The notes under the pieces: generated by a model | Databases searched by the model: none | Told to the model about the DNA's origin: nothing | What the model saw: only the letters and a program-made list of their open reading frames with translations | Made by a program: the position numbers and the translations under genes | Source: Actinomycetes bacterium | GTDB taxonomy: Bacteria > Actinomycetota > Actinomycetes > Prado026 | Direction of reading: 5' to 3' | Assembly (NCBI GenBank): GCA_036510875.1 | Contig: DATCDE010000029.1 | Coordinates: forward strand, 1-34,506 | Length of the DNA stretch: 34,506 nucleotides | Part shown: positions 1-34,506 of the stretch, piece after piece | Layout of the letters: each line of letters starts with the position of its first letter | How positions within the stretch are numbered: the first letter of the stretch is position 1

Positions 1-552
1 CAGGACTACCCGATCGAGCAGTACATCCGCGACGCCAAGATCGACACCCTGTACGAGGGAACCACCGCGATCCAGGGCCAGGACCTGTTCTTCCGCAAGA
101 TCGTGCGGGACAAGGGCCAGGCGCTGACCCGGCTGCTCACCGACGTGCAGGAGCTCGCCAAGGGCGACGCCGGGAACGGCCGGCTGGCCCACGAGCGGGA
201 GCTGCTGGGCAAGGGCCTGGAGGACGTGCAGGGCATGGTCGGGACGATGGTCGGCCAGCTGACCTCCTCGCAGGAGGACGCGCGCAACATCTACAAGGTC
301 GGGCAGAACACCACCCGGCTGCTGTACTCGCTCGGCGACCTGGTGGTGGCCTGGCTGCTCATGCGGCAGGCAGACGTCGCCATCACGGCGCTGGCCGGCG
401 CGCCGTCCGACCGCGACCGGGCCTTCTACGAAGGCAAGGTCGCCGCGGCCCAGTTCTTCGTCCGGCAGGTGCTGCCTCAGCTCAGCGCGCAGCGGGCCAT
501 CGCCGAGGCGACGGACAACGCGCTGATGGACCTCCCGGAGGAGGCCTTCTAG
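1..552 (+). CDS. Acyl-CoA dehydrogenase, C-terminal part (FadE5-like), 5' end outside window
   Basis: This is the last 183 codons of an FAD-dependent acyl-CoA dehydrogenase, which makes the alpha,beta double bond in the first step of fatty-acid beta-oxidation. The reading frame is open from base 1. The motif LYEGTTAIQGQDLFFRK near the start is the conserved C-terminal signature; the Glu in YEGT (residue 19 of this fragment) aligns with the catalytic base of medium-chain enzymes. The following helical segment, with RDKGQAL and ARNIYKVGQNTTRLL, is the extra C-terminal domain of the roughly 600-residue FadE5-type subfamily. The gene ends at TAG 550-552 and is followed by a strong hairpin, so it is probably the last gene of its transcript. 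Substrate chain length cannot be told from this part. Confidence 0.9.
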   Translation, partial: QDYPIEQYIRDAKIDTLYEGTTAIQGQDLFFRKIVRDKGQALTRLLTDVQELAKGDAGNGRLAHERELLGKGLEDVQGMVGTMVGQLTSSQEDARNIYKVGQNTTRLLYSLGDLVVAWLLMRQADVAITALAGAPSDRDRAFYEGKVAAAQFFVRQVLPQLSAQRAIAEATDNALMDLPEEAF

Positions 553-562
553 GTCACGACCG

Positions 563-602
563 CACCGGGCCGGCTCTCACTGGGGGTGGAGCCGGCCCGG
601 TG
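563..602 (+). terminator. Perfect 14-bp hairpin terminator after the acyl-CoA dehydrogenase
   Basis: Bases 563-576 and 589-602 are exact reverse complements (CACCGGGCCGGCTC and its partner) around a 12-nt loop. The stem starts 11 bp after the dehydrogenase stop codon. There is only a short T tract (TTT at 606-608), as is usual for GC-rich actinobacterial terminators. Confidence 0.75.
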
Positions 603-689
603 ACGTTTGACCGGGCCGCGCTGTGGGCAGATAGCCGGGCGGTCGTCGGGCCGCCCTCCGGCCCGGCCGGTTCCGCAGGGAGGTCGTCC

Positions 690-899
690 GTGGGTGTCGT
701 TGCCAGCCTGCTCCTCGTCATCATCGGGGCGCTTCTGCACGTCGCCGCTCCGGCCACGGTGCCCGGGCTCGACCTGACCCTCGTAAGCACGTTCCTGTTC
801 GCGGTCGGCGCGGCGGGACTGGTGCTGCCCCGCCTGCCGATCCGCACCCGGCGCGGGACGCACGCCGTCGGGCGTAGCCTCCACGACGACCGTTCCTGA
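690..899 (+). CDS. Small two-helix membrane protein (DUF6458-like)
   Basis: A 69-residue protein made of two hydrophobic stretches, VVASLLLVIIGALLHVAA and LVSTFLFAVGAAGLVLP, joined by a short loop (TVPGLDL) and followed by a basic, hydrophilic tail. The layout, with a GLDL-type loop, resembles the small DUF6458-type membrane proteins of actinobacteria, a family without a known function. I chose GTG 690 rather than the upstream ATG 600 because AGGGAGG at 677-683 lies 6 bp before it and because the longer version only adds a low-complexity Gly/Ala/Pro segment that overlaps the terminator stem. It sits alone between a terminator and the next ribosome site, possibly in one transcript with the sugar dehydrogenase 16 bp downstream. 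Confidence 0.6.
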   Translation: MGVVASLLLVIIGALLHVAAPATVPGLDLTLVSTFLFAVGAAGLVLPRLPIRTRRGTHAVGRSLHDDRS

Positions 900-915
900 C
901 GTTCGGAGGGCTGCC

Positions 916-2115
916 ATGGGCCGTCGCCTCGCGATCGGCCTGCTGGCCCTCGGGCTCAGCGCCGCCGCCCTGGGCGCCCCAGTCACTTCCGCCTCCGCGG
1001 CACCAGCCGTCACGGCCGCGCGACCCGGCTCGCTGGTCAGCGTGGCCACCGGGGTGACGTTCAGCCTGCGCGGCCGGGGCTTCGGCCAGGCCGTGCTCGT
1101 GACGTCGGCGACGGACGGCACCGGACGGTTGTTCGTCGTCGACCGGGTCGGCCGCATCTTCTCCTGGGTGCCCGGCCAGCCGGCCCGGTTGTACCTGGAC
1201 CTGCGCTCCCGGGTGAACAGCACCGGCGGCGAGCAGGGCCTGCTCGGGCTCACCTTCCACCCCGGCTTCCGCACCGTCCCGATCGTGTTCGTCTCCTACA
1301 CCGACAGCACCGGAGCGCTGCGGGTGTCCCGGTTCCGGCTGCCGTCCTTCACGACCCCGGCGGTCAGCCCGCGGCTGGAGCAGATCGTGCTGACCGTCCC
1401 GCACCCGACCTACCGCAACCACAACGCGGGCATGCTGGTGTTCGGCCCGGATAGTCGCCTCTACGTATCCACCGGGGACGGCGGTGGCGCGGGCGACCCG
1501 TTCGCCCACGCGCAGAGCCTCGCCTCGCTCAGCGGCAAGATCCTGCGACTCAACGTGACCCAGGGCTGCGCCCCCCACCCCTACTACTGCATCCCGCCGG
1601 ACAACCCCTTCGTCGGGCGGGCCGGGGCTCGCCAGGAGATCTGGCACTACGGCCTGCGCAACCCGTGGCGGTTCAGCATCGACCCGGTCACCGGGACGAT
1701 GTGGATCGGCGACGTGGGCCAGGACCGGGCCGAGGAGATCGACGCCGCGGTGCCGTCCATGAAGGGGCTGAACTTCGGCTGGTCCTGCCGCGAGGGCACC
1801 TCCGTCTACAACGCGGCCCGCTGCTCGGCCACCGCGCGGTACGTCCCGCCCGTCGTCGTCGTCCCGCACCCGCAGGCCGAGGCGCTGATCGGCGGCGTCG
1901 TGTACCGCGGCAGCCGGTTCGCTGCGACCTTCGCCGCCCGGTACATCCTCGGCGACTACGTCACCGGCACCCTGTGGACCCGTCCGTCGACCGGCGGAGC
2001 GGCCACGGTGGCCGGCAAGCTGCCGGGGGTGACCTCGTTCGGTACCGACCAGGGCGGTGAGATCTGGGCCACCACGCTGGCCGGCGGCGTCTACCAGCTG
2101 GCCACCGCCAGCTGA
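916..2115 (+). CDS. Secreted PQQ-type glucose/sorbosone dehydrogenase family protein
   Basis: A 399-residue exported protein of the GSDH (soluble glucose/sorbosone dehydrogenase) beta-propeller family. An N-terminal Sec signal (hydrophobic core at about residues 5-22, Ala-rich cleavage zone TSASAAPA) precedes the blades. Family signatures are GLLGLTFHPGF, HNAGMLVFGPDSRLYVSTGD, GLRNPWRFSIDPVTG and DVGQDRAEEID. His169 in HNAG aligns with the catalytic His of soluble glucose dehydrogenase (usually HNGG). Family members oxidise aldose sugars with PQQ, though many homologues have no proven substrate and some may not bind PQQ. GGAGGG at 905-910 supports the ATG. No PQQ biosynthesis gene is in the window. 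The substrate is not predictable. Confidence 0.85.
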   Translation: MGRRLAIGLLALGLSAAALGAPVTSASAAPAVTAARPGSLVSVATGVTFSLRGRGFGQAVLVTSATDGTGRLFVVDRVGRIFSWVPGQPARLYLDLRSRVNSTGGEQGLLGLTFHPGFRTVPIVFVSYTDSTGALRVSRFRLPSFTTPAVSPRLEQIVLTVPHPTYRNHNAGMLVFGPDSRLYVSTGDGGGAGDPFAHAQSLASLSGKILRLNVTQGCAPHPYYCIPPDNPFVGRAGARQEIWHYGLRNPWRFSIDPVTGTMWIGDVGQDRAEEIDAAVPSMKGLNFGWSCREGTSVYNAARCSATARYVPPVVVVPHPQAEALIGGVVYRGSRFAATFAARYILGDYVTGTLWTRPSTGGAATVAGKLPGVTSFGTDQGGEIWATTLAGGVYQLATAS

Positions 2116-2165
2116 GCACCGGCGCGGAGCGGGCCGAGCCCGGGGTCGGAACCGGGGGGATCCGG

Positions 2166-2609
2166 ATGTTCCTGGACACCTGGGAGCAGCTCAACCGGGA
2201 GCAGCAGGAACGGGTCATCGGCCGGACCAAGGACACCGGCGCCCCGCTGACCGGCGGCGCCGAGAGGGACCAGCCCGACTTCTCCGCCCCGAACCCGGAC
2301 GGCTCGCTGGTCATCCCGGCGACGGCGCACGTGCGCCTGTCCCACCCGACCTCGACCCGCGGGGCCCGGATCTTCCGCCGCGGCTTCAGCTACGACGACG
2401 GCGCGCCGGACGACGGCAGCCGGGACGCCGGCTTGCTGTTCCTGGCCTGGCAGGCGGACCCCCGCAAGGGGTTCTTGCCCGTCCAGTCCCGCATCGACAT
2501 GGGTGACCGGCTCAACGCGTTCAGCCGCGCCGTCGGGTCGGCGATCTTCGCCTGCCCGCCGGGCGTCACCGAGGGCAGCTACCTCGGCGCGGCGCTGCTG
2601 GAGGCCTGA
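2166..2609 (+). pseudogene. C-terminal remnant of a Dyp-type haem peroxidase
   Basis: The 147-residue frame matches only the C-terminal half of DyP-type peroxidases: MFLDTWEQLNREQQERVIGR, the GRTKDTGAPLTGG motif, AHVRLSHP with the proximal haem His, ARIFRRGFSYDDG with the distal Arg, GLLFLAWQADP, QSRIDMGDRLNAF and the terminal PPGVTEGSYLGAALLE. The N-terminal half, including the GxxDG motif with the catalytic Asp, is absent: upstream lies directly the 3' end of the intact sugar dehydrogenase. Reading back in frame, IR before Met fits the family's RRIRM, so homology stops at about base 2160. A GGGGGG tract at 2154-2159 could serve as a ribosome site, so a short protein may still be made, but peroxidase activity is unlikely. 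Confidence 0.75.
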
Positions 2610-2701
2610 GCCGCGGAGTCCCCGGTTCTGGTCCCCGGTGGGCGACGAGGCCGGTCGGAGGGGCAGGATGGGCCTGACGTGACAACCCGAAGGGATGCTC
2701 T

Positions 2702-4075
2702 ATGGCGATCGCGACCGTGAATCCGGCCACTGGTGAGACTGTCCAGACATTCCAGCCGCAGACCCCCGACGAGGTCGGTGCGGCGATCGCCCGCGCCGAC
2801 GCGGCGTTCCGCGAGCTGCGCGGCACCACGTTCGAGCAGCGCGCCGCCTGGATGCGCGCCGCCGCCGACCTGGTGGACGCCGACAACGAGTCGCTCGCCC
2901 GGATCATGACCACCGAGATGGGCAAGACGCTGCGGTCGGCGCGGGCCGAGGCCGCCAAGTGCGCGAAGGCGATGCGCTTCTACGCCGACCGGGCCGAGGG
3001 CTATCTGGCCGACGAGCCGGCCGACGCCGCCGCGGTGGGCGCGCTGCGCGCCTACACCCGCTACCAGCCACTCGGCATCGTGCTCGCGGTCATGCCCTGG
3101 AACTTCCCGATGTGGCAGGTCGTCCGGTTCGCCGCGCCGGCCTTGATGGCCGGCAACGTCGGCCTGCTCAAGCACGCGTCGAACGTGCCGCAGACCGCGA
3201 TGTACCTGCACGACCTGTACCGCCGGGCCGGGTTCCCCGAGGGGGCGTTCCAGACCCTGCTGATCGGCTCGCGGGGCGTCGAGCGGGTGCTGCGCGACCC
3301 GCGGGTCAAGGCCGCCACGCTCACCGGCTCGGAGCCGGCGGGGCAGTCGGTGGCCGCCATCTGCGGCAACGAGATCAAGAAGACCGTGCTCGAGCTCGGC
3401 GGCTCGGACGCCTTCGTCGTCATGGCGTCGGCCGACATCGACAAGGCCGTCTCCACGGCGATCGTGGCGCGCTGCCAGAACAACGGGCAGTCGTGCATCG
3501 CGGCCAAGCGGTTCATCGTGCACACCGACGTCTACGACACGTTCGTGGCGAAGTACGTCGAGCAGATGAGCGCCCTCGTCGTCGGCGACCCGATGGACGA
3601 CGCGACCGACGTCGGCCCGCTGGCCACCGAGTCCGGCCTCACCGACATCGTCGAGCTGGTCGAGGACGCCCGTACCAAGGGCGCCGAGATCCTGTGCGGC
3701 GGTGAGCGGGTCGGCAGCGCCGGCTGGTTCTACGCGCCCACCGCGGTCGCCGGACTCAAGCCGGACATGCGGATGTACGCCGAGGAGACGTTCGGTCCGG
3801 TGGCCGGGCTGTACCGGGTGGCCGACATCGACGAGGCCATCGAGGTAGCCAACTCAACGGCCTTCGGGCTGGGGTCCAACGCCTGGACGAACGACCCGGC
3901 CGAGCAGGAGCGGCTCATCAACGGCCTCGAGGCCGGCGCTGTCTTCGTCAACGGCATGACGACGTCCTACCCCGAGCTGCCGTTCGGCGGGATCAAGCGC
4001 TCCGGCTACGGACGCGAGCTCTCCGCCCATGGCATCCGGGAGTTCTGCAACCTCAAGACCGTCTGGGTCGGCTGA
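2702..4075 (+). CDS. gabD1: NADP-dependent succinate-semialdehyde dehydrogenase GabD1
   Basis: A 457-residue aldehyde dehydrogenase oxidising succinic semialdehyde to succinate in the cytoplasm, part of the GABA shunt and of the bypass between 2-oxoglutarate and succinate in actinobacteria. It opens with MAIATVNPATGETV and ends with ELSAHGIREFCNLKTVWVG, closely like mycobacterial GabD1, which by memory has the same length. The catalytic Cys265 lies in NNGQSCIAAKRF and the general base Glu231 in LELGGSD; the MPWNFPMWQ segment is the family's substrate/cofactor loop. The preceding GAAGGG (2688-2693) and ATG at 2702 fix the start. The next gene begins 34 bp downstream and may be co-transcribed. 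Confidence 0.92.
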   Translation: MAIATVNPATGETVQTFQPQTPDEVGAAIARADAAFRELRGTTFEQRAAWMRAAADLVDADNESLARIMTTEMGKTLRSARAEAAKCAKAMRFYADRAEGYLADEPADAAAVGALRAYTRYQPLGIVLAVMPWNFPMWQVVRFAAPALMAGNVGLLKHASNVPQTAMYLHDLYRRAGFPEGAFQTLLIGSRGVERVLRDPRVKAATLTGSEPAGQSVAAICGNEIKKTVLELGGSDAFVVMASADIDKAVSTAIVARCQNNGQSCIAAKRFIVHTDVYDTFVAKYVEQMSALVVGDPMDDATDVGPLATESGLTDIVELVEDARTKGAEILCGGERVGSAGWFYAPTAVAGLKPDMRMYAEETFGPVAGLYRVADIDEAIEVANSTAFGLGSNAWTNDPAEQERLINGLEAGAVFVNGMTTSYPELPFGGIKRSGYGRELSAHGIREFCNLKTVWVG

Positions 4076-4109
4076 CTCCACCGCTGGTTCCAAGGGGAGG
4101 GCGGCAACG

Positions 4110-4748
4110 GTGAGCCACGTCCGGCACCCGATGTTCGCGCGGCTGTACCCGCCGCTGTCCCGCAGCATGGACCGGCACGGGTTCGCCGAGCAGCGGCAGC
4201 GCATGCTGGCCCCGACCAGCGGCCGCGTGGTCGAGGTGGGAGCCGGGAACGGGCTGAACTTCGCGCACTACCCCGCCGGGGTGAGCGAGGTGGTCGCGGT
4301 GGAGCCCGAGGACCACCTGCGCGACCTGGCACGGGCGGCCGCCAGCCTGGCGGCGGTGCCGGTTGACGTCGTCGACGGCGTCGCGGAGGCGCTGCCCTTC
4401 CCGGACGCGTCCTTCGACGCGGCCGTCGCCTCCCTCGTGCTGTGCTCGGTCGAGGAACCCGTCCAGGCCGCCGCCGAGCTGCTGCGGGTGCTGCGACCGG
4501 GCGGGCTGCTGGTGTTCCTCGAGCACGTCAGCAGCGACTCCCCCGCCCGCAGGCGGGTGCAGCGTGGCCTGGACGCCGTGCTGTGGCCGCACGTGGCCGG
4601 CGGCTGCCGGCTGAGCCGGGACACGATGGGCACGCTCTCCGACGCCGGGTTCGTGGTCGAGGAGCGGCACCGGCTCGGCTCGGGCGGGCTCGGCTTCCTG
4701 GACCCGACCGCCCCGCACGTGTCAGGCACCGCCCGGCGTCCCGCGTAG
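4110..4748 (+). CDS. Class I SAM-dependent methyltransferase
   Basis: A 212-residue Rossmann-fold methyltransferase. Motif I is VVEVGAGNGLNF (residues 40-51), the acidic end of beta 2 is VVAVEPED, the ALPFPDASFDAAVASLVLCSV stretch is motif II, and LLRVLRPGGLLVFLEHV the post-motif. The sequence type is that of UbiE/phosphatidylethanolamine methyltransferase-like or METTL7-like proteins; the acceptor is unknown. I start at GTG 4110, where GGGGAGG (4094-4100) sits 9 bp upstream, and not at ATG 4029, which lies inside gabD1. Its last 27 bp overlap the 3' end of the convergent NHL gene. Confidence 0.82.
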   Translation: MSHVRHPMFARLYPPLSRSMDRHGFAEQRQRMLAPTSGRVVEVGAGNGLNFAHYPAGVSEVVAVEPEDHLRDLARAAASLAAVPVDVVDGVAEALPFPDASFDAAVASLVLCSVEEPVQAAAELLRVLRPGGLLVFLEHVSSDSPARRRVQRGLDAVLWPHVAGGCRLSRDTMGTLSDAGFVVEERHRLGSGGLGFLDPTAPHVSGTARRPA

Positions 4749-6515
4749 GAACAGCTGCAGCTTGACCGCGCCGCCGGGCACCACCCGGACCGGGATCCCC
4801 CAGTCCTGCTGGTGCACGTGGCAGGCCGGGAACTCGGCGCCCTCGTCACAGGACGCAGCGAACGCCGCCACGTGCAGCACCCCCTCGCTGACGTCGTCCG
4901 ACAGGACGAGCGTCCGACTCAGGTCGGTGCCGCTGCCGGCCCCGTCCGCGAGCAGCTGGGATGGGGTCGCCGAGACCAGCAGCCGGGTCGACGGGCCGTA
5001 GCGCTCGTCCAGCTTCTGCCCGGACGGCGGCTCGAAGAGCACCGCCAGGTCGAACAGACCGGCCGCCAGGTCCGTGGCCGGGCGCTGCGTGCGAAACGCC
5101 GACGCCGGGACCCGCAGCGTCTCGTCGGGCAGCCGTACCCGGGTCAGCCGGTGCGCCGCCGACTCCACCACGAGCAGGTCGCCCTCGACGACGAGCGCTC
5201 CGCTCGGTTCCCGCAGGCCGGTGACCAGGGTGGTGACCTGCGCCGTCACCGGGTCGTACCGGCGTACCGACCCGTTGTAGGTGTCGCAGACCGCCACGCT
5301 GCCGTCGGGTAGCCCGGTGACGCCCAGCGGATGCTGCAGCAGGGCCGCACTGGCCGGCCCGTCGACGTGCCCGAAGTCGAACAGCCCGCGGCCGACATGG
5401 CTGGCCACCGCACCGTGCGCCAGGGACCGCAACGACGAGGTCTCGCTGTCGACGAGCCATAGCCGGTCGCCGTCGACGGCCAGCCCCGACGTCTGGGCGA
5501 ACCACGCCTCCTCGGGCGGCCCGTCGCGCAGGCCCTCGTTCGTCGTCCCGGCCAGCACCTCGACCGCGCCGCTGCGCGGGTCGAACCGCCACAGCTGGTG
5601 GATGCCCGCCATCGCCACGGCCACGACCCCGTCGAACCAGGCGACGTCCCACGGGCTGGACAGCGCCTGCGTGCCGTCGCCCTGCATCCACTGCGCGCCG
5701 GTGCCGGCGACCGTCGTCACGCTCCCGTCGTCCAGCCGCACCCCGCGCAGGGCGTGGTTGACCGTGTCCGCCACCACGAGGTCGTAGCCGGCTGCGCCGG
5801 CGACGTCCGGGGGCAGCAGGCACAGCCCGTTCGGCTCGGTGAACCGCGCCTCGCTCGCCGCGCCGTCCACCAGCCCGCGCCGCCCGGAGCCGATCCGGCG
5901 CACCAGCGTCTCGCCGTCGGGAGCCAGCTCGGCCAGGCTGTGGTGGCCGGCGTCCGCGACCAGCAGGTTCCCGGTGGGCAGCCGGACCGCCTTGGCCGGG
6001 AACCGTAGGGTGGTCGGCTCGGGCGCCGGCGGCTGGTACGGCGCGTCCCCGCGGCGCAGGGTGCCCTTGGCCGCGTGCTCGGCGACCAGCTCGGCGACCA
6101 AGCTGTCCAGGCTGTGGCCGTGCCCCTCCCCGGACAGCTGTGCGACCAGGTAGCCCTCCGGGTCGACGACGGCCAGGGTCGGCCAGGCCCGCACCGCGTA
6201 GGCGCTCCAGGTCTGCAGCTCCGGGTCGTCGAGGACCGGATGACGGACGCCGTACCGCTCCACAGCGGCCGCGAGCGCCGCCGGGTCCGCCTCGTGGACG
6301 AACTTCGGCGAGTGGACGCCGACGACGACCAGGACGTCGCCGTACTTCTCCTCCAACGGCCGCAGCTCGTCCAGCACGTGCAGGCAGTTGATGCAGCAGA
6401 AGGTCCAGAAATCGAGGAGGACGACGCGCCCGCGCAGGTCCGCGAGCGTGTAGGAGCGGTCGCCGGTGTTCAGCCAGGCCCGGCCGGTCAGCTCGGGTGC
6501 GCGCAGTCGGACCAC
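4722..6515 (-). CDS. Thioredoxin-like/NHL-repeat protein, NHLRC2 homologue
   Basis: A 597-residue cytoplasmic protein with three parts. Residues about 1-130 form a thioredoxin-like domain with DFWTFCCINCLHVLDELRPL; the CxxC is Cys41-Ile-Asn-Cys44, preceded by Cys40. Residues about 160-510 hold NHL beta-propeller repeats (for example GNLLVADAGHHSLAEL, YDLVVADTVNHALRGV, GSVAVCDTYNGSVRRYDP). A C-terminal beta domain of about 85 residues follows. This order and the CCINC motif are those of animal NHLRC2 and its bacterial relatives, whose biochemical role is not settled; a thiol redox function is inferred. No signal peptide is visible. The frame stays open upstream; I chose GTG 6515 because the domain starts there. 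No ribosome site is clear, and CAAGAT 6-7 bp upstream could be a leaderless -10 box. Confidence 0.85.
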   Translation of the reverse strand: MVRLRAPELTGRAWLNTGDRSYTLADLRGRVVLLDFWTFCCINCLHVLDELRPLEEKYGDVLVVVGVHSPKFVHEADPAALAAAVERYGVRHPVLDDPELQTWSAYAVRAWPTLAVVDPEGYLVAQLSGEGHGHSLDSLVAELVAEHAAKGTLRRGDAPYQPPAPEPTTLRFPAKAVRLPTGNLLVADAGHHSLAELAPDGETLVRRIGSGRRGLVDGAASEARFTEPNGLCLLPPDVAGAAGYDLVVADTVNHALRGVRLDDGSVTTVAGTGAQWMQGDGTQALSSPWDVAWFDGVVAVAMAGIHQLWRFDPRSGAVEVLAGTTNEGLRDGPPEEAWFAQTSGLAVDGDRLWLVDSETSSLRSLAHGAVASHVGRGLFDFGHVDGPASAALLQHPLGVTGLPDGSVAVCDTYNGSVRRYDPVTAQVTTLVTGLREPSGALVVEGDLLVVESAAHRLTRVRLPDETLRVPASAFRTQRPATDLAAGLFDLAVLFEPPSGQKLDERYGPSTRLLVSATPSQLLADGAGSGTDLSRTLVLSDDVSEGVLHVAAFAASCDEGAEFPACHVHQQDWGIPVRVVPGGAVKLQLFLRGTPGGA

Positions 6516-6564
6516 CGCCCCATCTTGGCCCAGCCCGGGCCGTCCCGCCGAAGGGCCCTGGCGC

Positions 6565-7437
6565 GTGCGGTCCTTCAGCGCCGACCATGGAGCCGTGGCC
6601 GGCCGGGGGTTGCGTGGGCCCGGCGGGTGGGTCGTGGTGTCGTGCGGCGCCGCCGTGCTGCTGGCCGCCTGCAGCGGCGGCGGCTCCGACTCCACCCAGC
6701 GGAGCGCGTCGCCCACCCCGAGCGCCAGCACGTCGAGCACGCCGACCGCCGTCTCGCCGTACGTCACCCTGGTGCCGCTGCCCGTCGGCTGCGTCACCGT
6801 GGGGCCGGAGATCGTCGGCGTGAAGGTGTACCTGGTGCAGCAGGCGCTCGGCCTGGTGGGTCACCTCGACCGGTACGACGCGGCCACCGCGTCCGCCGTC
6901 CGCGGCTTCCAGGCGGCGCACGGCCTGCCGGTGACCGGGCGGGTCGACGAGCGCACCTGGACGGCGTTGCGGACCGGCCAGCCGTTCTGCATCGACCGGT
7001 ACACCGCCCAGCCGACCCTCGGCCCGAGCGGGACCGCCGCGGCCCGGTCCGCGGCCATGCTGGGCTACGCAGTCAGCCGGCTGGGCGTGCCCTACATCTG
7101 GGGCGGCGCCGGGCCGATCGGCTACGACTGCTCAGGGCTGGCGCTGCAGGCGATGTACGCCGGCGGTCGGGTCGTCCCCGGGGTCAGCACCGACCTGCAC
7201 ATCCAGGCCACCTTCAACACAGCCGAGGCGATCTACCGGTCGTCGGCGCTGCTGCACGTACCGCTCGGGCAGCGCCGGGCGGGTGACCTGGTGCTCTGGG
7301 GGAGCGACTTCGGCCACCTGGCCCTCTACCTTGGGAACGACCGCATCGTGGAGGCGGTCCGACCGTCCATCCGTACGGCGTCGCTGTGGGTCCATGGCGC
7401 CCCGCTGCCGACCGTCGTCCGACCGTTCCCGGGGTGA
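6565..7437 (+). CDS. Lipoprotein with peptidoglycan-binding and NlpC/P60 domains
   Basis: A probable 290-residue cell-wall hydrolase. The N-terminus carries a lipobox, LLAAC, after the hydrophobic stretch VVVSCGAAVLL, then a Ser/Thr/Pro linker. A peptidoglycan-binding type 1 domain (VKVYLVQQALGLV, AVRGFQAAHGLPVTGRVDE) is followed by an NlpC/P60 domain with catalytic Cys189 in YDCSGL and His251 in GHLALYLGN. NlpC/P60 enzymes cut D-Glu to diamino acid bonds in peptide stems. The start is uncertain: GTG 6565 has GAAGGG 9 bp upstream, while GTG 6595 would give a shorter signal. The next gene, an M14 peptidase, starts 4 bp after the stop, so the pair probably works together on peptidoglycan. It is transcribed divergently from the NHL gene across about 50 bp. 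Confidence 0.85.
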   Translation: MRSFSADHGAVAGRGLRGPGGWVVVSCGAAVLLAACSGGGSDSTQRSASPTPSASTSSTPTAVSPYVTLVPLPVGCVTVGPEIVGVKVYLVQQALGLVGHLDRYDAATASAVRGFQAAHGLPVTGRVDERTWTALRTGQPFCIDRYTAQPTLGPSGTAAARSAAMLGYAVSRLGVPYIWGGAGPIGYDCSGLALQAMYAGGRVVPGVSTDLHIQATFNTAEAIYRSSALLHVPLGQRRAGDLVLWGSDFGHLALYLGNDRIVEAVRPSIRTASLWVHGAPLPTVVRPFPG

Positions 7438-7441
7438 GGCC

Positions 7442-8179
7442 ATGCGTCGAGCACGACGGATCCAGCTGCCGCTGTGGGGCGCCCTGCTGATGCTGGTCGT
7501 GGGCCTGCTCGGCATCCCGGCGGGCCCGGCCCGGGCCGCGACGCCGCCGTACGAGCGGATCGGCACCAGCGCCCAGGGGCGTGGCATCTACGCCTACCGG
7601 CTCGGCCCGGTGACGGCAACCCGGAAGATGGTCGTCATCGGCCAGATGCATGGCAACGAGCGGGTCGGCGTGGCGGTCGCCTGGACGCTGATGTCCCGGC
7701 CGGTGCCGCCGGGCGTGCAGCTGTGGGTGATCACCACCATGAACCCGGACGGCTACGCCGCCAACCGGCGCACCAACGCGCGCGGCGTGGACCTCAACCG
7801 GAACTTCCCCAGCACCGACTGGCGCCGCCGCGGGGCGGGTACGACGACCTACTCGGGACCTACTGCGGGCAGCGAGCCGGAGACCAAGGCGCTCGTGGCG
7901 TTCCTGGCCAGGATCAAGCCGCGGACCACGGTGATCCTGCACCAGCCGTTCGGGCTGGTGGACTACTCCGGCGGTGACCGGTCGGTGGCGGTGCTGCTCG
8001 GTCGGCAGACGGGTCTGACGGTGCGCAGCCTCGGGGCCTCCGGCGGCAACCTGACGACCTGGCACATGCAGCGCCTCGGTGGGACGACGGCGGTGACCCT
8101 CGAGCTGCCGGCGACGGTGCGGAGCGCCCTGACCCTGCGCACGGTGGCCGCGCTGGACGCCCTGGCGGCGGCTCGCTGA
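7442..8179 (+). CDS. Secreted M14-family zinc carboxypeptidase (murein peptide amidase-like)
   Basis: A 245-residue exported metallopeptidase. A basic n-region (MRRARR), a hydrophobic core at residues 10-27 and the likely cleavage site ARA-AT form the signal peptide. Zinc ligands are His70 and Glu73 in GQMHGNERVG and His167 in ILHQPFG; Glu221 in TLELP fits the catalytic Glu. RGVDLNRNFP is the M14 substrate-carboxylate motif. The short form, without propeptide, resembles MpaA/DacC-like enzymes acting on murein peptides, so with the NlpC/P60 gene 4 bp upstream it is probably a wall-remodelling pair; this is inference from context. GGGGTGAGG just before the ATG overlaps the stop of the upstream gene and supports coupling. 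Confidence 0.85.
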   Translation: MRRARRIQLPLWGALLMLVVGLLGIPAGPARAATPPYERIGTSAQGRGIYAYRLGPVTATRKMVVIGQMHGNERVGVAVAWTLMSRPVPPGVQLWVITTMNPDGYAANRRTNARGVDLNRNFPSTDWRRRGAGTTTYSGPTAGSEPETKALVAFLARIKPRTTVILHQPFGLVDYSGGDRSVAVLLGRQTGLTVRSLGASGGNLTTWHMQRLGGTTAVTLELPATVRSALTLRTVAALDALAAAR

Positions 8180-8210
8180 CCCGTCGGCCCCCGGCCAAAT
8201 GGCTTTTCGG

Positions 8211-8984
8211 TCAGAGCTGCCGGTCGGCCAGCACTGGGAACTCCGAGCGGGTCTTGGTGACCAGCGCCGGGTTGAGGTCGGCGACCAGGACCTGCTCGTC
8301 CTGGCCGGCCTCCGCCACCACGACGCCCCACGGGTCGACGACCACCGAGCCGCCGCCCATGGCCAGCCCGGCCTGCACCCCCGCGGTGTTGGTCGCCACG
8401 ACGTACGCCTGCTCCTCCACGGCTCGGGCCTGCGCGAGCAGCCGCCAGTGCGCGACCCGCAGCGCCGGCCAGGCCGCAGGGACCACGAAGGCCTGCGCCC
8501 CGCGGTCCAGCAGCGCGCGGAACATCTCCGGGAAGCGCAGGTCGTAGCAGGTCGCGAGGCCGACCGCGAGGCCGCCGATGTCCGCCACGACCAGGTCGGT
8601 CCCGGCGGTCATGAGCGCCGGCTCGCCCGCGCTGAACCCGAACAGGTGGATCTTCCGGTAGGTCGCCAGCAGGGCGCCGTCCGGCCCCACCAGCAGAGCG
8701 GTGTTGTACAGCCGTCCCTCGGCGTCCCGCTCGACGATGGAGCCGGCGTGCACGTGCGCGCCGATCGCGCGGGCCGCTGCCGAGGCCATCGCGAGGGTGG
8801 GGCCGTCGACCGGCTCCGCCTCGGCGGCCCACCGCTGGTAGGTGAACCCACCCTGCGGCCACAGCTCGGGCAGCACCACCAGGTCGGCCCCCGCCTGGGC
8901 CCGGAGCAGCGAGTCCACGTCGCCGCGCAGGTCGTGGGTCGGTCGCTCGTAGGACGGCGCCAGCTGGCACAGGTGCACGCGCAT
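8211..8984 (-). CDS. Carbon-nitrogen hydrolase (nitrilase superfamily amidase)
   Basis: A 257-residue cytoplasmic amidase of the nitrilase superfamily. The complete Glu-Lys-Cys triad is visible: Glu40 in VVLPELWPQG, Lys111 in ATYRKIHLFG and Cys146 in GLATCYDLRFPEMFR. The full family length is present, ending in DLNPALVTKTRSEFPVL. The closest pattern is the Nit2/omega-amidase and related group that cleaves small alpha-keto amides or deaminated glutathione, but substrate cannot be assigned. ATG 8984 is preceded by GGGAGGAT about 6 bp upstream on the coding strand. It is divergent from the rhodanese gene over 110 bp and converges on the M14 gene. Confidence 0.87.
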   Translation of the reverse strand: MRVHLCQLAPSYERPTHDLRGDVDSLLRAQAGADLVVLPELWPQGGFTYQRWAAEAEPVDGPTLAMASAAARAIGAHVHAGSIVERDAEGRLYNTALLVGPDGALLATYRKIHLFGFSAGEPALMTAGTDLVVADIGGLAVGLATCYDLRFPEMFRALLDRGAQAFVVPAAWPALRVAHWRLLAQARAVEEQAYVVATNTAGVQAGLAMGGGSVVVDPWGVVVAEAGQDEQVLVADLNPALVTKTRSEFPVLADRQL

Positions 8985-9058
8985 GACCCGATCCTCCCAC
9001 CGACGCCTCGGTTGACCATGGGCGGCGGGCGGGCGGTCACGGGGGCGAGGGGTGACCG

Positions 9059-9086
9059 TTCGAAGGGATACCCCCGGGGGTATAGA
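9059..9086 (+). promoter_or_regulatory. Probable promoter of the rhodanese gene, near-leaderless
   Basis: TATAGA at 9081-9086 is a good -10 element, with TTCGAA at 9059-9064 as a weak -35 at 16-bp spacing. The -10 ends 8 bp before ATG 9095, so the transcript would begin at or next to the start codon. The operator palindrome at 9068-9083 occupies the spacer and the first bases of the -10. Confidence 0.5.
9068..9083. promoter_or_regulatory. CsoR/CstR-type operator palindrome
   Basis: ATACCCCCGGGGGTAT is a perfect 16-bp palindrome. Operators of CsoR-family repressors, including the persulfide sensor CstR that controls rhodanese genes in staphylococci, have the form ATACCCC-N-GGGGTAT. Position over the promoter of a rhodanese gene fits repression relieved by copper or, more likely here, by reactive sulfur. 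No csoR/cstR gene lies in the window. Confidence 0.65.
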
Positions 9087-9094
9087 GTGAGGTC

Positions 9095-9544
9095 ATGAGA
9101 CTCTCCCGTCGCGCCGCCATGACTGCCTCCGGGGCCGCCCTCTCGCTCGCGCTGCTCGGCCCGCTGGCCGCCTGCAGCAGCTCGACGAGCAGCAGCACGG
9201 CCGCCACTCCGGTCCAGGAGACGCAGGCGATCACCAAAGTGGACCCGGCCACCGCCGACTCCCTCGTGAAGCAGGGCGTCACCGTCCTCGACGTGCGCAC
9301 CCCCGAGGAGTTCGCAACCGGCCACATCACCGGCGCGGTGAACGTCAACTGGGAGGGCACCGACTTCGCCACCCAGGTCAAGCAGCTCGACCCGGCCAAG
9401 CCGGTGCTCGTCTACTGCCACAGCGGCAACCGCAGCGGCCAGGCCGTCCAGGTGATGGAACAGGAGGGCTTCCAGCGGATCTTCGACCTCGCTGGCGGCG
9501 TCCTCGCCTGGAACGCGGCCGGACAACCCCTGACCACAAGCTGA
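9095..9544 (+). CDS. Rhodanese-domain lipoprotein
   Basis: A 149-residue exported single-domain rhodanese. Residues 1-27 are a lipoprotein signal (MRLSRRAAM, hydrophobic core, lipobox LAAC with Cys27), followed by a Ser/Thr linker and a rhodanese fold with VTVLDVRTPEEFATGHI and the active-site loop VYCHSGNRSGQA, where Cys108 would carry the persulfide. The last segment DLAGGVLAWNAAGQPL is typical. It would act at the outer face of the membrane in sulfane-sulfur transfer or detoxification. Start at ATG 9095 gives a full n-region; ATG 9119 would remove its arginines. The overlapping operator suggests regulation by a CsoR-family protein. Confidence 0.87.
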   Translation: MRLSRRAAMTASGAALSLALLGPLAACSSSTSSSTAATPVQETQAITKVDPATADSLVKQGVTVLDVRTPEEFATGHITGAVNVNWEGTDFATQVKQLDPAKPVLVYCHSGNRSGQAVQVMEQEGFQRIFDLAGGVLAWNAAGQPLTTS

Positions 9545-9576
9545 CGAACCGGCTACCCAGCCCCGCGCCGGCCCGC

Positions 9577-9582
9577 TAGCGT
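9577..9582 (+). promoter_or_regulatory. Leaderless -10 box TAGCGT
   Basis: TAGCGT lies 7 bp before GTG 9590, and no ribosome site is present between them. This is the actinobacterial TAnnnT layout for transcripts that begin at the start codon. The same TAGCGTCACC sequence precedes the thioesterase gene at 15491. Confidence 0.5.
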
Positions 9583-9589
9583 CACCCCC

Positions 9590-10408
9590 GTGACGGGGCC
9601 GGACGACGCCCAGGCGACAGGGTACGACGGGTACCGGGACGCCCTGCGGGACTTCGTCGCCTTGATCGGCGAGCTGCGCGCCGAGGACTGGGCGCTGCCG
9701 ACCGACCTGCCCGGGTGGACCGTGCAGGACAACGTCAGCCACGTGATCGGATTGGAGTCCGACCTGCTCGGGCGCCCGCTGCCCGACCACCTGCCGGACT
9801 GGGACCGGCTCCCGCACGTGCGCGACCACCTCGGGCGGTTCATGGAGGTGGCCGTCGACGTGCGGCGCGCCGCCACCCCCGAGCAGCTGCTGGCCGAGCT
9901 CCGGGAGGTCGTCGCCGAGCGGATCCGGGCCCTCGAACAGGGCCAGGCCCGCGCGGAGGATGCGGCCGCGACCGGCTACTTCCGCGACGTCGACCGGATG
10001 CTGGCGATCCGGCCGTTCGACATCTGGGCCCACGAGCAGGACATCCGCCGCGCGACCGCGCGGCCCGGCAACCTCGACTCGACCGGCGCCCGGGCGGCCC
10101 GGCGGCAGATCCTCGCTGCGCTCCCGATGGTGATCGGCAGTCGGGTCCGACCCGAGCCGGGCACCCGTGTGGTCTGGGACGTCGAGGGCCCGCTGTCCCT
10201 CCACGCCGGGGTGGCCATGAGCCGCAGCGGCCAGGCGGTCAGCGACGACCCCGAGGCCCCCGGCCCCACCGTGCTGATCCGGCTCGGCTGGGAGGACTTC
10301 GTCATGCTGGCCTGCGGCCGGCGTCTCCCCGCGGCGTGCACCGTCGAGGTCGAGGGCGACGCCGGACTGGCCGAACGCGTCCTGGCGGCCATGGCCATCA
10401 CCCCCTGA
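9590..10408 (+). CDS. Maleylpyruvate isomerase family (mycothiol-dependent, DinB-like) protein
   Basis: A 272-residue protein of the TIGR03083/MDMPI family common in mycothiol-making actinobacteria. The N-terminal four-helix DinB-like domain has LPGWTVQDNVSHVIGLE with His51 and PFDIWAHEQDIRRA with His148, which fit the metal-binding His residues of mycothiol-dependent maleylpyruvate isomerase. The C-terminal part (RVVWDVEGPLSLH onward) matches the MDMPI C-terminal domain with a sterol-carrier-like fold. Most members act as mycothiol S-transferases of unknown substrate; nothing here shows aromatic-ring degradation next to it, so a specific isomerase role is not claimed. GTG 9590 is used as a probable leaderless start. 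Confidence 0.8.
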   Translation: MTGPDDAQATGYDGYRDALRDFVALIGELRAEDWALPTDLPGWTVQDNVSHVIGLESDLLGRPLPDHLPDWDRLPHVRDHLGRFMEVAVDVRRAATPEQLLAELREVVAERIRALEQGQARAEDAAATGYFRDVDRMLAIRPFDIWAHEQDIRRATARPGNLDSTGARAARRQILAALPMVIGSRVRPEPGTRVVWDVEGPLSLHAGVAMSRSGQAVSDDPEAPGPTVLIRLGWEDFVMLACGRRLPAACTVEVEGDAGLAERVLAAMAITP

Positions 10409-10431
10409 CCCACCCCTGCCGGGGGTGGGTC
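10407..10431. terminator. Bidirectional hairpin terminator between convergent genes
   Basis: GACCCACCCC at 10407-10416 and its exact complement at 10422-10431 form a 10-bp stem with a 5-nt loop. It starts at the stop codon of the isomerase-family gene and ends 2 bp before the stop codon of the converging bkdC gene, so it can serve both directions. Confidence 0.75.
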
Positions 10432-10433
10432 GG

Positions 10434-11804
10434 TCAGACCCAGGTGACGGCCACCGCAGGGTCCTCCACGAGAGCGGCGATGTCGGCCAGGAACCGGGAG
10501 CCGAGCTCACCGTCGATCAGCCGGTGGTCGAAGGACACGGCCAGCTCGACCACCCAACGCGGCCGGACCTTGCCCTTGTGCACCCAGGGCCGCTGGGTCA
10601 CCGCTCCGACCGCGAGGATGGCCGACTCCCCAGGGTTGATGATCGGCGTGCCGCCGTCGATCCCGAACACGCCGATGTTGGTGATCGTGAAGGTCCCACC
10701 GGAGAGCTCGGCCGGCGCGGTCTTGCCCGCCTTGGCAGTGTCCACGAGGTCGGTCAGCGCGCGGGCCAGCTCGGGCAGCGACAGCCGGTCGGCGTCCTTG
10801 ATGTTCGGCACCAGCAGGCCCCGGGGAGTGGCCGCCGCGATCCCCAGGTTCACGTAGTCCTTGTAGACGATCTCGCCAGCGTCGCCGTCCCAGACCGCGT
10901 TGATGCCCGGGTGCCGCCGGGCCGCGAGCAGCGCCGCCCGGGCGAACAGGGTCAGCGGGGTGACCCGCGTGTCCTTGAACGCAGGGGTCGCCCGCAGCCG
11001 GGACACCAGCTTCATGGTCCTGGTGGCGTCGACCTGCACCCACTCGGTGACGTGCGGCGCGGTGAACGCCGAGGCGACCATGGCCTCGGCCATGTGCCGG
11101 CGCACCCCCTTGATCGGCTCGCGCCGCTCCCGGGGGCCGGCGGCGACCGGCCGCAGCGACGGCCGGCCGGCCGCCGAGGGGGGCTGCGTGGCCGCCGCCT
11201 CGACGTCGGCCCGGGTGATCGTGTCGTGCGGTCCGGTCGGGACCACGGTGCTGAGGTCGACACCGAGGTCCTTGGCCAGCCGGCGCACGAGCGGCTTGGT
11301 CCGCACCGGGCCGGAGGGTGCCGGCACCGGCTCCGCGTCCGCCTGATGGCTCAGCGCCCGCTCGACGGCGCGGCCGACCTCCATCCCACCCAGGCGGGTC
11401 GGCGGCTTCGGCCGGGTCGAGCCACCCCCAAGACGACGCGGACGCCGGGCCGTCCCGAACGTCTCCTTGACGCCGTACCCGACGAGCACCGCGTGGTGCT
11501 CACCCTCGGGCTGCACCGTCGTCGTCCCAGCCGCCGTCGCGCCCTCGGCGCTCTCACCGGGCGCGGTGTCGATCGTGATGATCGGCGTGCCGACGTCGAC
11601 CGTCTCGCCCTCGTTGGCCAGCAGCGCGACCACCACCCCCTCGTAGGGGCAGGGCAGCTCGACGGCGGCCTTGGCGGTCTCGATCTCGACGATCGTCTGG
11701 TTCACCGACACGTGCTCGCCCGGCTGGACGAACCACTGCAGGATCTCGCCGTCGGCGAGCCCCTCGCCGACGTCGGGCAGGCGGAACTGCTCCAGCTGTC
11801 CCAT
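10434..11804 (-). CDS. bkdC: Branched-chain 2-oxoacid dehydrogenase E2 (lipoamide acyltransferase)
   Basis: A 456-residue E2 core subunit. The lipoyl domain (residues 1-80) has the lipoylation Lys45 in EIETAKAAVE. An Ala/Pro/Gly-rich linker leads to the peripheral-subunit-binding domain, TKPLVRRLAKDLGVDLSTV with ITRADVEAA. The catalytic acyltransferase domain ends with SFDHRLIDGELGSRFL, the DHRxxDG active-site motif. It moves the acyl group from E1 to CoA. Its ATG at 11804 overlaps the last base of the E1 beta stop codon (TGATG), showing translational coupling in bkdABC. No E3 gene follows; E3 must be encoded elsewhere. Gene order and size match mycobacterial bkdABC. Confidence 0.92.
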   Translation of the reverse strand: MGQLEQFRLPDVGEGLADGEILQWFVQPGEHVSVNQTIVEIETAKAAVELPCPYEGVVVALLANEGETVDVGTPIITIDTAPGESAEGATAAGTTTVQPEGEHHAVLVGYGVKETFGTARRPRRLGGGSTRPKPPTRLGGMEVGRAVERALSHQADAEPVPAPSGPVRTKPLVRRLAKDLGVDLSTVVPTGPHDTITRADVEAAATQPPSAAGRPSLRPVAAGPRERREPIKGVRRHMAEAMVASAFTAPHVTEWVQVDATRTMKLVSRLRATPAFKDTRVTPLTLFARAALLAARRHPGINAVWDGDAGEIVYKDYVNLGIAAATPRGLLVPNIKDADRLSLPELARALTDLVDTAKAGKTAPAELSGGTFTITNIGVFGIDGGTPIINPGESAILAVGAVTQRPWVHKGKVRPRWVVELAVSFDHRLIDGELGSRFLADIAALVEDPAVAVTWV

Positions 11805-12784
11805 CAGTGCTCCAAGGCGCGGTCGACGGCGTCCAGGACGCGGTCGAGGTCCGGCAGGTAGTGGTCCTCCAGGCGGGACGGCGGGTACGGCGTGTGGTAA
11901 CCACCGACTCGCAGCACCGGTGCCTCCAGCGCGTAGAAGCAGCGCTCGCTGATCCGCGCGGCGATCTCGGCCCCGAGCCCCAGGAACACCGGGGCCTCGT
12001 GGACGACGACCAACCGGCCGGTCCGCTCCACCGACTCGGCCAGGGTGTCCACGTCCAGCGGCGACAGCGTGCGCAGGTCCACGACCTCCAGGTCGCGGCC
12101 GTCGGCCTCGGCGGCGGTGGCGGCGTCCAGGCAGGTGCGCACCATCGGGCCGTAGCAGGCCAGCGTGAGGTCGGTGCCGGGCCGCGCCACCCGGGACCGG
12201 AACAGCTCCATCGGCGGCCCCGCGGCGACGTCCAGGTCGGCCTTGTCCCAGTAGCGGCGCTTGGGCTCGAAGAAGATGATCGGGTCGGTGCAGGCGATCG
12301 CCTGCTGCACCATCCAGTAGGCGTCCACCGGGTTGGACGGCGACACCACGCGCAGGCCGGCGGTGTGCGCGAAGTAGGCCTCCGGGCTCTCGCTGTGGTG
12401 CTCGACCGCACCGATCCCGCCGCCGAACGGGATGCGGACGACGACCGGCAGCGGCACCTCGCCGCGCGACCGGGCGTGCATCTTGGCCAGTTGGCTGACG
12501 ATCTGGTCGAAGGCGGGAAATACGAACCCGTCGAACTGGATCTCGACGACCGGCCGGTAGCCACGCATGGCCAGGCCGATGGCGGTGCCCATGATCCCGC
12601 TCTCAGCCAGCGGGGTGTCGATGACCCGGTGCTCGCCGAAGTCCTTCTGCAGCCCGTCGGTGACCCGGAAGACGCCGCCCAGCTTGCCGACGTCCTCGCC
12701 CATGATCAGGACCTTGGGGTCGTCCTCCATCGCCTTGCGCAGGCCCCTGGTGAGCGCCTTGGCCATGGTGACCTTCTCCGCCAT
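11804..12784 (-). CDS. bkdB: Branched-chain 2-oxoacid dehydrogenase E1 beta subunit
   Basis: A 326-residue E1 beta subunit that completes the thiamine-diphosphate active site of the alpha2beta2 E1 enzyme. It begins MAEKVTMAKALTRGLRKAME, has VLIMGEDVGKLGGVFRVTDG, VIDTPLAESGIMGTAIGLAM (Glu of the cofactor-activating site), PFGGGIGAVEHHSESPEAYF and VDLRTLSPLDVDTL in the usual order. The frame is open upstream to 12829, but ATG 12784 lies 1 bp after the E1 alpha stop, behind GGGGAGAC, and starts the family's normal N-terminus. Confidence 0.92.
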   Translation of the reverse strand: MAEKVTMAKALTRGLRKAMEDDPKVLIMGEDVGKLGGVFRVTDGLQKDFGEHRVIDTPLAESGIMGTAIGLAMRGYRPVVEIQFDGFVFPAFDQIVSQLAKMHARSRGEVPLPVVVRIPFGGGIGAVEHHSESPEAYFAHTAGLRVVSPSNPVDAYWMVQQAIACTDPIIFFEPKRRYWDKADLDVAAGPPMELFRSRVARPGTDLTLACYGPMVRTCLDAATAAEADGRDLEVVDLRTLSPLDVDTLAESVERTGRLVVVHEAPVFLGLGAEIAARISERCFYALEAPVLRVGGYHTPYPPSRLEDHYLPDLDRVLDAVDRALEH

Positions 12785-12785
12785 G

Positions 12786-13862
12786 TCAGTGTCTCCCCTC
12801 GAACGAGGCGAGGTAGCTGGCCAGCTCACGGCTCTCCTGCTCCACCAACGGGTGCGGCTCGGCGTACACCTGGTCGAACATCTCGGCCGGCTGCGGGTCC
12901 GGCATCGACCGGCAGCCGCTGCGCAGGTGCACGGCGAGCTGCTCGGCCTCGGCGTCCAGCGCGTCGAAGAAGGACTGGTCGACCAGCTGCTGGCGCCACA
13001 AGAACGAGCGCAGCCGCTCGATCGGGTCCTTGAGCTTCCAGGCCTCCAGGTCGCTGGCCAGCCGGTAGCGGGTCGGGTCGTCCGAGGTGGTGTGCGCGCC
13101 CATGCGGTAGGTGAACGCCTCGATCAGGCTGGGCCCCTGGCCCTCGCGGGCGTCGGCGAGGTGCTTGCGGGTGACCGCGAGGACGGCGAGCACGTCGTTG
13201 CCGTCGACCCGGACGCCGGGGAAGCCGAAGCCGGCCGCCCGGCGGTACAGCGGGATGCGGGTCTGCTTCTCCAGCGGCTCGGAGATGGCCCACTGGTTGT
13301 TCTGGCAGAAGAACACGACGGGCGCGTTGAACACCGACGCGAAGATGAACGACTCGTTGACATCGCCCTGGCTGGAGGCGCCGTCCCCGAAGTAGGCGAT
13401 GACCGCCGACTCGTCTCCGTCCTTGACCATGCCCATGGCGTAGCCGACGGCGTGCAGGGTCTGGTTGCCGATGACGATCGTGTAGAGCGCGAAGTTCTTC
13501 TCGTTGGGGTCCCAGCCGCCGTTGGACACCCCGCGGAACAGGGCGAGCAGCTTGAGCGGGTCGACGCCGCGGGTGTAGGCCACCCCGTGCTCACGGTAGG
13601 TGGGGAACGCGAAGTCGCGCGCGGCGAGGGCCCGGCCGGACCCGACCTGGGCGGCCTCCTGACCCAGGAGCGACGCCCACAGGCCGAGCTCGCCCTGGCG
13701 CTGCAGGGCGGTGGCCTCGACGTCGATCCGGCGCACGAGCACCAGGTCGCCGTACAGGCTGCGGTACTCGTCGTCAGTGAGATCGACGTCGTAGTCCGGG
13801 TGGTGCACCCGCTCACCCTCCGGGGTGAGCAGCTGGACGAGCTGGGGGGCTGGGATCTCCAC
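12786..13862 (-). CDS. bkdA: Branched-chain 2-oxoacid dehydrogenase E1 alpha subunit
   Basis: A 358-residue thiamine-diphosphate-binding E1 alpha subunit, first gene of bkdABC. It opens with MEIPAPQLVQLLTPEGERV, characteristic of the actinobacterial branched-chain type, and has the TPP/Mg motif FGDGASSQGDVNESF followed by FFCQNNQWAIS, 30 residues in all. It decarboxylates 2-oxoacids from valine, leucine and isoleucine and acylates the E2 lipoyl group. Start is GTG 13862 with GAGGAG about 7 bp upstream. A long palindrome lies 110-165 bp upstream, in the region shared with the divergent glycosyltransferase. Confidence 0.92.
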   Translation of the reverse strand: MEIPAPQLVQLLTPEGERVHHPDYDVDLTDDEYRSLYGDLVLVRRIDVEATALQRQGELGLWASLLGQEAAQVGSGRALAARDFAFPTYREHGVAYTRGVDPLKLLALFRGVSNGGWDPNEKNFALYTIVIGNQTLHAVGYAMGMVKDGDESAVIAYFGDGASSQGDVNESFIFASVFNAPVVFFCQNNQWAISEPLEKQTRIPLYRRAAGFGFPGVRVDGNDVLAVLAVTRKHLADAREGQGPSLIEAFTYRMGAHTTSDDPTRYRLASDLEAWKLKDPIERLRSFLWRQQLVDQSFFDALDAEAEQLAVHLRSGCRSMPDPQPAEMFDQVYAEPHPLVEQESRELASYLASFEGRH

Positions 13863-13971
13863 GCTGCGCTCCTCGCTGACGTCTCGCCGGGCGTCGGGAC
13901 CGGGGTTCTCCGGCTCGACGGCGGCCGAACCTGGGCGGCCCGGGGTGGGGGCCTGGTTGGTGCCTCAGCAG

Positions 13972-14027
13972 GACGGTACCCACTCCGGTGTCGTCCCGTT
14001 ACCGGTAGGGGCGGAGTGGGTGCCGTC
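13972..14027. repeat. Long imperfect palindrome between bkdA and the glycosyltransferase gene
   Basis: Bases 13972-13987 pair with 14012-14027 at 15 of 16 positions, around a 24-nt loop that itself holds the perfect octamer palindrome TACCGGTA (14000-14007). It ends 11 bp before the presumed -10 box of the glycosyltransferase and lies 110-165 bp upstream of bkdA. It could be an operator for the divergent promoters or a dispersed hairpin element; the sequence alone does not decide. Confidence 0.5.
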
Positions 14028-14037
14028 GGGCGGCGAC

Positions 14038-14043
14038 TACCGT
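14038..14043 (+). promoter_or_regulatory. Leaderless -10 box TACCGT
   Basis: TACCGT lies 7 bp before GTG 14051 with no ribosome-binding sequence between, the TAnnnT layout also seen at 9577 and 15491. Confidence 0.45.
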
Positions 14044-14050
14044 CCCTCAG

Positions 14051-15469
14051 GTGCACCGAGCCGACGTCCGAGCCGCGCTGGCGGTCGTCGGGCTGGCCGT
14101 GGCCGGGGCGCTGCTGCGGCTGCCGTTCCTCGGCGTGCCGCTGGACGCCGACGAGGGCGGCTACGCCTACCTGGCCCAGCGCTGGGCGGCCGGCGGCCGG
14201 CTGTACGGCGACGTCTGGGTGGACCGGCCGCAGGGCCTGATGCTGGTGTACCGGGCGGTCGTCGCGGTCTCGACCTGGCCGGGGGCGATCCGGGTGGCCG
14301 CGATGCTGGCCGGCGTCGCGGTCACCGTGGCGGTGGCCGGCGCGGCGTGGGCGATGCGCGGCCGGGCCGCCGGCGTGGTCGCAGCCGGGCTGGCCGCGGC
14401 CGTACTCGTGGCCCCCCGGCTGCAGGGCTTCCTGCTCAACGGTGAGCTGGTGGCGGCGGCGTTCGCGGCCCCGGCGGTGGCGCTGGCGCTGGCCTGGCGG
14501 GCCCGCGGGTCGCGCTCGTGGTGGCTGCTCGCCCTGGCGGGTGCGTTCGGTGGGACCGCGATGCTGATGAAGCAGTCCGGCTTCGACGGCCTGGTCGTGG
14601 TGGCCGTGGTCGCGGCCGCGTCCGGGCCGGGGCGGCGCTGGCGGGCGCTGCGCGTCGCCGGCGTCGGGGCCGCCGTCCCGCTGGGGGCCGCACTGCTCGA
14701 CGCGGCGCTGACCTCGTGGTCGCTGTGGTGGTCGGCCGTGGTCGGGTACCGGCTGTCGGCCGGCGACACCGGCAGCGTGCTCACCCGGGTCGGCCGGCTG
14801 GGCGGGTCGTTGCTGACCGACGGACCGTGGCTGGTGCCGCTGGCGGTCGTCGCGGCCTGGGGCGGCGTCGTCTGCTGGCGCCGCCGCGAGGTGGTGCCCC
14901 TGGTGTGGCTCGGGGCCGCGGCCGTAGGGTTCCTGGGCGGCCAGTTCTTCTTCCCGCACTACTACGTCCAGCTGCTGCCGCCGCTGGTGCTGCTCGCCAC
15001 CCTGGGCGTGGTGGCGCTGTCGCCGTCCAGGGTGAGGGCCGCGGTGGCCGTCGTCGTCGTCCCGTCCCTGGTGACCGTGCTGGCGATCGCCCTGCTGACC
15101 CCGGACCACCGCGACCGCTTCGCCATGCCGGACGACCGGCTGCTGGCCAACCGGCAGATCGCCCCGTGGCTGCGCGACCACGCCGCGCCCAGCGATCGGG
15201 TCTACGCCTTCGTCTCCTCGGCCGACGTGTACTACCTGAGCGGCCGTGACACCGACTACCGCTACCTGTGGCGGGCCAACATCGAGACGATCCCCGGTGA
15301 AGTGGCGCGGCTGCGCGCTTGGCTGGGGTCGGCCGACGCACCGCAGTGGGTGGTGGTGTACCAGCAGCCGGACGACATCGACCCGAGCGGAGGGATCGCC
15401 GCCCTGCTGGCCGATCGCTACCAGCCGGGGGCCCGCATCGACGGGATCCCGGTGCTGAGACTGCGGTGA
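14051..15469 (+). CDS. GT-C family membrane glycosyltransferase (PMT/ArnT-like)
   Basis: A 472-residue polytopic membrane protein. The first helix (about residues 8-22) is followed by LDADEGGYAYLAQRWAAGG, where Asp34-Glu35 is the acidic motif of the first periplasmic loop in GT39/GT83 glycosyltransferases. DVWVDRPQGLMLVYRAV matches the family's second loop signature. About nine more Val/Ala/Leu-rich helices follow, then a soluble C-terminal domain from about residue 350 (DRLLANRQIAPWLRD, YAFVSSADVYYLSG). Such enzymes use polyprenyl-phosphate sugars outside the membrane; acceptor and sugar are unknown. Leaderless GTG start. Confidence 0.8.
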   Translation: MHRADVRAALAVVGLAVAGALLRLPFLGVPLDADEGGYAYLAQRWAAGGRLYGDVWVDRPQGLMLVYRAVVAVSTWPGAIRVAAMLAGVAVTVAVAGAAWAMRGRAAGVVAAGLAAAVLVAPRLQGFLLNGELVAAAFAAPAVALALAWRARGSRSWWLLALAGAFGGTAMLMKQSGFDGLVVVAVVAAASGPGRRWRALRVAGVGAAVPLGAALLDAALTSWSLWWSAVVGYRLSAGDTGSVLTRVGRLGGSLLTDGPWLVPLAVVAAWGGVVCWRRREVVPLVWLGAAAVGFLGGQFFFPHYYVQLLPPLVLLATLGVVALSPSRVRAAVAVVVVPSLVTVLAIALLTPDHRDRFAMPDDRLLANRQIAPWLRDHAAPSDRVYAFVSSADVYYLSGRDTDYRYLWRANIETIPGEVARLRAWLGSADAPQWVVVYQQPDDIDPSGGIAALLADRYQPGARIDGIPVLRLR

Positions 15470-15490
15470 GCGGCGCGGGTGGGCGCCGGA

Positions 15491-15496
15491 TAGCGT
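15491..15496 (+). promoter_or_regulatory. Leaderless -10 box TAGCGT before the thioesterase-devR pair
   Basis: TAGCGT lies 6 bp before GTG 15503 and the whole 10-mer TAGCGTCACC recurs at 9577. No ribosome site is present. As devR overlaps the thioesterase gene, this would also be the devR promoter. Confidence 0.5.
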
Positions 15497-15502
15497 CACC
15501 GG

Positions 15503-16300
15503 GTGACCTCCTTCACCGACGCCACCGCCGTGCACCCGGTGGACGGCGGCGCGCGGGTCGACGTCGACGAGCGGTACACCGTCGGCCGGCACCCCAACGG
15601 CGGCTACCTGCTGGCGGCGCTGGCCCGGGCCGTCCTCACGCAGTCGCCGCACCCGCACCCGGTGGCCGTCACCGCGCACTTCCTGCGACCGCCCGCCTGC
15701 ACGGCGGCCGACATCCGGCTGACAAGCCTGCGCTCGGGGCGGACGACGGCCACCCACCGGGCCAGCCTTGACCAGGACGGACAGCTGCTGCTGGACGCGG
15801 TGGTGACCACGTCGGCGCTGACCCAGTCCAGCGACCCGTCGTGGGCGGGCGACGTCGCGGCGCCGGCCATGCCCCCGGTGGAACGGTGCGTCGCCGCCGT
15901 CGCCGACCTGCCCACCGGGCGGGTGCCGCTCCTGGACGAGGTCGACCTGCGGCTGGACCCGGCCGGCCTGGGCTGGGTCACCGGCCAGCGCTCCGGGCAG
16001 CCGGAGATGCGCTCCTGGCTGCGGATGCGCGACGGCGACGAGGCGGACCCGCTCATCGCCCTGCTGGCCGTCGACGCGCTACCGCCGACGGTGTGGCACC
16101 TGTCGGCTCCGGGATGGGCGCCGACGGTCGAGCTGAGCTGGCACCTGCGGGCGCTGCCGGCGTCCGGCTGGCTTCAGGTCCGCACCCACAGCACCCTGGT
16201 TCAGGACGGCTGGTACGACGAGGAGGGCGCGGTATGGGACGCGCGGGGCCGACTCGTGGCACAGTCACGTCAACTCGCCCGTATGACGGAGGCCCGATGA
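15503..16300 (+). CDS. Acyl-CoA thioesterase family protein (double hot-dog)
   Basis: A 265-residue protein of the TesB-like/acyl-CoA thioesterase 2 superfamily. The first hot-dog domain has YTVGRHPNGGYLLAALARAV, the usual HPNGGYL motif, and VAVTAHFLRPPAC. The second has LIALLAVDALPPTVWHLS and VELSWHLRALPASGWL followed by EEGAVWDARGRLVAQSRQL, all typical. It would hydrolyse acyl-CoA thioesters; chain preference is unknown. Its stop codon overlaps the devR start in ATGA, so regulator synthesis is coupled to it. Confidence 0.82.
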   Translation: MTSFTDATAVHPVDGGARVDVDERYTVGRHPNGGYLLAALARAVLTQSPHPHPVAVTAHFLRPPACTAADIRLTSLRSGRTTATHRASLDQDGQLLLDAVVTTSALTQSSDPSWAGDVAAPAMPPVERCVAAVADLPTGRVPLLDEVDLRLDPAGLGWVTGQRSGQPEMRSWLRMRDGDEADPLIALLAVDALPPTVWHLSAPGWAPTVELSWHLRALPASGWLQVRTHSTLVQDGWYDEEGAVWDARGRLVAQSRQLARMTEAR

Positions 16301-16959
16301 CCACCCCCACCGACGACCGGATCCGCGTCTTCCTGCTCGACGACCACGAGGTCGTCCGGCGGGGGCTGCACGAGCTGCTCATGCTCGAGGGCGACCTGGA
16401 CGTGGTGGGGGAGGCGTCCACCGCGCAGGAGGCGCTCACCCGCATCCCGCTGGTCAAGCCGACGGTCGCGGTGCTCGACGTCCGGCTGCCCGACGGCTCC
16501 GGAGTGGAGGTCTGCCGGGAGATCCGCGAGCTGGTGCCGGAGACCCGCTGCCTCATGCTCACGTCGTACGCCGACGACGAGGCGCTGTTCGACGCGATCA
16601 TGGCGGGGGCGTCCGGCTACGTGCTCAAGGACATCCGCGGCACCGACCTGGTGGACGCGATCCGCAGCGTGGCAGCCGGCAAGTCGCTGCTCGACCCGGA
16701 CGCCACCGCCCGGGTGCTGGACCGGCTGCGCGGCAAGGACAAGCACGACGAGCGGCTGGACGCGCTGACCGAGCAGGAGCGGCGGATCCTCGAGCTGATC
16801 GGGGAGGGACTCACCAACCGGCAGATCGGTGAGCGGCTGTTCCTGGCCGAGAAGACGGTGAAGAACTACGTCTCCAGCATCCTGGCCAAGCTCGGCATGG
16901 AGCGGCGCACCCAGGCGGCCACCTTCGTCGTCCGGCTCGAGGACCACCCCGAGCGCTGA
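16297..16959 (+). CDS. devR: NarL/FixJ response regulator, DevR/DosR-like
   Basis: A 220-residue two-domain regulator. The receiver domain holds LLDDHEVVRRGL (Asp15, Asp16), the phospho-acceptor Asp61 in VAVLDVRLPDGSGVEVC, and GYVLKDI with the conserved Lys. The C-terminal LuxR-type HTH includes LTEQERRILELIGEGLTNRQI and FLAEKTVKNYVSS (Lys186, Lys189, Asn190). Receiver motifs and recognition helix are nearly identical to mycobacterial DosR as remembered, implying the same GGGAC/GTCCC DNA target. It converges with the cognate-type kinase gene, 20 bp between stops. Target candidates include the box upstream of cydA. Confidence 0.9.
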   Translation: MTTPTDDRIRVFLLDDHEVVRRGLHELLMLEGDLDVVGEASTAQEALTRIPLVKPTVAVLDVRLPDGSGVEVCREIRELVPETRCLMLTSYADDEALFDAIMAGASGYVLKDIRGTDLVDAIRSVAAGKSLLDPDATARVLDRLRGKDKHDERLDALTEQERRILELIGEGLTNRQIGERLFLAEKTVKNYVSSILAKLGMERRTQAATFVVRLEDHPER

Positions 16960-16979
16960 CCGGCGGTCCCGGCGGGCGG

Positions 16980-18599
16980 TCAGCGGACGGGGGCGCGCCA
17001 GGTGAGGCGGGTGCCGGTGCCGTCGTCGCGGACGCTCTCCACCTTGCTGTAGCCGCCCAGCTCGGCCGCCCGGCTGGCCACGTTGGCCAGCCCGCTGCGC
17101 CGGGTGGTGGCCCCGATCCCCCGCCCGTTGTCGGACACGGTGAGCACGACGTCGGCGTCGTCCACCGACACCCCGATCCGCACCCACGAGCAGTTGGCGT
17201 GCCGTCCGGCGTTGGACAGCGCCTCCCGCAGCGCGGCCAGCAGATGGTCGGTGACCGGCTCGGGCACCACCGAGTCGATCGGCCCGGAGAACTGCACGGT
17301 GGGCTCGAAGCCGAGCACGGCCATGGCGGACGCCGATTCCCGCAGGATCCGCCCGCGCAGCCCGCTGGGCTCGCTGCGCCCCGACTCCTGCAGGGCGAAG
17401 ATGGTCTGCCGGACCTCGACGATGGTCTCGTCCAGCTCGTCCACCGCCCGGCCGATCCGGTCGGCGGCGTCCGGCGGGATCCCCGGTCGCCGGGTCACCG
17501 CCTGCAGCGCCATCCCGGTCGCGAACAGCCGCTGGATCACCAGGTCGTGCAGGTCCCGGGCAATCCGGTCGCGGTCCTCCAGGACGACCAGCCGCTCCTT
17601 CTCCCGCTGTGCATCGGCCATGACCAGCGCCAGCGCGGCCTGGTCGGCGAAGGCCTGCGCGGTCACCAGCTCGTCGTCGGTGAACCGGCGCCCGCCGTGC
17701 CGGTTGCCGAAGACCAGCACGCCGGAGGTGTGGGCGCCGGCCTTGAGCGGCATCATCATCGTCGCGGCCGAGGGCAGCCGCACCGGCGGCGTCACCGAGT
17801 GGCCGTCGTCCAGCTGCTCGACCACCACGCTGCGCCCGGTGCGCTGCACCTCGGCGGCCAGGTACCCCTCGGGAACCGACAGCCCGCGCAGCGCCTCGCT
17901 GCCCTCCCCGGCGGCCTGCAGGTACACCAGCTGGCCCTCGCCGTCCGGTCGGCCCAGCAGCACCAGGTCGCTGCCGGACACCTCCTGCGCCCGGGACGTG
18001 ATCAGCTCGAGCACCGCCTCCAGCGGCTCGCCGGACAGCACCGCCCCGGTGATCTCGGTGGACGCCCGCAGCCAGCTGGCCCGAAGCCGCACCGTCTCGT
18101 ACAGCCGGGCGTTCTCGATGGCCACCCCGGCCGCCACCGCCAGTGCCTCGACCACCTCGCGATCCTCGTCGGTGAACGCGGCGGCGCCCTGCTTCTCGGT
18201 GAGGTACAGGTTGCCGAAGACCGCGCCGCGCACCCGGATCGGTACCCCGAGGAACGAGTGCATCGGCGGGTGACCCGGCGGGAAGCCGAACGACTCGGGG
18301 TGCGCGCCGATGTCGTCGACGAGCATCGGCTGCGGGTCGTCCACCAGCAGCAGCCCCAGCACCCCGCGCCCGCGCGGCAGGTGCCCGATGGTGGCGGCGT
18401 CCTCGGGCGACATCCCGACGTGCGCGAACTCGCGCAGGCTGGTCCGGTCCGGACCGAGGACGCCGAGAGCGCCGTAGCGCGCCCCCGCGAGCTCGGCCGC
18501 GGTCGCCACGATCCGCTCGAGGGCGGCCTCGAGGTCCAGGCCGCTGGCCACCGCGACGACGGCGTCGAGCAGGCCGCGGTTCACCCGGTCCATCACCAC
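16980..18599 (-). CDS. devS: GAF-GAF sensor histidine kinase, DevS/DosT-like
   Basis: A 539-residue cytoplasmic kinase with two GAF domains (about 15-165 and 190-325), a HisKA_3 dimerisation helix with phospho-acceptor His351 in DRIARDLHDLVIQRLF, and an HATPase with DNGRGIG and GTGTRLTW. In GAF-1, FGFPPGHPPMHSFLGVP puts His110 where DevS has its haem ligand His149, and FGNLYLTEK puts Tyr132 at the distal Tyr171, so haem-based sensing of O2, NO or CO is likely. The frame extends to ATG 18644 inside cydC, but AGGAGGAG at 18608-18615 sits 8 nt before GTG 18599, which I take as start. It is the last gene of the cyd operon, 31 bp after cydC. Confidence 0.88.
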   Translation of the reverse strand: MVMDRVNRGLLDAVVAVASGLDLEAALERIVATAAELAGARYGALGVLGPDRTSLREFAHVGMSPEDAATIGHLPRGRGVLGLLLVDDPQPMLVDDIGAHPESFGFPPGHPPMHSFLGVPIRVRGAVFGNLYLTEKQGAAAFTDEDREVVEALAVAAGVAIENARLYETVRLRASWLRASTEITGAVLSGEPLEAVLELITSRAQEVSGSDLVLLGRPDGEGQLVYLQAAGEGSEALRGLSVPEGYLAAEVQRTGRSVVVEQLDDGHSVTPPVRLPSAATMMMPLKAGAHTSGVLVFGNRHGGRRFTDDELVTAQAFADQAALALVMADAQREKERLVVLEDRDRIARDLHDLVIQRLFATGMALQAVTRRPGIPPDAADRIGRAVDELDETIVEVRQTIFALQESGRSEPSGLRGRILRESASAMAVLGFEPTVQFSGPIDSVVPEPVTDHLLAALREALSNAGRHANCSWVRIGVSVDDADVVLTVSDNGRGIGATTRRSGLANVASRAAELGGYSKVESVRDDGTGTRLTWRAPVR

Positions 18600-18630
18600 G
18601 TGTGTCGCTCCTCCTGGCGTCCCGTCCGGC

Positions 18631-20400
18631 TCAGTCGCGGTCATGCGCCCGCTCCTCGGTCCACGATTGCGCGTACCGGTGCCCCAGGGCCAGCAGCTCG
18701 TCGTGCGTGCCGCGCTCCAGGACCCGTCCGCCGTCGAGCACGACGATCTCGTCGACGGCCTCCAGGCCCCTGAGCCGGTGGGTGATCACCAGCGTGCTGC
18801 GGCCCCGGGTCGCGTCCAGCAGGTCGGCCGTCAGCTGGTCGGCAGTGGCCGTGTCGAGGTGTTCCCCGGGCTCGTCGAGGACCAGCACCGGGAAGTCGGC
18901 GAGCAGCGCCCTGGCCACCCCGAGCCGCTGTCGTTGGCCGCCGGACAGCCGCGCCCCGTGCTCGCCGACCCGGGTGTCCAGCCCCGCGGGCAGCGTGTCC
19001 ACCCAGTCCAGCAGCCGGGCCTCCGCCAGCGCCGTGCGCAGCTGCTCCGGACTGGCGTCGCGTCGGGCCAGCCGCAGGTTCTCCTCGAGCGTGCTGTCGA
19101 ACAGGTGCGCGTCCTGGGCGGCCAGCCCCACCACGGTCCGGACGTCGTCGCCGGCCAACGTGGACAGCTCGGCCCCGCCCAAAGTGACCGAGCCCTTGTC
19201 GTAGGGCAGGAACCGCAGCAGCACGGCCGCCAGGGTGGACTTCCCGGAGCCGCTCGGCCCGACCACGGCGACCCGGCGGCCCGGTGCCAGGTCCAGGTCG
19301 ACTCCTTCGAGGGCCAGCCGCGCCTCGGCCGACCACCGGGCGGTCAGCCCGCGCACCCGCACCGTCGCCACTCCGGCGACCGCCCGGTCCGGCAGCGGCG
19401 CCGGGTCGACCGGGTCGACGACCGGCTCGGGGGTGTCGAGGACGCCGAACACGCGGGCCGCCGACTGCCGGACCCGCTCCAGCGTCTGCGCCGCCATGGG
19501 CAGCCCCACGACAAGCTCGAACGCGGCCAGCGGGGTGAGCGCCAGCACGGCCAGCAGGACGCCGTCGATGTGGCCGGACCGCACCGCCGGGATCCCGGTC
19601 ACCAGCGCGCCGACCACGGCGATCCCGCCGAGCAGGCTGGTCAGCCCGGAGCCGAGCCCGGCCGTGCGCGCCGTCGCGGCCGCCACCTGCGTCAGCTCCG
19701 CGTCGGCCTCGGCGGCCCTGGCCAGCGCCGAGCCGGCCGCGCCGTAGGCGACCAGGTCGGGTGCTCCCTGGAGCAGGTCGACCACGGACGCGGCCAGCTC
19801 ACCGCGGGCGGCCGCCTGCCGCTGCTCGCTGCGCCGGGCCAGGGCCTGGGTGAGCCCGGGCACGAGCGTCGCGGCCAGCAGCAGGGTGACGAGCAGGACC
19901 AGCCCGGCCGACGGCAGGATCCAGGTGATCAGCCCGACCGTGGCCGCACCGACCAGCAGCGCGATGCCGTACTGCGGCAGCACCCGCAGCAGCAGGTCCT
20001 GCAGCGCGTCGACGTCGTCCACCAGCCGGGCCAGCAGGTCGCCCTGCCGGAACGCCGGCAGCCCGGACGGCGCCAGGCCCTCCAACTTGCTGTAGACCGT
20101 CACCCGCAGCCGGGCCAGCACCCGGAACGCGGCGTCGTGGCCGACCAGCCGCTCCCCGTAGCGGAACATCCCCCGCGAGATGCCGAAGAACCGCACCCCC
20201 ACGATCGCCACCTCGAGCGTGAGGACCGGCGGCTGCTGGGCGGCGCGGGCGATCAGCCACGCGGACGTCGCCATCAGGCCGATTCCGGCGCCCACCGCGG
20301 CCGCCCCGAGGGCCGTGGCCAGCAGCAGCCGCCAGCGGGCCGGACGGGCCAGCGCCAGGGTCCGGCGCAGCGGCGCGTGGACCGCCTCGGTCGCGCTCAC
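18631..20400 (-). CDS. cydC: Cytochrome bd assembly ABC exporter subunit CydC
   Basis: A 589-residue fused membrane-ATPase half-transporter. The N-terminal ABC transmembrane domain has six predicted helices, including the family segment TSAWLIARAAQQPPVLTLEV and GISRGMFRYGERLVGHDAAF. The C-terminal ATPase has Walker A GPSGSGKST, signature LSGGQRQRLG and Walker B LVLDEPGEHLD. With CydD it exports thiols such as cysteine or their mycothiol-related forms, or moves haem, which is needed to assemble cytochrome bd. Start GTG 20400 overlaps the cydD stop by 4 bp (GTGA). The gene is followed by devS. Confidence 0.92.
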   Translation of the reverse strand: MSATEAVHAPLRRTLALARPARWRLLLATALGAAAVGAGIGLMATSAWLIARAAQQPPVLTLEVAIVGVRFFGISRGMFRYGERLVGHDAAFRVLARLRVTVYSKLEGLAPSGLPAFRQGDLLARLVDDVDALQDLLLRVLPQYGIALLVGAATVGLITWILPSAGLVLLVTLLLAATLVPGLTQALARRSEQRQAAARGELAASVVDLLQGAPDLVAYGAAGSALARAAEADAELTQVAAATARTAGLGSGLTSLLGGIAVVGALVTGIPAVRSGHIDGVLLAVLALTPLAAFELVVGLPMAAQTLERVRQSAARVFGVLDTPEPVVDPVDPAPLPDRAVAGVATVRVRGLTARWSAEARLALEGVDLDLAPGRRVAVVGPSGSGKSTLAAVLLRFLPYDKGSVTLGGAELSTLAGDDVRTVVGLAAQDAHLFDSTLEENLRLARRDASPEQLRTALAEARLLDWVDTLPAGLDTRVGEHGARLSGGQRQRLGVARALLADFPVLVLDEPGEHLDTATADQLTADLLDATRGRSTLVITHRLRGLEAVDEIVVLDGGRVLERGTHDELLALGHRYAQSWTEERAHDRD

Positions 20401-22064
20401 GGCAGCGCCTCGACGGCGACCACGTCGGCGTCCAGCCGGAGCACTCGGTCGGCCAGGGCCATCAGCGCGGGGCGGTGCGCCGTGAGCAGCACGGTCCGGC
20501 CGCGGGCCAGCCGCTGCACCGCGGCCAGCACGACCGCCTCGGTGGCGCCGTCCAGGTTCGACGTCGGTTCGTCGAGCAGCAGCAGCGGCGCGTCCCGCAG
20601 GAACGCCCGGGCCAGCGCGACCCGCTGGCGCTCCCCCGCCGACAGCCCGGCGCCCCGCTCCCCCACCACGGTCTGCAGGCCCCGGGGCAGGGCCGCGACC
20701 ATGTCGGCCAGCCCGGCGTCAGCAACCGCCCGTGCCACGTCGGCGTGGGTCGCGTCCGGCCGGCCGAGCCGGATGTTGGCGTCCAGCGTGGTGGCGAACA
20801 GGTGGGGGCGCTGCGGCACCCAGGCAATGCGCGACCGCCAGGCGTCCGGGTCCAGGTCGGCCAGGTCGACGCCGCCCAGGGCGACCCGCCCGCCGTCCCG
20901 CGTCACGAAGCCGAGCAGCACCTGCAGCAGCGTGGTCTTGCCGGAGCCGCTGGCCCCCACGACGGCGAGCACCTCACCCGGCTCCAGGGTGAAGGACAGC
21001 CCGTCGACCACGGGTCCGTCCCGGTCGGGGTAGCGGACGACGAGGTCGCGGACCTCCAGAGCTGTGGTGGCGGGGTCGGGCACGTCGGTGCGGGTGCCGC
21101 GGGCCGGCAACGGCTGGTCCAGCACCTCGAACACCTGCTCGGCCGCGGTGAGCCCCTCGGCGCTGGCGTGGAAGTTCGCGCCGACCTGCCGCAGCGGAAG
21201 GTACGCCTCGGGTGCCAGGACGAGCACGAACAGCGCGGTGCGCAGGTCCAGCCCCCCGGACACCAGCCGCAGCCCGACCGAGACGGCCACCAGGGCCACC
21301 GAGATGGTGGCGATCATCTCCAGCACCAGCGAGGACAGGAAAGCGATCCGCAGGGTGCCCATGGTGGCCCGGCGGTAGGTGTCGGTGACCTCTCGCAGCG
21401 TGCTGGCCTGGGCCTTCGCCCGGCCGAACACCTTGAGGGTCGGCAGCCCGGCGACGACGTCCAGGAAGAAGCCGGCCAGCAGCTGCAGGGTGCGGAACTG
21501 CCGGCTGGTGTGCCGCCGGGTCTGCAGCCCGATGAGGATCATGAAGATCGGGATGAGCGGCAGGGTCAGTGCGATGATCAGCGCAGACAGCCAGTCCTGG
21601 CCGAGCACCACGAACAGCACGGTGACTGGGACGATGACCGAGAGCACCAGCTGCGGCAGGTACCGGGAGAAGTAGCCGTCGAGGGCGTCGATGCCGCGGG
21701 TGGCCAGGGTTGCCAGGTCGCCGGTGCGCTGACCGCGCAGCCAGCCGGGGCCCTGCCCGACGGCCCGCTCGAGCAGCCCGGACCGCAGCTGCGACTTCAC
21801 CAGCGCGGAGGACCGGTGGGCGGCCAGCTCGCTCGCCCACACCACCAGAGCCCGGACGACGACGACGGCGCCGAGCGCGAGCAGCGGCCCGCGCAGGTCG
21901 GCCAGCCCCTGCCCGCCGAGGAACGCGCCGTCGACCAGCCGGGCCAGCAGCCAGGCCTGGGCGAGGATGAGCAGCGCCGTGACCGTGCCCAGCAGGACCG
22001 AAACGGCGAGGTACGCCCGCGCGGCGCGGGCGTACCTCAGCAGCCGTGGGTCGAGGGGCTTCAC
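20397..22064 (-). CDS. cydD: Cytochrome bd assembly ABC exporter subunit CydD
   Basis: A 555-residue half-transporter, partner of CydC. It begins MKPLDPRLLRYARAARAYL, has AQAWLLARLVDGAFLGG and the coupling-loop region RTGDLATLATRGIDALDGYF, VLALAPEAYLPLRQVG-type segment VLVLAPEAYLPLRQVGANFH, Walker A GASGSGKTT, signature LSAGERQRVAL and Walker B LLLLDEPTSNLD. Start GTG 22064 lies 7 bp after the cydB stop. The order cydA-B-D-C is the usual actinobacterial one. Confidence 0.92.
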   Translation of the reverse strand: MKPLDPRLLRYARAARAYLAVSVLLGTVTALLILAQAWLLARLVDGAFLGGQGLADLRGPLLALGAVVVVRALVVWASELAAHRSSALVKSQLRSGLLERAVGQGPGWLRGQRTGDLATLATRGIDALDGYFSRYLPQLVLSVIVPVTVLFVVLGQDWLSALIIALTLPLIPIFMILIGLQTRRHTSRQFRTLQLLAGFFLDVVAGLPTLKVFGRAKAQASTLREVTDTYRRATMGTLRIAFLSSLVLEMIATISVALVAVSVGLRLVSGGLDLRTALFVLVLAPEAYLPLRQVGANFHASAEGLTAAEQVFEVLDQPLPARGTRTDVPDPATTALEVRDLVVRYPDRDGPVVDGLSFTLEPGEVLAVVGASGSGKTTLLQVLLGFVTRDGGRVALGGVDLADLDPDAWRSRIAWVPQRPHLFATTLDANIRLGRPDATHADVARAVADAGLADMVAALPRGLQTVVGERGAGLSAGERQRVALARAFLRDAPLLLLDEPTSNLDGATEAVVLAAVQRLARGRTVLLTAHRPALMALADRVLRLDADVVAVEALP

Positions 22065-22071
22065 CCCGCCA

Positions 22072-23130
22072 TCATGACCGGGGGCTGCCCCCAGCGCCGA
22101 TCGGGGTCGGCGGCGCCTCGGCCGGAATGTTCGTCGCGCTCAGCCGCCGGCGGAACACGTAATAGCTCCAGCCCTGGTAGAGCAGCACGATGGGCGTGAA
22201 GATCACGGCCACCCACGTCATGACCTTGAGCGTGTACGGCGACGACGAAGCGTTGGTGATCGTCAGGTTGTAGATGTCCCGCACCGACGACGGCATGACG
22301 TTCGGGTACAGCGAGGTGAACAGCGTCGCCACCGCGCCCGCGATGGTCACCGCGCTCAGGATGAACGCCCAGCCCTCGCGACCCACCCGGTTCATGCCCA
22401 GCGCGCCGACGAACGCCGCGGCGGTGACGACGGCCAGCACGACCGACCCCGCGAGGTTGTTCGAGAACGCCTGGCTCCAGGCCAGGAAGGCCACCGCCAG
22501 CACCGCCGTGACCAGACCGACCTTGGTGGCCATCGCGTTGGCCCGCGCCCGGATGTCGCCGTCCGTCTTGAGCGCCAGGAAGATCGCGCCGTGGGTGACG
22601 AACAGCCCGAGCGTGGTGAGGCCGCCGAGCAGCGCGTACGGGTTGAGCAGGGTGAAGAAGTTGCCGGTGTACTCCAGGTGCGCCGGGTCGCCGATCCTCT
22701 CGATCGGCACTCCCTTGACGATGTTGCCGAAGGCGACGCCCCACAGCAGGGCGGGCAGCAGGCTGCCGACGAAGATCGCCCAGTCCCAGCGCCGCCGCCA
22801 GGAGGGCTCCGGCCGCTTACCGCGGTACTCGAAGGCCACTCCCCGGATGATCAGCGAGACCAGGATGACGAGCAGGGCCAGGTAGAAGCCGCTGAACAAG
22901 GTGGCGTACCACTCGGGGAACGCCGCGAAGGTCGCGCCGCCCGCGACGAGGACCCACACCTCGTTGCCGTCCCAGACCGGGCCGATGGTGTTGATCATGA
23001 CGCGGCGGTCGGTCTCAGTCCGGCCGAGCACCGGGAGCAGGACGCCGACCCCGAAGTCGAACCCCTCGAGAACGAAGTAGCCGGTCCACAGGACCGCGAT
23101 GAGCAGGAACCAGACGGTGGTGAGCTCCAT
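22072..23130 (-). CDS. cydB: Cytochrome bd ubiquinol/menaquinol oxidase subunit II
   Basis: A 352-residue membrane protein with about eight or nine helices. It begins MELTTVWFLLIAVLWTGYFV and continues with the conserved LEGFDFGVGVLLPVLG, then GPVWDGNEVWVLVAGGATFA, both diagnostic of CydB. PYALLGGLTTLGLFVTHGAIF and the C-terminal VFTPIVLLYQGWSYYVFRRR-type helix complete the fold. It pairs with CydA to reduce oxygen with high affinity at the plasma membrane. ATG 23130 lies 11 bp after the cydA stop. The frame is open further upstream but homology starts here. Confidence 0.94.
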   Translation of the reverse strand: MELTTVWFLLIAVLWTGYFVLEGFDFGVGVLLPVLGRTETDRRVMINTIGPVWDGNEVWVLVAGGATFAAFPEWYATLFSGFYLALLVILVSLIIRGVAFEYRGKRPEPSWRRRWDWAIFVGSLLPALLWGVAFGNIVKGVPIERIGDPAHLEYTGNFFTLLNPYALLGGLTTLGLFVTHGAIFLALKTDGDIRARANAMATKVGLVTAVLAVAFLAWSQAFSNNLAGSVVLAVVTAAAFVGALGMNRVGREGWAFILSAVTIAGAVATLFTSLYPNVMPSSVRDIYNLTITNASSSPYTLKVMTWVAVIFTPIVLLYQGWSYYVFRRRLSATNIPAEAPPTPIGAGGSPRS

Positions 23131-23141
23131 GACGGTCTCCG

Positions 23142-24551
23142 TCAGTACGCGAAGGTCAGGGGCCGGTCGGCCGGGGCGTCGGGGTCGTACGGGTGCTGAT
23201 CGACCTCGTCCTCGGCCGGTGGGCCGAGCTTGACGTACTTGAGCATGAGCGCGACCTCGATCACGGCCAGGACGCCGTACAGCAGGGTGAACACGATCAT
23301 CGACGTGAGGACCTCTCCGCCGCTGACCTCCGGCGAGACGCTGGCTGGGGTGGTGAACACCCCGAAGACGGTCCACGGCTGCCGGCCCATCTCGGTGAAG
23401 ATCCAGCCGAAGCTGTTGGCCAGGATCGGGGCGAACAGGCCGAAGACTGCCAGGCCGTAGAACCAGCGGCCCCCTGGCAGCCGTCCTCTGCGCATCAGCC
23501 ACAGCCCGACGATGGACAAGAACAGCACGACGAAGCCGAAGCCCATCATCAGCCGGAAGCTCCAGTAGGTGACCGGGATGTTCGGGATGTAGCTCCCCGG
23601 GCCGTACTTCTCCACGTACTGGGCCTGGATGTTGTTGATGCCCTCGACCTTGCCGTCGAACGAGCCGGTGGCCAGGAAGGAGAGCAGCTTCGGGAGCTTG
23701 ATCGAGTAGATCTCCTTGCTGCCGTCCAAGGACCCGATCGTCAAGATGGAGAACGGGGCCGGCTGCTCGGTCTCGTACAGCGCCTCGGCGGAGGCCATCT
23801 TCATCGGCTGCTTCGAGGTCATGATCTTGCCCTGCAGGTCACCCGTGAAGGCGACCAGCGCGGAGGCGACCAGCGCCACCACGAGGCCGTACTTCATGGA
23901 CGGCCGGAAGACGTCGACGTGACGCTTGCGGGCCAGGTGCCAGGCGCTGATCCCGATCATGAAGGCGCCCCCGGTCACGAACGCGGCGGTGATGGTGTGC
24001 GCCACGGTGATCAGGGTGACGTCCTGGGTCAGCAGGGCGAAGAAGTCGGTGAGCTCGGCCCGGCCGGTCTTCGGGTTGATCTGGTAGCCGACCGGGTGCT
24101 GCATGAACGAGTTGGCGGCCAAGATGAAGTACGCGGACAGGAAGGTGCCGAGCGCGGTCAGCCAGATGGTGGCCAGGTGCACCTTCTTCGGCAGCCGGTC
24201 CCAGCCGAAGATCCACAGGCCGATGAACGTCGACTCCATGAAGAAGGCGAGCAGCCCCTCGACGGCCAGCGGCGCACCGAAGATGTCACCGACGAAGCGG
24301 CTGTAGTTGCTCCAGTTCATCCCGAACTGGAACTCCTGGACGATGCCGGTGACCACGCCCATGGCCATGTTGATGAGGAAGAGCTTCCCCCAGAACTTGG
24401 TGGCCCGCAGGTACACCGGGTTGCCGGTGCGGTACCAGACGGTCTGCAGGCCGGCCACCAGGAACGCCATCGAGATCGTTAGCGGCACGAAGATGAAGTG
24501 GTAGACGGTGGTGATCCCGAACTGCCACCGCGCGAGGTCGAGCGCATTCAT
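23142..24551 (-). CDS. cydA: Cytochrome bd oxidase subunit I
   Basis: A 469-residue subunit carrying haems b558, b595 and d. MNALDLARWQFGITTVYHF contains the b595 ligand His18; TVAHTITAAFVTGGAFMIG has the b558 His; IFTEMGRQPWTVFGV has the Met ligand and quinol-site region. SKQPMKMASAEALYETEQPA is conserved, and the Q-loop is the short type. It oxidises menaquinol and reduces O2 without pumping protons, which helps in low oxygen. ATG 24551 has GGAGGA 8 bp upstream. The leader holds a small hairpin and a DevR-like box, suggesting oxygen-responsive expression of the whole operon. Confidence 0.95.
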   Translation of the reverse strand: MNALDLARWQFGITTVYHFIFVPLTISMAFLVAGLQTVWYRTGNPVYLRATKFWGKLFLINMAMGVVTGIVQEFQFGMNWSNYSRFVGDIFGAPLAVEGLLAFFMESTFIGLWIFGWDRLPKKVHLATIWLTALGTFLSAYFILAANSFMQHPVGYQINPKTGRAELTDFFALLTQDVTLITVAHTITAAFVTGGAFMIGISAWHLARKRHVDVFRPSMKYGLVVALVASALVAFTGDLQGKIMTSKQPMKMASAEALYETEQPAPFSILTIGSLDGSKEIYSIKLPKLLSFLATGSFDGKVEGINNIQAQYVEKYGPGSYIPNIPVTYWSFRLMMGFGFVVLFLSIVGLWLMRRGRLPGGRWFYGLAVFGLFAPILANSFGWIFTEMGRQPWTVFGVFTTPASVSPEVSGGEVLTSMIVFTLLYGVLAVIEVALMLKYVKLGPPAEDEVDQHPYDPDAPADRPLTFAY

Positions 24552-24583
24552 GTCCGCGTTCCTCCGGTGTCGCCGTGCGGCCT

Positions 24584-24600
24584 GGAGCCATGACGGCTCC
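24584..24600 (-). other. Small hairpin in the cydA leader
   Basis: GGAGCC at 24584-24589 and GGCTCC at 24595-24600 are exact complements with a 5-nt loop, 33-49 bp upstream of cydA. It may shape the untranslated leader; no riboswitch class is recognised. Confidence 0.25.
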
Positions 24601-24628
24601 CAGCATGGGCGAGCTCCCCACCCGCGAC

Positions 24629-24648
24629 TTAGGGTCGTTGGTCCCGCG
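24629..24648 (-). promoter_or_regulatory. DevR/DosR-like box upstream of cydA
   Basis: The plus-strand sequence TTAGGGTCGTTGGTCCCGCG matches the DosR consensus TTSGGGACTWWAGTCCCSAA at 14 of 20 positions and at 11 of 14 in the GGGAC-N4-GTCCC core. It lies 78-97 bp upstream of the cydA start, leaving room for a promoter. The DevR and DevS genes are in the same locus, and the DevR recognition helix is conserved. Confidence 0.5.
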
Positions 24649-24741
24649 AGGACTGTGAGGTAGGCCATGCCTGGTGGCCGCCCGGGAGCCCGGTCCGGAT
24701 CCCGCGTGTCCACCGTCGGCCGGCCGTGATCGGGTGGGCCG

Positions 24742-25706
24742 GTGAGCCCCCCCGCCTCGGTGCCCGAGGCCGCCCCCGGAGAGGGCACCGGGTTCGCTGC
24801 GTGCCGGCCCTCCGCGGCCCTGGTCTGGACGGCGCTCGGCGTGGTCTACGTGGTGTGGGGCTCGACCTACCTGGCCATCCGGGTGGTCGTGCGCAGCCTG
24901 CCGCCCATGGCGCGATGGGGCTGCGCTTCGTGGTGGCCGGGCTGATCCTCGCGGTGGCGGTCGCCCTGGGCTCCGGATGGCGCACGCTGCGGGTCAGCAG
25001 CCGCGAGCTGCGGGCGGGCGCGGTCATCGGCGTCCTGCTGCTCGTCTGCGGCAACGGCGGGGTCGCGCGGGCCGAGAAGACGCTGCCCTCGGGGCTGGCT
25101 GCGCTCCTGGCCGCGGCCATGCCGCTGTGGCTGGTGCTGCTGCGCCGGCTGTCCGGTGACCATCCGAGGGCGCTCACCCTGGCGGGGACCCTCGTCGGGT
25201 TCGTCGGCATCGCGGTGCTGGCCCGGCCGGGTAGCCACGGCGGCCAGGTGCAGGCCTGGGGGATCGTGGTGATCCTGGTGGGCACCCGGTGCTGGGCCAT
25301 CGGCACGTTCCTGTCACCTCGTCTGGGCCTGCCGGCGAACCCCTTCGTCGGCACCACCGTCGAGATGCTGACCGCCGGGCTGGTGATGCTCCTGCTGTCG
25401 TTGGTGCTGCACGAGTGGAACGGGTTCCAGCCGGCCGCCGTCCCCGCCGAGGCCTGGTAGTCCCTGGCCTACCTCGTGGTGTTCGGCTCGCTGCTCGCTT
25501 TCACCGCGTTCGTCTGGCTGGTCGGGCACGCCCCGCTGTCGCTGGTGTCCACCTACGCGTACGTGAACCCGGTGGTCGCCGTGCTGCTCGGCTGGGCGGT
25601 GCTGACCGAGCCGGTCACCGCGGTGATCGCGGTGGGCGGCGGGCTCGCCGTCCTCGGCGTGTTCCTAGTCGTCGCCGGCGAGCGCCCCCGCCCCATGACG
25701 CCCTGA
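24742..25706 (+). pseudogene. Broken DMT-superfamily (EamA) permease: frameshift plus amber codon
   Basis: The locus encodes a complete two-EamA-domain drug/metabolite transporter spread over two frames. From GTG 24742 the first frame reads ALGVVYVVWGSTYLAIRVVV and SLPPM, then the family continues one frame over with AMGLRFVVAGLILAV; a single base is missing at about 24910. In the second frame TAG 25458-25460 interrupts the C-terminal EamA repeat between PAEAW and SLAYLVVFGSLLAFTAFVWL. The last part (TYAYVNPVVAVLLGWAVLTE) is well conserved to TGA 25706. Two independent lesions make a functional product unlikely. The intact ancestor would have been an inner-membrane exporter of about 320 residues of the YedA/RhaT type. 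Confidence 0.85.
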
Positions 25707-25709
25707 CCG

Positions 25710-26771
25710 TCAGCCGGCCAGCTCGGCGGCCGCGACCGCGAGGAACCGGTCGGACGCCTCCGGCTCGGCCACCGTGACCCGCGCGCCTTCCCCCGGGAAG
25801 GCGCGGACCACCACCCCGGCCCGCTCACACGCAGCCGCGAAGGCCTCGGTGCGCCCCCCGAGGCCGACCCAGACGAAGTTCGCCTCCGACTCGGGGACGG
25901 CGATGCCCAGCCCGCGCAGCGCCGTGAGCACGCGCTCCCGCTCGGCGACCAGCACGTCGACCCGCTCGAGCAGCTCCTGCTCCGCGGCCAGCGAGGCGAC
26001 CGCAGCGGCCTGGGCGAGGTCGCTGACCCCGAACGGCACCGCGGTCTTGCGCAGCGCGGCCGCCACCGGCTCGTGGGCGACCGCGAACCCGACCCGCAGA
26101 CCGGCCAGACCGTAGGCCTTGGAGAACGTGCGCAGCACGGCCACGTTCGGCCGGTCCCGGTACAGCTCGATGCCGTCTGGCACCTCGGGATCGCGCACGA
26201 ACTCGCGGTAGGCCTCGTCCAGCACGACCAGGACGTCGCCAGGGACGGCGTCCAGGAACCGCTCCAGTGCGGCCCGGCGCACCGGGGGGCCGGTCGGGTT
26301 GTTCGGGTTGCACACGAACACGACCCTGGTCCGTTCGGTGACCGCGGCCGCCATGGCGTCCAGGTCGTGCCCGCCGTCCTGGGCCAGCGGCACGCGCACC
26401 GAGGTGGCCCCGCTCAGCTGCACGAGGATCGGGTAGGCCTCGAACGAGCGCCACGGGAAGATCACCTCGTCACCCTGGCCGGCGGCGGCCATGAGCACCT
26501 GCTGGGCGACGGCGACCGACCCGGTGCCGACGGCGAGGTGCTCGGCCGGGACGCCGAACCGGCCGGCCAGCGCCTCGACCAGCGCGGTCGAGGCGAAGTC
26601 GGGGTACCGGTTCACCTGGCCCGCGGCGCTCTCGATGGCAGCCAGCACCGACGGCAGCGGGGGGTAGGGGTTCTCGTTGCTGGAGATCTTGTAGGCGCCC
26701 TCGGGGGCCGGACGGCCGGCCCGGTAGGACGGTACCCCGTCCAGGGCGGCGCGCAGCCGCGGTGCCGTCAT
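25710..26771 (-). CDS. hisC2: Histidinol-phosphate/aromatic aminotransferase HisC2 (Pat-like)
   Basis: A 353-residue fold-type I PLP aminotransferase, the same length as mycobacterial HisC2 as remembered. Recognisable parts are [24 protein letters not shown] (PLP phosphate), [19 protein letters not shown], Asp185 in [10 protein letters not shown], the Schiff-base Lys218 in [16 protein letters not shown] and the C-terminal Arg region [11 protein letters not shown]. Family members transaminate histidinol phosphate or phenylalanine/tyrosine with their 2-oxoacids; outside a his operon the aromatic role is likely. ATG 26771 is chosen over an upstream in-frame GTG because TAGGCT lies 7 bp before it, a leaderless layout. 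Confidence 0.88.
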
Positions 26772-26778
26772 GGGCGCC

Positions 26779-26784
26779 AGCCTA
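26779..26784 (-). promoter_or_regulatory. Leaderless -10 box TAGGCT before hisC2
   Basis: On the minus strand TAGGCT is followed by 7 bp and then ATG 26771, with no ribosome site between. Confidence 0.45.
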
Positions 26785-26979
26785 CGGTCCGCCGGGCAAC
26801 GCCACCCACCCGACAATCGACTGACGGTGGATCGCTCAGGTCATGACGCGGTTTCGCCGAAGTTGGCCAGGTCGGGTGGTTTCCAGCCCCCAGCGTCAAG
26901 CGTCCGAACGGGTGGGTCGATGAACGAGTCGGCGGTCAAAGACGCCGACCGGCCGGATCGGACTACGGAGGGGACCACG

Positions 26980-27753
26980 ATGGACGACCTGCTCAACGAA
27001 CTGGAGCCGCAAGGCCCCGCGCCGGAGGAGCGTGAGCGCAGGCGGCGGCTGATCGCTGCAGTCGGCATCGCGGGCCTGTCCCTGCTCACGGTGGGCACGC
27101 TGAGCTCGGGCGCCTGGTTCTCCGACACCGAGACGGTCAACGCCGGCCAGATCGTCACCGGGTCGGTCATCCTCGCCAACAACACGACGAAGACCGTGCA
27201 GTTCAGCGAGACCAACCTGGCCCCCGGTGACACGCGCTACGCCGAGGTGCACGTCAACAACACCGGCTCGCTCCAGCTGCGCTACGCGGTCGCCGCGAAC
27301 TCCACCGCGGTGACCTCCGCAACCACGGGGGCGGGCGGAGCGGCGATCGCGGCAGCGGCGGCCGCCGCGACGGCTGCAGGGAAGACCTGGAGCCCGAGCG
27401 GCTACAACCTGGCCGACCAGCTGTGGTTCACCGTGTGTTCCGTTGCCTTCGTGGGCGGGGCGTGCCCGACCACACCCACGAACGACGTCCTGTTCGGTGG
27501 CACGAACACCACCGCTGACCTCTTCGGGGACGGCAGCGTCTCGTCGACGACGGACTCCAAGGTGCTCTTCGGCTCCCCAACGGATGCCCCGGGAGTCCGT
27601 GCGAACGACCGGGTCATCCCGGCTGGCGGCTCCGACACGCTCTACATCAAGGCGCATCTGGACGGCCCCAGCACGGACAACTCCTGGCAGGCCACCGGCA
27701 CCGCCATCTCGCTGGTGTTCAACTCGTTCCAGACTGCCAACAACACTCCGTAA
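26980..27753 (+). CDS. SipW-dependent exported protein (TasA/camelysin-like)
   Basis: A 257-residue exported protein with the atypical signal used by SipW-class peptidases: a charged n-region (PAPEERERRRR), the hydrophobic stretch LIAAVGIAGLSLLTVGTLSS and then GAWFSDTETVNAGQIVTGSV, the FSDTET block typical of camelysin/TasA substrates. The mature part is Ala/Thr/Asn-rich and beta-like (ETNLAPGDTRYAEVHVNNTG, an alanine run at about residues 123-130). Such proteins build fibres or surface layers in Bacillus; here that role is inference. I start at ATG 26980, with GGAGGGG at 26967-26973, though the frame is open to 26770 and ATG 26920 is possible. The stop codon overlaps the signal peptidase ATG (TAATG). 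Confidence 0.78.
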   Translation: MDDLLNELEPQGPAPEERERRRRLIAAVGIAGLSLLTVGTLSSGAWFSDTETVNAGQIVTGSVILANNTTKTVQFSETNLAPGDTRYAEVHVNNTGSLQLRYAVAANSTAVTSATTGAGGAAIAAAAAAATAAGKTWSPSGYNLADQLWFTVCSVAFVGGACPTTPTNDVLFGGTNTTADLFGDGSVSSTTDSKVLFGSPTDAPGVRANDRVIPAGGSDTLYIKAHLDGPSTDNSWQATGTAISLVFNSFQTANNTP

Positions 27754-28499
27754 TGCCGATGACGAGGGGAGCGCGGGCGCGTCGCTGGGCCTTTCGGCTC
27801 GCGTTCGCGCTCTCCGTCGTCGGCCTGATCGCGGCGTTCGGCACGCCGCTGTGGTTCCGGCTGCACGGCCAGAAGCTCTTCATCATCACCAGCGGCAGCA
27901 TGGAGCCGAACATCCTCCCCGGTGACGCGGTGGTGATCCAGCCGATCGGCAGTGACGAGCTGCGGGTCGGCCAGATGGTCACCTTCCGCAACACGGTGCC
28001 CGTCAAGGGGCCCACCGGGCAGGTAACGACGTACACGACCCACCGCATCGTCGCGATCAAGCAAGTCAACGTGCAGGACCCGACCACCGGGCAGTTCATC
28101 AAGGACGGGACCGGCGGCAACGTCGGTCGCTGGTTCATCCAGACCAAGGGCGACAACAACCGAGACCCTGACCCGAACCTGACGCCGGTCCAGGAGATCC
28201 TCGGCCAGGTGGTCCAGGTGCTCCCGCGCTGGGGCTACTTCTTCCACTTCGCGCAGTCCCGCCAGGGCCTGCTCCTGCTGTTCACTCCACCGCTGCTGCT
28301 CATCCTCGGCGCCGAGGTGCTGTCCTGGGGTCGGGCGGCCAAGCGCAGCAAGCAGGCCACCGAGGCCAAGGAGGCACTGCCGCACCGCCCGCACAAGCCA
28401 CGCCTGCCGATACCCGCGCCGCGCGACCCGGTGGGGGCACCCCCGACGGCCACGACCACGCCAGAGAGCGTCCGCGATGCGGTCCACACCTCTGCGTGA
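27753..28499 (+). CDS. sipW: SipW/ER-type signal peptidase I
   Basis: A 248-residue membrane-bound S26B signal peptidase. One N-terminal helix at about 13-35 precedes the catalytic FIITSGSMEPNILPGDAV with Ser49; TTYTTHRIVAI supplies His97 in place of the usual bacterial Lys, the mark of the SipW/ER class; KGDNNRDPDP holds the conserved Asp134. A second helix follows at about 183-197 and then a Pro/Ala/Lys-rich cytoplasmic tail. It should process the neighbouring exported proteins. The start overlaps the upstream stop, and its 3' end overlaps the next gene by 23 bp, so the three genes form one operon. Confidence 0.88.
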   Translation: MPMTRGARARRWAFRLAFALSVVGLIAAFGTPLWFRLHGQKLFIITSGSMEPNILPGDAVVIQPIGSDELRVGQMVTFRNTVPVKGPTGQVTTYTTHRIVAIKQVNVQDPTTGQFIKDGTGGNVGRWFIQTKGDNNRDPDPNLTPVQEILGQVVQVLPRWGYFFHFAQSRQGLLLLFTPPLLLILGAEVLSWGRAAKRSKQATEAKEALPHRPHKPRLPIPAPRDPVGAPPTATTTPESVRDAVHTSA

Positions 28500-29466
28500 C
28501 GCTCGCGCCCGACTGGCGGCGGCCCTGATCATGGCCGTCGCCTCCGTGCTGCTCACCCTCGGCGTCCCCGGGCTCCAGGTCGGGCGCTCCGGCGCCAACC
28601 TGAGCGACACCCAGACCGCGAGCGCCGGAAGCCTGGTCACCCGGGCGGCCTGCACGACGCCCAGCTCCTATGCGGCCTCCGTCACGGCGCTCAACCCGAC
28701 GTTCTACTGGCGCTTCTCCGAGGCTTCCGGCGCCACCACGGTCGCCGACGCCTCCGGCCACGGCAACGCCGGGACGGTGGTCACCAGCTCGCCCGCGGCC
28801 GGGGTGGCCGCGCCGCTCACCCTGGGAGCCGCGACAAGCGGCCTGGTGCGGTGCGACGGCACCGGGCTGACCTCGCCGAGCATCCCCGGGACGTCGAGCA
28901 GCGGCAGCTCCGTCGTCTGGCCTAGCCCTCAGCCCAACTCGAACACCTTCTCGATCACGGCCTGGGTGCGGACCACCTCGACCGCCGGCGGCCGGATCAT
29001 CGGCCAGGGCAGCTCGACCTGGGCCAAGGACAAGCACTACGACCGGCAGATCTTCCTGGACAACGCCGGGCACGCCGTGTTCGCGATCTACCCCGGCCGC
29101 TTCTACTACCTGCGCTCGTCGATGGCGGTCAACGACGGCAAGCCGCACTTCCTGGCCGCGACCCTCGGTCCGGCGGGGGCCGCCCTGTATGTGGACGGAG
29201 TCCGGGACCAGTTCGACCCCAGCCAGCACACCGCCGAGAACTACACGGGCAACGAGACGACCACCCCGACCTCGACGACGAACACTCCGGACGGCTCGGG
29301 CTATTGGCGGGTCGGCTGGGACAACCTCACGGGCTGGACGACGACGGGGCAGCCGCAGCCGACCGACTTCGGCCTCAACGGCGGCATCGACGAGGCCGCC
29401 CTGTTCGCCGGACAGCAGCTCACCGACGCCCAGATCGCCGGCCTGTGGGCCGCCAATCACTGGTAG
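28477..29466 (+). CDS. Exported LamG-like (concanavalin A-fold) domain protein
   Basis: A 329-residue exported protein. The N-terminal hydrophobic segment LAAALIMAVASVLLTLGVPG is followed by GANLSDTQTASAGSLV, which resembles the SDTxTxxAG block of SipW substrates. The rest is a laminin-G-3/LamG-like jelly roll: NPTFYWRFSEASGATTVADA, SGHGNAGT, NTFSITAWVRTTST, GKPHFLAATLGPAGAALYVDG and GLNGGIDEAALFAGQQLTD are its usual strands. Such domains bind carbohydrates or proteins. ATG 28477 lies inside the end of sipW. It is probably a second client of the SipW peptidase and may be a surface or matrix component. Confidence 0.82.
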   Translation: MRSTPLRDARARLAAALIMAVASVLLTLGVPGLQVGRSGANLSDTQTASAGSLVTRAACTTPSSYAASVTALNPTFYWRFSEASGATTVADASGHGNAGTVVTSSPAAGVAAPLTLGAATSGLVRCDGTGLTSPSIPGTSSSGSSVVWPSPQPNSNTFSITAWVRTTSTAGGRIIGQGSSTWAKDKHYDRQIFLDNAGHAVFAIYPGRFYYLRSSMAVNDGKPHFLAATLGPAGAALYVDGVRDQFDPSQHTAENYTGNETTTPTSTTNTPDGSGYWRVGWDNLTGWTTTGQPQPTDFGLNGGIDEAALFAGQQLTDAQIAGLWAANHW

Positions 29467-29560
29467 ACCGTCCTTCGAACGGCCTGGATACGGTTACGAC
29501 CGGTCGGTTCCCGGCGTGCCGACCCCCCCACGACACCCGTTCTGCGGCACCCTGCCTCGC

Positions 29561-29827
29561 ATGACGCAGGAGCCGGTCGTCGTCGACCTGTCGCAGCGGA
29601 TCGTCGAGACGTCCTGGGAGCAGGTCCGAGCGCAGGCGGCCGACCCGGCGACCTCGGCCGCCGAGCTCGGCACCCTCGCCGGGCACCTCAGCTTCATCGT
29701 CCGTGCGGCCGTCGCCGCCCACGCCAACACGCCAGCAGCCGTGCGGGCCCGGCTGGCCGACGACCCACACCCCGCGGTCCGTCGCGCGGTGACCTTGAAA
29801 GAGCAAGAAGTCCCTCCCGTCCACTAG
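29561..29827 (+). CDS. Small helical-repeat (LRV-like) protein
   Basis: An 88-residue hydrophilic protein beginning MTQEPVVVDLSQRIVETSW. The second half, LSFIVRAAVAAHANTPAAVR and LADDPHPAVRRAVTLKE, looks like two leucine-rich-variant or HEAT-like helical repeats (the xxxxVRxAVAxxxxTP pattern). No function can be given. No clear ribosome site precedes ATG 29561. It is separated from the LamG gene by 94 bp in which I see only a short TTCGAA-centred inverted repeat. Confidence 0.5.
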   Translation: MTQEPVVVDLSQRIVETSWEQVRAQAADPATSAAELGTLAGHLSFIVRAAVAAHANTPAAVRARLADDPHPAVRRAVTLKEQEVPPVH

Positions 29828-29872
29828 CGCCCCCTGGGACGCTCCTGATGTCCCGAGTCTCCGGAGCGCGCT

Positions 29873-30378
29873 GTGGACCTGCTGCTCGTCACCGTCGTCG
29901 GCATCATCGCGCTGGCGCTGCTGTTCGACGTCTCCAACGGGTTCCGCGACGCCGCCAACTCGGTCGCCACCGTGGTCGCCACCCGGGCGCTCCCCCCCAA
30001 GGCAGCGGTTTGGTTCTCGGCCGCCGTCAACTTCGCGGCCCACTTCTTCGCGGGGACGGCGGTGGCCAACACGGTGGCCAAGACCCTGCGGCGGACGCCA
30101 ACTGGCGGGTCGTCGGGGAGATGGTGGTCGCCTGGGTCACCACGATCCCGGCGACCATCGGGCTCTCCTTCGTCGTCTACCGGCTCACTCAGCTGCCCAC
30201 GGCAGGCGCCTGGGTCGCCGTCAGCAGCATCCTGTTCGTGCTCGGCGGCGCCATCGCCTACGCGATGTCGCACGCGGTGAAGGCCGACGACGTGGCCGCG
30301 GAGATCCCGCAGGGGCAGGTGCTGGAGGAGCACCTGCCGACGCACCCGCCCCTCGAGGGGCACGGCGCGATCGACTGA
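29873..30378 (+). pseudogene. PiT phosphate transporter with central deletion and frameshift
   Basis: The 5' part, from GTG 29873 behind GGAG, encodes the start of an inorganic phosphate transporter: LLFDVSNGFRDAANSVATVV (the NGFxDAAN signature), then AAVWFSAAVNFAAHFFAGTA. At about 30086-30091 it jumps to another frame reading ADANWRVVGEMVVAWVTTIP, the C-terminal end of the same family, and stops at TGA 30376-30378. About 200 residues of the usual 330-420, including the second signature repeat, are gone. The result cannot be a working symporter. GGGAC and GTCCC around 29837-29855 form a short inverted repeat just upstream. Confidence 0.82.
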
Positions 30379-30475
30379 CCCGGCGTCCGTCCTCGGGGCA
30401 GCTGGCGGCCGGCCCCCTAGCCACCGCGCCGCTGGGCGCGGTATCAAGGGACGGAGTCGGGCCCCGGAGGAGTCG

Positions 30476-31288
30476 ATGACCGACCAGCCGCACGACCAGA
30501 CGCTCATCCAGTCGGTGAGCCGGGCCCTTCGGCTGCTCGAGGCGGTGGCCGAGCTCGACCACGTCGGTGCGTCGGCCAAGCGGCTGGCCAGGGCCACCGG
30601 GCTGGCGCTACCGACGACCTACCACCTGCTGCGGACCCTGGAGCACGAGGGCTACCTGCACCGGGGCGAGGACGGCGCGTTCCACCTGGGGCCGCGGGTC
30701 GAGCTGCTCACCGAGCACGGGCGGGCCGCCGGGGTGGCCGCCCGGGTCCGGCGCATCCTCGAGGGGTTGCGCGAGGAGACGCACGCCGCCGTGTACCTGG
30801 CCATGTACGACGAGGGCGAGATCCTGGTGGCCGACGTCGCCGACGGCGTGGCCACGCCACGGATCGACCTGTGGGTCGGCCTGCACGAGGCTGCGCACGC
30901 CACCGCGCTCGGCAAGAGCATCCTGGCCAACCTCGACCCGCCGACGCGGGCCGACTACCTCGCCCGGCACCGGCTGGAGCCGCTCACCCGGCGCACCGTG
31001 GTCAGCCTGCCCCGGCTGCAGGAGGAGCTGGCGGGCAGCGGGCGGGTCGCCCTGGACCACGAGGAGTACACCAACGGGGTCATGTGCCTGGCCTGCCCGG
31101 TCCGCATCCCCGGCTCCGACCTCGCGCCGCCGCTCGTCGGCGCGCTGGGCGTCGCCGTCCTGGTCCCGACCGGCGACACGACCAACCGGCGCAAGGTGCC
31201 CCCCACCGACGCCGCCACCCTCGGCTCGGCGCTGGAGGTCGGCGCTGCGCGGGTCTCCCGGGCGCTCGCGCTCGCCGACAGTGGCTAA
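30476..31288 (+). CDS. IclR-family transcriptional regulator
   Basis: A 270-residue DNA-binding regulator. The N-terminal winged helix (about 10-75) includes IQSVSRALRLLEAVAEL, AKRLARATGLALPTTYHLLR and LEHEGYLHRGEDGAFHLG. The IclR effector domain follows with HATALGKSILANL, LEPLTRRTVVSLPRLQEELA and DHEEYTNGVMCLACPVR, all typical. The ligand is probably a small organic acid related to the downstream 2-oxoacid or acetoin dehydrogenase genes. ATG 30476 has GGAGGAG 3-4 bp upstream. The target may be the inverted repeat in the 106-bp gap before the E1 alpha gene. Confidence 0.87.
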   Translation: MTDQPHDQTLIQSVSRALRLLEAVAELDHVGASAKRLARATGLALPTTYHLLRTLEHEGYLHRGEDGAFHLGPRVELLTEHGRAAGVAARVRRILEGLREETHAAVYLAMYDEGEILVADVADGVATPRIDLWVGLHEAAHATALGKSILANLDPPTRADYLARHRLEPLTRRTVVSLPRLQEELAGSGRVALDHEEYTNGVMCLACPVRIPGSDLAPPLVGALGVAVLVPTGDTTNRRKVPPTDAATLGSALEVGAARVSRALALADSG

Positions 31289-31359
31289 CACCGGCTGAGA
31301 CGCCGCCGTATCACCATCTGAAACCGACGCCCTTGCCGCCGGCTGCGGACCGCACAAGC

Positions 31360-31373
31360 CTGGTCACAACCAG
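31360..31373. promoter_or_regulatory. Operator-like inverted repeat before the second E1 operon
   Basis: CTGGT at 31360-31364 and ACCAG at 31369-31373 are exact complements separated by CACA, 21 bp before the E1 alpha ATG and downstream of the IclR gene. The short size makes chance occurrence possible; a site for the neighbouring IclR protein is a guess from position. Confidence 0.3.
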
Positions 31374-31394
31374 CCTCACGCACCGGGAGGTCCC

Positions 31395-32372
31395 ATGGAC
31401 GACGAGCTGCGCCGCGGCTTCTACCGGCAGATGGTCCGGATCCGCACCTACGAGGAGGCGATCCGCGCGGACTACCACGCGGACAAGACGCCAGCCTGGG
31501 ACATCGGTGCCGGCCTGATCCCCGGCGAGATGCACCTGTCGGCCGGCCAGGAGCCGGTCGCGGTCGGGCTGTGCGCCCACCTCACGGCGGACGACGGGCT
31601 CACCGCGCCGCACCGCCCGCACCACCTGGCGCTGGCCAAGGGCGTGGACATGCGGAAGATGACCGCCGAGATCTACGGGCGAGAGACCGGGCTCGGCCAC
31701 GGCAAGGGCGGCCACATGCACCTGTTCGACCCGAGCCAGCACTTCTCCTGCTCAGGAATCATTGCCGAGGGCATGCCGGTCGCCGTCGGCCAGGCCTTCG
31801 CGTTCCACCGGCGCGGCACGACGAACGTCGCGGTGGCCGTGGCCGGCGAGGGCGCGGCCAACCAGGGCGCGTTCCACGAGTCGCTCAACCTGGCCTCGCT
31901 GTGGAAGCTGCCGGTCGTCTTCGTCATCGAGGACAACGACTGGGCCATCTCGGTGGCGCGCACGGCGTCCACCTCGGTGCCCAGCAACGCCACCAGGGCC
32001 GCGGCCTACGGGGTGGCTGGCGAGCGGGTCGAGGGAAACGACGTCGAGGCGGTCTACCAGGCAGCCGGGCGGGCGGTGGCCAGGGCCCGGGCCGGCGAGG
32101 GCCCGACGCTGCTCGAGGTCCACACGGTCCGGCTGTGGGGCCACTTCGAGGGCGACGCCCAGGCCTACCGTGGCGACGAGCTCGCGGTCGCGGAGTCCCA
32201 CGACCCGATCCCCGCCTACGAGGCCAAGCTGCGCGCCGACGGAGTCCTGGACGACGCCACGGTCGAAGCGGTCCGCGCCGAGGCCGCCACGGAAGTGGCC
32301 GACGCCATCGCGTTCGCCAAGTCCAGCCCGGAGCCGCCGCCCGCGGCGGCCTACGAGCACGTGTTCGTCTGA
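31395..32372 (+). CDS. TPP-dependent dehydrogenase E1 alpha subunit (acetoin dehydrogenase-like)
   Basis: A 325-residue E1 alpha subunit of the AcoA/PdhA type, shorter at the N-terminus than bkdA in this window. The cofactor motif is VAVAGEGAANQGAFHESLNL with VFVIEDNDWAIS; Glu152 replaces the usual Asp of GDG. GEMHLSAGQEPVAVGL and LGHGKGGHMHLFD are AcoA-like, and HRPHHLALAKG stands at the substrate-site HR-x-H. It would decarboxylate a 2-oxoacid or cleave acetoin and pass the acyl group to a lipoyl arm. GGGAGG precedes ATG 31395. It is the first of three tightly spaced genes. Confidence 0.87.
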   Translation: MDDELRRGFYRQMVRIRTYEEAIRADYHADKTPAWDIGAGLIPGEMHLSAGQEPVAVGLCAHLTADDGLTAPHRPHHLALAKGVDMRKMTAEIYGRETGLGHGKGGHMHLFDPSQHFSCSGIIAEGMPVAVGQAFAFHRRGTTNVAVAVAGEGAANQGAFHESLNLASLWKLPVVFVIEDNDWAISVARTASTSVPSNATRAAAYGVAGERVEGNDVEAVYQAAGRAVARARAGEGPTLLEVHTVRLWGHFEGDAQAYRGDELAVAESHDPIPAYEAKLRADGVLDDATVEAVRAEAATEVADAIAFAKSSPEPPPAAAYEHVFV

Positions 32373-32399
32373 CCGAGGCCGCGAGGACCAGGAGGAACC

Positions 32400-33440
32400 A
32401 TGACTGTTACCGACCAGCCGGCCGCGGCCTCAGCCACCCGCCGGCTCACCACCGCCAAGGCCATCTCCGAGGCGATCGCGCAGGAGATGGAGCGCGACCC
32501 CGAGGTGTTCGTCATGGGCGAGGACGTCGCCGCGTACGGCGGCATCTTCGGCTCGACCACCGGCCTGCTCGACCAGTTCGGCCCCACCCGGATCATCGAC
32601 ACCCCGATCTCGGAGACCGGCTTCATCGGCGCCGGCATCGGGGCCGCCGTCGAAGGCATGCGGCCGGTCGTCGAGCTGATGTTCGTCGACTTCTTCGGCG
32701 TGTGCATGGACCAGATCTACAACCACATGGCGAAGATCCACTACGAGTCCGGCGGCAACGTGACGGTGCCGATGGTGCTGATGACCGCCGTGGGCGGCGG
32801 TTACTCCGACGGGGCTCAGCACTCGCAGTGCCTGTGGGGCACCTTCGCCCACCTGCCCGGCCTGAAGGTCGTCGTCCCCAGCAACCCGTACGACGCCAAG
32901 GGCCTGATGACCGCGGCGATCCGCGACGACAACCCGGTGCTCTACATGTTCCACAAGGGCGTCATGGGGCTGCCGTGGATGGCCAAGAACCCGCGGTCCA
33001 TCGGGCCGGTGCCGGCCGAGTCGTACGAGGTGCCCATCGGCAAGGCCGCGGTGGCGCGGCCCGGCCGCGACGTCACCGTCGTCAGCCTGTCCCTGTCGCT
33101 GCAGCGCTGCCTGGACGTCGCCGACGAGCTGGCCGGCGAGGGGCTCGAGGCCGAGGTCATCGACCTGCGCTCGGTCGTCCCGCTGGACCGCGAGGCGATC
33201 CTCGAGTCGGTGGGCCGCACCGGGAAGATCGTGGTGGTCGACGAGGACTACCGCTCGTTCGGACTGTCCGGGGAGATCGCCGCCACGATCGCCGAGTCCG
33301 ACCCTGGCCTGCTGCGGGCCCCGTTCACGCGGGTGGCTTACCCCGATGTCCCAGTTCCGTACGCCCGGCCGCTGGAGTACGAGGTGCTGCCGACGCACCG
33401 GCGGATCCGGGAGGCGATCGTGTCGGTTGCCGGGCGGTGA
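32400..33440 (+). CDS. TPP-dependent dehydrogenase E1 beta subunit (acetoin dehydrogenase-like)
   Basis: A 346-residue E1 beta subunit. The order LTTAKAISEAIAQEMERD, VFVMGEDVAAYGGIFGSTTG, IIDTPISETGFIGAGIGAAV, VGGGYSDGAQHSQCLWGTFA and VIDLRSVVPLDREAILESVG is that of AcoB/PdhB. It forms the alpha2beta2 E1 with the upstream product. AGGAGG lies just before ATG 32400. Its TGA stop overlaps the GTG start of the lipoyl-domain gene (GTGA), so the two proteins are made together. Confidence 0.88.
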   Translation: MTVTDQPAAASATRRLTTAKAISEAIAQEMERDPEVFVMGEDVAAYGGIFGSTTGLLDQFGPTRIIDTPISETGFIGAGIGAAVEGMRPVVELMFVDFFGVCMDQIYNHMAKIHYESGGNVTVPMVLMTAVGGGYSDGAQHSQCLWGTFAHLPGLKVVVPSNPYDAKGLMTAAIRDDNPVLYMFHKGVMGLPWMAKNPRSIGPVPAESYEVPIGKAAVARPGRDVTVVSLSLSLQRCLDVADELAGEGLEAEVIDLRSVVPLDREAILESVGRTGKIVVVDEDYRSFGLSGEIAATIAESDPGLLRAPFTRVAYPDVPVPYARPLEYEVLPTHRRIREAIVSVAGR

Positions 33441-33670
33441 GCGTCGAGATCACGTTCCCGGCGCTGGGCAAGGACCCCGACCAGCAGGGCGTGGTGGCGA
33501 CCTGGCTGGTCCGTGACGGCGAGCCGGTGACGGCCGGTCAGGTCATCGCCGAGGTCGCCGTCGACAAGGTGTCGGTGGACGTCGAGGCGCCCACCGCCGG
33601 GACGGTCCGGCTGCTGGTGCCCGAGGAGGGCGTGGCCACCCCGGGGACGGTGATCGCCCGCATCGAGTAG
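33437..33670 (+). CDS. Free-standing lipoyl-domain protein
   Basis: A 77-residue protein that is one complete lipoyl domain: ALGKDPDQQGVVATWLVRDG, then VIAEVAVDKVSVDVEAP with the lipoylation Lys44, then TVRLLVPEEGVATPG. There is no linker, subunit-binding domain or acyltransferase domain, and the frame closes at TAG 33668-33670 with no E2 sequence after it. Starting at GTG 33437 it overlaps the E1 beta stop by 4 bp. It probably serves as a mobile acyl carrier for the E1 encoded upstream, passing the group to an acyltransferase made elsewhere, or works as a GcvH-like carrier; this is inference. Confidence 0.85.
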   Translation: MSVEITFPALGKDPDQQGVVATWLVRDGEPVTAGQVIAEVAVDKVSVDVEAPTAGTVRLLVPEEGVATPGTVIARIE

Positions 33671-33686
33671 ACCCGCCACCCCCCGC

Positions 33687-33758
33687 CCGCGAGTGGACAC
33701 CCAGTGAGCGTTATCCGGCGAAACGAGCCCTCTTCGCTCACTGCGGGTCCACTCGCGG
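33687..33758. repeat. Large imperfect palindrome between convergent genes
   Basis: Bases 33687-33710 pair with 33735-33758 at 22 of 24 positions around a 24-nt loop. It lies 16 bp after the lipoyl gene and 9 bp before the 3' end of the converging DinB-like gene, so it can act as a two-way terminator. The long, non-GC-only arms and structured loop (CGTTATCCGGCGAAACG) also fit a dispersed REP-like intergenic element. Confidence 0.65.
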
Positions 33759-33767
33759 CGCTCAGGC

Positions 33768-34373
33768 TTAGGGGGCGCGGTCCTCGATCTCCCAGGCGTG
33801 GTCGAGGACGTGCCAGCCGATCCGGCGGACGGCGTACCGAGGCGGCCAGGCGCCCTCCAGCCCGCCGCCGCGCAGGGCGTCCAGCAGCGCGGCCCGCTGG
33901 TCGGTCCACGGCGTCCGCGGCGGCACCCGGACACCGACCTTGCGCAGGTAGACCCGCTCGGCCTCCCGCACGTGCTCCGCGACCGCGTCCCGGTCCCGGC
34001 CGCCGCCGCGGGGGCCCTTGCGCAGCTCGGCAGGCGCCGTCGCGGTCACCGAGTCGAACGCCGTCCAGCAGGCCTCCAGCAGGCCGGCCTGCCGGTCGGC
34101 CTCGGACCCGGTCAGCGGCTCGTCGTCCCACGGACCCTTGGCATCGGGAGCCCCGAAGTCGGTCGTCGCGCTACCCGACAGCCGACCGACCACCGCGAGG
34201 TCCCCGGGGGCGAACGAGGGCCCGACCACCGCCGCGTACCGACCCGCATACTCCGCGAGCGCCTCCAGGGCGGCCTCCTCGCCCTTGCCGCGGCGGCACC
34301 AGCCGGGCCAGTCCACCGCAGCGGCGAACGTCGAGATACGGCCGAGCTCCAGGTACACCGGGATCGCGGGCAC
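33768..34373 (-). CDS. DinB-like helical-bundle protein of unknown function
   Basis: A 201-residue protein with the sequence features of the DinB/MDMPI superfamily: AVAEHVREAERVYLRKVGV supplies one possible metal-binding His and the C-terminal helix AVRRIGWHVLDHAWEIEDR supplies two more. The N-terminal part (VYLELGRISTFAAAVDWPGW) has no recognisable domain. Related proteins bind a divalent metal and sometimes act as thiol transferases; no reaction can be assigned. GTG 34373 is used; it directly follows a TGA in another frame at 34374-34376, and GGGTGA upstream is a weak ribosome site. Confidence 0.65.
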   Translation of the reverse strand: MPAIPVYLELGRISTFAAAVDWPGWCRRGKGEEAALEALAEYAGRYAAVVGPSFAPGDLAVVGRLSGSATTDFGAPDAKGPWDDEPLTGSEADRQAGLLEACWTAFDSVTATAPAELRKGPRGGGRDRDAVAEHVREAERVYLRKVGVRVPPRTPWTDQRAALLDALRGGGLEGAWPPRYAVRRIGWHVLDHAWEIEDRAP

Positions 34374-34376
34374 TCA

Positions 34377-34506
34377 CCCAGTGTGCAGAGCCGGTCGAGC
34401 GAAGGCGCACATCCGCCGTCCCGGCTCGGCGGGAGCGGGTCGGTCGCCACGGTGGCGCGGACGTCGGTGTCGCTGACGTTGCCGAACACCCCGCGTACCA
34501 CGACCA
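34377..34506 (-). pseudogene. Possible fragment of a SAM-dependent methyltransferase, cut by the window edge
   Basis: Reading in from the right edge on the minus strand, the frame gives VRGVFGNVSDTDVRATVA. This resembles the conserved GVFGNISDxD segment of a class I methyltransferase family of actinobacteria, in which about 80-100 more residues with a VxWTRHR motif normally follow. Here similarity stops at once and the frame runs into the next gene. The gene may be truncated or frameshifted; the part beyond the window is needed to decide. The end point given is approximate. Confidence 0.35.

Follow-up and report, generated by a model that had tools for sequence, protein, structure and literature searches.

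The perfect 16-bp palindrome ATACCCCCGGGGGTAT, at positions 9068-9083 of the window (the whole stretch of 34,506 nucleotides analysed here), is very probably the operator of a CstR-type repressor encoded on contig C20 of the same genome, and sulfane sulfur would relieve repression of the gene behind it, which encodes a predicted lipid-anchored extracytoplasmic rhodanese, together with that of a wider regulon. The site, its conservation, two regulators, a spacer rule and the contents of the regulon were observed here; repression and its release by sulfane sulfur are taken from published work on ScCsoR (PMC7533328) and CstR (PMC5480029).

The palindrome and the CsoR-family regulators

ATACCCCCGGGGGTAT ends 11 bp 5′ of the rhodanese ATG (position 9095). 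The preliminary description had reported a perfect 16-bp palindrome touching the hexamer TATAGA at this distance from the start codon, and the bases at 9068-9083 agree. We annotate it, without strand, as an N4-type (CstR-type) operator on the basis of sequence, shuffles, conservation and spacer class. ATACCCNNNNGGGTAT is found at a single place in the window and in none of 100 dinucleotide shuffles. The genome scan for the palindrome and for csoR/cstR genes, proposed as a check in that description, gave 14 TACCC-N4-GGGTA sites and two CsoR-family genes in the own genome (G000; 4.05 Mb, 377 contigs), versus 0 sites for a reversed-pattern control. Base composition predicts 3.2 such sites per genome and 0.06 of the 16-bp form with A/T ends; 6 of the 14 are of this latter form, so several of the remaining eight are probably background. 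Some of the 14 fall within coding sequence.

The reading had been made to depend on the presence of a CsoR-family gene, and the two that are present differ in kind. The protein of contig C90 displays a Cys-His-Cys set and its gene is followed by CopZ-like then CopA-like genes; this is the copper sensor. That of C20 has the same two cysteines with glycine replacing histidine (Cys-Gly-Cys), thus a cysteine pair devoid of the copper-ligand histidine, and is on these grounds a CstR-type sensor. Its neighbours encode an OsmC-like protein, an MBL-fold/rhodanese persulfide dioxygenase (PDO) fusion, a small rhodanese and a TauE-type exporter, the labels PDO, TauE and CopZ/CopA being our own reading of the sequences. 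The 14-bp core of the window site, TACCCCCGGGGGTA, recurs exactly and directly 5′ of the C20 cstR gene, and ATACCCCCCGGGGTAT stands 5′ of the rhodanese-PDO operon. The window site matches the ATACC-N6-GGTAT palindrome with G-tracts of CstR / ScCsoR-type operators, and this genome has the same site again in front of cstR itself and of a persulfide-oxidation operon. The CsoR/CstR operator first proposed holds in its persulfide (CstR) form, not in its copper form.

Spacer length separates copper-type from CstR-type sites

CsoR-family genes were collected from 43 class genomes and the own one, and TACCC-N3 to N6-GGGTA was sought within 400 bp upstream; a weak match (G115:C12) was dropped from the search results and one duplicate place (L167 = L121) removed from the count. 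Copper-type genes had an upstream site in 17 of 25 cases (20 sites, all TACCC-N5-GGGTA) and CstR-type genes, which lack the histidine, in 24 of 36 (25 sites, all TACCC-N4-GGGTA), while no site was found in this interval for 8 and 12 genes, respectively. Among the 41 genes with a site, spacer and regulator type thus segregate 17/0 versus 0/24 (P 7e-12, related genomes not being independent). The own copper csoR site on C90 is N5 and the window site N4, so that the latter would belong with the persulfide branch. Gene content follows the same division: CopZ and CopA are present in 5 of 10 N5 loci, and neither is present in any of 40 N4 loci; in all, seven genomes were scanned for N5 and 11 for N4.

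In published work, the copper consensus of streptomycetes carries a spacer of five bases (PMC3902906), the ATACCn6GGTAT of the S. coelicolor persulfide site corresponds to N4 (PMC7533328), and for a Thermus relative one spacer base more or less weakens binding 10- to 15-fold (PMC10318464), which by analogy fits such a spacer code. The open-access literature searched, mostly as abstracts, gave no account of spacer length as a discriminator between copper and persulfide; we claim no priority on spacing. In these genomes the rule can be applied by eye, TACCC-N4-GGGTA meaning persulfide control and TACCC-N5-GGGTA copper control, and it lets regulons with unannotated members be read off.

The lipoprotein rhodanese

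The gene behind the operator (9095-9544, + strand) encodes 149 residues with a rhodanese domain (PF00581, E 2.6e-21) and an active-site loop CHSGNRS containing Cys108 (9416-9436, +), also supported by comparison of loci. Its N-terminus displays twin arginines and a lipobox LAAC (residues 24-27; 9164-9175, +), with Cys27 as the predicted lipidated residue. Signal peptide and lipobox cysteine are those of a bacterial lipoprotein, lipidation being predicted, and the strict lipobox found in 25 of 29 loci checked supports the exported lipoprotein of the preliminary description. A single-sequence AlphaFold model was poor (pLDDT 46.9) and was left out of the analysis. PspE of E. coli is under phage-shock control. 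It is likewise an exported single-domain rhodanese, and its chain 2jtq was matched, but it is a soluble periplasmic protein (PMC2593051), whereas the window protein is a predicted lipoprotein.

The gene is flanked by a divergent carbon-nitrogen hydrolase (8211-8984, − strand), a conserved neighbour identified by its ORF, domain match and relatives, and by a mycothiol-isomerase-like protein (9590-10408, +). Hydrolase-like genes also lie near the lipoprotein gene in G002 and in several loci of family f34.

Conservation of the operator across the class

Family and order searches reached three genomes each, and the class (393 genomes) was used instead. Of these genomes 29, the own included, have a relative of the lipoprotein with an E value no worse than 1e-22; a scan of named genomes gave only three distant matches, two of them from Flavobacteriia-type records. 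TACCC-N4-GGGTA lies within 700 bp upstream in 24 of 30 lipoprotein loci, each time with full ATA/TAT ends, and without the two own loci the figure is 23 of 28; elsewhere in the 30 loci, over 76,648 bp, there is a single N4 site. The five loci devoid of an upstream site are L066, where the rhodanese gene comes after a PDO gene, L076, a TlpA-rhodanese fusion after CcdA, L081, whose open frame runs on from the upstream gene, L071 and L080. The genome of L080 (G165) carries the lipoprotein and a CstR-like gene and shows no N4 site with A/T ends genome-wide.

Five loci (L083, L085, L088, L089 and L090) share an arrangement in which cstR stands behind the operator and the lipoprotein gene comes immediately after cstR, with a CoA-disulfide-reductase-like gene next; in two of them, L085 and L089, a mini-protein gene (see below) stands first behind the operator. 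Of 28 lipoprotein genomes, 26 have a CstR-type gene, versus 4 of 15 others, these 15 having been taken from the top of the listing rather than at random. G146 and G228 carry the lipoprotein, and no CsoR-family gene was detected in them.

The candidate promoter around the operator

The candidate −10 element TATAGA (9081-9086, +) overlaps the operator arm by its first three bases, TAT, and matches the consensus at four of six positions. The alternative TAGAGT (9083-9088, +), six bases before the ATG, is equally possible and would place the transcript start on the A of the ATG. Further upstream, the weak −35-like TTCGAA (9059-9064, +) has three of six consensus bases and is absent from the output of a sigma-70 promoter scan, which reported no promoter at the window site. 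The position of the palindrome would fit an overlap with the promoter previously described; its hexamers are weak, and none was called by the scan. Comparison brings some support: in a comparison of 44 N4 sites from nine genomes, the trinucleotide following the palindrome completes a TATNNT on 31 of 45 sides that face a gene, versus 12 of 40 other sides (P 5e-4); three sides having the start codon inside the operator were set aside, and gene sides were assigned after the clusters had been seen. The window hexamer, unlike TATNNT, does not end in T. This trend supports, rather than proves, that one operator arm may double as −10 element.

The copper csoR gene on C90 also looks leaderless, with TATATT-GGGGTC-ATG directly after its N5 operator (L018:6426-6459), and the six-base spacing to the ATG is common to this TATATT and to TAGAGT in the window. 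In L067-L070, L073, L082 and L087, f34 genomes among them, the operator overlaps the apparent lipoprotein ATG, i.e. sits at the translation start.

Alternative readings

The copper-sensing CsoR of C90, which would make the rhodanese a copper-stress gene, belongs to the same protein family and has similar half-sites, and several relatives of family f34 (such as L067-L070, L082, L087) carry upstream of the lipoprotein gene what looks by eye like a CopD/CtaG-type copper gene. Against this, all 20 sites of copper-type regulators have the five-base spacer, that of the own csoR included, while the window site has four bases, the 40 N4 loci contain neither CopZ nor CopA, and the gene under the site encodes a rhodanese. 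Spacer length and gene content led us to rule out copper CsoR as its regulator, a reading we consider highly unlikely. Only slightly better placed, and still very unlikely, is a real operator whose main target would be the divergent hydrolase, or which would serve both genes equally. G002 keeps the divergent arrangement with the site in between, and the f34 loci with hydrolase-like genes near the lipoprotein gene go in the same direction; yet the left-facing hexamer is TATCCC, the hydrolase ATG lies 83 bp from the palindrome versus 11 bp for that of the rhodanese, and in most relatives the site faces the rhodanese or cstR. Operator control of the hydrolase was considered and is not claimed.

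That the palindrome arose by chance in G+C-rich DNA is scarcely credible. Base composition does predict about three TACCC-N4-GGGTA per genome and some own sites are coding, but the shuffles gave none, the reversed control had no occurrence in any of the genomes scanned for N4, and the site is conserved in place among lipoprotein relatives; chance was rejected on the shuffles and this conserved position. We retain the palindrome as a very probable CstR-type operator.

A wider N4 regulon and a six-cysteine mini-protein

Directly behind N4 sites, rhodaneses, CstR, thioredoxin, DUF302, CcdA, CoADR-/SQR-like flavoproteins and a TDT-type transporter recur, some of the last labels (CcdA, CoADR-/SQR-like, TDT-type) having been given by eye. 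The sites on C19, C49, C135, C141 and C234 were left out of the inventory as coding, contig-end or otherwise background, while that on C147, at the end of an ORF, was kept and has no conserved neighbour. The own trxB site (C269) would be a doubtful member because it overlaps a SigR-like GGAAT-N18-GTT, which we take to resemble the SigR promoter consensus; in L168 an N4 site also stands 5′ of a trxB-like gene. C330 carries two N4-type sites, a perfect one and one with a mismatch, flanked by a rhodanese/TauE operon on one side and a CcdA-like gene on the other. Downstream of the latter (L046, L062) comes a TlpA-rhodanese protein, these frames being broken in the own assembly; found after a CcdA-like gene in both L076 and C330, this protein may form part of an extracytoplasmic redox-rhodanese system. 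A family of membrane proteins with a GCPVCNK motif, four members, is also seen behind N4 sites (L051:3263-3916, i.e. G000:C177; L125, L128, L173, L072), the own copy having no Pfam match.

A 38-residue mini-protein, at L048:3085-3201 (G000:C325, about 10084) and in L179-L211, often comes directly behind an N4 operator, ten copies doing so. Its consensus is MCxxxxCxxCxKxTWxGCGxH...RCxC, with C2, C7, C10, C18, H21 and C35 invariant in 12 sequences and C37 nearly so. The protein has relatives in 118 of 296 class genomes. Of the 32 genes taken from the loci with the best scores, 24 lie within 150 bp of an N4 site, one has an N5 site and seven have neither, whereas a deeper sample (20 further stretches) showed the N4 link in 7 of 22, so that the link weakens in distant members. 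The model (pLDDT 86.8) is a hairpin with a short helix, and its comparison with the PDB gave no match at E 0.001, the best hits, which include CW zinc-finger domains, being at chance level. Our guess is a zinc-thiolate or persulfide-carrying role. The two sequences scanned had no match in Pfam or NCBIfam; the family is directly testable.

Relation to known switches

Operator type and regulator are those of a known kind of switch. ScCsoR of S. coelicolor recognizes ATACCn6GGTAT and controls its own gene as well as PDO, a rhodanese and TauE; one of its sites lies near a transcript start 12 bp before the start codon (PMC7533328). Operator, two-cysteine CsoR-family repressor and PDO/rhodanese/TauE/self targets are the same here; that circuit differs in being described as four genes in one cluster, and the accessible description includes no exported lipoprotein, thioredoxin, CcdA or mini-protein (PMC7533328). 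CstR of S. aureus is also a cysteine-pair persulfide sensor and represses sulfide-oxidation genes, with tauE in its regulon, but is reported to control probably a single operon directly (PMC5480029), whereas the sites found here are scattered across many contigs, that of the exported lipoprotein gene among them. The copper CsoR of S. lividans is a related repressor with TAC/GTA half-sites around G-tracts and differs by its five-base spacer and its copper targets copZA and csoR (PMC3902906). New to us are the conserved exported branch, the dispersed regulon (thioredoxin, CcdA, DUF302) and the six-cysteine mini-protein behind the operator; no account of a CstR-controlled exported rhodanese was found in the open-access literature searched, mostly as abstracts.

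At low sulfane sulfur, reduced CstR would occupy 9068-9083, over the core promoter, presumably blocking polymerase and keeping transcription off. Persulfide or polysulfide would modify its cysteine pair and the repressor would release the operator, as for ScCsoR, allowing a leaderless or near-leaderless transcript, as we infer it, and production of the lipid-anchored rhodanese outside the membrane. Cytosolic rhodaneses, persulfide dioxygenase, sulfite exporters, thioredoxin and others would be co-induced. On the membrane's outer face the lipoprotein would take sulfane sulfur, presumably from extracytoplasmic persulfide or polysulfide, and a CcdA-to-TlpA electron path could recharge an extracytoplasmic rhodanese.

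We give about even weight to a broader reading, in which Actinobacteria possess a dispersed, N4-marked persulfide regulon with an extracytoplasmic arm, the mini-protein of about 38 residues, six cysteines and one histidine is its most recurrent co-regulated partner, and one spacer base separates copper from sulfur regulation. Within it, the arm would consist of the lipid-anchored rhodanese, in some cases with the CcdA + TlpA-rhodanese pair, and the mini-protein would perhaps be a sulfane-sulfur carrier or a zinc-thiolate buffer. Our results suggest that persulfide defence has, as one of its conserved components, the handling of sulfane sulfur beyond the membrane.

Follow-up and report, generated by a model that had tools for sequence, protein, structure and literature searches.

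In Bacillus, SipW and TasA make biofilm fibres, and related fibres occur in archaea. The locus described here raises the question of what a LamG protein does when it is encoded, in an actinobacterium, together with a SipW-type signal peptidase and a TasA-like protein. The cassette lies in a stretch of 34,506 nucleotides from an Actinomycetes bacterium (hereafter the window) and consists of three plus-strand genes: gene 1 for a TasA/camelysin-like exported protein of 257 aa (26980-27753), gene 2 for a SipW-type signal peptidase of 248 aa (27753-28499), and gene 3 for an exported LamG_3 protein of 329 aa (28477-29466). A strong ribosome-binding site, GGAGGGG (26967-26973, +), stands 6 bases before the gene 1 ATG at 26980. 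The gene 1 stop codon TAA (27751-27753) has one base in common with the sipW ATG at 27753 (TAATG), and the sipW stop codon (28497-28499) runs past the lamG ATG at 28477, giving an overlap of 23 bp; both overlaps had been reported from the sequence alone, and their coordinates were exact when re-read. Given this junction and this overlap, co-transcription and translational coupling of the three genes are almost certain. The divergent neighbour, a hisC-like aminotransferase gene (25710-26816, -) taken from the ORF lists, serves as a context marker outside the mechanism; it also adjoins the cassette in three other loci (L032, L033, and L034), which suggests that the locus was inherited vertically. 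Downstream of lamG, an ORF at 29189-29827 (+) matches leucine-rich-repeat-variant models just under the cut-off and has no evident link to the cassette.

Judged by sequence, gene 1 encodes a TasA/camelysin homologue. It scores 34.4 bits against PF12389 (Pfam cut-off, 22.5), a family matched by 29 of 30 aligned gene 1 homologues (E<=0.01), and the gene 1 family profile finds the TasA fibre chains 8aur (E 3.9e-8) and 5of1 (E 2.3e-7) in the PDB. The alignment to 8aur opens at chain residue 2, that is, at the mature N-terminus which forms the fibre donor strand; in TasA, the donor strand comprises residues 28-38 (PMC9674648). A second, weak profile match to TasA covers a C-terminal EATQ/AEQT segment. 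Within the family, the N-terminus MDDLLNELE and the C-terminus xxQTANN are conserved, and A45, F47, and D49 are invariant among the 30 homologues. Based on these invariant residues and on the alignment to the TasA mature start, cleavage is predicted after Ala45 (SSGA/WFSD), with the leader at 26980-27114 (+) and the mature N-terminus WFSDTETVNAGQIVT at 27115-27159 (+) in the TasA donor-strand position. When the AlphaFold model of gene 1 was compared with solved structures, 8aur (Z 7.2), 5of2 (Z 7.0), 5of1, and the archaeal bundling pilus 7ueg (Z 6.3) were among the best matches, albeit with Z values (6.3-7.2) barely above those of unrelated jellyrolls and with models of moderate quality (pLDDT 63.7 for gene 1 and 68.8 for gene 3). 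Thus, the TasA claim is carried by sequence. Gene 1 is not the Bacillus TasA equivalog (NF046066, 18.7 bits; cut-off, 450).

Gene 2 is, by sequence, a Ser-His-Asp signal peptidase of the SEC11 type (S26). It matches TIGR02228 with 70.7 bits (cut-off, 51.85), and a profile of its relatives matches eukaryotic SEC11 subunits (SEC11A, E 1.6e-13). The His-for-Lys change of the SipW class, which the sequence-only reading had recognized, is seen in the residues Ser49 (codon 27897-27899), His97 (28041-28043), and Asp134 (28152-28154), all on the + strand and conserved in 123, 123, and 121 of 123 SipW sequences, respectively. With 61.1 bits, gene 2 falls below the cut-off of the Bacillus SipW equivalog NF046067 (190 bits) and belongs to the same superfamily. 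It is the one clear SipW in the window's own genome. No viral contigs encoding this SipW were found, and plasmid matches were distant and mostly haloarchaeal; on these grounds a mobile-element reading was dropped.

Gene 3 is, by its profile match, a LamG_3 protein (PF13385, 37.9 bits; cut-off, 27.6). Hence both family assignments of the sequence-only reading, TasA-like for gene 1 and LamG for gene 3, hold with Pfam scores over the cut-off, the former also with the profile match to TasA chains. The LamG_3 (concanavalin A-like) domain spans residues 142-262 (28900-29262, +), and the AlphaFold model is a jellyroll whose PDB matches are concanavalin-A-like. Matches of this model to toxins and sialidases reflect the generic fold only and were given no functional reading. 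Such a fold gives no sugar specificity, and binding of a wall or matrix polymer by gene 3 would be a prediction. The nearest solved sequence is the S-layer domain protein 4qvs (E 1.2e-9). Gene 3 does not match the TapA family TIGR04087, nor any other NCBIfam model at E<=1, and its proposed likeness to TapA is a functional analogy only. The TafC family fimbrial protein (NF052521) was considered as a named precedent and set aside because the LamG part reaches at most 28.6 bits against a cut-off of 410, and no match above the cut-off was found in 396 genomes of the phylum.

The two exported proteins are related at their leaders. Cleavage of gene 3 is predicted after Ala40 (RSGA/NLSD), which is invariant in gene 3 alignments, with the leader at 28477-28596 (+) and the mature N-terminus at 28597-28641 (+), where it resembles the donor-strand segment of gene 1. 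When the gene 1 leader SSGA/WFSDTETVNAGQIVT was compared with 1,123,324 19-mers from ORFs of the window and of 77 related loci, its best match apart from itself was the gene 3 leader RSGA/NLSDTQTASAGSLVT (BLOSUM score 52, 11/19 identical); the top clearly unrelated 19-mer scores 31. By this comparison, the SDTxT block that had been noticed in both proteins is shared beyond chance. The NCBIfam SipW-leader model TIGR04088 scores above its cut-off of 19 in the window's genome at gene 1 only (20.6 bits when DNA was searched, 17.4 bits when proteins were scanned) and leaves gene 3 unmatched; thus, the gene 3 leader is established by direct similarity and not by that model. An HMM of TasA leaders likewise missed the window's gene 3. 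In 23 loci, gene 3 leaders are closer to the gene 1 leader encoded in the same locus than to those of other loci (mean 28.5 vs 21.2; none of 20,000 permutations as high), in a test where leaders were placed by hand and the shared ancestry of the loci could itself produce the result. In all 23 loci, both genes have Ala immediately before the predicted cut; Asp occupies the fourth position after the cut in 23/23 leaders of gene 1 and in 17/23 of gene 3. What the leaders have in common may be no more than a recognition signal for the peptidase, and ordinary LepB could use the predicted site (S/T-G/S-A) as well.

Searching genomes for conserved sipW-LamG neighbours, as the sequence-only reading had proposed, showed that the arrangement recurs. 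A single SipW protein as query gave no related loci; an alignment as query found them. The full trio is present in the window and in at least six other actinobacterial genomes (L042 (=L032), L043 (=L033), L034, L044, L045, and L049), and L046 has sipW-lamG with the upstream end lost at a contig edge, so that homologues of gene 3 adjoin sipW in seven other loci. The named carriers are metagenome-assembled genomes of Actinomycetes, including Candidatus Nanopelagicales and one labelled Streptomycetales. In surveys of the class, the SipW model matches 113 of 394 genomes and the LamG model 52 of 297. Of 77 LamG loci, 21 have a same-strand SipW at a distance of up to 1.5 kb, with about 0.03 expected; the models were built partly from linked copies, and leaving out the six building loci gives 15/71.

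Furthermore, SipW and LamG are joined in one ORF in 13 distinct loci (L035, L114, L116 (=L126), L127, L128, L129, L130, L132, L134, L136, L141, L142, and L156), and both halves were confirmed by Pfam and NCBIfam in those tested. A typical fusion has three hydrophobic segments, one before and one after the catalytic domain and a third, which is under the threshold used in L127, L130, and L156, before a motif that leads into LamG. Peptidase and LamG are thus separated by a segment resembling a leader and by an A[AS]F[ST]ATT-like motif (e.g., AAFSATTKSVGNSW). Judging from this topology, LamG would be outside the cell membrane, and its cleavage site would lie on the outer face, beside the active site of the peptidase. 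In a maximum-likelihood tree, the clade of the window's cassette is far from the fusion clade and LamG is present in both, which indicates that the SipW-LamG link exists in two lineages.

A diverged LamG protein also stands behind tasA-sipW in L074, L079, L082, and L091. In many Cellulomonas, gene 3 is reduced to about 67-180 residues, comprising just a leader of the SipW type followed by a low-complexity tail. The persistence of the leader segment after loss of LamG suggests a function for the exposed N-terminal segment itself. These operons also have a characteristic neighbour. A membrane GGDEF-EAL gene lies upstream of the tasA-like gene in 45/45 Cellulomonas-type tasA-sipW loci and downstream of lamG in 4/4 Nanopelagicales-type loci (L044, L045, L046, and L049), and the domains were confirmed in seven of the flanking genes. 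No GGDEF-EAL gene is adjacent in the window, in its three closest cassettes (L032, L033, and L034), or at the fused loci; GGDEF genes are present elsewhere in the window's genome. The flanking genes of the related operons fit biofilm control by c-di-GMP. The sequence-only reading had proposed a matrix or surface assembly different from that of Bacillus. The TasA homology and these c-di-GMP genes support a role in biofilms or at the surface; carbohydrate binding, fibres, and SipW-dependent cleavage are predictions.

Taken together, the recurring peptidase-LamG link, often as one fused protein, suggests that these bacteria have a fibre system of the biofilm type, equipped with its own subunit for surface binding or for starting the fibre. 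The reading we prefer, to which we give about an even chance, is that the cassette is an actinobacterial TasA-type fibre operon in which the LamG protein is a second SipW substrate and a minor, TapA-like starter or anchor. In this scenario, Sec would export the gene 1 and gene 3 proteins, which would be held by their N-terminal leaders, and the Ser/His/Asp peptidase would cut both after the common [ST]GA, exposing the similar N-terminal strands. The TasA-like protein would then polymerise by donor-strand exchange like its homologue TasA, and the LamG protein would take the part of TapA by starting, capping, or anchoring the fibre, while its LamG head would bind a polymer of the wall or matrix. 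Since LamG is made with SipW and is fused to it in relatives, its amount would be tied to the low amount of SipW in a 1:1 ratio.

The tapA-sipW-tasA operon of B. subtilis offers the closest model. Both have a TasA homologue, a dedicated Ser-His-Asp peptidase, a second SipW substrate (predicted here) with a mature N-terminus resembling that of TasA, and overlapping genes, TapA and SipW being the overlapping pair in B. subtilis (PMC10151520). The N-terminus of TapA shares the TasA donor strand (PMC9674648), TapA residues 44-57 suffice for biofilm formation, and TapA is about as scarce as SipW (PMC10151520). The short Cellulomonas gene 3, a leader with a tail, recalls this sufficiency of a short N-terminal peptide, and in a SipW-LamG fusion the LamG part would be fixed at a ratio to SipW as low as that of TapA. 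The present system differs from that of B. subtilis in its gene order (tasA-sipW-lamG), in having a LamG protein in place of TapA, in its actinobacterial host, in the c-di-GMP genes at related loci, and in the existence of SipW-LamG fusions. These fusions allow a further proposal, which we put forward tentatively: the fibres would have a lectin (LamG) starter or tip, and in one large lineage the peptidase would carry it as a self-processed C-terminal domain, both maturing the subunits and nucleating or anchoring the fibre.

Alternatively, SipW may have two independent clients, TasA-like fibres and a separately acting LamG surface lectin or adhesin with only the peptidase and leader in common. 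The shared block is indeed limited to the leader and first residues, 56 of the 77 LamG loci in these genomes are away from SipW, and a fusion of SipW to Big_7 in L157 indicates that SipW can also carry exported modules of other kinds. The conserved gene order, and the short gene 3 forms which keep the leader segment but lose LamG and so mark the N-terminal segment as the conserved function, speak against this alternative, and we consider it possible but rather unlikely. It is improbable that the LamG protein regulates or chaperones the peptidase instead of being part of a fibre or surface structure. Physical fusion in 13 loci, which would hold LamG near the active site, and the 23-bp gene overlap in the window would suit such a role, but a cleavable-looking leader is present in both fused and separate forms, and Cellulomonas can lose LamG yet keep SipW. 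Finally, that the cassette secretes a camelysin-type metalloprotease with a lectin partner, and not a fibre, is very improbable: the Pfam family is named camelysin metallo-endopeptidase, but the gene 1 protein lacks an HExxH motif, for which reason protease activity was set aside, has just two histidines, and has a family profile that aligns with the fibre protein TasA, donor-strand position included.

Two other systems resemble the preferred TasA-type fibre operon in part. The sipW-calY1-bc_1280-calY2 locus of Bacillus cereus combines PF12389-type proteins with SipW and, like the window, has no TapA; in contrast to the window, no LamG protein is described there (PMC10151520). The bundling pili of Pyrobaculum calidifontis (7UEG) have a related fold, albeit near the level of unrelated jellyrolls (Z 6.3), and are donor-strand fibres for which a starter subunit was proposed (PMC9715654); unlike the window's system they are archaeal, and the sequence of gene 1 is nearer to TasA. 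In the open-access literature searched, we found no paper joining SipW or TasA with LamG. If true, a conserved actinobacterial version, with its LamG partner, the c-di-GMP genes next to related operons, and the fusions of peptidase and substrate, would extend the TasA fibre class to a large phylum. It would suggest how fibres start or attach in bacteria that lack TapA, and SipW specificity could be studied cleanly in a peptidase that is joined to its own probable substrate.

Several minor observations concern related loci. Two genomes from a single family have several TasA-like genes arrayed upstream of sipW and a LamG gene (L133:2014-5801 and L137:3072-6843, -). SipW is also fused, each time after a SipW-like leader motif, to three Big_7 Ig repeats (L157:2339-4690, -), to an uncharacterised region (L120:5824-7542, +), and to a shorter region (L145:3974-5029, +). 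The fusions in L035, L114, and L116 keep a chromosomal setting upstream of an apparent prfA (with prmC, a rho-like gene, and rpmE where seen) and are directly preceded by small exported proteins with the same leader type and no PF12389 match. One of these (L114:1406-3010) is on a contig labelled Acidobacteria; as its fusion is of the actinobacterial type and clusters in the tree with a sequence from actinobacteria, the contig is probably mis-binned.
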